64,000 bases of DNA from Sulfitobacter faviae. Its GTDB lineage: Bacteria; Pseudomonadota; Alphaproteobacteria; Rhodobacterales; Rhodobacteraceae. Below are positions 1-64,000 of this stretch, one piece after another. Both the position numbers and the translations under genes were made by a program. The stretch spans positions 2,542,001 through 2,606,000 of the forward strand of contig NZ_PGFQ01000001.1 in assembly GCF_029870955.1 (NCBI RefSeq). Direction: 5' to 3'. Numbering within the stretch: position 1 is the stretch's first letter; each line of letters opens with the position of its first letter. The notes below the pieces were generated by a model. It made no database searches. It saw only the letters and a program-made list of their open reading frames with translations, and had not been told where the DNA came from.

Positions 1-610
1 CTGCGACGGTTTCCTGCTGACCGGCGGGCGCCCCAATGTGCATCCCGAAGAATATGGTGAGCCTGAGACGGAGGCCCATGGTGCCTTCGACCGCGCGCGC
101 GACGCGGTGGCGCTGGCGCTTGTGCGGGCCTGTGTGGCGCGGGGCCAACCCTTCCTCGGCCTTTGCCGCGGGTTTCAGGAAGTGAACGTCGCCATGGGTG
201 GGTCGCTCTATCCTGAGATTCGCGATCTGCCGGGGCGGATGAACCACCGCATGCCCCCCGATGGCACCATTGAAGAGAAATTCGAACTGCGCCATGACGT
301 GAGCTTTACCGAAGGCGGCGTGTTCCACCGTGTGATGGGCGCGTCCAAAGTGCTGACCAACACGCTACACGGGCAGGGGATCAAGGAACCCGGCCCGCGC
401 GTGGTGATCGACGGCTACGCGGATGATGGCACGCCCGAGGCGATCTATATCAAAGACGCGCCGGGCTTTACCCTCGCGGTGCAGTGGCATCCCGAGTGGA
501 ACGCAGCCAATGACCCCGTTTCGCGCCCGCTGTTCGAACATTTCGGCGCAGCCGTGCGGGCTTGGGCGGCGGATGGGTCGGCCATGCCGGTGATGACCGC
601 CGCACAGTAG
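1..610 (+). CDS. Gamma-glutamyl-gamma-aminobutyrate hydrolase family (peptidase C26), 5' truncated
   Basis: The gene runs in from before the window; the open frame begins at base 2 without a start and stops at 608-610. The visible part (about 203 residues) is a class I glutamine-amidotransferase-like hydrolase of the C26 family (PuuD type), which cleaves gamma-glutamyl amides in the cytoplasm, for example in putrescine catabolism. The nucleophile elbow FLGLCRG carries the catalytic Cys, followed by a conserved QEVNVAMGGSLY segment. The C-terminal QWHPEW supplies the His-Glu pair. The exact substrate cannot be read from the sequence, and the upstream context that might show a puu pathway lies outside the window. 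Confidence 0.9.
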   Translation, partial: CDGFLLTGGRPNVHPEEYGEPETEAHGAFDRARDAVALALVRACVARGQPFLGLCRGFQEVNVAMGGSLYPEIRDLPGRMNHRMPPDGTIEEKFELRHDVSFTEGGVFHRVMGASKVLTNTLHGQGIKEPGPRVVIDGYADDGTPEAIYIKDAPGFTLAVQWHPEWNAANDPVSRPLFEHFGAAVRAWAADGSAMPVMTAAQ

Positions 611-757
611 GGCGGGGCGCAGGGCGCGCGCGTTGCACTCTCTATGACCGCGCGCCGCGCTTCTCGGGGCGCGGCAGCCTGCATCGCGATGAAGTCGTTC
701 TGTCAATCCCCCGCGACCCCGATCGCGCCGTCAACTGATGCATAGCCTCGACGCCTT

Positions 758-1345
758 TCAACTGTGCAGCCCGCTCAATGGCGTAACAGGTGAGGCCGCG
801 TGGTTCAGCGGCGTCACATCATCATCCAAGACCGCGTCCTCCTCTAGCGGCCCCGCCTCCGCGCCCTGAAGCGCTGCCTGACCTGAGCACGCGCGGCGAT
901 AGGAACTGTAAGGCCAAGCCTCAGGACGGTCACAATAGCCTGCATGCACGGGGCTGAGGTGCACCAAGCTGCAATGCCGTTCGAAATCCGCGGGGTCGCG
1001 GATCCGATGTTCCCAAAATCGACGCTGCCAAATCCCTTTCTCGCCCCGTTTGATCTGCCGCAGACTGCGATGTGGGGCCGGAGGGAGATGGCGGGAAAAC
1101 CGCCCCTTCCACATGCCGATCCGATTGCCGTAATCGGTATCGTCGGGCGGCAGGGTCCAGACCGTATGGAGCACATCCGGCAAGATGGCGATGGCATCGA
1201 TCCGGAAGGGTTTGCGGGCCAAAGTCTCACGCATCGCTTGGCGCAGGGCCGTGATATGCCGCAGCAGCGCATCATCATCGCGCCGCGCAAGCCGCAGGGT
1301 AAAGAAATAGCTGTTCGGGCCATGGGATGAAGGGCTGTCTCTCAT
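758..1345 (-). CDS. REP-associated tyrosine transposase-like (RAYT, Y1 family) with altered catalytic residues
   Basis: A 195-residue protein with the RAYT layout: SYFFTLRL at the N-terminus, LPDVLHTVWTLPP near residues 55-67, GEKGIWQRRFWEHRIRD around 101-117 and WPYSSYRRA near the end. RAYTs are single-copy Y1 transposases linked to REP hairpins. In active members the HUH motif usually reads D-H-x-H and the helix before NPV/SPV carries the catalytic Tyr. Here position 58 is Val instead of the first His, and position 127, where Tyr is expected, is Leu. The protein may therefore be catalytically dead or repurposed. It lies alone on the minus strand, downstream of the SDR gene. I found no clear REP array beside it. 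Confidence 0.8.
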   Translation of the reverse strand: MRDSPSSHGPNSYFFTLRLARRDDDALLRHITALRQAMRETLARKPFRIDAIAILPDVLHTVWTLPPDDTDYGNRIGMWKGRFSRHLPPAPHRSLRQIKRGEKGIWQRRFWEHRIRDPADFERHCSLVHLSPVHAGYCDRPEAWPYSSYRRACSGQAALQGAEAGPLEEDAVLDDDVTPLNHAASPVTPLSGLHS

Positions 1346-1389
1346 GGCCCTGAGCTTGGCGCAGCTTGGTTAAAGCAAGCTTAACGCCG

Positions 1390-2142
1390 CTACATTTGCC
1401 CGCCGGCGATCTCGATCGACTGGCCGTTGATGCTTTCGGAGCCTTCGCCAACCAGCCAGGCCGCCGCGGCGGCCACTTCCGAGGGCGCAATCAGGCGTTT
1501 GTGGCGGTTGGCGTTGACCATGACATCGCGGGCCTTTTCCTCGGACAGCCCGGCGCGTTTGGAGATCGCCTGCGTGTTGCGCGCGATGATCTCGGTATCG
1601 ACGTAACCGGGACAGAGCGCGTTGAAGGTAAAGGGCTGGCCCATGTAATCTTCGCTGAGCGAGCGGATCAGCCCGATCATCCCGTGTTTCGAGGCCGAGT
1701 AGCAGGCCGCCCCCGGCAGGCCGCGCAGCCCGGCCATGGAGGACACGGCGATGACCCGGCCCCAATCGGTCTGGCGCATGGATTTCAGGCTCTCCCGGAT
1801 GGTGAGAAAGGCTCCGTCGAGATTGGTCGCCATCATGTCGCGCCAAAAATCGAGGTCGGTTTTATGCAGTGACCGGCCTTCGGCCACGCCCGCATTGGCC
1901 ACGCAGATTTGCACCGGGCCATTGGCCTCGACCGCGCGGGCGATGGTCTCGGTGACCTGCGCCTCGTCACGCACGTCCATTGCCATGCCGCTGATGCCAT
2001 TGCCTGACACGGCGTCGAGCACCACCTGCCGCCGTCCGGTGATGGTGACCTTTGCGCCCTTGCCGGCCAAATCCTGCGCGATGGCCAGCCCGATGCCAGT
2101 GCCGCCGCCGGTGATGAATGCGTGTTTGTCTTTCAGTGTCAT
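1390..2142 (-). CDS. SDR family NAD(P)-dependent oxidoreductase
   Basis: A 250-residue classical short-chain dehydrogenase/reductase. It has the Rossmann motif TGGGTGIG near the N-terminus, a NAG motif around residue 90, a catalytic SSMAG stretch and YSASKHG giving the Tyr-x3-Lys pair, and the C-terminal GQSIEIAGGQ typical of 3-hydroxybutyrate dehydrogenase-like and 3-oxoacyl reductase-like SDRs. The start at 2142 was chosen because a strong Shine-Dalgarno (GGGGAGG) precedes it and the Rossmann fold begins right after; the frame stays open far upstream, but that part is antisense to the outer-membrane gene and looks non-coding. The alcohol or ketone substrate is not predictable. Confidence 0.9.
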   Translation of the reverse strand: MTLKDKHAFITGGGTGIGLAIAQDLAGKGAKVTITGRRQVVLDAVSGNGISGMAMDVRDEAQVTETIARAVEANGPVQICVANAGVAEGRSLHKTDLDFWRDMMATNLDGAFLTIRESLKSMRQTDWGRVIAVSSMAGLRGLPGAACYSASKHGMIGLIRSLSEDYMGQPFTFNALCPGYVDTEIIARNTQAISKRAGLSEEKARDVMVNANRHKRLIAPSEVAAAAAWLVGEGSESINGQSIEIAGGQM

Positions 2143-2367
2143 AATGCCTCCCCTTTGCGGGCAGGGTGGCGCGGCGGGGGCGGCAGTACAATAGGTAGCT
2201 TTTGATGACGGGGCGTTATTTTCGGGGTGGCTGGCGGGGCAGCGTTGCGGTGCGGCCACAGTTGGTCCAGCCCCCTGCCACCGCCCTTGTAGCCGGTCAC
2301 ATATTCCCTCACAGGTTGCAGCGGGCAACCTGATCACAGGGCCCTGTTTTTGCATTGGAGCAGTATC

Positions 2368-3084
2368 ATGAATTTTCCGCAAATTTCCTCTCTGGCGCTG
2401 GCCGCCTCTTTCGCATTGGGCGCGACAACGGCGGGTGCCGTAGAAGTCACCGGCGGTTCGGTCGGGCTGTCTTATTCCGCATTCGCGGAGGATACCGATT
2501 TTAGCCATTGGGGCCTTGAAGGTGCGATGGAACTGGGGTTCAGCCGCGATTTCAGCTTGCAGATCGATGCTGCCTACCACGATTTCGACTTCACCGATAT
2601 CGACAGCACGCTGTTGGGCCTGCACGGTATCTATCACCTGAACGACGCGACTTCCTTGGGGGCATTCTACACCTTTGAAGACGTTGAGGGCGCCGAAGCT
2701 GACATCTTCGGGATCGAGGTTGGCTACGAAGTTCAGGAATGGGAGTTCGAGGGTTATATCGCCAATGTCGACACCGATCTGGGCGACGGCACCCTCGGCG
2801 GGATCAAAGCCCGTTATGAGATGCAGGAGGGCTTTGGCTTGACGGGCTCTTATGATGTTGCCGACGATGACACCGGCGATCTGTCGCGTTTCGCAATTCG
2901 TCTTGATCGTGACGTATCGGTCAACACCAACCTGTTCCTCGAGGTCGGCTCGGCCAAGGCCGAGGCGGGCGGGGTCGATATTTCCGAGCCCTTCGTCGGT
3001 CTGGGCGGTGAAATCAACTTCGGCGCGGATCGGGGCACCACCTTTGACCAGCGCGGTCTGGCGCGTCTGATCCCCGGTCTTTGA
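2368..3084 (+). CDS. Outer-membrane beta-barrel protein (porin-like)
   Basis: A 238-residue exported protein. The first 24 or so residues form a signal peptide (short N-region, hydrophobic LALAASFALGA, cleavage likely after TTAGA). The mature part is rich in Asp, Glu, Gly and aromatics, with alternating hydrophobic residues typical of beta strands (for example FSLQIDAAYHDFDF and LSRFAIRLDRD). An in-frame TTG at 2350 exists, but ATG 2368 has a GGAG upstream and opens directly on the signal peptide. The protein does not end in the usual C-terminal aromatic residue of a barrel. It has no operon partner; a hairpin follows at 3114. Function beyond the outer membrane is not assigned. Confidence 0.65.
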   Translation: MNFPQISSLALAASFALGATTAGAVEVTGGSVGLSYSAFAEDTDFSHWGLEGAMELGFSRDFSLQIDAAYHDFDFTDIDSTLLGLHGIYHLNDATSLGAFYTFEDVEGAEADIFGIEVGYEVQEWEFEGYIANVDTDLGDGTLGGIKARYEMQEGFGLTGSYDVADDDTGDLSRFAIRLDRDVSVNTNLFLEVGSAKAEAGGVDISEPFVGLGGEINFGADRGTTFDQRGLARLIPGL

Positions 3085-3113
3085 TCGCGACTTAACCGTC
3101 GTTTGACACTTCG

Positions 3114-3133
3114 GCATGGCCCTCGGGCCATGC
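3114..3133 (+). terminator. Hairpin downstream of the outer-membrane protein gene
   Basis: GCATGGCC at 3114-3121 pairs with GGCCATGC at 3126-3133 around a four-base loop, 30 bases after the stop codon. No T-tract follows, so this is either a weak terminator or an mRNA 3'-end stabilising stem. Confidence 0.4.
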
Positions 3134-3328
3134 TATTGGCGCAGGGTGGAACGGCTGTTCTATCTCTGCGCCGAAAACAGCAAACTGTTCTTCCGATGTC
3201 GCGGTGCAGCAATTTTGCACCGTTTCACCCCGCGGTTTGCTTGTACTATTGCTGCGCGCGCGCTATCGCTCTGACTAACAAAGTTGCGCCAGAGCGGCGC
3301 GACGGGCCAGCAAAGGGGGACTCTTGGT

Positions 3329-4903
3329 TTGAAGATCGGGACACCAAAAGAAATATTTGAGGGCGAGAACCGGGTCGCGATGACCCCGGAAAGCGCGCTG
3401 CAACTGCAAAAGCTCGGGCATAGCTGCGTCATCGAGACGGGCGCCGGGGCGGCTGCGGGCTTTGACGATGCCGCCTATGAAGCCGCGGATGTCGAGGTGG
3501 TGCAATCCGCCGCCGCGCTTTACGAGGCCGCCGATGTGGTTGCCAAGGTGCGCCCGCCCTCTGAGGATGAGGTCAAGCACCTGCGCGCAGGCCAGACGCT
3601 GATCTCCATGTTCAACCCCGCCGGCAACACCGAGCTGATGGAGGCCGCCGCCGAGAAGGGCGCGACCGTCATGGCGATGGACATGGTACCGCGCATCAGC
3701 CGTGCGCAGAAGATGGACGCGCTTTCGTCGATGGCGAACATCGCGGGCTACCGCGCGGTGATCGAGGCGGGCAATAACTTCGGACGTTTCTTCACCGGTC
3801 AGATCACCGCGGCGGGCAAGGTGCCCCCGGCCAAGGTGCTGGTCGTCGGCGCGGGCGTCGCGGGCCTTGCCGCCATCGGCACCTCGACCTCGCTCGGCGC
3901 GATCACGCTGGCCTTCGACGTGCGCCCCGAAGTGGCCGAACAGGTCGAATCGATGGGCGCGGAATTCGTCTATCTCGACTTCGAGGAAGAACAGCAGGAC
4001 GGCTCCGCCTCCGGCGGCTATGCCTCTGTTTCCTCTCCCGAATTCCGCGAAGCGCAGCTTGCCAAGTTCCGCGAGCTGGCCCCCGATGTGGACATCGTCA
4101 TCACCACGGCGCTGATCCCCAACCGCGAAGCGCCGGAGCTTTGGACCGAGGATATGGTGCAGGCGATGAAGCCCGGTTCCGTGATCGTGGACCTCGCCGC
4201 CGAGAAGGGCGGCAACTGCAAGCTCACCAAGATGGACGAGAAGATCGTCACCGACAACGGCGTGACCATCATCGGCTACACCGACTTCCCGAGCCGCATG
4301 GCGACGCAGGCCTCGACGCTTTACGCCACCAACATCCGTCACCTGATGGCGGACCTCACGCCCGAGAAGGACGGTGTCATCAACCACGACATGGAAGATG
4401 ACGTGATCCGCGGCGCCACCATCACCCACGAGAAGGAAGTGACCTTCCCGCCGCCACCGCCCAAGGTCGCGGCCATCGCGGCGGCGCCGAAGAAGGAGAA
4501 GGTAAAGGAAAAGACGCCTGAGGAAAAACGCGCCGAGGAACTGGCGGCCTTCAAGCAGCAGACCAAGAACCAGGTCACGCTGCTGGCCGTCGGTGCGGCG
4601 CTGCTGCTGGGTGTGGGGCTTGTCGCTCCGGCCAGCTTCATGCAGCACTTCATCGTCTTCGTTCTGGCGGTCTTTGTCGGTTTCCAAGTGATCTGGGGCG
4701 TGGCGCACAGCCTGCACACGCCGCTGATGGCGGTGACCAACGCGATCTCCTCGATCATCATTCTGGGCGCGCTGATGCAGATCGGCTCGGGCTCCTGGCT
4801 GGTGATCCTTCTTGCTGCCCTGTCGGTCTTCATGTGTGGGATCAACATTTTCGGCGGCTTCCTCGTGACACGGCGCATGCTCGCCATGTTCCAGAAATCC
4901 TGA
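3329..4903 (+). CDS. pntA: Proton-translocating NAD(P)+ transhydrogenase subunit alpha
   Basis: Membrane transhydrogenase alpha subunit, which couples hydride transfer from NADH to NADP+ with proton entry. The product is 524 residues: an NAD(H)-binding domain I (residues 1-380, beginning [18 protein letters not shown], with the GAGVAGLAA nucleotide motif), a Pro/Lys/Glu-rich linker (about 385-425), and four C-terminal hydrophobic segments. This is the one-piece E. coli-type alpha subunit rather than the split PntAA/PntAB form. The start is a TTG at 3329, nine bases after AAAGGGGGA; it places the conserved KIGTPKE at residues 2-8, and no ATG fits. pntB follows after 13 bases. Confidence 0.96.
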
Positions 4904-4916
4904 AGGAGCGAGCATC

Positions 4917-6349
4917 ATGGAATACGGATTCACGACAGCGGCCTATGTGGTCGCAGCGGTTCTCTTCATCCTGTCGCTCGGCGGTCTGTCGGGGCAGGAA
5001 AGCGCGAAACGCGCGGTGTGGTACGGTATCGCCGGCATGGCGCTGGCGGTCATCGCCACGCTGATCGGGCCGGGGGCGGGGCTGTGGCTCCTCTCGCTGA
5101 TCCTGATCGCCGCGGGCGGGGCCATCGGCTACCAGCTGGCCACCCGCGTGCAGATGACGCAGATGCCCGAACTGGTCGCGGCGATGCACAGCCTCGTGGG
5201 CCTCGCCGCCGTCTTCGTGGGCTACAACGCCCATATCGAACTGGGCCACGTGCTGGTGATGGACGATGTCGCGCGCAAGGCGACCGAGGGTTTCGCGGCG
5301 CTTCTGGCCAAGAAGGACAGCGTTGAGATCGCGATCCTGCGGGTCGAGCTCTTCCTCGGCGTCTTCATCGGTGCGGTGACCTTCACCGGTTCCGTCATCG
5401 CCTATGGCAAGCTGGCGGGGCGTGTCAGCTCTGCCGCGACGAAACTGCCGGGCGGTCACCTGCTCAATGCCGGTGCCGCGCTGATCTCGCTTCTCTGCCT
5501 GATCTGGTACTTCAACACCGGGGCTTCCTGCCGCTGTTCATCATGACGCTGGCGGCGCTCTTTATCGGCTATCACCTGATCATGGGCATCGGCGGCGCGG
5601 ACATGCCGGTGGTTGTCTCCATGCTGAACAGCTACTCCGGCTGGGCCGCGGCGGCGATCGGCTTCTCGCTCGGCAACGATCTGTTGATCGTGGTCGGCGC
5701 GCTGGTCGGCTCCTCGGGTGCGATCCTCAGCTACATCATGTGCAAGGCGATGAACCGTTCGTTCATCTCGGTCATCCTCGGCGGTTTCGGCGGCAGCTCT
5801 GGCCCCGCGATGGAAGTCGAGGGCGAGCAGGTGGCGATCGAGGCCGACGGTGTGGCGCAGGCGCTCAACGAGGCCGATAGCGTCATCATCATCCCTGGCT
5901 ACGGCATGGCGGTGGCACAGGCCCAAGGTGCTGTCAGCGATCTGGTCAAGAAGCTGCGCGCCAAGGGCAAGAACGTGCGTTTCGCCATCCACCCGGTGGC
6001 GGGCCGTCTGCCCGGACACATGAACGTGCTTCTGGCCGAGGCCAAGGTGCCCTATGACATCGTGATGGAGATGGAGGAAATCAACGATGACTTCCCCGAG
6101 ACCGACGTCGCCATTGTCATCGGCTCCAACGACATCGTGAACCCCGCGGCACAGGACGACCCGAACAGCCCCATCGCCGGGATGCCGGTGCTGGAATGCT
6201 GGAAGGCCAAGACCGTCATCGTCTCCAAGCGCGGGCAGGGCACGGGCTATTCCGGCATCGAGAACCCGCTGTTCTTCAAGGAGAACACGCGCATGTTCTA
6301 CGGTGACGCGAAGGCCAGCCTCGACAAGTTGCTGCCGCTGATCGACTAA
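4917..6349 (+). CDS. pntB: Proton-translocating NAD(P)+ transhydrogenase subunit beta (frame interrupted by a one-base deletion)
   Basis: Beta subunit of the transhydrogenase, carrying most of the membrane domain and the NADP(H)-binding domain III. The N-terminal part (4917 to about 5522) holds the multi-TM region. The rest continues in another frame from about 5525 with [17 protein letters not shown], the domain III motif [10 protein letters not shown] and the ending DKLLPLID. Restoring one base in the run at 5520-5525 (ACCGGGGCTTCC) gives 477 residues, normal for PntB. Both halves are fully conserved, so a sequence error is more likely than a pseudogene. A good RBS (AAGGAG) lies before ATG 4917. 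Terminator at 6410. Confidence 0.93.
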
Positions 6350-6397
6350 CGTTTTCTTTCAAAGAAAACGGCGGGGAATTTTTGAAAAATTCCCCGC
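6350..6397. repeat. Two-palindrome intergenic element, copy 1 (order A-B)
   Basis: Two perfect palindromes lie back to back just after pntB. Palindrome A has arm CGTTTTCTTT at 6350-6359, a one-base spacer and its reverse complement at 6361-6370. Palindrome B has arm GCGGGGAATTTTT at 6371-6383, one spacer base and its reverse complement at 6385-6397. A related pair in the reverse order lies at 53846-53891. Confidence 0.8.
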
Positions 6398-6409
6398 CCA
6401 CCCCATGAG

Positions 6410-6444
6410 CGCCCCGCCGGAAACGGTGGGGCGTTTTCCGTTTT
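6410..6444 (+). terminator. Rho-independent terminator of pntAB
   Basis: CGCCCCGCCG (6410-6419) pairs with CGGTGGGGCG (6424-6433), ten pairs with one G-T wobble, closed by a GAAA loop and followed by TTTTCCGTTTT. This is a classical intrinsic terminator, 60 bases after pntB. Confidence 0.85.
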
Positions 6445-6561
6445 GGCCTGCGGTATACTTCGGTATGCATCAAGTGATTGAAATGGCTTCACTTTTCTCT
6501 GTTCATCGGCGGCAATGACGCTATTCTCGGCGGGATACACTCCCCAACAGCGGACCCCGTC

Positions 6562-7830
6562 ATGGCCCCGATCAAAGACCACCCCCAGCGGCTTGCCCTT
6601 ACCGGCGAAATGCACGCGCGCCCGTTTCCGCAGCTCGCCGCGCCCTCGCGGGTGGCCTTTCTGGCGGTGAAACTATCGGCGGATGCCACGCCACAGGCCG
6701 AGTTGAACGCGCTGTTGGCTCATTACGGCGCCCCACGCGCCGATGCGGCGGCCACGCATTATTACGGAGAGATGGGCCGCTTCACCCTGAAATGGGAGCA
6801 GCATACCGAGTTCGTCACCTATACGGTCATCGCCCCCTCAGGCCGGAGCCTACCTTTCGCCGCCACGGATTTCGACGCTTTTCCAGAGGATTGGCTGGCC
6901 GAGGTGCAGGGGGAGCGGATCACCTCGGCCCTGCTTACGGTGCTGCCGAAGCCGGAAGCCGACGATGAGATCGCGGCGCATTTGCAGGACTGGTTCGTGC
7001 CCGAAAGCCTCGCCGTTGCGGAGGTGCTGGATGGGGCGGCGGTGGTGGCCAGCGACTTTCGGATCGACCCCGCAGGCCATCTGCGCCTCGCGCTTTTCAC
7101 CGATGCAACGACAGGCCAGCGGCGGATCGGGCGGATCGTGCAGCGGCTCTGCGAGATCGAGACCTATAAGGCGATGTCGATGCTGGGGTTCATGCAGGCG
7201 CGCGACATGGCCGGGGCGTTGAACGATCTGGACGGACAGCTATCGACGCTCATGGGGGCGATGCGCAGCGGGGCGGGCACGGCGGCTGAGGAAACGCTGC
7301 ACGCGCTCTTGGATGTCTCGGTCGCGCTGGAGGCGCTGACGGCGGAAACCGCCTATCGTTTCGCCGCCACAGGGGCCTATGAGGCCATCGTCTATGAACG
7401 TATCTCCGCCCTGCGTGAAGCGCGTTTTCTGGGGCGGCAGGGCTTTGGCGAGTTCATGATGCGCCGCTATGCGCCCGCGATGCGCACGGTCAAATCGACC
7501 GAGACACGCCTGCAAACCCTCGCCGCGCGGGCACTGCGGGCCGCGGATCTTTTGCGAACGCGGGTGGATGTGGAACGCTCGGCCCAGAACCAAGCGATCC
7601 TTGCCAGTATGGACCGCCGCGCCGATCTGCAACTGCGGCTGCAACACACCGTAGAGGGGCTGTCTGTTGTGGCGATCAGCTATTACGCGGTGTCGCTGGC
7701 GGGCTATCTGCTCTACCCGCTTGCCGCGCCACTGGGGGTCAGCAAGGGGCTGCTGACCGCCGCTGTCACTCTGCCGGTTGTGTTTGGTGTGTGGTGGACG
7801 CTGCGCCGTCTGCGGCGGAAGATCGGTTGA
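6562..7830 (+). CDS. DUF3422 family membrane protein
   Basis: A 422-residue protein of the DUF3422 family, recognisable from the N-terminal IKDHPQRLALTGEMHARPFP, the central EIETYKAMSMLGFMQAR segment and two C-terminal hydrophobic helices (roughly residues 372-396 and 400-418) followed by a short basic tail. The middle is helical and Ala-rich, suggesting a cytoplasmic coiled domain anchored at its C-terminus. The family has no established biochemical role that I know of. The start at 6562 matches the family N-terminus; the frame is open upstream, but that portion overlaps the terminator region. The 3' end overlaps the convergent YeeE gene by 65 bases. Confidence 0.85.
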   Translation: MAPIKDHPQRLALTGEMHARPFPQLAAPSRVAFLAVKLSADATPQAELNALLAHYGAPRADAAATHYYGEMGRFTLKWEQHTEFVTYTVIAPSGRSLPFAATDFDAFPEDWLAEVQGERITSALLTVLPKPEADDEIAAHLQDWFVPESLAVAEVLDGAAVVASDFRIDPAGHLRLALFTDATTGQRRIGRIVQRLCEIETYKAMSMLGFMQARDMAGALNDLDGQLSTLMGAMRSGAGTAAEETLHALLDVSVALEALTAETAYRFAATGAYEAIVYERISALREARFLGRQGFGEFMMRRYAPAMRTVKSTETRLQTLAARALRAADLLRTRVDVERSAQNQAILASMDRRADLQLRLQHTVEGLSVVAISYYAVSLAGYLLYPLAAPLGVSKGLLTAAVTLPVVFGVWWTLRRLRRKIG

Positions 7831-8839
7831 GCAGCACCTGCATGGCCAAGCCGCCCAAAGCGATCATCACGATGGCCTCGATGGCTGCGACCGAAAGGGT
7901 CGGCACGCCGGAGAGCCCCGCGCCCAAGGTGCAGCCCCCGGCCAACACGCCGCCCACGCCCATCATGGCGGCCCCGGTCAGGTAGCGCCCGGTCTGGCGG
8001 GGGGCGTCAAAGCTCTGCCACTGAAACTCTCGCGCGAAAAGGCTGGCGATCAGCGCACCGACAAAGACGCCGCCCAATAGCCCGGTGCCAAAGCCTGCGG
8101 GGATCGAACTGCTGGCGATGGTCCAGAACAGCGTATCGGCGGAGGGGGAGGTGAAGCTGAGGCTCTCCATCGCGATCGGGTCGAATTCATCGAGCAGGAT
8201 GAACCCGGTGCCCACCCATGCGGCGGGGACCAAGAGACCGATCAGCGCCGCCATCACCAGTTGCCCCGGACGGTTACCCGAGCGCAGCGCATAGGCCAGC
8301 GCCGCCACGGCGATCACACCAGCCCAGAGCAGCGTACCGCCGGGCAGGGCGGCAAGGCTCACGTTCTCTCCCATATTCACGGTGACAGAGCCGAGCGCCA
8401 CGCGCAGCGGTGCCAAGACGCCTTTCAGCGTCGCATGGGCCACCACGGCAAAGACCAGCACCACCAGCGCCGCCCGCAGGTTGCCGCCGCCTGTCAGCAC
8501 CGTGAGGCGCGAGATGCAGCCGCGTGTCAGCACCATGCCCGCGCCAAAGAGCAGCCCGCCCACAGCAATCGCCAAAAGCGGCACGTCGCTGGCCATGAAA
8601 CGATGCGCGTCAAAACTGATCCATCCGGCGGCCACGGCGGCCTGCGTGCCGATCACGGCCAGCGCCAGTGCGGTCAGCCAGATTCCAAGCGCTTGGCGTC
8701 GGTCTTCGCCCACGAGGCTGCGGCGAAAGCAAAACCGCGTGCGCTGCGCCAGCACGCCGAACGCCAGCCCGATGAGGGCCGCCAGCAGAACGGACGCCTC
8801 TTTTGCTGTCGTCTCTTCAAAGCCGAAAGACTCAAACAT
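7766..8839 (-). CDS. YeeE/YedE family membrane protein (sulfur-compound transport family)
   Basis: A 357-residue polytopic membrane protein with about nine or ten hydrophobic segments. It shows the YeeE/YedE hallmarks twice: RTRFCFRRSL near residue 35 and GAGMVLTRGCISRL around residue 100, then GAAMMGVGGVLAGGCTLGAGLSG near residue 305. The conserved Cys residues in these loops are known in the family from thiosulfate uptake (YeeE/TsuA). It appears to be a two-repeat fusion rather than separate half-size subunits. The start at 8839 has GAGGG upstream; an earlier in-frame ATG at 8911 would add a charged, non-membrane extension. No TusA-like or rhodanese partner is adjacent. Substrate is inferred from family only. 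Confidence 0.85.
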   Translation of the reverse strand: MFESFGFEETTAKEASVLLAALIGLAFGVLAQRTRFCFRRSLVGEDRRQALGIWLTALALAVIGTQAAVAAGWISFDAHRFMASDVPLLAIAVGGLLFGAGMVLTRGCISRLTVLTGGGNLRAALVVLVFAVVAHATLKGVLAPLRVALGSVTVNMGENVSLAALPGGTLLWAGVIAVAALAYALRSGNRPGQLVMAALIGLLVPAAWVGTGFILLDEFDPIAMESLSFTSPSADTLFWTIASSSIPAGFGTGLLGGVFVGALIASLFAREFQWQSFDAPRQTGRYLTGAAMMGVGGVLAGGCTLGAGLSGVPTLSVAAIEAIVMIALGGLAMQVLLNRSSAADGAASTTHQTQPAE

Positions 8840-9001
8840 CGCGAAAACCCTCGAAAACGGAATTATTTCCCATTTGGAGCGGGCGCGGGTCACAATCAAG
8901 TGAAAGCGCACAGGGCCGCCCCCCAGAGGGGTGAATTAAATTCCGTCTTGTTGGGAAAAGGGGCGACGCTGTTCACCCTGCGTCAAGGGGCGTGAAACAA
9001 T

Positions 9002-9029
9002 CGGCCCCTGCCACAGGGGGCAGGGGCCG
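9002..9029. terminator. Strong hairpin ending the leftward ABC transporter operon
   Basis: CGGCCCCTGCC (9002-9012) pairs with GGCAGGGGCCG (9019-9029), eleven perfect pairs around a six-base loop, 18 bases beyond the stop of the permease gene. T-rich sequence flanks it on both sides (ATTGTTTC on the minus strand, GTTCTTATTTT on the plus strand), so it could stop transcription in either direction. Confidence 0.7.
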
Positions 9030-9046
9030 GTCGGTTCTTATTTTGC

Positions 9047-10037
9047 TCAGCGTCCGCGAATGCGCGGGTCGAGCGCGTCGCGCAGACCGTCGCCGAGGTA
9101 GTTCACCGCCAGCACCGTCAGCGAGATGGCGATGCCCGGCAGCATCACCCGCTCGGGGAACTCCTGCATCCGGTCCACGGCATCGGCCAGTTGCTTGCCC
9201 CATGTGGGGAAGTCAGACGGGAAGCCGACGCCAAGGAAGCTCAGCGCGCTTTCGGTGATGATCGCCGTGGCGAGGCCAAGGGTCGCCGAGACCATGATAG
9301 GCGAGATCACGTTGGGCAGCAGGTGGCGGCGGATGATCTTGCCCGGCGTGGTGCCGATGGAGCGCGCGGCGAGGATGAACTCACGCTCTTTCAGCGCGAG
9401 GATGTCGCCGCGCACAATCCGCGCGGTTTGCATCCATGAGGTCAGGCTGATGACCGAGACGATGAGGATGAACATGCCGCCCTCGGGGCCGAACTGCGCT
9501 CGCAGCGGTTGGCCAAAGAGCGTCACGGCGAGCAGGACCAGAGGCAGGATCGGCAGGCTGAGGATCAGGTCGGTGAACCGCATCAGCCAGAAGTCCATCC
9601 GTTTGAAAAAGCCCGAGAGCACGCCGACGGCGGTGCCGATGATCAGCGCCAGTGCCATTGCCATCCAGCCCACGGCCATCGACACGCGCCCGCCAAAGAG
9701 CATCTGCGCAAGGATGTCGCGGCCCAACTGGTCGGTGCCGAAGGGATGGGCCCAGCCCGCCTTGGCATCGCCATCCCACAGCAGGGTATAGATCGGCCGC
9801 CAGTTCTTGTTTCGGATGTCCAGTTTCTTGGCGTCGATGTCCCACAGATAGGGGCCAAAGATCACGGCCAGCGTGATGAAGATCAGGAAACCACCGCCGA
9901 AAAGCGCGCCCTTGTGTTTGCGGAACTGGTCCCAAACATCGCGCCATTGGCTGCGCGGCGGCTTTTGCGGGCCCTTGTCTTGCAGGGCCTTCATGAACTC
10001 GAGGTCGGCTTCGACCGGGCTTGCGGGAATGGGTTGC

Positions 10038-10045
<8 letters not shown>
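9047..10045 (-). CDS. Peptide/nickel-type ABC transporter permease (DppC/OppC family)
   Basis: A 332-residue inner-membrane permease. An N-terminal cytoplasmic stretch is followed by a first TM helix near residues 40-60, then the binding-protein-dependent transport domain. The EAA loop that contacts the ATPase is visible as ARSIGTTPGKIIRRHLLPNV around residue 230. The insert HPFGTDQLGRDILAQMLFGGR is typical of the DppC/OppC subfamily. The start at 10045 (MTEQPIP) overlaps the stop of the upstream permease by 8 bases, indicating translational coupling; an upstream in-frame codon at 10063 lacks a better RBS. It forms one leftward operon with the DppB-like permease and the substrate-binding protein. 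Confidence 0.93.
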
Positions 10046-11074
<1,029 letters not shown>

Positions 11075-11161
11075 GGGCGTCGCCTTTGTAGGTCAGTCTG
11101 TGAGGGGGTGGGGGTGAGACGGGGGCGCGCGGATGACGCACACCCCCGAAGGTCGTTGAAG

Positions 11162-11186
11162 GGAGGCGCGGGCCTGCCGCGCCTCC
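11162..11186 (-). promoter_or_regulatory. Intercistronic hairpin between binding protein and permease genes
   Basis: GGAGGCGCGG (11162-11171) pairs perfectly with CCGCGCCTCC (11177-11186) around a five-base loop, starting 8 bases after the stop of the substrate-binding protein on the minus strand. No T-tract follows. Stems at this place in binding-protein operons usually protect the upstream mRNA and lower expression of the permeases; this role is inferred. Confidence 0.6.
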
Positions 11187-11194
11187 GTCCTAGA

Positions 11195-12916
11195 TCACTC
11201 TTCCATGCGGTACCAATCGGCGGCATTCCACAGCTCGGAGTCCCATGTGTTCAGCACAACGCCACCAAGGGTGTTGGAGGCAGCCGAGACGCGGCCACGG
11301 TCCACCAGCGGCAGGATCGAGTAGCTGTCTTTGGTCAGCATGTCGTTCAGCTTTTTGGCCAGTTCGCCACGCTTTTCCATCTCGCCGGTGCGGCCCAGTT
11401 CGGCCACCATCGCGTCATACTCTTCGTTGCAGAAGCGGTTGATGTTTTCGCCCTGCCACTGTGTCTCGGGGCTGGGGAACTTGGCGCAGGTCCGCTGGGC
11501 AAGGTAGCTTTGCGGGTCGGTGCCGTCGAAGTTGTTGGCGTACATTTCAACGTCGGCATAGAAACGCTGGAACGTGTCGGTCGAACCGGGGTCGCCGCCG
11601 AAGAAGACCGAAGCGTCGATGTTGCGCAGCTCGGTTTCAACACCGATCTGGCTCCACCAATCTTTGATCAGCGCTTGGAAGTCCTGACGCACGGCGTTGG
11701 TCGAGGTCTGGTAGAGCAGGGACAGTTTCTCGCCGTCCTTCTCACGCACACCGTCGCCATCGCTGTCGACCCAGCCTGCTTCGTCCAACAGCGCTTTGGC
11801 GCCTTCGATGTCTTGGGTCAGACAGTCGGTGTTGTCCGAGGCGTAGAGTTCGGGCGCAGGCACCATGTTGCAGGTGGCGCGGCCCGCTTGGCCGTAGCCG
11901 ACCTCGACCAGCAATTCGCGGTCGATCGCCATGGAAAGCGCGCGGCGCACTTTCTCATCGCCCAGGATCGGGTGCGGGTGTTTGGCCGTGGCGCGCTCAC
12001 CCTCCGGCAGATCGGGGGAGGGGTCGGTCATGTTCAGTTCCAGACGCTCAACCAGCGTGCCGAAAGCCGACATCGGCTTGCCCTTGCCGCCTTCGGCCAT
12101 CTTGGCGATGACATCGGGGGCCAGTTGCAGGTTCCAGGCGTAGTCGAACTCACCAGTTTCCATCACGGCACGGCCCGCCGCTGTCGCGTCACCGCCGCCT
12201 TTGAAGGTCAGCGTGGCGAAGGCAGGCTTGCTGGGGTCGCGGTAATTTTCGTTCGCGGCCATGGTGATCACGTCGTTCGGGCGGAACTCGGTGACGGTGA
12301 AGGGGCCGGTGCCGATGGGGTTGAAGTTGGCCTCGGTGCACTCGGGCGCTTTGGCGCCGGTGCAATCAGCGAACTGTGCCGCCTGAATGATCGGGGATTG
12401 GCCGCCCATGAAGGGGCCGTAAGGGTTCGGCATCGGCTCGGAGAAGGTAACTTTGACTGTCTGGTCATCGACCACGTCAACCGAGGAGACACCTTCGAAC
12501 TTGGCCAGCTGTGCGCAGCCGCCTTCGGGGTTCATGCAGTAATCGGCGGTGAACTTGACGTCATTGGCGGTGACGGGGGTGCCGTCGGACCACATCAGCC
12601 CGTCTTTCAGCTTCCATGTGATGGTCTTGAGGTCTTCGCTCACGCCGCCGTTTTCAAGCGTCGGAATTTCGTTCGCCAGATAGGGGACCAGCGCGCCGTT
12701 CTGGTCGTAGCGGCCAAGTGGTTCGAGAACCAGCGAGGACGCTTCGACGTCCTTCGTGCCGCTCGACAAATAGGGGTTCAGGATCGAAGGCGCCTGCCAA
12801 TAGATGATCTTGACTTCGCCGTCGCGGCCCCGCTCGCCCTCATGGGCTTCGGCAAAGGCCATAGGGGCAAGCGCCGTCGATGCGACAGCCCCCATCAATA
12901 GGGTCTTCAATTTCAT
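11195..12916 (-). CDS. Peptide/oligopeptide ABC transporter substrate-binding protein (SBP_bac_5 family)
   Basis: A 573-residue periplasmic solute-binding protein. The signal peptide is clear (MKLKTLLMGAVASTALAPM, cleavage after AFA). The mature protein shows family-5 features: IIYWQAPSILNPYLS near the start, the WKLKDGLMWSDGTPVTANDV signature around residue 100, NFNPIGTGPF near 200, and a long C-terminal lobe. Paired Cys residues (for example CMNPEGGC) suggest a periplasmic disulfide. An acidic DSDGDGVREKDG stretch near residue 385 resembles a calcium-binding loop inserted in the C-terminal lobe. It is the first gene of the leftward arm. Ligand class is inferred as peptides or related amides from the fold and the neighbouring amidohydrolases. 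Confidence 0.92.
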   Translation of the reverse strand: MKLKTLLMGAVASTALAPMAFAEAHEGERGRDGEVKIIYWQAPSILNPYLSSGTKDVEASSLVLEPLGRYDQNGALVPYLANEIPTLENGGVSEDLKTITWKLKDGLMWSDGTPVTANDVKFTADYCMNPEGGCAQLAKFEGVSSVDVVDDQTVKVTFSEPMPNPYGPFMGGQSPIIQAAQFADCTGAKAPECTEANFNPIGTGPFTVTEFRPNDVITMAANENYRDPSKPAFATLTFKGGGDATAAGRAVMETGEFDYAWNLQLAPDVIAKMAEGGKGKPMSAFGTLVERLELNMTDPSPDLPEGERATAKHPHPILGDEKVRRALSMAIDRELLVEVGYGQAGRATCNMVPAPELYASDNTDCLTQDIEGAKALLDEAGWVDSDGDGVREKDGEKLSLLYQTSTNAVRQDFQALIKDWWSQIGVETELRNIDASVFFGGDPGSTDTFQRFYADVEMYANNFDGTDPQSYLAQRTCAKFPSPETQWQGENINRFCNEEYDAMVAELGRTGEMEKRGELAKKLNDMLTKDSYSILPLVDRGRVSAASNTLGGVVLNTWDSELWNAADWYRMEE

Positions 12917-13229
12917 ATCTTACTCCATGTTGGACACGTGGGCGTGCCGCTTATTGTCGACGGGATGTTCCCCGCCTTGTTGTTGTCGCCCCGGAAAGAA
13001 CATGAGCTTCGCCAGCTAAACATAACAAAACAAGCAATATTCAACCTGTGATCGAAGCGCTCTTTCCAAACCGCATGGGCTATATCGAAACAGGTTTGCC
13101 GGAAATTGCAAGGGCGGACGTGGCGCAATTATGACAAAGCTCGAAGTCTGCGCGTCAGGTTTGACAGTCTCGTGACATTCGCCGTAGCGTCGGGCAAAAT
13201 CTGCGCCAATAAAAACAACAGGGAAACAG
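12917..13229. promoter_or_regulatory. Divergent intergenic region between the two ABC transporter arms
   Basis: 313 bases separating the binding-protein gene (minus) from the double-ATPase gene (plus), so both arms should be driven from here. On the plus strand a TTGACA at 13161-13166 is a good -35 box, but the best -10 (TAGCGT at 13185-13190) is weak. An A/T-rich block around 13018-13045 could contain the leftward promoter. The ATPase gene has a plain RBS (AGGGAAAC) just before ATG 13230. I saw no ORF, strong dyad operator or terminator. Confidence 0.45.
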
Positions 13230-15062
13230 ATGCTGGATCACACCAATGGGGCGCCAATCGCCCAAATTCAGGGCCTGCGCGTCGAATTTCAAACCAAAGA
13301 TGGCCCCGTGGTCGGTGTTGAGGATGTCAGTTTCGACATCAATCCCGGTGAGACGGTTTGCGTGGTCGGAGAATCAGGATCAGGCAAATCGGTGTCCTCC
13401 CTGTCGCTGATGCGACTGGTTGAGTATGGCGGCGGTGAAATTGCAGGCGGTCGCCTGCTTTTTGAGCGCGGTGAAGAAGGCCAAGTCGATCTCGCGGCCA
13501 GCGGCGGCAATCTGATGCGCAAGATTCGCGGCAATGAGATCGGCATGATCTTCCAAGAGCCGATGACCGCGCTGAACCCCGTGTTCACCATCGGCAAGCA
13601 GATGACCGAAGGTCTGCGCCTGCATCTGAACATGACCCGCAAAGAGGCCGAGGCCCGCGCGCTGGAGCTGATGAAACAGGTCCGCATCCCTGAGCCGGAG
13701 CGGCGTCTCAAGCAGTACCCCCACGAACTTTCAGGCGGCATGCGGCAGCGCGTGGTGATCGCCATGGCGCTGGCCTGCGAGCCGCGCCTCTTGATCGCCG
13801 ATGAGCCCACCACCGCGCTCGACGTGACCATCCAGGCCGAGATCCTCGCGCTGATGGACCGGCTGAAGCGCGAGACCGGCACCGCGGTGATGTTCATCAC
13901 CCACGACATGGCCGTGGTGGCGCAGATGGCCGACCGCGTGGTCGTGATGTTCCGCGGCAAGAAGGTCGAGGAAGGCACCGTCGAGGAGATCTTCGAGAAC
14001 CCGCAGCACCCCTATACCAAGGCGCTTCTGGCCGCCGTGCCGAAACTCGGCGAAATGACGGGCAAGCCATACCCCGAGCCGATGAAACTCTTGGGCACAC
14101 CCGACAAGGAGATCGTGCCGATCAAGGGCCGCGAAGAGACGCTACTGTCGGTCAAGAACCTGACCACCCGCTTCCCGGTACAGGGCGGTTTCCTGCGCCG
14201 CACCGTGGCCAATGTGCATGCGGTCGAGGACCTGTCGTTCTCGCTCAACAAGGGCCAGACGCTCAGCCTCGTCGGCGAATCGGGCTGCGGCAAATCCACC
14301 GCCGGACGCTCGATCCTGCGGCTGGTGGAGCCGATGTCGGGGGAGGTGAAGCTCGACGGCGTCGACATCATGTCGCTGGACCAATCTGCGCTGCGCACCG
14401 CGCGGCTCGACATGCAGATGATCTTTCAGGACCCCTTTGCCTCGCTCAACCCACAGATGCAGTTGGCCGATCAGGTGGCCGAACCGATCCACAATTTCGG
14501 CACCCTCAAGGGCGGGGAGATCAACAAGCGGATCGAGATGCTGTTTGACCGCGTAGAACTGCCGCGCAGCTTCATGCGCCGCTTCCCGCATGAGCTGTCG
14601 GGCGGCCAGCGACAGCGCGTTGCCATCGCCCGCGCGCTTGCGCTGAACCCCAAACTCATCATCGCGGACGAAGCTGTCTCGGCGCTGGACGTGTCTGTGC
14701 AGGCGCAGGTGCTGAACCTGATGATGGAGCTTCAGGCCGAGATGGAACTGTCGTTCTTGTTCATCAGCCACGACATGGCCGTGGTCGAACGCGTCAGCCA
14801 CTACGTCGGCGTCATGTATCTGGGCCGCATCGTCGAGATGGGTTCGCGCCAGCGGGTCTTCGAGAACCCGCAGCACCCCTATACGCAGGCGCTGATGAAG
14901 GCCGTGCCGATCGCCGATCCGCGCCGCCGCAAGTCCGAGAAGGACCTGAACTTCAAGCCGATCCCCTCGCCAATCCATCCGGTCAGTTACCGGCCCGAGC
15001 CTTCGGTCTACCGCGAGGTGGAGCCTGGGCACCATGTGCTGACCACCGACAGCGGCTATTGA
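13230..15062 (+). CDS. Fused double ATP-binding protein of a peptide-type ABC transporter (DppD-DppF fusion)
   Basis: A 610-residue cytoplasmic ATPase with two complete nucleotide-binding domains. Domain 1 has Walker A GESGSGKS (about residues 47-54), the LSGGMRQRV signature and the LLIADEPTTALDVT Walker B. Domain 2 has Walker A GESGCGKS (about residue 350), LSGGQRQRVA and LIIADEAVSALDVS; its Walker B carries the usual DEA form. Each half ends in the oligopeptide C-terminal extension (YTKALLAAVP and YTQALMKAVP). It supplies both ATPase halves for the permeases encoded on the other strand. It is the first gene of the rightward operon, 10 bases before argE. Confidence 0.95.
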   Translation: MLDHTNGAPIAQIQGLRVEFQTKDGPVVGVEDVSFDINPGETVCVVGESGSGKSVSSLSLMRLVEYGGGEIAGGRLLFERGEEGQVDLAASGGNLMRKIRGNEIGMIFQEPMTALNPVFTIGKQMTEGLRLHLNMTRKEAEARALELMKQVRIPEPERRLKQYPHELSGGMRQRVVIAMALACEPRLLIADEPTTALDVTIQAEILALMDRLKRETGTAVMFITHDMAVVAQMADRVVVMFRGKKVEEGTVEEIFENPQHPYTKALLAAVPKLGEMTGKPYPEPMKLLGTPDKEIVPIKGREETLLSVKNLTTRFPVQGGFLRRTVANVHAVEDLSFSLNKGQTLSLVGESGCGKSTAGRSILRLVEPMSGEVKLDGVDIMSLDQSALRTARLDMQMIFQDPFASLNPQMQLADQVAEPIHNFGTLKGGEINKRIEMLFDRVELPRSFMRRFPHELSGGQRQRVAIARALALNPKLIIADEAVSALDVSVQAQVLNLMMELQAEMELSFLFISHDMAVVERVSHYVGVMYLGRIVEMGSRQRVFENPQHPYTQALMKAVPIADPRRRKSEKDLNFKPIPSPIHPVSYRPEPSVYREVEPGHHVLTTDSGY

Positions 15063-15072
15063 AAGAAGACCC

Positions 15073-16236
15073 ATGACCGAACGCCTGACCCCGCTCGAGT
15101 TGATGACCAAGCTCATCAGCTTTCCCACCGTGTCGCGCGACACCAATATCCCGCTGATCGACTGGGTGGCCGACTACCTCGCCTCGCACGGGATCGAGAG
15201 CCACCGCTACATCGATCCCGAGCAGCCAAAACACGCGCTTTTTGCCCATGCGGGCCCGTGGGAGGAGGGGGCCGTGGTCCTTTCCGGTCACACGGATGTG
15301 GTGCCGGTCGACGGTCAGGCTTGGGACACCGATCCATTTACCGTGACCGAGAAGGACGGCCGCTACTACGGCCGCGGCACCTGCGACATGAAGGGCTTCG
15401 ACGCGTTGGCGATCTGGGCGCTGGTCGAGGCGCATTATGCAGAAGTCAATCGCCCGCTGCAGATCGCGCTCAGCTTCGACGAGGAGATCGGCTGCACCGG
15501 CGCGCCGCCGATGATCCAGGCGATGCAGGGCGTGGTGCCCAAGGGCTCGGCGGTGATCGTGGGCGAGCCCTCGACCATGCAGGCGGTGACCGGCCACAAG
15601 GGGGGTATCGGATTCAACACCCATCTGGTGGGCTTCGAGGTGCATTCCTCGCTGCTGCACACTGGGGTCAATGCGATCATGGCGGGCGCGAAGCTCATCG
15701 AATGGGCCAATGACGTGAACAGCGACAACATGGCCGCCAAGCCGACCGAGACGGCGGCGATGTTCGACCCGCCTTTCACCACCGCCCATGTCGGCGTGAT
15801 CGAGGGCGGCACGGCCCACAATATCACCGCCAAGGACTGCAAGTTCGCGATGGATTTTCGCGTCGTCCCCGGCGAGGACAAGGACAAATGGGGCACCGCC
15901 TACCTCAAGAAGGTGCGCGAGGTCGAAAAGCAGATGCAGGACGTGGTGCCCGAGACCTATATCGAGACCTCGACACGCTTCGACGTGCCCGCGCTCCAGC
16001 CCGAGAAGGACGGCGAGGCCGAGCAGATCGTGCGCCAGATCACCGGCGACAACGCCAGCCACAAAGTCAGCTACGGCACCGAGGCCGGGCAGTTCCAAGA
16101 GGCGGGCTATTCCGCCGTGATCTGCGGGCCCGGCGACATCGCACAGGCGCATCAGCCCAACGAGTTCATCAAGGTCGCGCAATTCGAGGCCGGTCACGAC
16201 TTCATGCGCCGTCTGCTGATCCGCTTGCAGGGCTGA
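15073..16236 (+). CDS. argE: Acetylornithine deacetylase (M20 family)
   Basis: A 387-residue M20 metallohydrolase of the ArgE class, which removes the acetyl group from N-acetylornithine or a similar N-acyl amino acid in the cytoplasm. Metal-binding and catalytic motifs are visible: SGHTDVVPVDG (His and Asp), GRGTCDMKGFDA (bridging Asp), SFDEEIGCTG (catalytic Glu), GEPSTM, and the late GPGDIAQAHQPNEF with the final metal His. It is close to family length. Being co-transcribed with a peptide importer and two further M20 amidohydrolases suggests it may serve uptake and catabolism of N-acyl compounds instead of, or besides, arginine biosynthesis. Confidence 0.88.
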   Translation: MTERLTPLELMTKLISFPTVSRDTNIPLIDWVADYLASHGIESHRYIDPEQPKHALFAHAGPWEEGAVVLSGHTDVVPVDGQAWDTDPFTVTEKDGRYYGRGTCDMKGFDALAIWALVEAHYAEVNRPLQIALSFDEEIGCTGAPPMIQAMQGVVPKGSAVIVGEPSTMQAVTGHKGGIGFNTHLVGFEVHSSLLHTGVNAIMAGAKLIEWANDVNSDNMAAKPTETAAMFDPPFTTAHVGVIEGGTAHNITAKDCKFAMDFRVVPGEDKDKWGTAYLKKVREVEKQMQDVVPETYIETSTRFDVPALQPEKDGEAEQIVRQITGDNASHKVSYGTEAGQFQEAGYSAVICGPGDIAQAHQPNEFIKVAQFEAGHDFMRRLLIRLQG

Positions 16237-16258
16237 GCCATCCCTGACAGACCTGTGG

Positions 16259-16286
16259 CTGGCCCCGCGCGGGGCCAGTCCTTTCC
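16259..16286 (+). terminator. Palindromic hairpin after argE
   Basis: CTGGCCCC (16259-16266) pairs with GGGGCCAG (16271-16278) across GCGC, which is itself self-complementary. It is followed by TCCTTTCC, a poor T-tract. It may be a partial terminator between argE and the oxidoreductase gene. Confidence 0.5.
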
Positions 16287-16331
16287 ACGGCCGCCCGGTG
16301 CAGCCGCGCGGCGTCAGCCACCGGGGTCCGC

Positions 16332-17678
16332 ATGTCCGCCTTTCCTATCACCCTTGCCACCCCCGCCAGCTACCCGCGCACCCCGCCGCGCGAGAGCGAG
16401 GTCGTCGTCATCGGCGGCGGGGTGATCGGCGTCTGCACCGCCTTGTTTCTGGCCCGCGCAGGCAAACAGGTGACGCTCTTGGAAAAGGGCCGCATCGCCG
16501 CGGAGCAATCCAGCCGCAACTGGGGCTGGATCCGCCAACAGGGGCGCGACCCGGACGAATTGCCGATCATGGTCGAGGCCGCGCGGCTTTGGCGTGAGCT
16601 GGCGCCTGAACTCGACCGCGACATCGGCTTGCATCAGACCGGCGGCACCTATCTGGCGGGGACCGAAGCCAAGATGCAGGGCTATGCCGACTGGCTGCCC
16701 CATGCCAAGACCCATGGCGTCGACAGCCGGTTGATGGACGCGGGCGAAGTTGCCAAGGCTTTCCCGGGGCTGGCCGGAACCTATGCCGGGGCGCTCACCA
16801 CCCCCTCGGACATGCGCGCAGAGCCTTGGGTCGCTGTGCCTGCTCTGGCGGCGCTGGCGGCGCGCGAGGGTGTGAAGATCATCGAGAATTGCGCGGTGCG
16901 CCGCCTCGACCTCGCCGCCGGTCGCGTGGCGGGCGTGGTGAGCGAGGCGGGCGCGATCCGCTGTTCCTCGGTCGTGCTGGCGGGCGGGGCGTGGTCGGCG
17001 CTGTTCCTGCGCGCCCATGGCGTCAGCCTGCCGCAGCTTTCGGTGCGCGAGAGCGTGCTGGCCACCAATGTGCTGCCCGAGGTTCACGCCGGGGCCGCCG
17101 CCGAGGCGGGGCTAGCCTTCCGCCGCCGCGCCGGTGGCGGCTATACGCTCGCCCCCGGCGGGCGGCCCGATCTCTATGTCGGCCCCGATGCCTTCCGCGC
17201 CCTGCGGCACTACCTGCCGCAACTGCGCCAAAACCCCTTGGGTCAGCGTCTGCGCGCCGCAGCCCCGCGCGGCTTTCCCGATGCCTGGCGCACGCCGCGC
17301 AACTGGGCGGCTGACGCGCACAGCCCCTTTGAGGCGATGCGCATCCTCGACCCCATGCCGGACCACCGCGCCCTGCGCCGGGCGCGCAAACGTTTTGCCG
17401 CGCTTTATCCCGATCTGCCGCCCATCACCGCCCGCGCCTTATGGGCCGGGATGATCGACACCATGCCCGATATCGTGCCGGTGGTGGACACCTGCGCGCA
17501 GATCCCCGGCCTCGTCATCGGCACTGGCATGTCGGGCCACGGCTTCGGCATCGGGCCGGCCATGGGGCGGGTGCTCTCGGCTCTGGTCATGGGCGACGCG
17601 CCGGGCCATGATCTGGGCAGATTCCGCGCCGACCGGTTCAGCGATGGCAGTGCCATTCGCCTCGGCCCGACGCTCTGA
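16332..17678 (+). CDS. FAD-dependent oxidoreductase (DAO family)
   Basis: A 448-residue flavoprotein of the D-amino-acid oxidase/dehydrogenase superfamily, which oxidises amino acids or secondary amines. The FAD Rossmann motif VIGGGVIG sits near residue 26, with the acidic LLEKG ribose-binding strand after it, then the SSRNWGWIRQQGRD segment typical of DAO-type dehydrogenases. The C-terminus has PGLVIGTGMSGHGFGIGPA, closing the FAD site. No signal peptide is evident, so it is probably cytoplasmic. It lies between argE and two M20 amidohydrolases, which suggests it oxidises an amine or amino acid released by them. The start has no strong RBS; ATG 16332 is the first sensible codon before the Rossmann fold. 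Confidence 0.88.
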   Translation: MSAFPITLATPASYPRTPPRESEVVVIGGGVIGVCTALFLARAGKQVTLLEKGRIAAEQSSRNWGWIRQQGRDPDELPIMVEAARLWRELAPELDRDIGLHQTGGTYLAGTEAKMQGYADWLPHAKTHGVDSRLMDAGEVAKAFPGLAGTYAGALTTPSDMRAEPWVAVPALAALAAREGVKIIENCAVRRLDLAAGRVAGVVSEAGAIRCSSVVLAGGAWSALFLRAHGVSLPQLSVRESVLATNVLPEVHAGAAAEAGLAFRRRAGGGYTLAPGGRPDLYVGPDAFRALRHYLPQLRQNPLGQRLRAAAPRGFPDAWRTPRNWAADAHSPFEAMRILDPMPDHRALRRARKRFAALYPDLPPITARALWAGMIDTMPDIVPVVDTCAQIPGLVIGTGMSGHGFGIGPAMGRVLSALVMGDAPGHDLGRFRADRFSDGSAIRLGPTL

Positions 17679-17700
17679 GATTATTGGAAAAGGACATTCC

Positions 17701-18867
17701 ATGCCGATCAAGAACCGCTTCGCCGAGACCCACGCCGAGATCACCGCCTGGCGACGTCATCTGCACCAGCACCCGGAGCTGATGTTCGACCTGCCCGAGA
17801 CCTCGCGCTTCGTCGAGGAGAAGCTGCGCAGCTTCGGCATCACCGACATCACCACCGGTATCGCCCAGACCGGCGTGGTCGCGGTGATCGAAGGGCAGAG
17901 CAACAGCTCGGGCCGCACCATCGGCCTGCGGGCGGACATGGACGCGCTGCCGATCACCGAGGCGACGGGGCTGCCGCACGCCTCGAAACACCCCGGCAAG
18001 ATGCATGCCTGCGGCCATGACGGCCATACGGCGATGCTGCTGGGGGCGGCGCAATACCTCGCCGAGACGCGCAATTTCGACGGGCGCGTGGTGCTGATCT
18101 TCCAACCCGCCGAGGAGGGCGGCGGTGGCGGCAATGTCATGGTGCAGGAGGGGCTGATGGACCGCTGGGGCATCGATGAGGTCTACGGCATGCACAACAT
18201 GCCCGGCCACCCCACGGGGCAATTCGCGATCCGCGAAGGCGCGCTGCTGGCCGCGGCCGACGAGTTTGCCATCACGCTGACGGGCCAAGGCGGCCATGCC
18301 GCGGCCCCGCATGAGGCGGTGGACACGAACCTCGCCGCCGCCCATGTGATGATCGCGCTGCAATCCATCGCCAGCCGCAACACCGATCCGCTGAAACAGG
18401 TCGTCGTCTCGGTCTGCACCCTGCGCAGCGACACCGACAGCCACAACGTCCTGCCGCATCAGGTGCTTCTGCGCGGGACGGTGCGCACGCTGGATCCGGA
18501 GGTTCAGGATTTGGCCGAGCGTCGGCTGCACGACCTCACACGCCTGACGGCGGAGGCACATCAATGCCGGGCCGAGATCGACTACCAGCGCGGTTACCCG
18601 GTCACCCGCAACCATGCCGATCAAACCCGCTTTGCCGCCGAGGCCGCCGATAAGGTCACCCCCGGCACCGATCGCGACACCCCGCCGATCATGGCCGGAG
18701 AGGATTTTTCCTATATGCTCAATGCGCGACCGGGTGCCTATATTATGATCGGCAACGGGGAAGGGGCGACGGTCCATCACCCGGAATATGACTTTGACGA
18801 CGCCGCGATCCCGGCGGGCTGCTCATGGTTCGCGCAGGTGGTTGAGGACCGGCTGGCAAGGGCGTAA
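17701..18867 (+). CDS. M20 family amidohydrolase, first of a tandem pair
   Basis: A 388-residue metal-dependent amidohydrolase of the M20D subfamily (hippurate hydrolase / N-acyl-L-amino-acid amidohydrolase type). Visible motifs are WRRHLHQHPEL at the N-terminus, GLRADMDALPI, the metal ligands in MHACGHDGHTAMLLGAA, the catalytic Glu in FQPAEEGGGGG, YGMHNMPG, and VHHPEYDFDD with the last His. The dimerisation domain lies in the middle (GGHAAAPHEAVDTN). ATG 17701 is preceded by AAAAGGA and starts at the conserved N-terminus. The next gene encodes a close paralogue of the same layout. Confidence 0.9.
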   Translation: MPIKNRFAETHAEITAWRRHLHQHPELMFDLPETSRFVEEKLRSFGITDITTGIAQTGVVAVIEGQSNSSGRTIGLRADMDALPITEATGLPHASKHPGKMHACGHDGHTAMLLGAAQYLAETRNFDGRVVLIFQPAEEGGGGGNVMVQEGLMDRWGIDEVYGMHNMPGHPTGQFAIREGALLAAADEFAITLTGQGGHAAAPHEAVDTNLAAAHVMIALQSIASRNTDPLKQVVVSVCTLRSDTDSHNVLPHQVLLRGTVRTLDPEVQDLAERRLHDLTRLTAEAHQCRAEIDYQRGYPVTRNHADQTRFAAEAADKVTPGTDRDTPPIMAGEDFSYMLNARPGAYIMIGNGEGATVHHPEYDFDDAAIPAGCSWFAQVVEDRLARA

Positions 18868-18935
18868 GCATGTCGCAGATAAATGCGACTGCATGAAAAT
18901 CAGCGCCCAACCCAACTCCGGAGGATACTTCCTAA

Positions 18936-20099
18936 ATGCCCGTTAAGAACCGATTTGCCGAGCTGCATGACGACATTACCGCATGGCGCCGCGACCTGCA
19001 TGAGAACCCCGAGATCCTGTTCGAGACCCATCGCACCTCGGCCACCGTGGCCGAGAAGCTCCGCAGCTTCGGCTGCGACGAGGTGGTCGAGGGCATCGGC
19101 CGCACCGGTGTCGTCGGCGTGATCAAGGGTAAGGAGACCGGCTCGGGCAAGGTCATCGGGTTGCGCGCCGACATGGACGCGCTGCCGATCCACGAACAGA
19201 CCGGGCTGGACTATGCCTCCAAGACCGATGGCGCGATGCATGCCTGCGGCCATGACGGCCACACCGCCATGCTGCTCGGTGCAGCGCAATACCTCGCCGA
19301 GACCCGCAACTTCGACGGCACCGTTGTGGTGATCTTCCAGCCCGCCGAAGAGGGCGGCGGCGGCGGTCGCGAGATGTGCGAAGACGGCATGATGGAGCGT
19401 TGGGGCATCCAAGAAGTCTACGGCATGCACAACTGGCCGGGCATGCCCACGGGCTCCTTCGGCATCCGCGCAGGCTCGTTCTTCGCCGCCACCGACCAGT
19501 TCGACATCACCTTCGAAGGCCGCGGCGGCCATGCTGCCAAGCCGCATGAGACCGTCGATACCACCGTCATGTCGGCGCAGGCCGTGCTGGCGCTGCAGAC
19601 CATCACCGCGCGCAACGCCGACCCGGTGGAGCAGATCGTGGTCTCCGTCACTTCTTTCGAGACCTCCTCGAAAGCCTTCAACGTGATCCCGCAGAAGGTG
19701 CAGATCAAAGGCACCGTGCGCACCATGTCCGCCGAGATGCGGGAACTGGCCGAAAAGCGCATCAACGAGATCTGCAACGGCATCGCAGGCACCTTCGGCG
19801 GCAGCGCCGATGTGACCTACCATCGCGGCTATCCGGTCATGGTGAACCACGAGGAGCAGACCGAGTTTGCTGCCGACGTGGCGCGCTCGATTTCCGGCCA
19901 ATGCGAGGAAGCGCCGCTGGTGATGGGGGGCGAAGACTTTGCCTTCATGCTGGAGGAGCGCCCGGGCGCCTATATCCTCGTCGGCAACGGCGACACGGCG
20001 GCGGTGCACCACCCGGAGTATAACTTCAACGACGAAGCCATTCCGGCGGGTTGTAGCTGGTGGGCAGGCATCGTCGAACAGCGGATGCCCGCGGCCTGA
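18936..20099 (+). CDS. M20 family amidohydrolase, second of a tandem pair
   Basis: A 387-residue paralogue of the preceding gene, colinear over its whole length. It starts with a very similar N-terminus and shares GLRADMDALPI, MHACGHDGHTAMLLGAA, FQPAEEGGGGG, the YGMHN metal-ligand segment and VHHPEY. Differences cluster around the substrate pocket and central domain: YGMHNWPGMPTGSF here against YGMHNMPGHPTGQF there, and GGEDFAF against AGEDFSY. That fits a duplication followed by a change in acyl or amino-acid preference. A strong RBS (GGAGG) precedes ATG 18936; the 68-base gap holds only a weak GTCGCA/TGCGAC stem. It ends the operon, with a terminator at 20124. Confidence 0.9.
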   Translation: MPVKNRFAELHDDITAWRRDLHENPEILFETHRTSATVAEKLRSFGCDEVVEGIGRTGVVGVIKGKETGSGKVIGLRADMDALPIHEQTGLDYASKTDGAMHACGHDGHTAMLLGAAQYLAETRNFDGTVVVIFQPAEEGGGGGREMCEDGMMERWGIQEVYGMHNWPGMPTGSFGIRAGSFFAATDQFDITFEGRGGHAAKPHETVDTTVMSAQAVLALQTITARNADPVEQIVVSVTSFETSSKAFNVIPQKVQIKGTVRTMSAEMRELAEKRINEICNGIAGTFGGSADVTYHRGYPVMVNHEEQTEFAADVARSISGQCEEAPLVMGGEDFAFMLEERPGAYILVGNGDTAAVHHPEYNFNDEAIPAGCSWWAGIVEQRMPAA

Positions 20100-20123
20100 T
20101 CTTACCATCGGTAATGCCTAGAG

Positions 20124-20153
20124 CGCGCCTCCCTTGGGGGGGCGCGTTTTGCT
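20124..20153 (+). terminator. Rho-independent terminator of the amidohydrolase operon
   Basis: CGCGCCTCC (20124-20132) pairs with GGGGGCGCG (20138-20146, one T-G wobble), followed by TTTTGCTTT. It separates the M20 gene from the convergent glycosyltransferase gene ending at 20161. Confidence 0.8.
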
Positions 20154-20160
20154 TTGGGGG

Positions 20161-21204
20161 CTAGCCGCGCTCCCAAAGCGCGTTGTAGACGGCTTCGATC
20201 CCATCAGCCTCGGCCCGGGCGCTGAAACGCTGTTCAGCCCAGTGGCGCGCGGCCTCGGAGAGGGCGGCTTGATCCTCGCGCTCTAGCAAGGAGAGCGCGG
20301 CTTGGGCCGCAGCCTCTGCCGCACCCAATGGCACGACCTTGCCCACGCGGCCCCCGTTCGAGAAAGCGCCGTAATAGCCCGCATCGCTGCCCACGAAAGG
20401 CACGCCTGAGGCCAGCGCTTCGAGCGGGACCATGCCATAGCCCTCGTAGCGCGGCAGTTGCACCACCAGCGACAGGGCGCGCATCAGTTTCGGCAGGTCG
20501 GCAGCGGGGTATTCGCCGATGAAAAGCAGCCGGTTGGCAAGGCCCGCGGCCTCGACCTGCGCCTTGAGCTTGTTCGAAAACGCCTCATGTTTGCCGCCCG
20601 CCCGGCCAATCACCAGCGCCACCGCGCCGGGGCGTTGGGGCAGCAGGCGCAGCATGGCCTCGACGAAAAGGTCGGTGCCTTTCTCAGGCCGGATGCGCCC
20701 CACGGTGGCGATGCCATAGGTACCGCCAAAGCCCAACTGCTCCCAAGCGTTCGCCCGGTTGGTGGCGGGGGAAAAGACATCGGTGTCCACCCCATGCGGC
20801 ACCACGGCGCGGACATGGGGCACAAACTCCGCCGCGCGTTCGGTCGTAGCGATTACCGCGTCCATCTGCCGGATCAACCAACGCGGATAGGCCGAATGCA
20901 GCCGCTGCGCGGCAGAGGTAAAGACGATCCGGATATTTGCGCCACGCACATCGCGCAGCCAAAGCGCGCTGCGCATTTCCGTGTTGCGGCGCACATGCCA
21001 AATGGCGAAGGGGCGGTCTTGGGGGGGATGCTTGCGGGTGATCCGCCCCGCCGCGACGCGGGTCAGCGGCACCGGACAGCCGGGCAGGGGCTGGCCCACC
21101 AGCGTCAAGTCATGCCGGTCGACCTGTTGCCGGATCACATTGGCCGCCGTGGCCGAGACCCCGGTGAAATTACGGTTGTAGTTGGTGACGAAAAGCTCAG
21201 GCAT
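20161..21204 (-). CDS. Glycosyltransferase family 4 (GT-B fold)
   Basis: A 347-residue retaining glycosyltransferase. The C-terminal nucleotide-sugar-binding half is clear: GRIRPEKGTDLFVEAM near residue 168, GEYPAADLPKLMRAL, and the E-x7-E motif in YEGYGMVPLEALASGVPFVGSDAG around residue 265. The N-terminal acceptor half begins TNYNRNFTGVSATA. No TM segment is evident, so it is probably cytoplasmic or peripheral. It overlaps the stop of waaA by 8 bases and is likely co-translated, pointing to a role in LPS core or lipid A-linked sugar addition. The donor sugar cannot be assigned. Confidence 0.88.
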   Translation of the reverse strand: MPELFVTNYNRNFTGVSATAANVIRQQVDRHDLTLVGQPLPGCPVPLTRVAAGRITRKHPPQDRPFAIWHVRRNTEMRSALWLRDVRGANIRIVFTSAAQRLHSAYPRWLIRQMDAVIATTERAAEFVPHVRAVVPHGVDTDVFSPATNRANAWEQLGFGGTYGIATVGRIRPEKGTDLFVEAMLRLLPQRPGAVALVIGRAGGKHEAFSNKLKAQVEAAGLANRLLFIGEYPAADLPKLMRALSLVVQLPRYEGYGMVPLEALASGVPFVGSDAGYYGAFSNGGRVGKVVPLGAAEAAAQAALSLLEREDQAALSEAARHWAEQRFSARAEADGIEAVYNALWERG

Positions 21205-22488
21205 CGCTGTCCCCTCGCAGGTGCAGGGCCGTGATCAGCCGCTCGGCAATACTGTCGAGCTTGTCGGTCTGCCCTGCGGCATAGGCCTTGGCCGCCGCCA
21301 CCCCGGAGGCGCGAGCGATGTCGTTGCGCAGCAGATCCCCCACACGGTCCGCCAAGTCCTGCGTGCCGGCGACGAGCCGCGCTGCACCTGCGGCTTCCAT
21401 CTCGGCATAGGTCTCGGCAAAATTGGCGACATGGGTGCCCGAGAGCACCATCGCCCCGGCCTGCGCGACCTCATAGGGATTGTGCCCCCGATCGGGTGCA
21501 GCGACCCGCCCAGAAAGACGATGTCGGATAGCGCGTACCATGTGCCCAACTCACCCAGAGTGTCGGCCAGATAGACCTGTTCGCGCGGCATGTCGCCCCG
21601 TGTTCGACGCCCATGCGTCAGACCGTAGCTGGCGATGAGACCGGCGACCTCGTCACCGCGCTCGGGGTGGCGGGGGACAAGGATCAAGCACAGCTCGGGG
21701 ATGCGCTCCAGCAGTTGGCGATGCGCCTCTAACACCGCTTTCTCCTCGCCCGGGTGGGTTGATGAGGCGATCCAGACAGGGCGGCCCTCCAAGGCCTCCC
21801 GCGCCTCGGCGATGGTCTCCTCATCCTGTGGCAGGGGGCCCGCCATGGACTTGAGGTTGATCCCCGGCGTGACCCGGTTAGCCGGGGCGTTGATCGTGGT
21901 CATGGCCCGGGCCATCGCGTCATTCTGCGTCAGGATCAGGTCGAACACGCCAAAGAGGAACCCCGCCAGCGCGGGCCGTTTCTGCCAGCTTTCGATTGAG
22001 CGTTGCGAGAGGCGGGCGTTGATCAGCGCCATCGCCGTGCCCCGCGCATGGGTCCGCCGCAGCATCTGCGGCCAAAGCTCGCTTTCCACGAAGAGCGCCG
22101 CATCGGGGCGCCAATGGTCAAGGAAACGTTTCAGCGGGCCGGGAGCGTCGAGCGGGGCGAACTGATGCCGTGTGCGCGGGGGCAGGCGGCTGCCCACCAA
22201 ACGGGCCGAGGTGGCGGTGCCGGAGGTGATGAGGAAATGCGCCTGCGGCAGGGCGTGCCCCATCCGGTCGATCAGCGCCAGAACCGACAGGCTCTCCCCA
22301 ACGGAGGCTGCGTGAAACCAGATCAACTGCCCCTCGGGGCGGGGATGGCTGGCATGGCCCAGCTTTTCGCGCGCGCGTTCCGGTGTGACCTCGGCGCGGC
22401 GCAGTTTGGCCATGGAGCGCCGCCCGGCCACGGGCAAGATCACACGGCTCGCCGCGACCCATGCCCGGTAGAGAAACGGCACAGCCAA
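21197..22488 (-). CDS. waaA: 3-deoxy-D-manno-octulosonic acid (Kdo) transferase (one-base deletion)
   Basis: Kdo transferase, which adds Kdo from CMP-Kdo to lipid IV-A at the inner membrane. The N-terminal half has WFHAASVGESLSVLAL with the catalytic Glu and a hydrophobic N-terminal anchor. Conserved GGSLHPIGG lies at the break, then HNPYEVAQAGAMVLSGTHV continues in the adjacent frame. Restoring one base in the C run at 21485-21489 gives 430 residues, a normal length. The start appears to be TTG at 22488, four bases after the moaA stop; no ATG fits better. The essential nature of the step in most Gram-negatives makes a real frameshift unlikely. Confidence 0.92.
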
Positions 22489-22492
22489 AGGT

Positions 22493-23498
22493 TCAGCCGC
22501 CCGTGTGGCTCATGTGGCGGGGCATCTGCCCGTCGACACGCTGCCGCGAATAGTCGAAATCATGCCCTTGGGCTTGCGGTCGATGGCCGCGCGAATGGCC
22601 TCTTGCAACGGCAGGTCCGTGTCCGGGTGGTCGCGCAGAGGCTTGCGCAGGTCGGCCACGTCTTCTTGGCCCAGACACATGAAAATCTCGCCGGTGCAGG
22701 TGACCCGCACGCGATTACAGCTTTCGCAGAAGTTATGGCTCAGCGGGGTGATGAAGCCGATCTTCTGCCCGGTCTCTTCCAGCCGCACATAGCGCGCGGG
22801 GCCCCCGTGCGCTCGGCCAGATCGGTGACGGTGTAATGCTCGGCGTATCGCGCGCGCACGTCGCGCAGCGACCAGTATTGGCCGAAGCGATCCTCGTTGC
22901 CCAGATCGCCCATCGGCATGACCTCGATCCACGTAAGATCTATGCCCCGCGCGGCGCACCATTCGGTGATATGCAGCAATTCCGGCTCGTTGAAGCCCTT
23001 GAGCGCCACGGCGTTGATCTTGATCTTCAACCCCGCCCGCTGCGCCGCGTCGATCCCGCGCAGCACCTGCGGCAGGCGGCCCCAGCGGGTGATATCCGCA
23101 AATTTCTGCTCGTCCAGCGTATCGAGGGAGACATTCACCCGGCGCACCCCAGCGGCATAGAGATCGTCGGCGAAACGCTCCAACTGGCTGCCGTTGGTGG
23201 TCAGCGTCAGCTCCTTCAGCTTGCCGCTGTCGAGATGCCGTTTCATGCCGTCGAAGAAGGTCATGATGCCGCGCCGGACCAGCGGCTCGCCCCCGGTGAT
23301 GCGCAGCTTCTCGACGCCGAGGTCGATGAAATTGCTGCACAGGCGGTCCAATTCCTCCAGCGTCAGCAATTCCTTCTTGGGCAGGAAGGTCATGTTCTCC
23401 GACATGCAGTAGACGCAGCGAAAATCGCAGCGGTCGGTGACGGAGACGCGCAGATAGGTGATCGCGCGCATGAAAGGGTCAATGAGGGGTGCTGTCAT
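22493..23498 (-). CDS. moaA: GTP 3',8-cyclase MoaA (two one-base deletions)
   Basis: Radical-SAM enzyme that starts molybdenum cofactor synthesis by converting GTP to cyclic 8,3'-dihydro-GTP. The N-terminal cluster motif is CDFRCVYC; the second cluster motif near the C-terminus follows C-x2-C-x13-C ([12 protein letters not shown] and onward). Two frame breaks occur: after LAERTG at the C run 22802-22806, and after DRKPKG at the C run 22565-22567. With one base restored at each, the protein ends in the expected RHMSHTGG, including the functional C-terminal double glycine, and is 335 residues long. The stop lies at 22493-22495, just before waaA. Confidence 0.93.
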
Positions 23499-23583
23499 GC
23501 CTCATAGGTAATGCCCCGCCCAACCCGGGGCAAGCGCCATTTGGGCGATTGATAAGGGGGCAGGGCGCGGATAGGCTGCGCGG

Positions 23584-24099
23584 ATGACACGTATAATCTT
23601 ACCGCTTTTCATCGCCGTCGCCACCGCCGGTTGCAGCAACCTGCCGGAACGCCTCGGCATGGATGCCAGCCAGTCTGAGCCTGCACCCGCATCCGCATCG
23701 GTCGATGCCACGGCTGAGGTTGCAACTCCGAGCGCAGCGCCGCCCGCCGCCTCTCCCATCGCCACCGCAGGCAGCAGCGCCGAGGCGCTGGATACCACCA
23801 CGGCGGCAGAGCGCGAAGCGGCCACCCGCGCGCCCGCCAGCGCCGGTGCCGCTTTGGGGTCGACCGTGGTCAGCTTGGGCAGCGCGACGGAGCCGGGGCT
23901 GTGGTTGAAAACACCTCTGGTCGACGCCGAACAGCCGGGGCGGGTGACCAACCCCGCGACGGGCAAATCCGCCGCGGTGACGCTGATCCCGCTGGAGGGG
24001 CCCGCAACCGCAGGCAGCCGCATGTCGCTGCCCGCCTTGCGTTTGATCGGCGCGTCGCTGACCGACCTCACAACGGTCGAGGTCTCGACCGAAGGCTAA
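23584..24099 (+). CDS. Small Ala/Pro-rich lipoprotein of unknown function
   Basis: A 171-residue predicted lipoprotein. The N-terminus has a signal peptide ending in the lipobox TAGC (Cys at about residue 17). Residues 30-95 are low-complexity Ala/Pro/Ser/Thr, which would form a flexible spacer. The C-terminal 80 residues are more ordered, with GLWLKTPLVDAEQPGRVTN and a repeated LIPLEGP / LPALRLIGASL pattern. Similar small Rhodobacterales proteins are, as I recall, often mislabelled with an enzyme name, but nothing here supports an enzymatic role. It is convergent with the AlkD-like gene, ending three bases from that stop. Confidence 0.7.
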   Translation: MTRIILPLFIAVATAGCSNLPERLGMDASQSEPAPASASVDATAEVATPSAAPPAASPIATAGSSAEALDTTTAAEREAATRAPASAGAALGSTVVSLGSATEPGLWLKTPLVDAEQPGRVTNPATGKSAAVTLIPLEGPATAGSRMSLPALRLIGASLTDLTTVEVSTEG

Positions 24100-24102
24100 G
24101 GA

Positions 24103-24801
24103 TCAGCCTGCGCCCTCTGCTTTTTTCAGCAGGCGCAGGGCTTCTTTCACCGCAAAAGGTTTCATCGCCTCCCCATGGGCGGCGATGAAGGCGCGGGTGC
24201 GGCCAGCGTCGTGCTTTGACAGGTCGCGCAGCCACCAGCCGATGGATTTTTGAATGAACCAGCGGTGATCCGGCACCATCGTCGCGGCCCAGCCGAGGAT
24301 ACGGTCGCGGGCGGTCAGTTCCTCAGGCTTAGGATTGTTCTGTTTGGTCCATGGCAGGGTAGAGACGAGCGCCGCGCGCCGCGTCCAAAGGTGATCCGAG
24401 GCGACCCAATCTTCCACCTCGTCCAAGCGGGTGGGGTCGGCCACCAGACGTTTCTGCGCCGCCATGCTGGCATGATCGGCAATCGCCCAACTGTCGAAAT
24501 CCGCGGTCCAGCTTGCGATCAACGCCCAACCGGCCTGATCATCGGGGCGCAGCCGCGCTTGGGTCAGCAATTTGGCTGCTGCCACACGCGCCTCGAAAAT
24601 GTCGGACTGCCACAGCCCATCGGCGAGGGCGACACGGCCTTCGACATCCAGCGCCGCCCGCCACGTTTGCGCAAGCGCCGCGATCTGTGGGTTGGTCAGG
24701 CCGAGATAGCGCCGATCGGCCTTGTGATAGGCGCGCATCTCTTCCGCGCGGGCCGGGTTGGCCTGCGCTTCGAGCTCTTCCAATGCGGTTTCGGGGGTCA
24801 T
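24103..24801 (-). CDS. DNA alkylation repair protein, AlkD-like (HEAT-repeat glycosylase family)
   Basis: A 232-residue all-helical protein matching the AlkD/DNA alkylation repair family. Indicators are YHKADRRYLGLTNPQI near the N-terminus, LWQSDIFEARVAAAKLL in the first repeats, FDSWAIADHASM, and WTRRAALVSTLPW. The latter resembles the region that contacts alkylated DNA. AlkD excises 3-methyladenine- and 7-methylguanine-type lesions without base flipping. Its ATG overlaps the glmS stop by four bases (24798-24801), so it is translationally coupled to an amino-sugar gene, an odd pairing. Family assignment is good; activity is inferred. Confidence 0.85.
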   Translation of the reverse strand: MTPETALEELEAQANPARAEEMRAYHKADRRYLGLTNPQIAALAQTWRAALDVEGRVALADGLWQSDIFEARVAAAKLLTQARLRPDDQAGWALIASWTADFDSWAIADHASMAAQKRLVADPTRLDEVEDWVASDHLWTRRAALVSTLPWTKQNNPKPEELTARDRILGWAATMVPDHRWFIQKSIGWWLRDLSKHDAGRTRAFIAAHGEAMKPFAVKEALRLLKKAEGAG

Positions 24802-26617
24802 TCCACCGTCACCGATTTCGCCAAATTGCGCGGCTGGTCCACATCCGTGCCCTTCGCCACGGCGGTGTGATAGGCCAGCAATTGCGCCGGAACCGCATAG
24901 AGGATCGGCGCCAGCGCATCCGGCACCGGGGGCATCTCGATGCTGAACCAGACGCCGTCATTGGCCTCGGCTTGACCTTTGGCATCGGAGATCAAGATCA
25001 CCTTGCCCTTGCGCGCCATGACCTCTTGCATGTTGCTGACGGTCTTGTCGAATAGCGCGTCGCGCGGGGCCATGACGACCACCGGCACATGCTCATCTAC
25101 CAGCGCGATGGGGCCGTGTTTCAGCTCACCCGATGCATAAGCTTCGGCGTGGATGTAGCTGATTTCCTTGAGTTTCAACGCGCCTTCAAGGGCGAGGGGG
25201 TACATCTGGCCCCGGCCAAGGAACAGCACGTCGCGGGCATGGGAAAGCTTGAGCGCGGCCTCTTGCATCGCGTCGTTTTGTTCAAGCGCGGTGCTGATAG
25301 TCGCGGGCAGCCCGCGCAGGGCTGAGATGTGATCGGCGAAGGTGTCTGCGCTGATCACCTCGCGGTCCCGCGCGGCTTTGAGCACCAGCGCGAAGAGGAC
25401 GACCAACTGGCAGGTGAAGGCTTTGGTCGAGGCCACGCCGACTTCGACCCCGGCGTAAATCGGCAGCGCCAGATCGCTTTCGCGGGCGATGGAGCTTTCC
25501 GGCACGTTGACGACCGAAAGGATGCGCGCGGCCTTGCCCTCGCAATAGCGCAGGGCGGCCAGCGTGTCGGCGGTCTCACCCGATTGGCTGACGAAGACCG
25601 CCAGAGTCCGGGGCGGGATCGGCGGTTCACGGTAGCGGAATTCCGAGGCGACATCGATCTCGACCGGCAGGCGGGCGATCTGCTCAAACCAGTATTTCGC
25701 GGTGAAACAGGCGTAGGAGGCCGTGCCGCAGGCGACCATGAGGATCCGGTCAAACTGCGTGAAATCAATGTCCTGCGCGCTGATGTTGATCTCACCCTCG
25801 GGGTGAGGTAGTGGCCGATGGCCGCGCCGATCACGCCGGGTTGCTCGGCGATTTCCTTGGCCATGAAGTGTTTGTGCCCCGCCTTGTCGATTCGGGTATT
25901 GTCGATTTGCACGGATTTGATCGCGCGGTTGGCAAGCGCCCCGTTGCGGTCGGTGATCTCCACCGAGGTCCGGGTGATGACGGCGCAATCCCCTTCTTCG
26001 AGGTAGGCAATCTGGTGGGTCAGCGGGGCAAGCGCGATGGCGTCGCTGCCCACATACATCTCACCCTCGCCATAGCCGATGGCCAAGGGCGAGCCTTTGC
26101 GCGCCGCGATCATCAGGTCGTCGTGCCCGTCAAAGAGAAAAGCCAGCGCAAAAGCGCCTTCGAGGCGGGCAAGCGTCTGTTTGGCGGCCTCTACCGGGCC
26201 TGCGCCCTGCGCCATGTGATGCTGGGTCAGGAGGGCGACGGTCTCGGTATCGGTCTCGGACACGAATTGCGCGCCATGTTCGGCCAGTTCGGCCCGCAAC
26301 TCGCGGAAGTTTTCGATGATCCCGTTATGCACCACGGCCACTGGTCCCGCCTGATGCGGGTGGGCATTGGTGACGCTCGGCGCGCCATGGGTGGCCCAGC
26401 GGGTGTGGCCGATGCCTGACTTCCCCGCCAGCGGCTCATGCACCAGCGCGTCCGAGAGATTTACCAGCTTGCCCAAGGCGCGACGCCGCTCAAGCTTGCC
26501 TTCGTTCAGGGTCGCGATTCCCGCGCTGTCATAGCCGCGATATTCCAGCCGTTTCAGCGCTTCGACCAAGATCGGCGCGACTTCATGGGTGCCGAGCACC
26601 CCGACAATTCCACACAT
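24798..26617 (-). CDS. glmS: Glutamine-fructose-6-phosphate aminotransferase (isomerising) (one-base deletion)
   Basis: Makes glucosamine-6-phosphate from fructose-6-phosphate and glutamine, the entry to peptidoglycan and LPS amino sugars. The N-terminal MCGIVGVLGTHE supplies the catalytic Cys of the glutaminase domain. The C-terminal frame holds two SIS domains (VACGTASYACF and the ESSIARESD loop region) and ends DQPRNLAKSVTVE. The frame breaks between the two domains at GHYLTP-EGEINISA; restoring one base in the G run at 25800-25803 gives 606 residues, the standard length. It follows glmU after two bases, and the AlkD-like gene overlaps its stop. No glmS riboswitch is present, as expected outside Firmicutes. 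Confidence 0.94.
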
Positions 26618-26619
26618 AA

Positions 26620-27972
26620 TTAGCTGCCTCTCTGCAATTTTGCCTTCTTGGCCTTTAAAATTTCGAACATTTTTCGCGCCATCCCGGGTTTCTCAACTTG
26701 CGGGGCGCGCGAGAGGGCCAGCGCCTCGGGTTCTACGTCCGAGGTGATGACCGAGCCCGAGCCGGTCATCGCACCCTCGCCAATGGTCACCGGGGCCACG
26801 AGCATGGTGTTCGACCCGATGAAGGCGCCCGCGCCGATGGTGGTGTGATGTTTCATCACCCCGTCATAATTGCAGGTGATCGTGCCCGCGCCGATGTTGC
26901 TGCGCGCGCCGACGGTGGCGTCGCCGATGTAGCTCAGGTGGTTGACCTTGGCCCCTTCGGCGATCTGCGCATTCTTCACCTCGACGAAATTGCCGATGCG
27001 CACGTCTTCGGCCAGTTCCGCGCCGGGGCGCAGCCGGGCGTAGGGGCCAACCACCCCGCCGCGTGAGACATGGCACCCTTCGAGATGCGAGAAGGCGCGG
27101 ATGGTGCTGCCGGATTCCACGGTGACATTCGGGCCGAAGACGACATTCGGCTCCACCACCGTATCGCGCCCGATGAAAGTGTCGCGCGACAGGAAGACGG
27201 TTTCGGGGGCGACCAAGGTCACGCCGTCTTCCATCAACAGATCGCGGGCGCGGGATTGGAACGCGGCCTCGGCCCTCGCCAGATCGGCGCGGGAGTTGAC
27301 GCCCATGGTCTCGGCCTCGTCGCAGGTAACGACCGTGGCGCTGCGGCCCTCGGCGCGGGCGATGCCGATGATATCGGTGAGGTAGTATTCTTCCGAGGCG
27401 TTGTCGTTGCCGACCTTGTCGATCAGATCGAAGAGCAGTTTGGATTTGCAGGCCACCACGCCGGAGTTGCACAGAGTAATAGCGCGTTCTTCGGGGGTTG
27501 CGTCTTTGAATTCGACGATCCGCTCCAAGGCGTCGCCCTGCATCACCAAACGGCCATAGCGGGCGGGATCGGCGGCCTCGAACCCCAGAACCACCACATC
27601 ATGTGTCGCCAGCGCTTCCTGCATCTTCTCAAGCGTCTCGGGCTGGACGAAGGGCGTGTCACCGTAAAGCACCAGCGCCATGCCCTCGAACCCATCCAAT
27701 GCCGGGCGGGCCTGTGCCACAGCATGGGCCGTGCCCAATTGCTCGGTCTGTTCGACGACCTGCGCGTCTTCGTCAAAAAGCGTGGCGGCGGCGCGGACTT
27801 GATCAGCGCCGTGCCCGGCCACCACGACCGTATGGCGCGGGCCGAGCATGGCGCCCGCGGCCATGGCGTGTTCCAGCATCGGGGCGGAGGCCACGCGGTG
27901 CAGCACCTTTGGCAGGTCCGAGTTCATCCGTGTCCCCTTGCCCGCGGCGAGGATGATCAATGCAGTTTCCAT
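26620..27972 (-). CDS. glmU: Bifunctional GlmU (glucosamine-1-phosphate acetyltransferase / UDP-GlcNAc pyrophosphorylase)
   Basis: A 450-residue bifunctional enzyme that acetylates glucosamine-1-phosphate and then couples it to UTP. The N-terminal pyrophosphorylase domain begins with ILAAGKGTRMNSDLPKVLH and includes VLYGDTPFV. The C-terminal half is a left-handed beta helix of hexapeptide repeats (for example VGPYARLRPGAELAEDVRIG and IGAGTITCNYDGVMKH, with the catalytic-region His-Thr). Length is typical. It heads a leftward glmU-glmS-alkD unit; a 138-base region separates it from the divergent gph gene. Confidence 0.96.
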   Translation of the reverse strand: METALIILAAGKGTRMNSDLPKVLHRVASAPMLEHAMAAGAMLGPRHTVVVAGHGADQVRAAATLFDEDAQVVEQTEQLGTAHAVAQARPALDGFEGMALVLYGDTPFVQPETLEKMQEALATHDVVVLGFEAADPARYGRLVMQGDALERIVEFKDATPEERAITLCNSGVVACKSKLLFDLIDKVGNDNASEEYYLTDIIGIARAEGRSATVVTCDEAETMGVNSRADLARAEAAFQSRARDLLMEDGVTLVAPETVFLSRDTFIGRDTVVEPNVVFGPNVTVESGSTIRAFSHLEGCHVSRGGVVGPYARLRPGAELAEDVRIGNFVEVKNAQIAEGAKVNHLSYIGDATVGARSNIGAGTITCNYDGVMKHHTTIGAGAFIGSNTMLVAPVTIGEGAMTGSGSVITSDVEPEALALSRAPQVEKPGMARKMFEILKAKKAKLQRGS

Positions 27973-28110
27973 GTAAATCTCTTTGTCCTTCAGCTTGCAT
28001 TCTCTTTACGCGCTTCGCACAAAGGCGCAAGGTTGCGGCCCATCAAACTAGGTTGCGGACTGCAACACGATGCCATTTTGCAAGGCGGGGTTCCGCCCAA
28101 GGAGTATCCA

Positions 28111-28785
28111 GTGAAGACAGTGGTTTTCGATCTCGACGGCACCTTGGCCGATACCTCGGGCGATTTGATCGCCGCTGCCAATGCCTGTTTCCGTGACATG
28201 GGCGAGGGCGATGTGCTGGTCCATGCCGAGGATGCGGGCACCGCGCTGCGCGGCGGGCGGGCGATGCTGACCTTGGGGATGCAAAAGCTGGGCCGTGCCG
28301 ATGATGCGGCGATGATCGACCACTATTACCCGATGCTGCTCGAAGCCTATGGGCGGGACATCGATACCCATACCATCATGTACCCCGGCGCGATGGAGGC
28401 TGTGGCCGCGCTCAAAGCCGCGGGCTACCGCGTGGCGATCTGCACCAACAAACCCGAGGCTTTGGCGGAGTTGCTGCTGACCCGTCTTGGCGTGCGGGAC
28501 GCATTCGGTGCGATGCTGGGGGCCGATACGCTGGCCGTGCGCAAACCTGACCCCGAACACCTGTTCGAAACCGCCCGCCGTGCCGGGGGCGATCCGGCGC
28601 AATGCGTGTTGATTGGCGACAGCGACACCGACCGCAAAACCGCCAAAGCCGCAGGGGTTCCTTGCGTGCTGGTGACCTTCGGCCCCTCGGGCGAAGACAT
28701 GGCCGCGCTGGAGCCCGAAGCGCTGTTGGACGATTTCGCCGACCTGCCGGAGGTCATCGAACGTTTAATCGGCAAAGCCGCCTGA
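28111..28785 (+). CDS. gph: HAD family phosphoglycolate phosphatase-like hydrolase
   Basis: A 224-residue HAD subfamily IA phosphatase. Motif I is FDLDGTLADT, motif II CTNKPEALAE, motif III the Lys in VRKPDPEHL, and motif IV IGDSDTDRKTAKAAG. The cap domain between motifs I and II matches the Gph (2-phosphoglycolate phosphatase) type, which disposes of phosphoglycolate from DNA repair or photorespiration-like reactions. The start is GTG 28111, after AAGGAGTATCCA, which puts motif I at residue 7. The stop overlaps the ATG of the next gene (TGATG). A related sugar-phosphate phosphatase role is possible given the aminotransferase partner. Confidence 0.85.
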   Translation: MKTVVFDLDGTLADTSGDLIAAANACFRDMGEGDVLVHAEDAGTALRGGRAMLTLGMQKLGRADDAAMIDHYYPMLLEAYGRDIDTHTIMYPGAMEAVAALKAAGYRVAICTNKPEALAELLLTRLGVRDAFGAMLGADTLAVRKPDPEHLFETARRAGGDPAQCVLIGDSDTDRKTAKAAGVPCVLVTFGPSGEDMAALEPEALLDDFADLPEVIERLIGKAA

Positions 28786-29978
28786 TGGCCGAGCGGTTTA
28801 CCGGTAGTTTCACGCAGCAAGAGCCGATCCCCGAAGATGCGATCGAGGCGGCGGTGGCGGTGATGCGCCACGGCCGGTTGCACCGCTATAACACAGCCCC
28901 GGGGGAGGTGGCCGAGGTTGCCCTGCTGGAGCAGGAATTCGCCGCGATGACGGGGGCGAAATACTGCCTCGCCGTGGCCTCGGGCGGCTATGCCATGGCC
29001 ACGGCCCTGCGCGCAGTGGGGGTGAAACCGGGCGACCGGGTGCTGACCAATGCCTTCACACTCGCCCCGGTGCCGGGGGCGATTGCCTCGCTCGGCGCGG
29101 TTCCGGTTTTTGTCGACGTGACTGAACGCTTGGTGATCGACCTCGACGATCTCGCCGCCAAGGCGGATCAGGCCGATGTGCTGCTGCTCAGCCATATGCG
29201 CGGCCATCTGGTGGACATGGACGCTCTGATGGCGCTTTGCGATGCGCGCGGCATCACGGTGATCGAAGATTGCGCCCATACGATGGGGGCGGCGTGGAAC
29301 GGCAAGCCCTCGGGCACGCAGGGGAAACTGGGGTGTTATTCCTGCCAGACCTATAAACATGTGAACGCGGGCGAGGGCGGGTTGCTGATAACCGATGATG
29401 CCGAGGTTGCGGCGCGGGCGATCATGCTGTCAGGGTCTTACATGCTCTATGACCGCCACACCGCCGCGCCGGGGCCGGAGGCTTTTGAGACGATCCGCTA
29501 TGAAACGCCTAATATTTCGGGCCGGATGGACAACCTGCGCGCTGCGGTCCTGCGCCCGCAGTTGCGGCGGCTGCCGGAACAGGTGGTCCGCTGGAATGAG
29601 CGTTATCGGGTGATTGAGGCGGGGTTGCGCGACACGCCGGGGCTCACGGTCATCGACCGGCTCGAGGCGGAGGGCATCGTCGGGTCGTCAATCCAATTCC
29701 TGTTGAAAGGTTGGTCGGCAGAGGATGTCGAGGCGGTGCTGGCGCGCTGCGCTGCGCGCGGGGTGGAGTTGAAATGGTTCGGCAGGGCCGAGCCTATGGG
29801 TTTCACCAGCCGTTACGACACATGGCGCTATGCGCGGGCTGAAAAAATGCCCGCCAGCGATGCGGTGCTGGCGGGGTTGATCGACATGCGCGTGCCGCTG
29901 ACCTTTTCGCTGGAGGATTGCGCCTTGATCGCGCGGATCATCCGGGCCGAGGTCAGCGCCGTTTTTCAGGGGGGCTAG
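28785..29978 (+). CDS. DegT/DnrJ/EryC1/StrS family PLP aminotransferase
   Basis: A 397-residue PLP-dependent enzyme of the sugar aminotransferase fold. The PLP lysine sits in SCQTYKHVNAGEGGLL (around residue 191). Other fold markers are the N-terminal VAVASGGYAMATALRA pocket, VIEDCAHTMGAAWNGK (the Asp that holds the pyridine nitrogen) and the C-terminal VPLTFSLEDC. Members aminate keto-sugars for surface glycans or antibiotics, but some use other ketones, and the sequence around the active site is not diagnostic. Its start overlaps the gph stop by one base, so the two are coupled. It converges on the PPOX-like gene, two bases apart. Confidence 0.85.
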   Translation: MAERFTGSFTQQEPIPEDAIEAAVAVMRHGRLHRYNTAPGEVAEVALLEQEFAAMTGAKYCLAVASGGYAMATALRAVGVKPGDRVLTNAFTLAPVPGAIASLGAVPVFVDVTERLVIDLDDLAAKADQADVLLLSHMRGHLVDMDALMALCDARGITVIEDCAHTMGAAWNGKPSGTQGKLGCYSCQTYKHVNAGEGGLLITDDAEVAARAIMLSGSYMLYDRHTAAPGPEAFETIRYETPNISGRMDNLRAAVLRPQLRRLPEQVVRWNERYRVIEAGLRDTPGLTVIDRLEAEGIVGSSIQFLLKGWSAEDVEAVLARCAARGVELKWFGRAEPMGFTSRYDTWRYARAEKMPASDAVLAGLIDMRVPLTFSLEDCALIARIIRAEVSAVFQGG

Positions 29979-29980
29979 GC

Positions 29981-30457
29981 TTAGAAACGGATGGTGCCGT
30001 GTTTGCCCATGTCGGGATTTTGGCCGGTCATCTGCGCCTTGCCGATCTCATAGAGGAACTTGAACCCACCATCGGTCGCCCAAACCTCGGCTTCGGTGAG
30101 GTCAAAGCGGATCAGCTGCACATCCGGGTCTTGCTTGCCGTCCTCGAACCATGCGCCCGCGATGGCGTTCCAAATCTTGTCCAACTCAGTCGGGTTGGTC
30201 ACGGCGGAAACATGGCCGTCGATCCGCGCCCAGAGGGATTCGTCCTTGCTGGCGATCAGGTATTCAGCGGCGGCGCGTCCTTCGGCGGATTGCGCCAGAT
30301 CGGTGCCTTTGGCGGTGATGAACCACAGCACGGCGGCGCGGTCGTCTTCGTCGATGTAATGGGTCATCGGGATCGCGCGGGCGGTCTTGGTCATCAGCAT
30401 CCCGGCGCGGGTGTCGTCCAGACGGTCCCAGAACTCTTTCTTCAGATCATCGCTCAT
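29981..30457 (-). CDS. Pyridoxamine 5'-phosphate oxidase-fold protein (general stress protein 26-like)
   Basis: A 158-residue flavin-binding split-barrel protein. MLMTKTARAIPMTHYIDEDDRAAVLWFITAKGTD and IDGHVSAVTNPTELDKIWN match the general-stress-protein-26 branch of the PPOX superfamily; such proteins bind FMN or FAD and are not classical PdxH. The start is ambiguous: ATG 30457 (MSDDLKKEFW) has a GAG eight bases upstream, and ATG 30463 adds only two residues. It is divergent from ivd, sharing a 143-base intergenic region. A role in oxidative or general stress is family-based only. Confidence 0.8.
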   Translation of the reverse strand: MSDDLKKEFWDRLDDTRAGMLMTKTARAIPMTHYIDEDDRAAVLWFITAKGTDLAQSAEGRAAAEYLIASKDESLWARIDGHVSAVTNPTELDKIWNAIAGAWFEDGKQDPDVQLIRFDLTEAEVWATDGGFKFLYEIGKAQMTGQNPDMGKHGTIRF

Positions 30458-30537
30458 TTGCATCTCGCTTTGTTGTAGTGTTCGCTTGGTCGCAGGGCCA
30501 ACCCGCCGCGGCGCGGGGCGGTTCCACATCGCGCCGC

Positions 30538-30581
30538 TTGACGCAAAGCGGGCGGGGCGGTAGGTAATGAACAAGCGTTCA
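30538..30581 (+). promoter_or_regulatory. Candidate promoter and dyad operator of the leucine-degradation operon
   Basis: TTGACG (30538-30543) and TAGGTA (30561-30566) are spaced by 17 bases, a plausible sigma-70 promoter with a weak -10. Overlapping the predicted start site is a perfect dyad TGAAC-AAGC-GTTCA (30568-30581), a size and place typical of TetR-family operators. ivd begins at 30601 after GGGGGAGAAG. The regulator is not in this window. Confidence 0.45.
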
Positions 30582-30600
30582 ATAAATCGGGGGAGAAGCC

Positions 30601-31761
30601 GTGTTCAACGCAAGTATGCAGTTTGATCTGGGAGAAGACGTCGCGGCCATGCGGGAGATGGTGCACCGCTGGGCGCAGGAGCGCATCAAGCCGATGGCCG
30701 CCGAGATCGACAGCAAGAACGAATTCCCCGCCGAGCTTTGGCAGGAAATGGGCGAGTTGGGCCTGCTGGGCATGACCGTCGAGGAAGAGTTCGGCGGCTC
30801 GGGGCTGGGCTATGTCGCCCATACCGTCGCGGTGGAAGAGATTGCCCGGGCCTCGGCTTCGGTCTCGCTCTCCTACGGGGCGCATTCCAACCTCTGCGTG
30901 AACCAGATCAAGTTGAACGGCACCCCGGAGCAAAAGGCGCAGTTCCTGCCCAAGCTCTGCTCGGGCGAGCATGTCGGTGCGTTGGCCATGTCCGAAGTGG
31001 GCGCGGGCAGTGACGTGGTCAGCATGAAGCTGCATGCCGAGAAGCGGAACGACCACTTCCGTCTGAACGGCAACAAGTATTGGATCACCAACGGCCCCGA
31101 CGCCGAGACGCTGGTGGTCTATGCCAAGACCGACCCCGAGGCCGGCTCCAAAGGCATCACCGCCTTCCTGATCGAGAAGTCGATGAAGGGGTTCTCGACC
31201 TCCAAGCATTTCGACAAGCTCGGCATGCGCGGCTCCAACACCGCCGAGTTGATCTTCGAGGACTGCGAAGTGCCCTTCGAGAACATCCTCGGCGAAGAGG
31301 GCAAGGGCGTGCGCGTGCTGATGTCGGGCCTCGATTACGAGCGCGTCGTGCTGGCGGGCATCGGCCTCGGCATCATGGCCGCCTGTCTGGACGAGATCAT
31401 GCCCTACATGGCCGAGCGCAAGCAGTTCGGCCAGCGCATCGGGGATTTCCAACTGATGCAGGGCAAGATGGCGGATATGTACACCGCGATGAACTCGGCG
31501 CGGGCCTATGTCTACAGCGTGGCGCAGGCCTGTGACCGCGGCGACGTGACCCGTCAGGACGCGGCGGCCTGCTGCCTCTATGCCTCTGAGCAAGCCATGG
31601 TGCAGGCGCATCAGGCGGTGCAGGCGATGGGCGGCGCGGGCTACCTTTCCGATAACCCGGTGGGCCGCATCTTCCGCGATGCCAAGCTGATGGAGATCGG
31701 TGCGGGCACCTCCGAGATCCGCCGTATGTTGGTGGGCCGTGAGATGATGGGGGCGATGTGA
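30601..31761 (+). CDS. ivd: Isovaleryl-CoA dehydrogenase
   Basis: A 386-residue FAD acyl-CoA dehydrogenase that oxidises isovaleryl-CoA to 3-methylcrotonyl-CoA in leucine breakdown. Marks are the N-terminal [37 protein letters not shown] (FAD and substrate site), [13 protein letters not shown], and [16 protein letters not shown]. The last holds the Glu that in isovaleryl-CoA dehydrogenases acts as catalytic base, unlike the position used in medium-chain enzymes. The start is GTG 30601 with an excellent RBS. It leads the liu operon; the stop overlaps the next gene's ATG (TGATG). The downstream mcc, HMG-CoA lyase and hydratase genes confirm the substrate. Confidence 0.94.
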
Positions 31762-32246
31762 TGCGCGCCCTCCTGCTGGGCTGCGCGTTTTTGGCGGGGC
31801 CGGTATCCGCGCAGGACATCACCTATTCCGATGCCGCCACGGCGGACTGTCTGGCCGGGGCCGAGGAGTTCACCGACCAGCGCGCCTGCATTGGCCTGTC
31901 GGCCAACCTCTGCATGGAGGGGCCGGGCGGCTATTCGACCGTCGGCATGGGCGGGTGTCGCGATGCTGAGTTGACCTTTTGGGATGGCCTGCTGAACGAG
32001 AATTACCGCGCCCGCATGGTGCAGGCGAAATCCGCCGATGAGGAGAATGCCCTCTACCAACCGCAACTGCCTTCGCAGGCCGAGGCGCTGCGTGACATGC
32101 AGCGCGCGTGGATTACCTTCCGCGATGCCGCCTGCGATTATGAACGCAGCCAATGGGGCGGTGGCACAGGCGGCGGACCTGCAACCTTGGCCTGCCTGAT
32201 GCAGATGACGGGGGAACAGGCGCTGCGTTTGGGGGCGGCCTATTAA
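31761..32246 (+). CDS. Exported DUF1311 / lysozyme-inhibitor LprI-like protein
   Basis: A 161-residue secreted protein. A signal peptide ([17 protein letters not shown]) precedes a Cys-rich mature domain of the DUF1311 (LprI N-terminal-like) type, recognised by LRDMQRAWITFRDAACDYE and the closing ACLMQMTGEQALRLG. Six Cys residues in the mature part suggest disulfides. It is translationally coupled to ivd through TGATG, although it has no obvious part in leucine catabolism. Homologues of the LprI type bind lysozyme, but many DUF1311 proteins have no known role. Confidence 0.8.
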   Translation: MRALLLGCAFLAGPVSAQDITYSDAATADCLAGAEEFTDQRACIGLSANLCMEGPGGYSTVGMGGCRDAELTFWDGLLNENYRARMVQAKSADEENALYQPQLPSQAEALRDMQRAWITFRDAACDYERSQWGGGTGGGPATLACLMQMTGEQALRLGAAY

Positions 32247-32288
32247 CCGCGTCTCGCTGTGTCGGCCAAACAGGACGGAGGGATCAGG

Positions 32289-32690
32289 ATGGAAAACCTG
32301 ATAGAACTGGAGACAGAAGGCGGTGTGATGCACCATTTTCTGCCTTGGCTGATCGAGGGTTTCGAGATCCTCGCCGCGGTCATCGACATTGCCGCCATCA
32401 TTCTGCTGCTGATCGGGGCGGCACGTTTCCTGACCGGGGTGACGATCGCCGAGATCGCCCAGAAGGGGCCAGAGCGCGTCCGCCGCACCAACCGCGAGCG
32501 GATCGAACTGGGGCGCTACATCCTTGCCGGGCTGGAGCTTTTCATCGTCTCGGACGTGATCCACACCGCCATCAGCCTGCGGTTTGCGGACCTGCTCTTC
32601 CTTCTGATGCTGGTCATCATCCGCTCCATCACCTCCTACTTCCTTGACCGGGAACTGGAGCAACTGAAGAAGGAACTTGGCCGTGACTGA
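32289..32690 (+). CDS. DUF1622 family small membrane protein
   Basis: A 133-residue membrane protein with three hydrophobic helices (about residues 18-40, 70-86 and 88-107) and the RERIELGRYILAGLELFIVSDV segment characteristic of DUF1622. The C-terminus is charged (EQLKKELGRD). No enzymatic motif is seen. The start at 32289 has GGAGG upstream. It overlaps the following flavodoxin-like gene by 8 bases and sits inside the liu operon without an evident metabolic reason. Confidence 0.8.
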   Translation: MENLIELETEGGVMHHFLPWLIEGFEILAAVIDIAAIILLLIGAARFLTGVTIAEIAQKGPERVRRTNRERIELGRYILAGLELFIVSDVIHTAISLRFADLLFLLMLVIIRSITSYFLDRELEQLKKELGRD

Positions 32691-33399
32691 TTATTCCGAT
32701 CTCAATGCGCTCTACGTCAACTGCTCGCTCAAGAAGACCCCGGGCGACAGCCACACCCAGCTCTTGATGAACGCCAGCGCGGGCATCATGGAGGCGCAGG
32801 GCGTGGGTGTCGAACATCTCTACTTGCTGGATTACCAAGTGCCACCCGGCGTCTATCCTGACATGACCGAACACGGCTGGGACCGCGACGACTGGCCCGC
32901 GATCTGGCAAAAGGTGCTGGCCGCCGACATTCTGATCATCGGTACGCCTTTGTGGCTGGGCGAGGAAAGCAGCACCTGCCGCGTGCTGATCGAGCGGCTC
33001 TATGCGATGTCGGGCGAGCTCAACGACAAGGGCCAGTCGGTCTTCTACGGCAAGGTCGGCGGTACCGTGGTGACGGGCAACGAGGACGGTATCAAACATG
33101 TCGCCATGACCACCGGTTTCGCGATGAACCATCTTGGCTACACGATCCCGCCGCAGGCCGATTGTGGCTGGATTGGCGAGGCCGGGCCGGGGCCGTCTTA
33201 CGGCGATGAGGTGGACGGCAAGCGCGCGGGTTTCGATAACGAGTTCACGCAGCGCAACACCACGATCATGACATGGAACGCCTTGCATCTGGCACGGATG
33301 CTGAAACACGCGGGCGGCTACCCGCGTGAGGGCAACGACCGCAACGCCTGGGACGCGGGCGCGCGGTTCGATTTCGAAAATCCGGAGTACCGAAGCTGA
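32683..33399 (+). CDS. Flavodoxin-like NAD(P)H-dependent oxidoreductase (FMN reductase family)
   Basis: A 238-residue protein with a flavodoxin-like fold. NALYVNCSLKKTPGDSHT at the N-terminus corresponds to the FMN phosphate loop, IIGTPLWLGEESSTC around residue 87 to the second FMN loop, and GGTVVTGNEDGIKHV to the third. It probably reduces a quinone or azo-type acceptor with NAD(P)H. The start is most likely GTG 32683 (AAGGA upstream), overlapping the DUF1622 gene. A flavin reductase here might support ivd electron flow, but ETF is the known acceptor, so this is speculative. Confidence 0.8.
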   Translation: MTDYSDLNALYVNCSLKKTPGDSHTQLLMNASAGIMEAQGVGVEHLYLLDYQVPPGVYPDMTEHGWDRDDWPAIWQKVLAADILIIGTPLWLGEESSTCRVLIERLYAMSGELNDKGQSVFYGKVGGTVVTGNEDGIKHVAMTTGFAMNHLGYTIPPQADCGWIGEAGPGPSYGDEVDGKRAGFDNEFTQRNTTIMTWNALHLARMLKHAGGYPREGNDRNAWDAGARFDFENPEYRS

Positions 33400-33400
33400 T

Positions 33401-34906
33401 ATGAAGAACGAAGGCGACTGGCCCATCTGGCAGGGCAACATGGCGGCGCAATGCCTCGCCCAGCCCGATGATGCACTGGCGATCATCGATCTGACCGCTA
33501 CAGAACGGCGCGACGTGAGCTACGGCGCGCTGCACGAGATGGTCGACGGTCTGACCCGCGCGCTGAAAACGCAGGTCGCGCCCGGTGACCGCGTCGGCGT
33601 GCTGCTCAGCCAGTCGCCTTGGTGTGCGGCGGCGCATCTGGCGATCTGGAAGATCGGCGCGATCTCGGTGCCGCTGTTCAAACTGTTCAAACGGGACGCG
33701 CTGGCCAGCCGCGTGGGCGACGCAGGCTGCGAGATCGTGCTGACCGATGCGGAAGGCGCGGAACTGCTCGGCGATTTGGCCACCCCGTGGATCGCGGCGG
33801 AGGCGGGCGTGGCGGGCGAGGCGGTGGACTTCGCCGAGGTCGGCCCCGAAGACCCCGCCGTGCTAATCTACACCTCCGGGACCACCGGCACGCCGAAAGG
33901 CGCGTTGCACGGGCACCGGGTGCTCTCGGGCCATCTGCCGGGCGTGTCGGTCAGTCATGACCATCTGGGGCAGGCGGGCGATTGCCTCTGGACCCCGGCG
34001 GATTGGGCGTGGATCGGCGGGCTTTTCGACGTGGCGATGCCCGCGCTGGCGCTTGGCGTGCCGGTGGTGGCCACCCGGATGCCCAAGTTCACCGTCGAGG
34101 GCTGCGCCGAGGTGATCGCGAAAGGCGAGGTGCGCAATGTGTTCTTCCCACCGACTGCGCTGCGGATGCTTAAGGCCGCTGATGTATCCTTGCCCGGCCT
34201 GCGCTCGGTCGCCAGCGGCGGCGAGCCTTTGGGAGCGGAGATGCTGGCATGGGGTCGGGAAGCGTTTGGGCTCGAGATCAACGAGTTCTACGGCCAGACC
34301 GAATGTAACATGGTGGCTTCCAGCTGCGGCGTGGATTTCCCCGCCCAGCCCGGCTGCATCGGCAAGCCGGTGCCCGGCTTCGAGATCGCCGTGCTCGATG
34401 CGGACGGAGAGCCCACCGATGCGGAAGGCGACGTGGCGGTGCGCAAAGGCGCGCCGTCGTTGATGCTGCGCTACTGGAACCGGCCCGAGGAGACGGCGGC
34501 CAAGTTCCACGGCGACTGGCTGCTCACTGGCGACCGCGGCATCTGGGAGGGCGACTACCTGCGCTTCGTGGGACGCGAGGATGACGTGATCACCTCCGCC
34601 GGCTACCGCATCGGCCCGGCAGAGATCGAGGATTGCCTGCTTACGCATTCTGCCGTGGCGACCTGCGGCGTGGTTGGCAAGCCCGACGCGCTCCGCACCG
34701 AGATCGTGAAGGCCTATGTGGTGCTGAAACCGGATGCGGAGGTCGAAGCAAAGGAACTGCAGGACTGGGTGAAGGAAAGGCTCGCCAGCTATTCCTACCC
34801 GCGCGAGATCGCTTTCGTGCAGGACCTGCCCATGACCGTCACCGGCAAGGTGATCCGCAAGGAATTGAAGCGTCTGGCGGCGCGAGAGAATGAGGACGTA
34901 ACATGA
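33401..34906 (+). CDS. AMP-dependent acyl-CoA synthetase
   Basis: A 501-residue ANL-superfamily ligase that activates a carboxylic acid to its CoA thioester through an acyl-AMP. The P-loop motif [16 protein letters not shown] is at about residue 155; [23 protein letters not shown] and the hinge-region [23 protein letters not shown] follow, with the C-terminal catalytic Lys in [13 protein letters not shown]. The liu context suggests a branched-chain acid (for example isovalerate) or acetoacetate as substrate; the sequence alone does not tell which. Its stop overlaps mccB by four bases (ATGA). Confidence 0.9.
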
Positions 34907-36507
34907 AACTGACATCCCAAGCCCTGCCATCCTCGGATGCCTACAAGGCCAACGAGATGGCGCATCTGAAAGCCCTGAGCGAGGTTCGAGAGGCCGCCGA
35001 AGCTGCCGCTTTGGGCGGTGGCGAGAAGTCCCGCGCGCGGCATGAAAGCCGTGGCAAGATGCTGCCGCGTGAGCGGGTGGCGAACCTTCTCGACCCCGGC
35101 AGCCCGTTTCTGGAGATCGGAGCGACGGCGGCGCATGGGCTTTATGACGGTGCCGCGCCCTGTGCAGGCGTTATCGCGGGCATTGGCCGGGTGCAGGGCC
35201 ACGAGGTCATGGTGGTCTGCAACGACGCCACCGTGAAGGGCGGCACCTATTACCCGATGACGGTGAAAAAACACCTCCGCGCGCAGGAGATCGCCGAGGC
35301 GAACCATCTGCCCTGCATCTATCTGGTGGACTCGGGCGGCGCGAACCTGCCCAACCAGGACGAGGTTTTCCCCGACCGCGACCATTTCGGCGCGATCTTC
35401 TACAATCAGGCGCGGATGAGCGCCAAGGGCATCGCTCAGATCGCCGTGGTCATGGGCTCCTGCACCGCCGGCGGCGCTTACGTGCCCGCGATGTCGGACG
35501 TGACGATCATCGTGAAGGAACAGGGCACGATCTTCCTCGCCGGCCCGCCGCTGGTGAAGGCCGCGACGGGCGAGGTGGTCAGCGCCGAAGACCTCGGCGG
35601 CGGTGACGTGCACACGCGTCTTTCGGGCGTGGCGGATTACCTGGCCGAGGACGACGCCCATGCGCTGGCACTGGCGCGCCGCGCTGTGGGGCAGCTTAAC
35701 AAGAGCAAGCCCAAGACGGTGGACTGGGCCAGCCCCGAAGAGCCAGCCTATGACCCCGCCGAAATGCTGGGCGTCGTGCCCGCCGACCTGCGCACGCCCT
35801 ATGACATCCGCGAGGTGATCATGCGGCTGGTCGACGGCAGCCGCTTTGACGAGTTCAAGTCCCGCTTTGGCGAAACGCTGGTCTGCGGCTTTGCCCATGT
35901 GAAGGGCTGCCCCATCGGCATCATCGCCAACAACGGGGTGCTGTTTTCCGAAGCCGCCCAGAAGGGCGCGCATTTTGTGGAGCTTTGCAGCCAGCGCAAC
36001 ATCCCGCTGGTCTTCTTGCAGAACATCACCGGCTTCATGGTCGGCCGCAGATACGAGAACGAGGGCATCGCGCGCCACGGCGCCAAGATGGTGACGGCGG
36101 TGGCCACCACCAATGTGCCCAAGATCACCATGCTGGTGGGCGGCTCGTTTGGGGCGGGCAACTACGGCATGTCGGGGCGCGCCTATAGGCCGCGGTTCCT
36201 CTGGACATGGCCCAACAGCCGCATTTCCGTCATGGGCGGCGCGCAGGCGGCGGGCGTTCTGGCCACCGTCAAGCGCGACGCGATGGAACGCGCGGGCGAG
36301 ACATGGACCGAGGAGGAAGAGACCGCCTTCAAACAGCCGACGATTGATATGTTCGAGGAACAAAGCCACCCGCTTTATGCCTCGGCACGGCTGTGGGACG
36401 ACGGGATCATCGATCCGCGCAAAAGCCGCGACGTGCTCTACCTGAGCCTCTCGGCCAGCCTGAACGCGCCGATCGAGCCGACGAAATTTGGATTGTTCCG
36501 GATGTGA
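34903..36507 (+). CDS. mccB: 3-methylcrotonyl-CoA carboxylase beta (carboxyltransferase) subunit
   Basis: A 534-residue carboxyltransferase that moves CO2 from biotin to 3-methylcrotonyl-CoA. It has the two crotonase-like halves: N-terminal [23 protein letters not shown] with [15 protein letters not shown], and C-terminal [29 protein letters not shown] with [12 protein letters not shown]; these residues form the acyl-CoA and biotin oxyanion holes. The N-terminus ([14 protein letters not shown]) is typical of MccB rather than PccB. The partner mccA follows after 79 bases that hold a G/C hairpin. Confidence 0.95.
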
Positions 36508-36520
36508 TCGCCGCGCGGCT

Positions 36521-36540
36521 CCGGGGGGACCCCCCCCCGG
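36521..36540 (+). promoter_or_regulatory. G/C-only hairpin in the mccB-mccA gap
   Basis: CCGGGGGG (36521-36528), one A, then nine C and GG (36530-36540), giving an eight-pair near-continuous stem with almost no loop. It stands 14 bases after the mccB stop and 46 before the mccA start, and lacks a T-tract. It may be an mRNA-processing or stabilising stem. The C9 run is also a likely place for base-count error. Confidence 0.5.
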
Positions 36541-36586
36541 AACGCGCGCCATATTTGGAGCCAGAAAGAGATGAAAAGGGTAGGGC

Positions 36587-38526
36587 ATGTTTGACACGAT
36601 CCTGATTGCGAACCGGGGTGAGATCGCCTGCCGGGTGATGGAAACGGCGCAGGCCATGGGGGTGCGCTGCGTGGCGGTGTATTCGGACGCGGATGCGGGC
36701 GCGAAACATGTCGCCATGGCAGATGCCGCGGTGCATATCGGCGGCTCGGCACCGGCGGAGAGTTATCTGAAGGGCGATGTGATCATCCAAGCGGCGCGCG
36801 ATACCGGCGCGCAGGCGATCCATCCGGGCTACGGGTTTCTCAGCGAGAACCCCGATTTCGTGGAGGCGGTCGAGGCCGCGGGGCTGACCTTCATCGGGCC
36901 CTCGGCCCAGGCGATCCGGGCCATGGGGCTCAAGGACGCCGCCAAGGCGTTGATGGTCGAGGCGGGCGTGCCAGTCGTGCCGGGCTATCACGGGGCGGAT
37001 CAGGACGATGCGCTGCTGGCGCGCGAGGCCGAGAAGATCGGCTATCCGGTGCTGATCAAGGCGGTCGCCGGGGGCGGCGGCAAGGGGATGCGTCTGGTCG
37101 AGGAGGCCGGGGGCTTTCAGGCGGCACTGGAGTCTGCGCGCTCCGAGGCCAAGACCGCCTTCGGCAACCCGGGCGTTCTGGTCGAGAAATTCGTCACCAA
37201 GCCGCGCCACATCGAGGTGCAGGTTTTTGGCGACGGCACCCATGCGGTGCATCTGTTCGAACGCGACTGCTCGCTCCAGCGCCGCCACCAGAAGGTGATC
37301 GAGGAGGCGCCCGCGCCGGGCATGACGGAAGAGATGCGCGACGCCATGGGCCAAGCGGCGGTGCGCGCGGCCGAGGCCATTGGCTATGCCGGGGCGGGGA
37401 CGGTGGAATTCATCGTCGACGGCTCGGGCGGGCTTTCGACCGACGGGTTCTTCTTTATGGAGATGAACACGCGTCTTCAGGTGGAGCATCCGGTGACCGA
37501 ACTGGTGACCGGGGTCGATCTGGTGGAATGGCAATTGCGGGTCGCGGCGGGCGAAGCGCTGCCGAAGCGGCAGGATGAACTCACGATAGACGGCCATGCC
37601 TTTGAGGCGCGGCTCTATGCCGAGGACGTGCCGAAGGGTTTCCTGCCCGCCACCGGGACGCTCACGCATCTGTCCTTCACCCCCAGACCCGCGCCGACAG
37701 CGGCGTGCGGGCGGGCGACACGATCAGCCCCTTCTACGATCCGATGATCGCCAAGGTCATCGTGCATGGGTCGACGCGCGACGTGGCGCTGTCGCGGATG
37801 CGCGCGGCGCTGAAGGGATGTGAAGTCGGCGGCACGGTCACCAACCTCGCCTTCCTCGGCGCGCTGGCCGAGCACGAGGGGTTCGCCAAGGGCGAGGTGG
37901 ATACCGGCCTGATCGCGCGCGACATCGAGGCGCTGACCGCGCAGCCCGAGGTGCCGGGGCGGCATGTCGCGCTGGCCGGGATGGCAGCACTTGGGCTGGA
38001 CCAGCCGCAGGCGGAGGCCGGGTTCAACCTTTGGCGGCCCCTGCGGCATCAGGTGATGCTAGGCCGCGAGGGCGAGGAGCATCTGCTTAAAGTGCGGGTG
38101 CTCTCAGAAGACGTGCAGCTTTGGACCGTGGGCGATCACGAGGTGCGCGCCGAGCGCATCGCGGGGCGCTGGAAGATCGACGGCCATATAGCGCCTGCGG
38201 TCTCGGTCGCCGGCGACGTGGTCACGGTGTTTGATGCCTATGGCATCGCCTTTGACGTGATCGACCCGCTGGCCCGCGCCGCCGCCGCCCATGGTGACGG
38301 CAATATCGTCGAAGCGCCGATGCCGGGGCTCGTCCGCGCGATCGACGCCGAGGTCGGCCAGAGCGTTGCCAAGGGCGACCGTCTGGCGGTGCTGGAGGCG
38401 ATGAAGATGGAACATTCGCTGCTCGCCGCGCGCGACGGCGTGGTGGCCGAGGTGTTGGCAGAGGCCGGCGATCAGGTCGAGGCCGGCGCGGCGCTGGTGC
38501 GTCTGGAAGCCGAGGAGGGCGCATGA
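36587..38526 (+). CDS. mccA: 3-methylcrotonyl-CoA carboxylase alpha (biotin carboxylase/BCCP) subunit (one-base deletion)
   Basis: Biotin-dependent subunit that carboxylates its own biotin with ATP and bicarbonate. The biotin carboxylase part starts [14 protein letters not shown] and has the ATP-grasp loop [32 protein letters not shown] and [17 protein letters not shown]. The frame is lost after [30 protein letters not shown] continues in another frame. Restoring one C in 37680-37684 yields 646 residues. The C-terminal biotinyl domain has [10 protein letters not shown], whose Lys is biotinylated. It overlaps the GST gene by four bases. Confidence 0.94.
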
Positions 38527-39191
38527 TCACGCTGCACCACTGCCCGCAGACCCGCTCGATGCGCACGCTCTGGCTGCTGCATGAGCTGGACGACGTGGAG
38601 TTTCAGGTCAAGATGCATGCCTTCGACCGCAGCCTACGCGACCCGGAATACCTCGTGCTCTCGCCCGCGGGCCGGGTCCCGGCGCTGGAGATCGACGGCG
38701 AGCGCATGTTTGAGACCGGGGCGATCACCCAGTACCTCTGCGAGCGCTACAGCCCCGACCGCATGGGCCGCTCGGTCGGCAGCCCGGACCGCATGGCTTG
38801 GCTGGTCTGGGTGCATTTCGCCGAGACCATCAGCCAGCACACGGCGGCACTCACCCAGCAGCACATCGCCCTGCGCGAGGATCACATGCGCAGCCCCATC
38901 GTGATGAAGCTCGAGGCGGCGCGGATCGGCAAGTGCTACGACGCGCTGGAGGCACGGCTCTCGACGCCGCTGGAGAACCGCGACTACCTGCTGACCTCCG
39001 GCTTTTCGGCTGCCGACATCTCGGTCGGGCAGGCGGTCTACATGGCGCGGCATTTCGTGAAATTGGATGACCACCCCTCGGTCGCGGCGTGGTATGAACG
39101 GATCACGGAGCGCGAGAGCTTCGCGCAGGCGCTGCCCGAGGGGGCGAAGCTCTACGAGAAGGATTTCTACGCGCCATGGCCGATTGAATGA
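38523..39191 (+). CDS. Glutathione S-transferase family protein
   Basis: A 222-residue cytosolic GST. The N-terminal thioredoxin-fold domain starts [20 protein letters not shown], with PAGRVPALEIDGERMFETGAI providing the cis-Pro and glutathione-binding Glu-Thr/Ser region. The helical C-terminal domain has the DYLLTSGFSAADISVGQAVYM N-capping motif. The catalytic residue may be Ser10-Thr10 type or Cys6; it cannot be settled by eye. It is coupled to mccA by a four-base overlap and may protect against reactive enoyl-CoA intermediates, which is an inference. Confidence 0.9.
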   Translation: MITLHHCPQTRSMRTLWLLHELDDVEFQVKMHAFDRSLRDPEYLVLSPAGRVPALEIDGERMFETGAITQYLCERYSPDRMGRSVGSPDRMAWLVWVHFAETISQHTAALTQQHIALREDHMRSPIVMKLEAARIGKCYDALEARLSTPLENRDYLLTSGFSAADISVGQAVYMARHFVKLDDHPSVAAWYERITERESFAQALPEGAKLYEKDFYAPWPIE

Positions 39192-39222
39192 CCATGGCCC
39201 ACACAGGGAAGGAAAACGGCCA

Positions 39223-40077
39223 ATGAGCCTTGGACCATGTGAGATTTTCGAGGTCGGCCCACGGGACGGTCTGCAGAACGAGAAACGCGAGATCCCCGTT
39301 GCCGAGAAGGTCGCGCTGGTGGACAAGCTGAGCCAAGCGGGCTTTGCCCGCATCGAATGCGCCAGTTTCGTCAGCCCCAAGTGGGTGCCGCAGATGGCCG
39401 GTTCGGGCGAGGTGCTGGAGCAGATCTCCCGCGCGGAGGGCGTGCGCTATGCGGCGCTGACACCGAACATGCGCGGCTATGAAGATGCGCTGGCCGCGAA
39501 GGCCGACGAGATCGCCATTTTCGCCTCTGCCTCCGAAGGGTTCAGCCAGAAGAACATCAACGCCAGCATCGACGAGGCTTTCGAGCGTTTCGCCCCCATC
39601 CTTGAGCAGGCCCGGCACGTGGACATTCCCGTGCGCGGTTATGTCTCTTGCGTGGTGGAATGCCCCTATGACGGCAAGGTCGATCCCGGCGACGTAGCCC
39701 GCGTGGCCGACAAGCTCTTTGCGATGGGCTGCTACGAGATTTCCTTGGGCGACACCATCGGCGCGGGCACGCCCGACAGCATCGCGCGGATGCTGCTTTC
39801 GGTGCGCGACGTGGTGCCGGCGGGGCGGCTCGCGGGGCATTACCATGACACCCACGGGCGGGCGATGGCCAATATCGACGCCTCATTGTCGATGGGCCTG
39901 CGGGTCTTCGACGCAGCGGTCGGTGGCTTGGGCGGCTGCCCCTATGCGCCGGGGGCGGCGGGCAATGTCGCCACCGAGGCGGTGAACGAACATCTGACGG
40001 CGCTTGGCTACGACACCGGCGTCGATCAGGCGGTGGTGCTGGAGGCCGCCGAAATGGCACGGGCAATGCGAGGCTGA
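39223..40077 (+). CDS. mvaB: Hydroxymethylglutaryl-CoA lyase
   Basis: A 284-residue TIM-barrel lyase that splits HMG-CoA into acetyl-CoA and acetoacetate, the last step of leucine degradation. VGPRDGLQNEKREIP near residue 9 has the catalytic Arg-Asp, CASFVSPKWVPQMAGSGEVL follows, and the metal ligands are in HYHDTHGRAMAN. The signature loop with active-site Cys is VGGLGGCPYAPGAAGNVATE near residue 234. ATG 39223 is preceded by AAGGAAAACGGCC. The hydratase gene starts one base after its stop. Confidence 0.95.
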   Translation: MSLGPCEIFEVGPRDGLQNEKREIPVAEKVALVDKLSQAGFARIECASFVSPKWVPQMAGSGEVLEQISRAEGVRYAALTPNMRGYEDALAAKADEIAIFASASEGFSQKNINASIDEAFERFAPILEQARHVDIPVRGYVSCVVECPYDGKVDPGDVARVADKLFAMGCYEISLGDTIGAGTPDSIARMLLSVRDVVPAGRLAGHYHDTHGRAMANIDASLSMGLRVFDAAVGGLGGCPYAPGAAGNVATEAVNEHLTALGYDTGVDQAVVLEAAEMARAMRG

Positions 40078-40078
40078 C

Positions 40079-40861
40079 ATGTACGAGACTTTGACGATCG
40101 AAACCGACGCGCGCGGGGTGGCGACGCTCACCCTCAACCGGCCGGAGAAACACAACGCCATGTCGGCGCAGATGCTGGCCGACCTGACCGCGGCGGCGGG
40201 CGAGCTGGCCGAGGATGACGCGGTGCGTGTCGTGGTGCTGACCGGGGCGGGCAAATCCTTCTGCGCCGGCGGCGATCTGGGCTGGATGCGCGACCAGCGC
40301 GACATGGATGCCGAGACACGCTCGGCGGAGGCGGGTAAGCTGGCGACGATGCTGGGCGCGCTCAACGCGCTGCCGAAGCCGGTGATTGGCAAGCTACAGG
40401 GCAATGCCTTCGGCGGCGGCGTCGGCATGGCCTCGGTCTGTGACGTGGCCGTGGGGGTCGATACGTTGAAGATGGGCTTCACCGAGACCCGTCTGGGCAT
40501 CATCCCGGCCACCATCGGGCCCTATGTGCTGGCGCGGATGGGGGAGGGGCGCGCGCGGCGGGTCTTTATGTCCGCGCGTCTGTTCGATGCGGCGGAGGCT
40601 GTCGATCTGGGGCTGTTGGCCCGCGCCGTTCCGGCGGATGAGTTGGACGCGGCCGTCGAGGCCGAGGTCGTGCCTTACCTCTCCTGCGCGCCGGGGGCGG
40701 TGGCAGCGGCCAAGAAGCTGGCGCAAGACTTGGGTGGAATCGCCACGCCCGAGGCGGTGGAAATGTCCATTGATGCCCTCGCGGCGCGTTGGGAAACCGA
40801 TGAGGCCGCCGAGGGAATCGGTGCCTTCTTTGACAAGCGCAAAGCCGCTTGGGTGGTCTAG
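40079..40861 (+). CDS. liuC: Methylglutaconyl-CoA hydratase (enoyl-CoA hydratase family)
   Basis: A 260-residue crotonase-family protein. The oxyanion-hole segments are KSFCAGGDLGWMRDQRDMD (about residues 59-77) and KLQGNAFGGGVGMASVCDVA. The family catalytic Glu lies in FTETRLGIIPATIGPYV, the form seen in methylglutaconyl-CoA hydratases. This step turns 3-methylglutaconyl-CoA into HMG-CoA. The specific assignment rests on operon context as well as sequence: it is the last gene of the liu set, directly after HMG-CoA lyase. A 162-base gap then separates it from nuoA. Confidence 0.9.
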   Translation: MYETLTIETDARGVATLTLNRPEKHNAMSAQMLADLTAAAGELAEDDAVRVVVLTGAGKSFCAGGDLGWMRDQRDMDAETRSAEAGKLATMLGALNALPKPVIGKLQGNAFGGGVGMASVCDVAVGVDTLKMGFTETRLGIIPATIGPYVLARMGEGRARRVFMSARLFDAAEAVDLGLLARAVPADELDAAVEAEVVPYLSCAPGAVAAAKKLAQDLGGIATPEAVEMSIDALAARWETDEAAEGIGAFFDKRKAAWVV

Positions 40862-40893
40862 CTCAAGGCTTTGGCGAAATGGCTCTATTGCGG

Positions 40894-40954
40894 GCCCGTG
40901 GGCGGCATTAACCGGGCTTGGCCCGTTGACCCTACCCACGGGCAGAGTTAAACC
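40894..40954 (+). promoter_or_regulatory. Nested inverted repeats and possible promoter upstream of nuoA
   Basis: GCCCGTGGG (40894-40902) and CCCACGGGC (40935-40943) are perfect complements enclosing a second stem CGGGC/GCCCG (40913-40917 and 40921-40925). The structure could close the liu transcript, though no T-tract follows. TTGACC (40926-40931) with TTAAAC (40948-40953) is a weak candidate nuo promoter overlapping the right arm. Confidence 0.35.
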
Positions 40955-41023
40955 CGTTCCAAGTTTGTCTGCGCGGGCTTTTGGCCTTTGCCTCATGCCG
41001 CGCACCGCGAAAGGAGCATCCCC

Positions 41024-41994
<971 letters not shown>

Positions 41995-42095
41995 GGCAAC
42001 CGCCTGCGCCGCCAGCGGGGCAGGCAGAAGGACAAAGCGCCAAAGGCGCGGGACAGTGAGATGGCGTTGATCGGCGCGTGGAAGGAAGATTTGCG

Positions 42096-42725
42096 ATGAG
42101 CGAACAACTGCAGGAACTTGGGGCCTATATCGAAGCCAAACGCCCCGATTGCGTGCTCGGATGGGATGTCACCAAGGGTGAGTTGAACATGGATGTGGCA
42201 CTCGCCAATGTCGCCGGGCTTGTCGAGTTCCTCAAAGGTGATCCGACCTGCCGCTTCTCGACTTTGGTGGACATCACGGCTGTGGATTATCCGGGCAGGG
42301 CCAAGCGTTTCGACGTGGTTTACCACTTCCTGTCGATGTACCAGAACCAGCGCATCCGCCTGCGCGCCGCCGCGCGGGAGAAGGACATGGTGCCCTCGAT
42401 CACCGGCGTGCACCCCAGTGCCGATTGGTTCGAGCGTGAAGTCTTTGACATGTTCGGCATCCTCTTTTCCGGTCACCCGGATCTGCGCCGCATCCTCACG
42501 GACTATGGTTTCCGCGGGCACCCGCTGCGCAAGGATTTTCCGACCACGGGCTATACCGAGGTGCGCTATGACGAAGGCGCCAAACGTGTGGTCTATGAGC
42601 CTGTGAGCCTCGTTCAGGAATACCGCCAGTTCGACTTCATGTCGCCATGGGAAGGGGCCGATTACATCCTGCCCGGCGATGACAAGTCGGCACCCGACGG
42701 TCATGTGAGCAAGGACGCGAAGTAA
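42096..42725 (+). CDS. nuoC: NADH-quinone oxidoreductase subunit C
   Basis: A 209-residue hydrophilic subunit (30 kDa family). The signature is in [35 protein letters not shown], here broken as ERE-x2-DMFGI and HPDLRRIL, with GHPLRKDFP following. nuoC is a separate gene, not fused to nuoD. ATG 42096 follows GGAAGGAAGA. The stop TAA overlaps the ATG of a small ORF by one base. Confidence 0.95.
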
Positions 42726-42898
42726 TGGGCGGGCTTTGGTGGCTGATCCTCTCGGCGCTGACCGCCATTCCGATGGTCAAACTGCTGCCGTTCTTCGGCA
42801 TCAACAAATACTGGGCGGTGGCCTGTCTGATCCCGCTGGGCACGATCGCCCTGCTGTGGTGGATGGGCATGAAGCTGCAAGAACTGGAGAAACGGTAA
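42725..42898 (+). CDS. 57-residue membrane protein between nuoC and nuoD
   Basis: An ORF of 58 codons fitted exactly between nuoC and nuoD: its ATG overlaps the nuoC stop (TAATG) and its stop overlaps the nuoD ATG (TAATG). The product starts [17 protein letters not shown], contains a polar turn GINKYW, then a second hydrophobic segment (residues 31-48) with WW, and ends in a charged LQELEKR. Two TM helices are likely. The perfect coupling at both ends argues that it is translated and made in step with complex I. I recognise no family. Confidence 0.75.
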
Positions 42899-44142
42899 TG
42901 GACGGCGACATTCGCACAAAAGCCTTTGACGACGGGTCGACCGACTTTGAGTCCGGCGAGCAGAAGATTCGCAACTTCAACATCAACTTCGGCCCGCAAC
43001 ACCCTGCCGCACACGGGGTTTTGCGCTTGGTGCTTGAGCTTGACGGTGAGGTGGTAGAGCGTTGCGACCCCCATATCGGCCTGCTGCACCGTGGCACCGA
43101 AAAGCTGATGGAAAGCCGCACCTATCTGCAAAACCTGCCGTATTTCGACCGGCTGGATTACGTGGCCCCGATGAACCAAGAACACGCTTGGTGTCTGGCC
43201 ATCGAAAAGCTGACCGACACGGTGGTGCCGCGCCGTGCTTCGCTGATCCGGGTGCTGTTCTCGGAAATCGGGCGCATTCTGAACCACCTTCTCAACATCA
43301 CCACGCAGGCGCTGGATGTGGGCGCGCTGACGCCGCCGCTCTGGGGCTTTGAAGAGCGTGAGAGCCTGATGATCTTTTACGAGCGGGCCTGCGGCGCGCG
43401 TCTGCACGCGGCGTACTTCCGCCCCGGCGGCGTCCACCAAGACCTGCCGCCGGCGCTGCTGGACGATATCGAAGCTTGGTGCGAACAGTTCCTCAAGAAG
43501 TTCATGGTCGACATCGACGAGCTGCTGACCGAGAACCGCATCTTCAAGCAGCGCAACGTCGACATCGGCATCGTGACCGAGGAGGACATCCTCAACTACG
43601 GCTTCAGCGGTGTGATGGTGCGCGGGTCGGGCTTTGCTTGGGACCTGCGTCGCGCGCAGCCCTATGAATGCTACGACGAATTCGACTTCCAGATCCCCGT
43701 GGGCAAGAACGGCGACTGCTTTGACCGCTACCTCTGCCGGATGGAAGAGATGCGCCAGTCGACCTACATCATCCAGCAAGCGATCGAGAAGCTGCGCGCC
43801 CCCGAAGGGCAGGGCGATGTGCTGGCCCGGGGTAAGATCACCCCGCCGTCGCGCACCGCGATGAAGACCGACATGGAAAGCCTGATCCACCACTTCAAGC
43901 TCTATACCGAAGGGTTCCACGTTCCCAAGGGCGAGGTTTACTGCGCCGTCGAAGCGCCCAAGGGCGAGTTTGGCGTCTACCTTGTGGCCGATGGCTCCAA
44001 CAAACCCTATCGCTCCAAAATCCGCGCGCCGGGCTTCTTGCACTTGCAGGCGATGGACCATGTGGCCAGCGGCCACCAGCTTGCCGATGTGGCCGCGATC
44101 ATCGGCACCATGGACGTCGTCTTTGGAGAGATCGACCGGTGA
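42898..44142 (+). CDS. nuoD: NADH-quinone oxidoreductase subunit D
   Basis: A 414-residue subunit (49 kDa family) forming the quinone pocket with NuoB. Conserved features are [20 protein letters not shown] (the quinone-site His), [15 protein letters not shown], the [17 protein letters not shown] stretch and the C-terminal [10 protein letters not shown]. The first 20 or so residues form a variable lead. Its stop overlaps the ATG of a 26-codon ORF. Confidence 0.96.
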
Positions 44143-44222
44143 TGCCGCTGGCGTCACCTCGTTTTGAAGAAATTTACGCCGGGGGCATCATTGGCCTCCG
44201 CCTGACCATAGGTTCGAACTAA
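44142..44222 (+). CDS. 26-residue ORF bridging nuoD and nuoE
   Basis: A short ORF begins on the A of the nuoD stop (TGATG) and ends with a TAA whose last base starts the nuoE ATG (TAATG). The product starts [15 protein letters not shown] and ends in TIGSN. It may be a real micropeptide or a coupling leader that carries ribosomes from nuoD to nuoE. With only 26 codons, chance is possible; it has no recognised homology. Confidence 0.35.
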
Positions 44223-45373
44223 TGCTCCGCCGTCTACACCCTGACCAGCCCGACAGTTTTGCCTTCACGCCCGCCAACCAAGAATGGGCCGAAGCGCAGA
44301 TCACCAAATACCCCGAAGGCCGTCAGGCCAGCGCGATCATCCCACTGTTGTGGCGCGCGCAGGAGCAAGAGGGCTGGTTGACCCGCCCGGCGATCGAACA
44401 TGTCTCGGAGATGCTGGGCATGGCCTATATCCGGGGCCTAGAAGTGGCGACATTCTACTTCATGTTCCAGCTGCAACCCGTTGGTTCCGTGGCACATATC
44501 CAAGTTTGCGGCACCACCTCCTGCATGATCTGCGGGGCCGAGGATCTGGTCGCCGTCTGCAAAGAGCGTATCGCCGCCAAGCCGCATGAGTTGTCGGCGG
44601 ATGGGCGTTTTTCCTGGGAAGAGGTCGAATGCCTCGGCGCCTGTTCCAACGCCCCCATGGCGCAGATCGGCAAGGACTATTACGAAGACCTGACCACCGC
44701 GCGGCTGAACGAAATTCTTGATGAGTTGAGCGAGGGGCGCGTGCCCGTGCCTGGGCCTCAGAACGGGCGCTATGCCTCTGAGCCTCTGGGCGGGTTGACC
44801 AGCCTCACGGATCACGAAAGCGGGCGCACGCAGTATAACGCCAGCGCGCAAGCGGCGGTCGATATCGGCGATACGGTCAAGCGCATCGACGGCACCGAGG
44901 TGCCGCTGCTGACCCCATGGCAGCGCAAGCCCGACGCGCCGCAGCCTGAAACCGTGGAAGAGGTCGAAGCCGAAGAGCCGCGTCCCGCCGAGGGCGAAAG
45001 CGCCGACAAGACCGGCATCACGGAGCAGGAGGCCGAGGCCGCCTCGAAAAGCAAGCCGCGTTCCAAGCGCGACCCCGCGGGTGAAACCGTCGATGCCGCC
45101 GAGGCCGAGACCGACACCCCCGCGACGCCCGGCCAAAAGCCCGCGCAGTTGGACGGCCCGCGTGAGGGCGAGGCGGATGATCTGAAAAAGATCAAAGGCG
45201 TCGGTCCGAAGCTGGAGCAGATGCTTAACGGCATGGGCTTTTACCACTTTGATCAGATCGCCCAATGGGGCCCTGAGGAGGTCGCTTGGGTCGACCAGAA
45301 CCTCGAAGGGTTCAAAGGCCGCGTCAGCCGCGACAATTGGGTAGAGCAGGCCGCGCGCCTCGCAGAAGAATAA
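44222..45373 (+). CDS. nuoE: NADH-quinone oxidoreductase subunit E with C-terminal helix-hairpin-helix extension
   Basis: A 383-residue protein, more than twice the usual NuoE length (about 170). Residues 1-170 are the thioredoxin-like [2Fe-2S] subunit with ligands C96, C101, C137 and C141. Residues 175-230 are a conserved-looking spacer, 230-308 a Glu/Ala/Pro-rich linker, and 310-383 a helix-hairpin-helix-like domain ([17 protein letters not shown], then YHFDQIAQW and [15 protein letters not shown]). The same domain type is predicted as an H3TH fold like that of flap endonucleases, but no nuclease residues are evident. The next gene carries a paralogous copy. Confidence 0.92.
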
Positions 45374-45465
45374 GACGGAGATTAACAACGGGCCAAGGAC
45401 GGCACCCACACCACCCCGCAGAGCCATAAGCCGCATCGCCCGCATCAAGGGAGAGAAGGACAGTC

Positions 45466-46338
45466 ATGACGGATATTTCGGAACGAGAAGCCTGCACCAA
45501 GCGCTGCTGGTGGCTGGGTGCCGGTGTCGGTTTGCTGGTGGCATTCCTGTTGCTCGCTTTCGGCATCTGGGGTCTGTTGATGTCCATTATGGCCGGTGTG
45601 CTGGTGGCGGTGATTGTGGGCTATCTGGCGATGACCCTGCTGTGCAAAGACGCGCCAGCCGCCGCACCGCAAGACAACACCCGCAGCGCGGCAGCAGCAT
45701 CGGTTGCAGCGGCACCGACAGCATCGGACAGCGTCTCGCCAGCGGTGGACACGGTCCCTGCCGGTGACGCAGGCATCGGGGCTGCGCGAAAGGCCAGCGC
45801 GCCGGTTGAGCCTGTGGCAGAGACACCGCCGAATGCGCCCGTGGCCGATACGGCTGCCGTTGAGGCCGCGCCGGATGATGTTGCCGTGGCCGAAGTGGCG
45901 GGCGAGGAAGAGCCCGTCGGAACCTCCGAGGAAACAACGCCGACGCCGCCCTTGGCTGACACAGCCGCCGTCGAAGCCACCCCGGAACAGGTTGTCGAAG
46001 CCGAAGAAGCGCCCGCGGTGGTGACCACCCCGGAAGAGACCGTCGAAACCACGCCCAAAGGGGCGACAGGCGGCGCATCGACCGATGGCAAACCCGCGCT
46101 GCTGGACGCACCGCGTGCGGGCGGGGCGGATGACCTCAAGCGGATCGGCGGCATCGGGCCGAAGCTGGAACAGACGCTGAATGAATTGGGCATCTTCCAT
46201 TTCGACCAGATTGCGGCACTTGAGGGAGAAGAGATCGACTGGGTCGATTCCCGTCTGCGTTTCAAGGGCCGTATCCGGCGCGACGATTGGATCGGTCAGG
46301 CCAAGGCACTTGCCAGTGGCGGCAAGGCCGAGGGCTGA
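45466..46338 (+). CDS. Two-TM protein with acidic linker and HhH domain paralogous to the NuoE tail
   Basis: A 290-residue protein. Residues 15-36 and 38-58 are hydrophobic (two TM helices). Residues 60-212 form a long low-complexity Ala/Glu/Pro/Thr linker with repeats such as ADTAAVEA. Residues 213-290 are an HhH-like domain (DDLKRIGGIGPKLEQTL, IFHFDQIAAL, FKGRIRRDDWIGQA) colinear with the NuoE tail. It follows nuoE after 92 bases with a strong RBS (GGGAGAGAAGG). It could tether or scaffold the NADH module at the membrane through HhH-HhH or HhH-partner contact; this is inference. Confidence 0.8.
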   Translation: MTDISEREACTKRCWWLGAGVGLLVAFLLLAFGIWGLLMSIMAGVLVAVIVGYLAMTLLCKDAPAAAPQDNTRSAAAASVAAAPTASDSVSPAVDTVPAGDAGIGAARKASAPVEPVAETPPNAPVADTAAVEAAPDDVAVAEVAGEEEPVGTSEETTPTPPLADTAAVEATPEQVVEAEEAPAVVTTPEETVETTPKGATGGASTDGKPALLDAPRAGGADDLKRIGGIGPKLEQTLNELGIFHFDQIAALEGEEIDWVDSRLRFKGRIRRDDWIGQAKALASGGKAEG

Positions 46339-46356
46339 TCGGGGTAAGAGAGAGAC

Positions 46357-46590
46357 ATGAGCGAAGCCGAAGACAGAGCGCTTGCCCGCAAGGGCCGCAC
46401 CGCAGGGCTGGTCATTGCCGTGACCATGTGCTTGTGGCTGGCCATGCAATGGGCCGGCCCGGCGCTTGGCCTGCCGGGGCGTTATGCGCTGCTCTTCGAC
46501 TTTGCTGCACTGGCCGCGCTTTTCTGGGCGATGGTCGTGATATATCAAATGTGGCAGGCCCGCCGGGCCAGCCGTGAGAACCAAAGGTAG
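46357..46590 (+). CDS. DUF5337 family small membrane protein
   Basis: A 77-residue protein with a basic N-terminus ([13 protein letters not shown]), two TM helices (about residues 16-34 and 43-64) and a basic C-terminal tail ([11 protein letters not shown]). It matches what I know as DUF5337, a family found in Rhodobacterales nuo operons. It sits five bases before nuoF. An accessory role in complex I is suggested by position only. Confidence 0.8.
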
Positions 46591-46595
46591 GCATC

Positions 46596-47890
46596 ATGCT
46601 TCAGGACAAAGACCGCATTTTTACCAACATCTACGGCATGCATGACCGCACCCTGAAAGGCGCGCAGGCGCGCGGCCATTGGGATGGCACCGCCGGGATC
46701 ATTCAAAAGGGCCGCGACTGGATCGTCGACCAGATGAAAGCTTCTGGCCTGCGGGGCCGGGGCGGGGCGGGCTTCCCCACGGGGCTCAAGTGGTCCTTCA
46801 TGCCGAAGGAAAGCGATGGCCGCCCGGCATACCTTGTGGTCAACGCCGACGAATCCGAGCCGGGCACCTGCAAGGACCGCGAGATCATGCGCCACGATCC
46901 GCATACGCTGATCGAAGGTTGCCTGATCGCCTCTTTCGCGATGAACGCACATACTTGCTACATCTACCTGCGCGGCGAGTATATCCGCGAGCGCGAAGCC
47001 CTGCAGGCCGCGATTGATGAAGCCTATGAGGCTGGTCTGGTGGGCAAGAACGCCTCTGGCTCGGGCTGGGACTTCGACATCTACCTGCACCACGGTGCCG
47101 GCGCCTATATCTGCGGCGAGGAAACCGCGCTGCTGGAAAGCCTCGAAGGCAAGAAGGGCATGCCACGGATGAAGCCGCCGTTCCCGGCGGGCGCGGGCCT
47201 TTACGGTTGCCCGACCACGGTGAATAACGTCGAATCCATCGCCGTGGTGCCGACGATTCTGCGCCGTGGCCCTGAGTGGTTCGCGGGCTTTGGCCGCGCC
47301 AATAACGCGGGCACCAAGCTCTTTGCGATCTCGGGTCACGTCAACAACCCCTGCGTCGTCGAAGAGGCGATGTCGATCTCCTTTGAAGAGCTGATCGAGA
47401 CCCATTGCGGCGGCATTCGCGGCGGCTGGGACAACCTCAAGGCGGTGATCCCCGGCGGGTCGTCGGTGCCGCTGATCCCGGCAAGGACATGCGCGACGCG
47501 ATCATGGATTTCGATTACCTGCGCGAGCAGCGTTCGGGCCTCGGCACCGCGGCGGTGATCGTGATGGACAACTCCACCGACGTGATCAAGGCGATCTGGC
47601 GGCTGTCGAAGTTCTACAAACACGAAAGCTGCGGCCAGTGCACGCCCTGCCGCGAAGGCACCGGTTGGATGATGCGGGTGATGGACCGTCTGGTCTCGGG
47701 CGATGCCGAGCCGGAAGAGATCGACATGCTGCTCGACGTGACCAAACAGGTCGAAGGCCACACGATCTGCGCGCTCGGCGATGCGGCGGCTTGGCCGATC
47801 CAAGGTCTGATCCGCCACTTCCGTGATGAGATCGAAGATCGGATCAAACACAAGCGCACGGGCCGCGTCAGCGCGGTCGCGGCAGAGTGA
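46596..47890 (+). CDS. nuoF: NADH-quinone oxidoreductase subunit F (one-base deletion)
   Basis: The NADH-oxidising subunit with FMN and cluster N3. FMN and NADH sites are visible in [19 protein letters not shown] and [16 protein letters not shown] with [20 protein letters not shown]. The frame breaks after [23 protein letters not shown] continues in the next frame with the 4Fe-4S ligands [16 protein letters not shown] and [13 protein letters not shown]. Restoring one G at 47481-47482 gives LIPGKDM and 431 residues, a standard length. The break separates the two halves of an essential active site, so an error is far more likely than a split gene. Confidence 0.95.
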
Positions 47891-48028
47891 AACCCTGCGC
47901 GGCGGCGGGCCTCACCGGCTTGACGCGTGACGCAGGAGCGGCGATAGCGGGCGCGCGTCAGGCGCGTCTGTCCACAACAGGCGCGGGGCGATCGGCAAGG
48001 CCGGGCCATGGCGCAGCGGAGTAGGTCT

Positions 48029-48355
48029 ATGAAATATGCTTTGACGGTTCTGACGCTCAGCGCCCTGCTGGCGGGCTGCGCCAACGATGGCGAGCGGATT
48101 GCCTTTGACGGGCAGTATTTCAACACCAAACTGCGCAAGGTCGACGGCCAGCGGGATGTCTTTCAGGTAACGGTCAAGGACGCCGGCAAATCCATCGACG
48201 GCGCCCGCGCGGCGGCGCGCTATGAAGCGGTGAAATACTGTGTCGGCCACTACGGCAACTCGAAGATCGACTGGACCTTTGGCCCCGATGCCCCGGCGAG
48301 CGCGCTGCGGTTCGATGGCGGGGCGCTGACCTTTCAGGGGCGCTGCCCCCAGTGA
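48029..48355 (+). CDS. Small lipoprotein in the nuo operon
   Basis: A 108-residue predicted lipoprotein: MKYALTVLTLSALLAGC is a signal peptide with lipobox LAGC (Cys 17). The mature part has FDGQYFNTKLRKVDGQRDVFQVTVKDAGKS and two further Cys residues (VKYCVGHYG and a final FQGRCPQ), probably a disulfide. ATG 48029 has GGAG upstream; an in-frame ATG at 48008 would disrupt the signal. Between nuoF and the DUF5333 gene. No function is known to me. Confidence 0.8.
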   Translation: MKYALTVLTLSALLAGCANDGERIAFDGQYFNTKLRKVDGQRDVFQVTVKDAGKSIDGARAAARYEAVKYCVGHYGNSKIDWTFGPDAPASALRFDGGALTFQGRCPQ

Positions 48356-48397
48356 TCGCATCGGCGACATATCGCGGGCCTGCGGACCTTGGGGGCG

Positions 48398-48455
48398 GTG
48401 ATATTGAATATCACGGCCTGCAATCTCCATCTGTCAGACGGGCCCTTCCGGCCCG
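48398..48455 (+). promoter_or_regulatory. Perfect AT-rich palindrome and a G/C stem before the DUF5333 gene
   Basis: GTGATATT-G-AATATCAC (48398-48414) is a perfect 17-base palindrome; CGGGCC-CTTCC-GGCCCG (48439-48455) is a second stem. Both lie in the 120-base gap before the DUF5333 gene (RBS AAGGAG). The first could be an operator or a processing stem inside the operon. Confidence 0.45.
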
Positions 48456-48475
48456 CTGCATGAAGGAGAATTGAT

Positions 48476-48886
48476 ATGCGCACCCTGATGATCGCCGTGA
48501 TGGGCCTGAGCCTGACCGCCGCCACCGTGACACCGGTCGCCGCAAAACCGCCGCTGCGCGAGGTGGCCGCCATCGACGATGCGCTCTTGGACATGGGCGT
48601 CGCCGACATCATCCGCAAAAACTGCCCCGACATCAGCGCGCGGATGCTGCGCGCGGTCAAGATGGCTTGGGACTTGAAAGGCAAGGCGACCGATTTGGGC
48701 TACTCCGACGCCGAGATCGACGCCTATATTGATAGTGACGCTGAAAAAGCGCGCATGAGAGCGCGGGGCGCCGCGTTTTTCAAGGCGAAGGGGGTCGATA
48801 CTTCGGACCCGCAAAGCTATTGTGCGCTCGGACGCGAAGAGATTCAAAAATCGAGCCGGATCGGTTCGTTACTGAAGGCAAAGTGA
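48476..48886 (+). CDS. DUF5333 family exported protein
   Basis: A 136-residue protein with a cleavable signal peptide ([20 protein letters not shown], cleavage after VAA). The mature part is helical: [29 protein letters not shown], here split for length, then [19 protein letters not shown] and a C-terminal [11 protein letters not shown]. Two Cys residues could pair. It matches DUF5333, which as I recall is confined to Rhodobacterales nuo clusters. The product should be periplasmic, the opposite side from the NADH arm, so it may bind membrane-arm loops or help assembly. Confidence 0.8.
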
Positions 48887-48890
48887 GCTT

Positions 48891-50906
48891 ATGAGCGATA
48901 TCCGCAAGATCATCATCGACGGTAAGGAAGTCGAAGTCGAAGGGGCGATGACGCTCATACAGGCCTGCGAGCAGGTCGGCATCGAAGTGCCGCGCTTCTG
49001 TTATCACGAGCGTCTGTCGATCGCGGGCAACTGCCGCATGTGTCTTGTGGAAGTCGTCGGCGGGCCGCCCAAGCCCGCCGCCTCCTGCGCCATGCAGGTG
49101 CGCGACCTGCGCCCCGGTCCCGAGGGCCAGCCGCCGGTCGTGAAAACCAACTCGCCCATGGTCAAGAAGGCCCGCGAAGGCGTGATGGAATTCCTGCTCA
49201 TCAACCACCCGCTGGATTGCCCGATCTGCGACCAGGGCGGTGAGTGCGACTTGCAAGATCAGGCGATGGCCTACGGCGTCGACTTCTCGCGCTACCGCGA
49301 GCCCAAGCGCGCGACCGAGGATCTCGATCTCGGCCCGCTGGTCGAGACGCATATGACCCGCTGCATTTCCTGCACCCGCTGCGTGCGCTTCACCACCGAA
49401 GTCGCGGGCCAGCACGTCATGGGCCAGACCGGCCGCGGCGAGGATGCCGAGATCACGACCTATCTCGGCGCGCTGATCGACAGCAACCTGTCGGGCAATA
49501 TCATCGACCTTTGCCCGGTGGGCGCGCTGGTCTCCAAGCCTTACGCCTTCACCGCGCGTCCGTGGGAGCTCAGCAAGACTGAGAGCATCGACGTGATGGA
49601 TGCGCTCGGCTCCAACATCCGCGTCGACACCAAGGGCCGCGAAGTCATGCGCTTCCTGCCGCGCAACCATGACGGCGTGAACGAGGAATGGATTTCCGAC
49701 AAGACCCGTTTCGTCTGGGACGGTCTGCGCCGCCAGCGTCTCGACACACCTTACATCCGCGAGAACGGCAAGCTGCGCAAAGCCAGCTGGCCCGAGGCGC
49801 TGAATGCCGCCGCCGCCGCGATGAAGGGCAAGAAGCTTGCCGGTCTCATTGGCGATCTGGCGTCCGTCGAGGCCGCCTTTGCCCTGAAACAGCTGATCGA
49901 AGGGCAGGGCGGTGTCGTCGAATGCCGCACCGATGGCGCGAAACTGCCCGCGGGCAACCGTTTCGGCTATGTCGGCAACGCCCGGATCGAGGATCTGGAT
50001 GATGCCAAGATGATCCAGCTCATCGGCACCAACCCCGCCGTCGAGGCGCCGGTGCTGAATGCGCGTATTCGCAAGGCATGGAGCAATGGCGCCGAGATCG
50101 GCCTGATCGGCGAAGCGGCTGATCTGACCTATCCGCATCACCATCTGGGCAACGACCGCGCCACGCTCGACAAGCTGATGGGCAGCGACTTCGACGAAGT
50201 GCTGGAGCAACCTTCGGTGATTGTCGTCGGCCAAGGCGCCCTGCGCGAAGCCGATGGCTCGGCGGTTCTGGCGAAAGCGATGGAACTGGCCGAGAAGACC
50301 AAGAGCAAGCTGATGGTTTTGCACGCCGCCGCATCGCGCGTCGGCGCGATGGACATCGGTGCCGTGGCCGAAAACGGTATGGACGACGTGAACGCGGCGG
50401 AGGTGATCTACAACCTCGGCGCCGATGAGATCGAGATCGGCGAAGGCCCCTTCGTGATCTACCAAGGCAGCCACGGCGACCGCGGCGCGCACCGTGCCGA
50501 CATCATCCTGCCGGGTGCTGCCTATACCGAGGAGCCGGGGCTTTTCGTCAACACCGAAGGCCGTCCGCAGCTGGCGCTGCGCGCAGGCTTTGCCCCGGGG
50601 CAGGCGAAAGAGAACTGGGCGATTCTCCGGGCGCTTTCGGCTGAGATGGGCGCGCAACTGGGCTATGATTCCATCGTCGAGCTGCGCCGCAAGCTGACCG
50701 AGGCCGTGCCGCATATGGCGAATGTCGATGAGGTGCCGGAAAACGAATGGAACGCGCTGCCGGCGGGCAAGCTGGGCAATGCGTCTTTCGCGCCTGCGGT
50801 GCGTGACTTCTATCTCTCCAACCCGATCGCGCGGGCCAGCCAGTTGATGGCGGAACTGTCGGCACTGGCCGCCGCGCGCCGGGCCGAACCGATGGCGGCG
50901 GAGTGA
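48891..50906 (+). CDS. nuoG: NADH-quinone oxidoreductase subunit G
   Basis: A 671-residue Fe-S subunit (75 kDa family). The N-terminal ferredoxin domain ligates a [2Fe-2S] cluster ([20 protein letters not shown] and SCAMQV), then [18 protein letters not shown] and [18 protein letters not shown] bind [4Fe-4S] clusters. The C-terminal molybdopterin-oxidoreductase-like domain lacks the extra length of the E. coli form, as is usual for the mitochondrial/alphaproteobacterial type. The lipoprotein gene following overlaps by four bases (GTGA). Confidence 0.96.
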
Positions 50907-51286
50907 GAACAATGGCGCTGGCCCCCTTGATGCTACTGGCCGCCTGCGAACCGCAGGTGCCGGTGGCCGAGGATTTTATCCCCGATTACAAGGGGGTCGA
51001 AACCCAGCTTTTGGACGGTGATTTGGTGCAATTCAACGTGGCGATGACCAAGGCGCTTTCGGCGCAGGACGTGTCGGACTACGCCGAATGCGCCGCCGCG
51101 CAATACACGCTGATCCGGGGCTACGGATTTGCGCGTCATGTGCGGACAAATGTGAGCGAAGAGGGTGGCATATGGCGGGCAGATGCTGTTTACACAATCT
51201 CGCCGAGCCTGCCCAAAGGCTTGAAGACAATTGATGCCGAAGTGACCGCGTTTCAATGCGCGGAACGCGGCATTCCGACGGTGTGA
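50903..51286 (+). CDS. Small lipoprotein between nuoG and nuoH
   Basis: A 127-residue predicted lipoprotein. The signal [15 protein letters not shown] carries the lipobox LAAC at residue 15. The mature part has [20 protein letters not shown] and [21 protein letters not shown], with a second Cys pair (YAECA and AFQCAE). The start is GTG 50903, overlapping nuoG by four bases, so it is translationally coupled. Like the lipoprotein at 48029 it has a globular domain of about 100 residues. Unrecognised family; position suggests a complex I link. Confidence 0.75.
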
Positions 51287-51292
51287 GGACTT

Positions 51293-52333
51293 ATGGCTGA
51301 TTTCTTTTACACGACCGGGCTTGGCATTGCCCTGCTGACGGTTGGGCAGGTGTTGCTGCTGGTGGTGCCGTTGCTGCTGGCGCTGGCCTTCCTCATGTAT
51401 GCCGACCGCAAGATCTGGGCCGCCGTGATGATGCGCCGCGGCCCCAATGTCGTGGGCGTCTTCGGCCTGCTGCAAAGTTTTGCCGACTTCCTCAAATATA
51501 TTGTTAAGGAAGTGGTGGTTCCGGCGGGCGCAGACAAGGGGGTTTTCTTCCTCGCGCCGATGATTTCCTTTGTCATGGCAATGATCGCTTGGGCGGTGAT
51601 CCCGTTTAACGACGGTTGGATCCTGTCGGACATCAACGTGGCGATCCTCTATGTCTTCGCCGTCTCCTCGCTCGAGGTTTACGGCGTGATCATGGGCGGT
51701 TGGGCGTCGAACTCGAAATACCCGTTCCTGGGCTCCCTGCGCTCCGCCGCGCAGATGATCTCTTATGAAGTGTCGATCGGTCTGATCATCATCGGCGTGA
51801 TCCTCTCGACCGGTTCGATGAACTTTTCCTCCATCGTGGCGGCGCAGGATGGCGACTGGGGTCTGCTGAACTGGTACTTCCTGCCGCATTTCCCGATGTT
51901 GATCCTGTTCTTCATCTCGGCGCTGGCGGAGACCAACCGCCCGCCCTTCGACCTGCCGGAAGCGGAATCGGAACTCGTCGCGGGGTATCAGGTGGAATAT
52001 TCCTCGACACCCTTCCTGCTCTTCATGATTGGCGAGCTGGTGGCCGTGGTGCTGATGTGCGCGCTGGTGTCGCTGATGTTCTTCGGTGGCTGGCTGTCGC
52101 CGGTGCCCTTCCTGCCCGATGGCTTCTTCTGGATGTTCATCAAGATGCTGATGGTCTTCTTCATGTTCGCCATGGTGAAGGCTATCACGCCGCGCTACCG
52201 CTATGACCAGCTGATGCGGCTGGGGTGGAAAGTCTTCCTTCCCTTCTCGCTCTTCTGGGTGGTCTTCGTGGCATTCGCTGCAAAATTCGATTGGTTCTGG
52301 GGCATCTACGCCCGCTGGACCGTAGGGGGCTGA
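51293..52333 (+). CDS. nuoH: NADH-quinone oxidoreductase subunit H
   Basis: A 346-residue membrane subunit with eight or nine TM helices, lining the entry to the quinone chamber. Typical loops are visible: [21 protein letters not shown] near residue 45, [17 protein letters not shown] around 145, and [20 protein letters not shown] near 210, where the acidic residues join the E-channel. Start ATG 51293 lies six bases after the lipoprotein stop, and nuoI begins one base after its own stop. Confidence 0.97.
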
Positions 52334-52334
52334 T

Positions 52335-52829
52335 ATGGCTGCGACTGATTACACCCGCGCCGCGAAATATTTCCTGCTGGCAGATTACGCCAAGGCGTTC
52401 ATGCTGGGGATGCGCTATTTCTTTGCGCCAAAAACCACGCTGAACTACCCGCATGAGAAGGGGCCGCTGTCGCCCCGCTTCCGTGGGGAGCATGCGCTGC
52501 GCCGTTATCCCAACGGGGAGGAACGCTGCATTGCCTGCAAGCTGTGCGAAGCGATCTGCCCCGCGCAGGCGATCACCATCGACGCCGAAGCCCGCGAAGA
52601 CGGCAGCCGCCGCACCACGCGCTATGACATCGACATGACCAAATGCATCTACTGTGGTTTCTGCCAAGAAGCCTGCCCGGTGGATGCCATTGTCGAAGGC
52701 CCGAACTTCGAATTCTCGACCGAGACCCGCGAAGAACTTTACTACGACAAGGCCAAGCTTTTGGACAACGGCGAACGCTGGGAAGCTGAGATTGCCCGCA
52801 ACCTCGAAATGGACGCGCCCTACAGATGA
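52335..52829 (+). CDS. nuoI: NADH-quinone oxidoreductase subunit I
   Basis: A 164-residue ferredoxin-like subunit with two [4Fe-4S] clusters (N6a and N6b): [15 protein letters not shown] and [15 protein letters not shown]. The N-terminal amphipathic part ([15 protein letters not shown]) docks at the membrane; the C-terminus [20 protein letters not shown] is the typical mitochondrial-type ending. The stop overlaps the next gene by four bases. Confidence 0.97.
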
Positions 52830-53242
52830 GCGACCCCAAGAACCCTTTTGATGCGATGATGAAGCAAGCGCAGGAGATGGCGAAAGCCTTTCCAGCGATG
52901 GATGCTTTTTCGCCTAAAGGGTTCGAGGCGATGATGGGCACCATGCCGAAGGAAATGATGGATTTCTGGTTCGGCGACACGGTCAACAAGGGCGGGCTGG
53001 ACGCGCGGACGCGGCTGCTTTTGACCCTTGCTGGGCTGACCATGCAGGGCGCGCAGAATGACATGGCCCTTCGCCAAACCGTGCGCCACGCGCGCGAGGC
53101 GGGGGCCACGAAACAACATATCGTCGAGACGATCAGCCAGATGTCGGTCTTTGCCGGGCTTCCCGCGATGACCCGGGCCTTGGAACTGGCTCAATCGGTC
53201 CTCGACGAAGAAAAAGATACCAAGAAGGAAGACGGCGCATGA
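52826..53242 (+). CDS. Carboxymuconolactone decarboxylase-like protein (Cys-free) within the nuo operon
   Basis: A 138-residue helical protein of the CMD/AhpD-like superfamily, seen in [20 protein letters not shown] and [18 protein letters not shown] with [11 protein letters not shown]. AhpD-type members use a CxxC, but this protein has no Cys at all, so it cannot be a peroxiredoxin reductase of that kind. An N-terminal segment rich in Met ([18 protein letters not shown]) precedes the domain. It overlaps nuoI and nuoJ by four bases each, so it is translated with them. Role unknown. Confidence 0.75.
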
Positions 53243-53841
53243 CGGTCTTTTCATTTTACCTCTTCGCGATCAGCGTTATCACCGGCGGGCTGTTTACGGT
53301 GATCAGCCGCAACCCGGTGCATTCGGTGCTTTGGCTGATCCTGTCCTTCCTTTCGGCGGCGGGGCTCTTTGTTCTGCTCGGCGCGGAGTTCGTGGCGATG
53401 CTGCTGGTCATCGTCTATGTGGGCGCGGTGGCGGTGCTCTTCCTCTTCGTCGTCATGATGCTTGACGTGGACTTCGCCGAACTCAAGGCCGAGATGGCGC
53501 GCTACATGCCGCTGGCGCTGCTGATCGGGCTGGTGATTCTGATGCAATTCGTCATGGCCTTTGGCGCATGGGAGCAGAGCGCGGCGGCAGAGAGCCTGCG
53601 GGCCAATGCGATTGATCCCGCGCGGTTCAACACCGAAGCCCTCGGCCTGCTGCTCTATGATCGTTACTTCCTGCTGTTCCAACTGGCGGGTCTGATCCTG
53701 CTGGTGGCGATGATCGGGGCGATCGTGCTGACACTGCGTCATCGTAAGGATGTGAAGCGCCAAGATGTGGTGGCCCAGATGATGCGGGACCCGGCCAAGG
53801 CGATGGAGCTGCGCGACGTGAAGTCGGGGCAGGGCCTTTAA
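53239..53841 (+). CDS. nuoJ: NADH-quinone oxidoreductase subunit J
   Basis: A 200-residue membrane subunit with five TM helices. The conserved TM3 region reads [24 protein letters not shown], here noted as [18 protein letters not shown], where the pi-bulge occurs that is linked to coupling. [11 protein letters not shown] in the last loop is charged. It overlaps the CMD-like gene by four bases and is followed by a two-palindrome element, then a tiny ORF before nuoK. Confidence 0.96.
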
Positions 53842-53845
53842 CTAA

Positions 53846-53891
53846 CGGAATTTTTTGAAAATTCCGGGGCCGTGCTCTTTGAAAGAGAACG
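53846..53891. repeat. Two-palindrome intergenic element, copy 2 (order B-A)
   Basis: CGGAATTTT (53846-53854) pairs with AAAATTCCG (53858-53866); CGTGCTCTTT (53871-53880) pairs with AAAGAGAACG (53882-53891) with one mismatch. The parts match palindromes B and A of the element after pntB, but in reverse order, as expected if the whole element is inverted. It lies just after the nuoJ stop, inside an operon. Confidence 0.7.
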
Positions 53892-53921
53892 GCTGAACCA
53901 AGAGAGAGAAGGGACGTCGAA

Positions 53922-53999
53922 ATGTCGAGAACAACAATCGTGGTACTGGTCGTGGTGTTGATCGTCGTGTTTTTCGGCGGCTACAGCTTTATCGGCTAA
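53922..53999 (+). CDS. 25-residue single-TM micropeptide between nuoJ and nuoK
   Basis: A 26-codon ORF with a good RBS (GAAGGGA, about eight bases upstream). The product starts MSRTT, continues as a pure hydrophobic helix (IVVLVVVLIVVFF) and ends GGYSFIG. It looks like a single TM peptide, in the manner of the small subunits that stick to respiratory complexes. No homologue is known to me. A chance ORF cannot be excluded, but the codon use (GTG, CTG, GTC, ATC) and its RBS favour a gene. Confidence 0.6.
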   Translation: MSRTTIVVLVVVLIVVFFGGYSFIG

Positions 54000-54101
54000 A
54001 GCTTCGGCAATCCCGGTGGCAGCCGGGGCAAAGTGATACTAAAAGCCCCCTCAGATGGGGCGCGACCAAAGCCCATCAAGGGCGGGAACGTAAGGGACGA
54101 C

Positions 54102-54407
54102 ATGATCGGACTTGAGCATTACCTGACAGTGGCGGCGACGCTGTTTGTCATCGGCATCTTCGGGCTATTCCTGAACCGCAAGAACGTGATCATTCTGCTG
54201 ATGAGCATCGAATTGATGCTGCTCGCGGTGAACATCAACCTCGTTGCCTTTTCCAGCTTCCTTGGTGATCTGACGGGGCAGGTCTTCACGCTTTTCGTGC
54301 TTACCGTCGCTGCCGCCGAGGCCGCCATCGGCCTCGCCATTTTGGTCTGTTTCTTCCGCAACCGTGGCTCGATCGCGGTGGAAGATGTCAACGTGATGAA
54401 GGGCTGA
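54102..54407 (+). CDS. nuoK: NADH-quinone oxidoreductase subunit K
   Basis: A 101-residue membrane subunit with three TM helices (MrpC-like). Conserved Glu residues lie in the helices: [19 protein letters not shown] (TM2) and [13 protein letters not shown] (TM3), both part of the proton path. The start ATG 54102 gives the family N-terminus [11 protein letters not shown], with AAGGGA upstream; the frame is open further upstream but that is not conserved. Confidence 0.96.
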
Positions 54408-54411
54408 GGCA

Positions 54412-56544
54412 ATGGAAACCACGATCCTATTCGCCCCGCTGGTGGGTGCCATCCTCTGCGGTTTCGGCTGGAAGATCATCGGTGAGAAGGCTGCCCAGTG
54501 GATCGCCACCGGGCTGCTGTTCCTTGCCGCCTTCCTGTCTTGGGTGGTCTTCCTGACGCTGGACGGCCCAGCCGAGCAAATTCAGATCCTGCGCTTTATT
54601 GAAAGTGGCACGCTGAGCACAGATTGGGCGATCCGGCTCGACCGTCTGACCGCGATCATGCTGATCGTTATCACCACGGTGTCCAGCCTCGTACACCTCT
54701 ATTCCTTCGGCTACATGGCCCATGACGAAAACTTCCGCGATAACGAAAGCTATCGCCCTCGGTTCTTCGCCTATCTGTCTTTCTTCACCTTCGCGATGTT
54801 GATGCTGGTGACCGCCGACAACCTCGTGCAGATGTTCTTTGGCTGGGAAGGCGTGGGCGTGGCCTCCTACCTGCTGATCGGCTTCTACTTCCGCAAGCCG
54901 TCGGCCAATGCCGCGGCGATGAAAGCCTTTGTGGTCAACCGGGTGGGGGACTTTGCCTTCCTGCTGGGTATCTTTGGCCTTTACATGCTGACGGACTCGA
55001 TCCGCTTTGACGATATCTTTGCCGCCGCACCCGATCTGGCCGAACAGTCTGTCACCTTCCTGTGGAACGACTGGAACGCGGCGAACCTGATCGCCTTCCT
55101 GCTGTTCCTCGGCGCGATGGGTAAATCGGCGCAGCTTTTCCTGCACACATGGCTGCCTGACGCGATGGAAGGCCCGACGCCTGTGTCGGCGCTGATCCAC
55201 GCCGCGACCATGGTGACAGCGGGTGTTTTCCTTGTCTGCCGCATGTCGCCTGTGATGGAATTCGCGCCCGAGGCGATGGCCTTTGTCACCGTGATCGGCG
55301 CCACTACTGCCTTTGTTGCCGCGACCATCGGCCTTGTGCAGACCGATATCAAACGCGTCATTGCTTATTCGACCATGTCGCAGCTTGGCTATATGTTCGT
55401 GGCCGCGGGCGTGGGCATGTATTCGGCGGCGATGTTCCACCTCTTCACGCACGCCTTCTTCAAGGCGATGCTCTTCTTGGGCGCGGGCTCGGTCATCCAT
55501 GCGATGCACCATGAGCAGGACATGACCAACTACGGCGGTCTGCGCAAAAAGATCCCCTATACCTTCTGGGCGATGATGATCGGCACGCTGGCGATCACCG
55601 GCGTCGGCATTCCGCTCACGCATATCGGTTTCGCGGGCTTCCTGTCGAAGGACGCGATTATCGAGAGCGCTTGGGGCGGTGGGTCGATGTATGGCTTCTG
55701 GCTTCTTGTAATCGCTGCGGCGATGACGAGCTTCTACAGCTGGCGCCTGATCTTCCTGACCTTCTTTGGCAAGCCGCGCGGCAACAAGCACACGCATGAG
55801 CATGCGCATGAAAGCCCGATGGTCATGCTGATCCCGCTTGGCGTTCTGGCGCTCGGCTCGGTCTTTGCCGGGATGATCTGGTACGGCAGCTTCTTTGGTC
55901 ACGCGGATCAGGTCGGCAAGTTCTACGGCATCCCGATGGCCGAGATGGCAGGGCACGGCGACGATCATGTCGAAGGGGCCGAGGATGACCACGGCGCAAC
56001 TGGCCCGGTCGATGGCGACCATGGCGCCGATGCGCTGGTCGAAGGCCACCAAGACGCAGGCACCCATCACGAAGCCTTCGGCGGTGCGCCGGGCGAGGGG
56101 GCGCTTTACTTCGCACCCGACAACCATGTGCTGGAAGACGCCCACGCCGCGCCGAAATGGGTCAAGGTCTCGCCCTTCATCGCGATGCTGGCCGGTCTGG
56201 TCATGGCCCTGTGGTTCTATATCTGGAGCCCGACCGTCCCGGGACGGCTGGCGGCAAACCAACGCCCGCTTTACCTGTTCCTGAAAAACAAATGGTACTT
56301 TGATGAGGTTTACGACGTGATTTTCGTGCGTCCTGCCAAAACGATCGGCCGGTTCCTGTGGAAACGCGGCGATGGCACTGTGATCGACGGCACGCTCAAT
56401 GGCGTCGCCATGGGGATCATCCCCTTCTTCACCCGCCTCGCGGGTAAGGCTCAGACGGGCTATATCTTCACCTATGCCTTCGCCATGGTGATCGGCATCG
56501 CCGTTCTGGTGACATGGATGACGATGAGCGGAGGAGCGAACTGA
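54412..56544 (+). CDS. nuoL: NADH-quinone oxidoreductase subunit L
   Basis: A 710-residue antiporter-like subunit at the far end of the membrane arm, with 16 or so TM helices and a C-terminal lateral helix. [17 protein letters not shown] and [21 protein letters not shown] are signature loops with proton-path Glu, Lys and His residues. Two His-rich loops stand out: [10 protein letters not shown] near residue 460 and a His/Asp/Glu-rich stretch of about 50 residues near 512-561. The stop overlaps nuoM by one base. Confidence 0.96.
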
Positions 56545-58106
56545 TGGACACGCATCTGCTTTCAATCATCACATTCATTCCGGCATTCGCAGCGTTGATC
56601 CTTGCGATCTTCCTGCGGGGCGATGATGCTGCCGCCGGGCGCAATGCGAAATGGTTGGCCTTCATCACCACGACGGTCACCTTCCTGATCTCGCTTTTCG
56701 TGTTGTTCGAGTTCGACCCGTCGAACACCGATTTCCAATTCGTGGATGAGGCCGACTGGCTCTTGGGCCTGAAATACCGCCTCGGCGTCGACGGCATCTC
56801 GATCCTTTTCGTGATGCTCACGACCTTCATGATGCCGCTGGTCATCGCGGCAAGCTGGAACGTCGAGCATCGCGTCAAGGAGTATATGATCGCCTTCCTG
56901 CTTTTGGAGACCCTGATGCTGGGCGTCTTCATGGCGCTGGATCTGGTGCTCTTCTACCTCTTCTTCGAAGCGGGCCTGATCCCGATGTTCCTGATCATCG
57001 GCATCTGGGGCGGGAAAGAGCGTATCTACGCGAGCTTCAAATTTTTCCTCTATACCTTCCTCGGCTCGGTGTTGATGCTGGTCGCGATGGTGGCGATGTT
57101 CACCGAAGCGGGCACAACCTGCATCGGCGGCTGCGAGATCAGCCTGCTCACGCATAACTTCGGCTCCGAGAGCTTTGAGGTTCTGGGCATCCAGATCGTC
57201 GGCGGCATGCAGACGCTGATGTTCCTCGCCTTCTTCGCCAGCTTCGCGGTGAAAATGCCGATGTGGCCTGTGCACACTTGGCTGCCCGATGCCCACGTTC
57301 AGGCGCCGACCGCAGGCTCCGTGGTGCTGGCGGCGATCCTGCTCAAGATGGGCGGCTACGGCTTCCTGCGCTTCTCTTTGCCGATGTTCCCAGTGGGGGC
57401 CGAGGTGATGACGCCGCTGATCCTGTGGATGTCGGCCATCGCCATCGTCTACACCTCGCTGGTGGCGCTGGTGCAGCAGGACATGAAAAAGCTGATCGCC
57501 TATTCCTCGGTCGCGCATATGGGTTTTGTGACCATGGGCATCTTTGCGGCCAATCAGCAGGGTGTCGATGGGGCGATCTTCCAGATGATCAGCCACGGTT
57601 TCATCTCTGGCGCGCTCTTCCTCAGCGTTGGCGTGATCTATGACCGGATGCACACCCGTGAGATCGACGCCTATGGCGGTCTGGTGAACCGGATGCCCGC
57701 CTATGCGCTGGTCTTCATGTTCTTCACCATGGCCAATGTGGGCCTTCCGGGCACATCGGGCTTCGTGGGTGAATTCCTGACGCTGATGGCGACTTTCCAA
57801 GTGAACACTTGGGTGGCAGCTGTGGCGACGACCGGGGTGATCTTCTCCGCGGCCTACGCGCTGTGGCTCTACCGCCGCGTGGTGATGGGTGACCTGATCA
57901 AGGAAAGCCTCAAGGCGATCACTGACATGACCCCGCGTGAGAAATGGATCATTGCCCCGCTGGTGGCGATGACCCTGATCCTCGGCGTCTACCCGGCGCT
58001 GGTGCTGGACATGATCGGGCCCTCCGTGGCGGCCCTGATTGAAAATTACGACATGGCGCTGGAGGCGGCTGATACCGCCGTGCAGACCGCCGATGCCTCG
58101 CATTAA
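56544..58106 (+). CDS. nuoM: NADH-quinone oxidoreductase subunit M
   Basis: A 520-residue antiporter-like subunit with 14 TM helices. [21 protein letters not shown] and the Lys/His path residues ([21 protein letters not shown]) are typical. ATG 56544 shares its A with the nuoL stop (TGATG) and has GGAGGAG upstream. nuoN follows after 14 bases. Confidence 0.96.
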
Positions 58107-58120
58107 GAAGGACTTGGCGC

Positions 58121-59566
58121 ATGATATCCGCTGATCTGAACATCATTCTGCCTGAGATCGTCCTTGCGGGCTTTGCCCTGCTCGGCCTTCTCGGCGCGGT
58201 CTATACGTCGAAAGACAAGGCCGCCGGGGTGCTCGTCTGGGTGACCGCGGTGGTGATGGTGCTGCTGGCCGGTTGGGTGGCCATGTCTGGCGACGGCACC
58301 ACCAATATCGCCTTCCACGGCATGTTCATCGACGACACTTTCGCCCGTTTCGCCAAGGTGACGATCCTGCTTTCGGCCGCTGCCGTCTTGGTCATGTCGG
58401 AAAACTACATGAAACTGCGCGGCTTGCTGCGGTTCGAGTATCCGATGCTTGTGGCCTTGGCCGTCGTCGGCATGATGATGATGGTCTCCGCAGGCGACCT
58501 GATGGCGCTCTACATGGGCCTCGAGCTGCAATCGCTGGCGCTTTACGTCGTGGCCTCCCTGCGCCGCGACTCGGTTAAATCCACTGAAGCGGGTTTGAAG
58601 TATTTCGTGCTCGGCGCACTCAGCTCGGGCCTGCTGCTCTATGGTGCATCGCTGGTCTATGGCTACGCCGGGACCACGCTGTTCGCGGGCATCATCACCA
58701 CGGCGCAGACGGGCGGCACATCGCTTGGCTTGCTCTTTGGTCTGGTCTTCTTGATCTCCGGTCTGGCCTTCAAAGTCTCCGCCGTGCCCTTCCACATGTG
58801 GACACCGGACGTCTATGAGGGCGCGCCCACGCCGATCGCGGCTTTCTTTGCCACGGCGCCCAAGGTTGCGGCGATGGGTCTCTTCGCCCGGGTGATGCAT
58901 GACGCCTTTGGCCAGATCGTCAGTGACTGGACCCAGATCGTCGCGCTGCTGTCGGTTCTGTCGATGTTCTTTGGCTCGGTCGCCGCGATCGGTCAGACCA
59001 ATATCAAACGTCTGATGGCCTTCTCCTCCATCGCGCATATTGGCTATGCGTTGATGGGTCTGGCCGCGGGCACCGCCTTTGGCGTGCAGGCGATGCTGGT
59101 CTATATGGCGATCTATGTGACCATGAACCTCGGCACCTTCGCCTTTATCCTATTGATGCAGAAAGACGGCGCGCCGGTGACCGATATTACCCTGCTCAAT
59201 ATGTATGCCAAGACCAACCCGGGCCGGGCGCTGGCGATGCTGGTGTTGCTGTTCAGCCTGGCGGGCGTGCCGCCGATGCTGGGCTTCTTCGGCAAGTTCT
59301 ATGTGCTGCGCGCGGCCTATGACGCCAATATGACATGGCTGGCCATCGCGGGCGTGATCGCCAGTGTGATCGGTGCCTATTACTACCTGCGGATCGTCTT
59401 TTACATGTACTTCGGCGAAGAGCGTTCGGACACGCTCGACCACCAAAACGGCGGCGTGCTGACCGTGGTGCTGATGGCCTCTGCCGTCATCATGATCGTC
59501 GGTATTGCCAATATGTTCGGCGTCGAAGGCTTGGCCGCATCGGCTGCGGCATCGCTGGTGAACTGA
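58121..59566 (+). CDS. nuoN: NADH-quinone oxidoreductase subunit N
   Basis: A 481-residue antiporter-like subunit with 14 TM helices. [40 protein letters not shown] and [21 protein letters not shown] are the conserved parts. It closes the nuo set. RBS AAGAAGGA before ATG 58121. birA begins 32 bases after its stop. Confidence 0.96.
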
Positions 59567-59598
59567 GCGGTGCGGCACGAGATCGGCCAGAGACGCGC

Positions 59599-60329
59599 AT
59601 GACCCCTTGGCCGGAAGGCTATGGCCGGCGCGTCTATGACACGCTCGATTCCACCCTCTCAGAGGCGGCGCGGTTACAGCAAGAGCTGACCGCGCCGACT
59701 TGGATCTTGGCACTGGAGCAGACGGCGGCGCGCGGGCGTCGGGGCCGGAGCTGGGCCACACCCCGCGGCAATTTCGCGGCCACCCTGATGATGCCGCGCA
59801 AAGAGCCGCCGGGCGTCGCCGCGCTGCGCTCTTTCGTGGCCTCGCTCGCGCTCTATCGCGCATTCGTCGCAGTGACGGGGCGGGAGGACGCTTTTGCGCT
59901 CAAGTGGCCGAATGACGTTCTGCTGCGCGGCGGCAAGGTCGCCGGCATCTTGCTGGAGAGCGTGGGTGAACATCTGGCCATCGGCATCGGCGTGAACCTT
60001 GCGCATGGACCGGCGGCGGGCAGCCTTGAGCCCCGCGCGTTGCCTGCGGTGACCCTGCGCGAGGCGGGGGGAACGTGCGCGCGGAAGAGTTCCTTGACGT
60101 GCTTGCGCGGGAATACGCCGGTCTGGAAGAGCAGTTCACGACCTATGGGTTCAGCACGATCCGCAGCGCATGGCTCGCCCATGCCGCGCGGCTCGGAGAG
60201 GTCATTACCGCGCGCACCATGCGCGACGAGATGACCGGCGTTTTCGAAGATGTAGACAGCGCAGGCAATCTGATCCTGCGCACCCGCGACGGCCCGGTGC
60301 CCATCACCGCGGCGGACGTGTTTTTCTAG
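59599..60329 (+). CDS. birA: Biotin-[acetyl-CoA-carboxylase] ligase (one-base deletion)
   Basis: Biotin protein ligase, which activates biotin and transfers it to the Lys of carboxylase biotinyl domains (such as MccA in this window). Motifs: ARGRRGRSWATPRGNF (biotinyl-AMP loop) and KWPNDVLLRGGKVAGILLE. After LREAGG the frame shifts; EFLDVLAREYAGLEE and the SH3-like end NLILRTRDGPVPITAADVFF continue elsewhere. One G restored in the run 60066-60071 gives 243 residues. No N-terminal winged helix, so no repressor function. The start at 59599 gives the family N-terminus WPEGYGRR. Confidence 0.92.
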
Positions 60330-60350
60330 AATCGGGGGAGGGGAGGCAGC

Positions 60351-61126
60351 ATGCTTCTGGCAATCGACTGCGGCAATACCAACACCGTGTTCTCTATCTG
60401 GGACGGGGATGCGTTCATCGCCACATGGCGCACGTCGACCGAATGGAAACGCACTGCCGACCAGTACTACGTTTGGCTCAATACATTGATGCGGCTCCAG
60501 AATATCGACGCCGACATCACAGATATGATCATCAGCTCGACGGTGCCGCGGGTGGTGTTCAACCTGCGCGTTCTGGGGGATCGTTACTTTAACACGCGAC
60601 CTTTCGTTGTTGGAAAGCCGGGCTGCGCACTGCCCATCGACGTGCGTGTGGACGAGGGGACGCAGGTCGGACCGGACCGGTTGGTGAACACCGTGGCAGG
60701 CTATGACCTCTATGGCGGCGACCTGATCGTGGTGGATTTCGGCACGGCCACGACCTTTGACGTGGTGGCCGATGACGGGGCATATATCGGGGGGTGATCG
60801 CGCCGGGGGTGAACCTCAGCCTAGAGGCGCTGCACAACGCCGCCGCCGCTTTGCCGCATGTCGATATCTCGAAACCGCCGTCGGTGATTGGCACCAATAC
60901 GGTGGCCTGCATGCAGTCCGGTGTCTTTTGGGGTTATGTCGGACTGGTTCGTGAGATATGTGAGCGGATAAGGGCGGAACGTGCAAGACCCATGCGCGTT
61001 ATCGCCACGGGGGGTCTGGCACCGCTGTTTCAGCAGGCAGTCGACCTGTTCGATGATTATCAAGATGAACTCACGATGCACGGGCTGACCGTGATCCACG
61101 ATTACAATAAGGACAAAGCTGAATAA
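60351..61126 (+). CDS. coaX: Type III pantothenate kinase (one-base deletion)
   Basis: Phosphorylates pantothenate in the first step of coenzyme A synthesis. LAIDCGNTNTVFSIWDGD is the N-terminal phosphate motif; VGPDRLVNTVAG and VVDFGTATTFDVV follow. The frame stops after AYIGG; IAPGVNLSLEALHNAAAAL continues in the next frame. Restoring one G in the run 60789-60794 gives IGGVIAPG, a conserved motif, and 258 residues. As the only pantothenate kinase in view, a genuine loss would likely be lethal. rnj starts one base after the stop. Confidence 0.93.
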
Positions 61127-61127
61127 T

Positions 61128-62795
61128 ATGAGCAGCGAACGATTTATCTATCTGCCCCTCGGTGGGGCGGGTGAAATTGGCATGAACGCCTATGTCTATG
61201 GCTACGGTAAGCCCGGGAAAGAGCGGCTGATCGTCGTCGACATCGGTGTCGCCTTTCCGGATATGGACAGCACGCCGGGCGTGGACCTGATCCTGCCCGA
61301 CATCACTTGGCTGAAAGAACGCCGCGATCAGATCGAGGCGATCTTTATCACCCACGCCCACGAAGATCACATCGGTGCCATTGCGCATTCCTATGAGGTG
61401 CTGAAGGCGCCGATCTATGCGCGCGCCTTTACCGCCAATATCGCCCGCCGGAAGATGTCCGAACACGGCCATCCCGAGGATGCGGTCACCACCGTCAGCG
61501 CATGGCCCGAGCAGATCACCGCAGGCCCGTTCAAAGTGGGCTTCCTGCCGATCTCGCATTCGATCCCCGAATCCTCCGCCATGGTCATCGACACGCCCGA
61601 GGGGCGCACGATCCACTCCGGCGACTTCAAGATCGACCGCACGCCGGGTGTCGGCGAAGCCTTTGACGACGCGCTTTGGGCCGAGGTCTGCAAGGATGGC
61701 GTGAAGGCGTTGATCTGCGACAGCACGAATGTCTTCTCTGCCCATCCCGGTCGCTCCGAAGCCACCGTGGGCCCGGAGATCGAAAAGCTCGTGAGCAGCG
61801 CCGAGGGGATGGTCGTCGCCACCACCTTCGCCTCCAACGTGGCGCGGGTCAAAACGCTGGCCGAAGCCGGTGCGCGGGCAGGGCGGTCTATCGTGCTCTT
61901 GGGCCGGGCGATGAACCGCATGGTCGAAGCCTCGATCCAGACCGGTGTGATGAAAGACTTCCCGCCCGTCATCTCGCCCGAGAATGCCCGCGCCATCCCG
62001 CGCGAGAACCTGATGTTGCTGGTCACAGGCAGCCAAGGGGAACGCCGCGCGGCCTCGGCGCAACTGGCCCGGGGCAAGTATCAGGGGATCGAATTGAAAG
62101 AGGGCGATCTCTTCCTCTTTTCGTCGAAAACCATTCCGGGCAATGAGCGTGGCGTGATCGGCATCATCAACCAGTTCTCGGAAAAGGGCGTGGATGTCGT
62201 TGATGACTCCTCGGGCCTCTACCACGTTTCGGGCCATGCCAACCGCCCCGATCTTGAAACGCTGCATGCCATCGTGAAGCCTCAGGTCCTGATCCCCATG
62301 CATGGGGAGCATCGCCACCTGCGCGAACACGTCAAGATCGCCGATGCCAAGGGCATCACCGGCGTTCTGGCTGTGAACGGCATGATGGTGGATCTGTCGG
62401 GCAACCAGCCCAAGGTGGTCGAACATGTCGACACGGGCCGCATGTATCTAGACGGTTCGGTTCAGGTCGGCGCGCTGGATGGTGTGATCCGCGACCGTAT
62501 CCGCATGGCGCTGAACGGCCATGCCACGGTGACGCTGATCCTCGATACCGATGACGAGCCTTTGGGTGAGCCTTGGGTCGATCTGATGGGCCTGCCGGAA
62601 ACGGGCCGCTCCAACGCGCCGCTCGTCGATGTGCTGGAACAAGACCTCAGCCAATGGCTGAACCGTCAGAAAGCCGCAACCCTGCGGGATGACGACAAGC
62701 TGAATGACGGTTTGAAAAAGGTCGCGCGGCAGTCGTCCTATGACGAAATCGGCAAGAAGCCCGAAGTCACCGTGGTGGTCAGCCGTCTGAGCTGA
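61128..62795 (+). CDS. rnj: Ribonuclease J (metallo-beta-lactamase fold)
   Basis: A 555-residue beta-CASP ribonuclease for mRNA decay and rRNA maturation. The zinc motif is THAHEDHIGAI (HxHxDH). Others are LPISHSIPESSAMVI, IHSGDFKIDR, the beta-CASP part with VTGSQGERRAASAQLARG, and VSGHANRPDLETLHAIVKPQ with PMHGEHRHLREH carrying the last His ligands. Length is typical for alphaproteobacterial RNase J. The 3' end overlaps a convergent hypothetical gene by 17 bases. Confidence 0.94.
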   Translation: MSSERFIYLPLGGAGEIGMNAYVYGYGKPGKERLIVVDIGVAFPDMDSTPGVDLILPDITWLKERRDQIEAIFITHAHEDHIGAIAHSYEVLKAPIYARAFTANIARRKMSEHGHPEDAVTTVSAWPEQITAGPFKVGFLPISHSIPESSAMVIDTPEGRTIHSGDFKIDRTPGVGEAFDDALWAEVCKDGVKALICDSTNVFSAHPGRSEATVGPEIEKLVSSAEGMVVATTFASNVARVKTLAEAGARAGRSIVLLGRAMNRMVEASIQTGVMKDFPPVISPENARAIPRENLMLLVTGSQGERRAASAQLARGKYQGIELKEGDLFLFSSKTIPGNERGVIGIINQFSEKGVDVVDDSSGLYHVSGHANRPDLETLHAIVKPQVLIPMHGEHRHLREHVKIADAKGITGVLAVNGMMVDLSGNQPKVVEHVDTGRMYLDGSVQVGALDGVIRDRIRMALNGHATVTLILDTDDEPLGEPWVDLMGLPETGRSNAPLVDVLEQDLSQWLNRQKAATLRDDDKLNDGLKKVARQSSYDEIGKKPEVTVVVSRLS

Positions 62796-63441
62796 CCTCC
62801 GCCTCACCGCTGCACATATAGACCGCGCCGCCCACCGCTACCACGCTTACCCCCGTGGCCGCAAGGGCGGCGGGGGTCGACAGGGCAGTGGCTAGCGTGC
62901 TGCCTGTCGTCGCCAAATTGGCGCTGAGGGCAGAGGCCCCTCCCGTCAAAATGAACGCCCCCGATTTATGCGCCACGGCGCGGAGGTTGTCCGGCTGGCT
63001 GAGCCTGTCAACGGCGGAGCGCGCGATGTTCTTGCTGATCTCGACAGTCTCTTCCTTGGTGGTGTTCACCCGCTCGCAGAAAGTCTTCTTGCAATAGCCG
63101 CGATAGTTCCGCGCGCCGGGGATCAAGAAGTGCCCGTCTTCGGGCGTGGCGGTCAGGCAGTAGCCGTCGATCTGATCCAGCGGCACAGTGGTGGCGAGGT
63201 AGTCGAACAGCACCCCGCTGTCGCAGGCGGGCGGCGTGCCCCAAAGCTTGCTCCACTTCCGCGCAGGCCAATTCATCAGACGCTCGCGGGTGCCGACTTC
63301 TTCGGCGAAATTGGCGAAATTCTCGGCCTCCACCACAACTTCGGCGCCATTGACCTCGGCCCGGCAGCGTTCGGCGCTGGCGGGGGCGGCGGTAAGGGCG
63401 GTCAGGGCAAGGGCGAGGGCGAAGAGGGCGGGGCGCAGCAT
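62779..63441 (-). CDS. Exported hypothetical protein with C-terminal hydrophobic region
   Basis: A 220-residue protein with a signal peptide (MLRPALFALALALTALTAAP, cleavage after ASA). The mature N-terminal domain has five or six Cys residues (CRAEVNG, PPACDSG, GYCLTATPEDGH, GYCKKTFCER), likely disulfide-bonded. Residues 150-215 are Ala/Ser/Thr-rich and end in a hydrophobic helix ALAATGVSVVAVGGAVYMC. Start chosen at 63441, which gives a clean signal peptide. I do not recognise the family. It converges on rnj. Confidence 0.7.
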   Translation of the reverse strand: MLRPALFALALALTALTAAPASAERCRAEVNGAEVVVEAENFANFAEEVGTRERLMNWPARKWSKLWGTPPACDSGVLFDYLATTVPLDQIDGYCLTATPEDGHFLIPGARNYRGYCKKTFCERVNTTKEETVEISKNIARSAVDRLSQPDNLRAVAHKSGAFILTGGASALSANLATTGSTLATALSTPAALAATGVSVVAVGGAVYMCSGEAEVSSDG

Positions 63442-63483
63442 GATGGTCCTATCCGAGGGGTTTCCTCTCACATAGCACAGACG

Positions 63484-63516
63484 AAAAAGCCGCCAATCCC
63501 GGCGGGGATCGGCGGC
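63484..63516 (-). terminator. Rho-independent terminator of the helicase gene
   Basis: On the minus strand GCCGCCGATCCC pairs with GGGATTGGCGGC (63489-63516 region, one G-T pair) around CGCC, followed by TTTTT (63488-63484). It lies 26 bases past the stop of the gene at 63542. Confidence 0.85.
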
Positions 63517-63541
63517 GAATTCATGCCCGCGGTGGCGGGGT

Positions 63542-64000
63542 TCAGATGCGTTCGCGGAAGCTTAGACCGATGAAGTCTGGCGTGTGATCGCCCAGACCGA
63601 CGACACGGTTGTCATTGCCGCCCCGTTTGTCGCCCCGGCCACGTCCGCCGCGCGACTTCTTCTCGTCCTTGTTGCCGCGGCCCGACTTGCGCTCGTCCTG
63701 CGTGGCCTCTGCCTTTTCGGGCTGCGCTTTATCGTCGGTTTTGGCGTCGACCTTGGTCTCAGCCTTCTCGGCCTGCGGTTGCTTGCCCTCGGCGGGGGCC
63801 TCGACGGGCTTGTCGGCCTTGCGGCTGCGCGAGCGGGTCCGTTTGGGCTTGTCATCGGACTTGGCCGGTGCGTCGGAGGTCTCCTCGGCGGGTTTGGCTT
63901 TGCCAAGCGGGTTTTCGATGCGCGGGATTTCCTTTTGCACCAGACGCTCGACATCCTCGAAGTTCTTCTCGTCGCGCGGCTGGCAGATCATGATCGCCTT
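63542..64000 (-). CDS. C-terminal part of a DEAD-box RNA helicase (RhlE-like), 5' end outside the window
   Basis: The last 152 residues of a gene reading in from beyond the right edge. KAIMICQPRDEKNFEDVERL and VQKEIPRIENP match the end of the helicase C-terminal domain of RhlE-type DEAD-box proteins. A disordered tail follows, rich in Lys, Glu, Ala and Pro, then an Arg/Gly/Asn-rich basic part (RGGRGRGDKRGGNDN) that would bind RNA, and the close LGDHTPDFIGLSFRERI. The catalytic core is not visible, so the identity is from the tail only. Confidence 0.75.
   Translation of the reverse strand, partial: KAIMICQPRDEKNFEDVERLVQKEIPRIENPLGKAKPAEETSDAPAKSDDKPKRTRSRSRKADKPVEAPAEGKQPQAEKAETKVDAKTDDKAQPEKAEATQDERKSGRGNKDEKKSRGGRGRGDKRGGNDNRVVGLGDHTPDFIGLSFRERI

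Follow-up and report, generated by a model that had tools for sequence, protein, structure and literature searches.

A helix-hairpin-helix tail shared by NuoE and a protein-O family gene in a Sulfitobacter genome without a reaction-center gene

Results

The nuoE–nuoF interval

The 64,000-nucleotide stretch analyzed here (the window) carries nuoE on its forward strand as a frame of 383 residues (44222–45373, the stop codon ending at 45373), followed on the same strand by a second frame of 290 residues (45466–46338, the stop codon ending at 46338); both lie where the earlier note had placed them. NuoE consists of a 2Fe-2S thioredoxin-like complex I core (residues 1–234, 44222..44923; Pfam PF01257, E 3.5e-52), a linker (residues 235–312, 44924..45157), and a C-terminal helix-hairpin-helix (HhH) domain (residues 313–383, 45158..45370). 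The NCBIfam model of long NuoE proteins, PRK12373, matches it over its whole length at 599.1 bits against a cut-off of 514, and PDB chain 8qby_E (239 residues) matches residues 1–234. The second protein has an N-terminal transmembrane hairpin (residues 1–62, 45466..45651), a linker (residues 63–207, 45652..46086), and its own C-terminal HhH domain (residues 208–290, 46087..46335). Between it and nuoF lies the gene for a small, hydrophobic DUF5337 membrane protein of 77 residues (46357..46590, forward strand; PF17272, E 1.4e-32).

The downstream border of the locus is nuoF (46596..47890, forward strand), whose reading frame is broken in the assembly: it is split across two frames, with an open frame of 326 residues against 427–620 in the other rows listed, either through a sequencing error or by a real break. 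The nuo operon also contains four non-nuo frames (48008–48355, 48476–48886, 50903–51286, and 52826–53242), among them two that are lipoprotein-like by eye, a DUF5333 protein, and a carboxymuconolactone decarboxylase family protein. A promoter scan of 44000–46700 gave no sigma-70-like site, and the four terminator-like sites in the same interval are near the chance number (2.5 in shuffled sequence).

We surveyed this locus across the family, in a set of 394 genomes holding about one per genus, 390 of which matched in a NuoF search. We took the first 110 NuoF rows listed and dropped ten on short or fragmentary contigs, by judgement and before the loci were seen; the resulting 100 stretches were not sampled at random but represent the rows with the greatest NuoF similarity. 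That of G428 was cut short of nuoE, leaving 99 genomes from 98 genera, all 99 of which have DUF5337 in the nuoE–nuoF interval.

The second gene belongs to the protein-O family

Sequence and predicted fold assign the second gene to this family, and it is not a novel part of complex I. Protein-O is contained in the RC-LH1 photosystem of Dinoroseobacter shibae, with its hairpin positioned between the reaction center and the LH1 ring, and the family is also represented in an LH1-RC structure of Rhodovulum sulfidophilum; the D. shibae report already describes the location of the gene between nuoE and nuoF and the shared domain, calls the function of the C-terminal domain obscure, and leaves open the role of protein-O, the role of this domain, and a native versus a recruited origin of the gene (PMC12079452). 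The window protein likewise combines a hairpin like that of 8yy9_O, a long linker, a C-terminal HhH domain (8yy9_O, domain 2 i-Evalue 1.3e-24), and the nuoE–nuoF gene position. Its two transmembrane helices, proposed in the earlier note, are borne out: 19-residue hydropathy segments starting at residues 13–46 form one continuous stretch, and helices are predicted at 3–32 and 37–60. Cys10 and Cys60 flank the hairpin and are invariant in 17 sequences from the genus and in a 26-row alignment; across the family the pair is common, not universal (51 of 72 proteins).

The closest named relatives of the window protein come from Sulfitobacter. Many relatives are assigned to a newer Pfam family, PF27169, which seems to cover protein-O; the Pfam copy that we used did not report it for the window protein. 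Of the six PDB matches at E ≤ 10, none is to a subunit of complex I apart from 9wqv_a, a mislabelled photosystem chain that carries the name NADH:ubiquinone oxidoreductase 41 kd complex I subunit; we found no paper on the 9wqv structure in the openly licensed literature. The view that neither the NuoE tail nor its neighbor had an assigned role holds for the tail and lapses for the neighbor, whose family was named in 2025 (PMC12079452).

NuoE and protein-O share a C-terminal domain

NuoE residues 306–381 and protein-O residues 209–283 are identical at 47 of 76 positions (62%; BLASTP, E 1e-28), so their likeness is not due to chance, and both tails contain DDLKxIxGxGPKLEQ, FDQIA, and GRxxRDxW, as first noticed from the sequence. 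Neither window protein reaches the 27-bit cut-off of the Pfam model HHH_5 (PF14520; 14.9 and 15.7 bits), whereas the same domain scores above it in the relatives P0034 (34.4) and P0061 (28.4). The HhH domain of protein-O is modeled with a mean pLDDT of 86, and its linker is predicted to be disordered (pLDDT about 40). Foldseek searches gave no match at E < 0.001, and the lack of a family there excludes nothing; neither 8yy9_O nor 9wqv_a is among the fold matches listed for a model of the HhH domain alone, suggesting that the HhH domains of these two chains are not resolved in their structures.

The earlier note described the linkers as long and acidic. In the window they are, with net charges of −10 over 78 residues in NuoE and −22 over 145 in protein-O, but acidity is not a family trait: across the family genomes surveyed, NuoE linkers have a median net charge of +2 (n = 96, range −14 to +17) and protein-O linkers one of −5 (n = 72, range −38 to +29). 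Linker acidity is thus not conserved; length and a make-up rich in Ala, Pro, Glu, and Lys recur.

We also observed a conserved linear motif, KPSxxLxGxxxLxxRKGxWxY, in the linkers of protein-O and sometimes of NuoE (loci L067–L166). It occurs in gap frames of 14 of the 99 genomes and in the NuoE of G066, G070, G077, and G293, and is kept in four of five O-like proteins without HhH. All 13 strong matches across the genus (24 genomes; E 1.8e-9 or better) fall in protein-O frames; the protein-O of the window has no strong match, and none of the frames in two stretches around weaker matches was recognizable.

Matching of the two tails

The NuoE tail is present in 96 of the 99 loci (missing in G092, G226, and G334), and 26 of the 27 genomes without an HhH-bearing protein-O retain it. 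An obligate pair of NuoE and protein-O tails is therefore unlikely as a rule, and we favor tethering of each protein to the same target over binding of the tails to one another. Mutual binding, or binding of both tails to a single protein partner, may nevertheless connect complex I with a protein-O complex, which in phototrophs would make a supercomplex of respiration and photosynthesis. We consider this unlikely, though it draws on several observations. NuoE and protein-O tails are as alike between the two classes (identity 0.641) as within them (0.654 for NuoE, 0.650 for protein-O), and more alike than either is to the tail of ribosomal protein L21 (0.449 and 0.445, against three L21 tails); their identities to nine phasin-like tails are 0.516 and 0.508. 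Same-genome pairs of tails are more alike than pairs taken from two genomes (0.681 versus 0.645; 70 genomes, permutation p 0.0002), and within the genus this holds for NuoE and protein-O (0.586 versus 0.575; n = 18, p 0.011) and not for NuoE and L21 (0.427 versus 0.427; n = 20, p 0.52). In G248 (L291) the NuoE and protein-O tails are both L21-like by eye, while the genome's own L21 tail is degenerate; the two are 81% identical, with a fourfold-site identity of 0.37 at 27 sites.

The retention of the NuoE tail where protein-O has no HhH weighs against such pairing, as do two of the comparisons themselves: protein-O and L21, between which no pairing is expected, show a same-genome effect that is itself marginal (p 0.053, n = 18), and a tail matches its own partner only slightly better than the partners of the three nearest relatives (0.681 versus 0.668, p 0.07). 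Fourfold-site identity exceeds the prediction from codon use in 17 of the 70 genomes, so gene conversion between neighbors explains part of the matching; in the 38 genomes without excess a reduced same-genome effect remains (0.660 versus 0.646, p 0.012). These data are compatible with gene conversion combined with some constraint common to both tails, and gene conversion as the whole cause is neither proved nor excluded. A dimerizing pair, one of the roles first suggested for the tails, is weakened as their main role, even as tails from one genome match above chance.

Relatives of the tail

The one function that we found for a related tail is DNA binding: in Caulobacter crescentus the C-terminal HhH domain of PhaH binds DNA nonspecifically and places PHB granules on the nucleoid, according to a review citing Salinas 2023 (PMC13052382). 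The PhaH model NF045508 matches both window tails (6.8e-20 for NuoE, 6.5e-20 for protein-O), covering profile positions 128–233 and 68–232 of 234, respectively, and its whole-length cut-off is not reached (72 versus 250 bits). The titles and abstracts listed for PhaH in the openly licensed literature yielded no link to NuoE or protein-O, and we found no paper there on a NuoE with a helix-hairpin-helix.

Nine of the 99 genomes have a second HhH-tailed frame beside protein-O in the nuoE–nuoF gap, soluble-looking and phasin-like by eye (G059, G064, G092, G124, G211, G256, G268, G317, and G368). We do not call it PhaH: for three of the nine, Pfam and NCBIfam searches yielded no phasin hit above cut-off, and the match to the PhaH model was confined to tail and linker. 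A frame at 808 in L228, apparently a Hyphomicrobiales ABC transporter ATPase, bears the same HhH tail, which points to a widely mobile domain.

Ribosomal proteins carry the tail as well: the C-terminal HhH extensions of L21 (PRK12278) and S2 (PRK12311) match NuoE at 1.7e-22 and 4.6e-18, the genome's own L21 has one, and eL32 is the nearest PDB profile match behind the two protein-O chains. From this it could be argued that what the tails bind, close to the membrane, is ribosomes, rRNA, or mRNA, in aid of co-translational assembly of membrane complexes, and not the nucleoid. That seems improbable to us, as the L21 tail is unseen in the ribosome structures listed, where matches to the L21 chain end by residue 155 of 228, so that no contact of the tail is known there, and as the PhaH precedent concerns DNA.

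Protein-O with and without reaction centers

The window genome (G000; 3.83 Mb in five contigs, 100% complete) has no match to the reaction-center family PF00124 (Photo_RC), a search in which Synechococcus elongatus, our positive control, matched; the window protein therefore cannot be an RC-LH1 subunit. Protein-O was found in 21 of the 24 genomes of the genus, the exceptions being G004 (64% complete), G006 (84% complete), and G018. Photo_RC is present in five of the 24, and protein-O in 17 of the 19 without it, where "without" means no match in an assembly, some assemblies being incomplete.

In the family set Photo_RC matched in 166 of 394 genomes. Among the 99 loci, a gap frame with HhH (protein-O) is present in 41 of 44 genomes with Photo_RC versus 31 of 55 without (Fisher p 3e-5), always in the order nuoE–O–DUF5337–nuoF; five more genomes, four without Photo_RC and one with it, have an O-like hairpin frame without HhH. 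A quick tree of the 99 genomes, in which 28 of 96 inner branches are well supported, implies at least 15 changes of state for protein-O and 25 for the reaction center. Across 11 independent pairs differing in protein-O, the reaction center changed along with protein-O in an average of 4.8 and contrary to it in 0.2 (median p 0.06), and in 13 pairs differing in the reaction center protein-O was unchanged in 9.1. Protein-O thus mostly persists through changes of phototrophy, and its absence is concentrated in non-phototrophs. A profile of the hairpin (A1) matched 209 of 394 genomes at E 0.01; since it misses divergent hairpins, the locus survey is the better count. Its association with Photo_RC has p 0.006 at E 0.01, the loosest cut, and p 0.10 to 0.62 at four stricter ones.

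We estimated dN/dS by NG86. In the three closest pairs, all without Photo_RC, values for the hairpin were 0.029/0.191, 0.092/0.672, and 0.087/1.07 (about 0.15, 0.14, and 0.08), and for the HhH domain 0.049/0.687, 0.087/0.671, and 0.073/1.105: protein-O is under purifying selection in close pairs. Of 11 other pairs, only two have a hairpin dS under 1, and these give dN/dS of about 0.29 and 0.25; the others have high or saturated dS. Retention of protein-O in genomes without a reaction-center gene, and purifying selection on it in close pairs there, are new here; we found nothing on either in the openly licensed literature. A protein retained and selected without photosynthesis has a role that is not photosystem assembly alone.

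These results make it quite improbable that protein-O is simply a photosystem subunit, present in the window as a relic of lost photosynthesis and with a dispensable, decorative HhH domain. The association with reaction-center genes, in the counts and in the pairs differing in protein-O, is what such a relic would predict, and the hairpin is less constrained in the two further pairs; the many carriers without Photo_RC in genus and family and the low hairpin dN/dS of the closest pairs argue the other way, as does the cysteine pair, equally frequent without a reaction center (22 of 31) and with one (29 of 41). Although commoner alongside reaction centers, protein-O appears to be a native gene of the complex I locus rather than a part dedicated to the photosystem; the association nonetheless implies that it has some photosystem-related role, and counts against the native reading. 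That protein-O also serves, with DUF5337, as an accessory membrane subunit of complex I in non-phototrophs would suit the constant gene order and the ubiquity of DUF5337, but we give it very little credence: the only structures found with relatives of the membrane protein, which the earlier note had placed at complex I, are RC-LH1 photosystems, DUF5337 has no significant PDB match (best E 0.43), and 8qby_E, the closest NuoE with a structure, has no tail.

Discussion

Our tentative preference, short of a firm conclusion, is that protein-O is anchored in the membrane and that complex I and the protein-O assembly are flexibly tied to the nucleoid through an HhH nucleic-acid clamp on NuoE and on protein-O. 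The N-terminal hairpin would anchor protein-O in the inner membrane, and the long linker would carry its HhH domain into the cytoplasm; NuoE would hold out the same domain on its own linker from the cytoplasmic arm of complex I. Each tail may act as a weak clamp on DNA or RNA with no sequence preference, most likely on nucleoid DNA, so that the tails spread membrane energy complexes or hold them near the nucleoid, as reported for PhaH granules. By analogy with PhaH and from the fold neighbors, we infer that the tails bind DNA; they may also have a role in localization, and protein-O would have a membrane partner in this non-phototroph. Of the functions first suggested for the tails, a tether or a nucleic-acid contact stands as a leading idea, on the strength of the PhaH precedent.

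More broadly, Roseobacter-type bacteria might tie their energy complexes to the chromosome through DNA-clamp tails on NuoE and protein-O, the latter having been a gene of the complex I locus before its use in RC-LH1 and still working where there is no photosystem; we hold this wider proposal to be possible and doubtful. To our knowledge, nucleoid tethering at complex I has no described counterpart. Through the link to PhaH a function can be put to the test, namely that respiratory and photosynthetic complexes are tethered to the nucleoid, and non-phototrophic Sulfitobacter strains provide a clean setting in which to find the other partner of protein-O.

Compared with known systems, the NuoE of the window is an ordinary member of the long NuoE family PRK12373, from which we found no difference, and differs by its tail from 8qby_E (239 residues). 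Its neighbor resembles the protein-O of D. shibae (PDB 8yy9 chain O; 9lts chain A, "Protein LRC") in the two-helix hairpin, the linker, the C-terminal HhH domain, the gene position, and the cysteine pair (Cys10/Cys59 there, Cys10/Cys60 here), and its predicted model superimposes with an rmsd of 1.0 over 52 residues; it is longer (290 versus 239 residues), and the D. shibae protein sits in RC-LH1 whereas the window genome has no Photo_RC gene. Chain a of the Rhodovulum sulfidophilum LH1-RC (PDB 9wqv) also comes from a phototroph and shares only weak sequence likeness in the hairpin (5.3 bits). L21 and S2 have tails homologous to that of NuoE, about 45% identical in the case of the three L21 tails, but on ribosomal carriers. 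PhaH ends in an HhH domain that one and the same profile detects there and in the window tails; its N-terminus binds PHB granules, where NuoE has the complex I core and protein-O the membrane hairpin instead.
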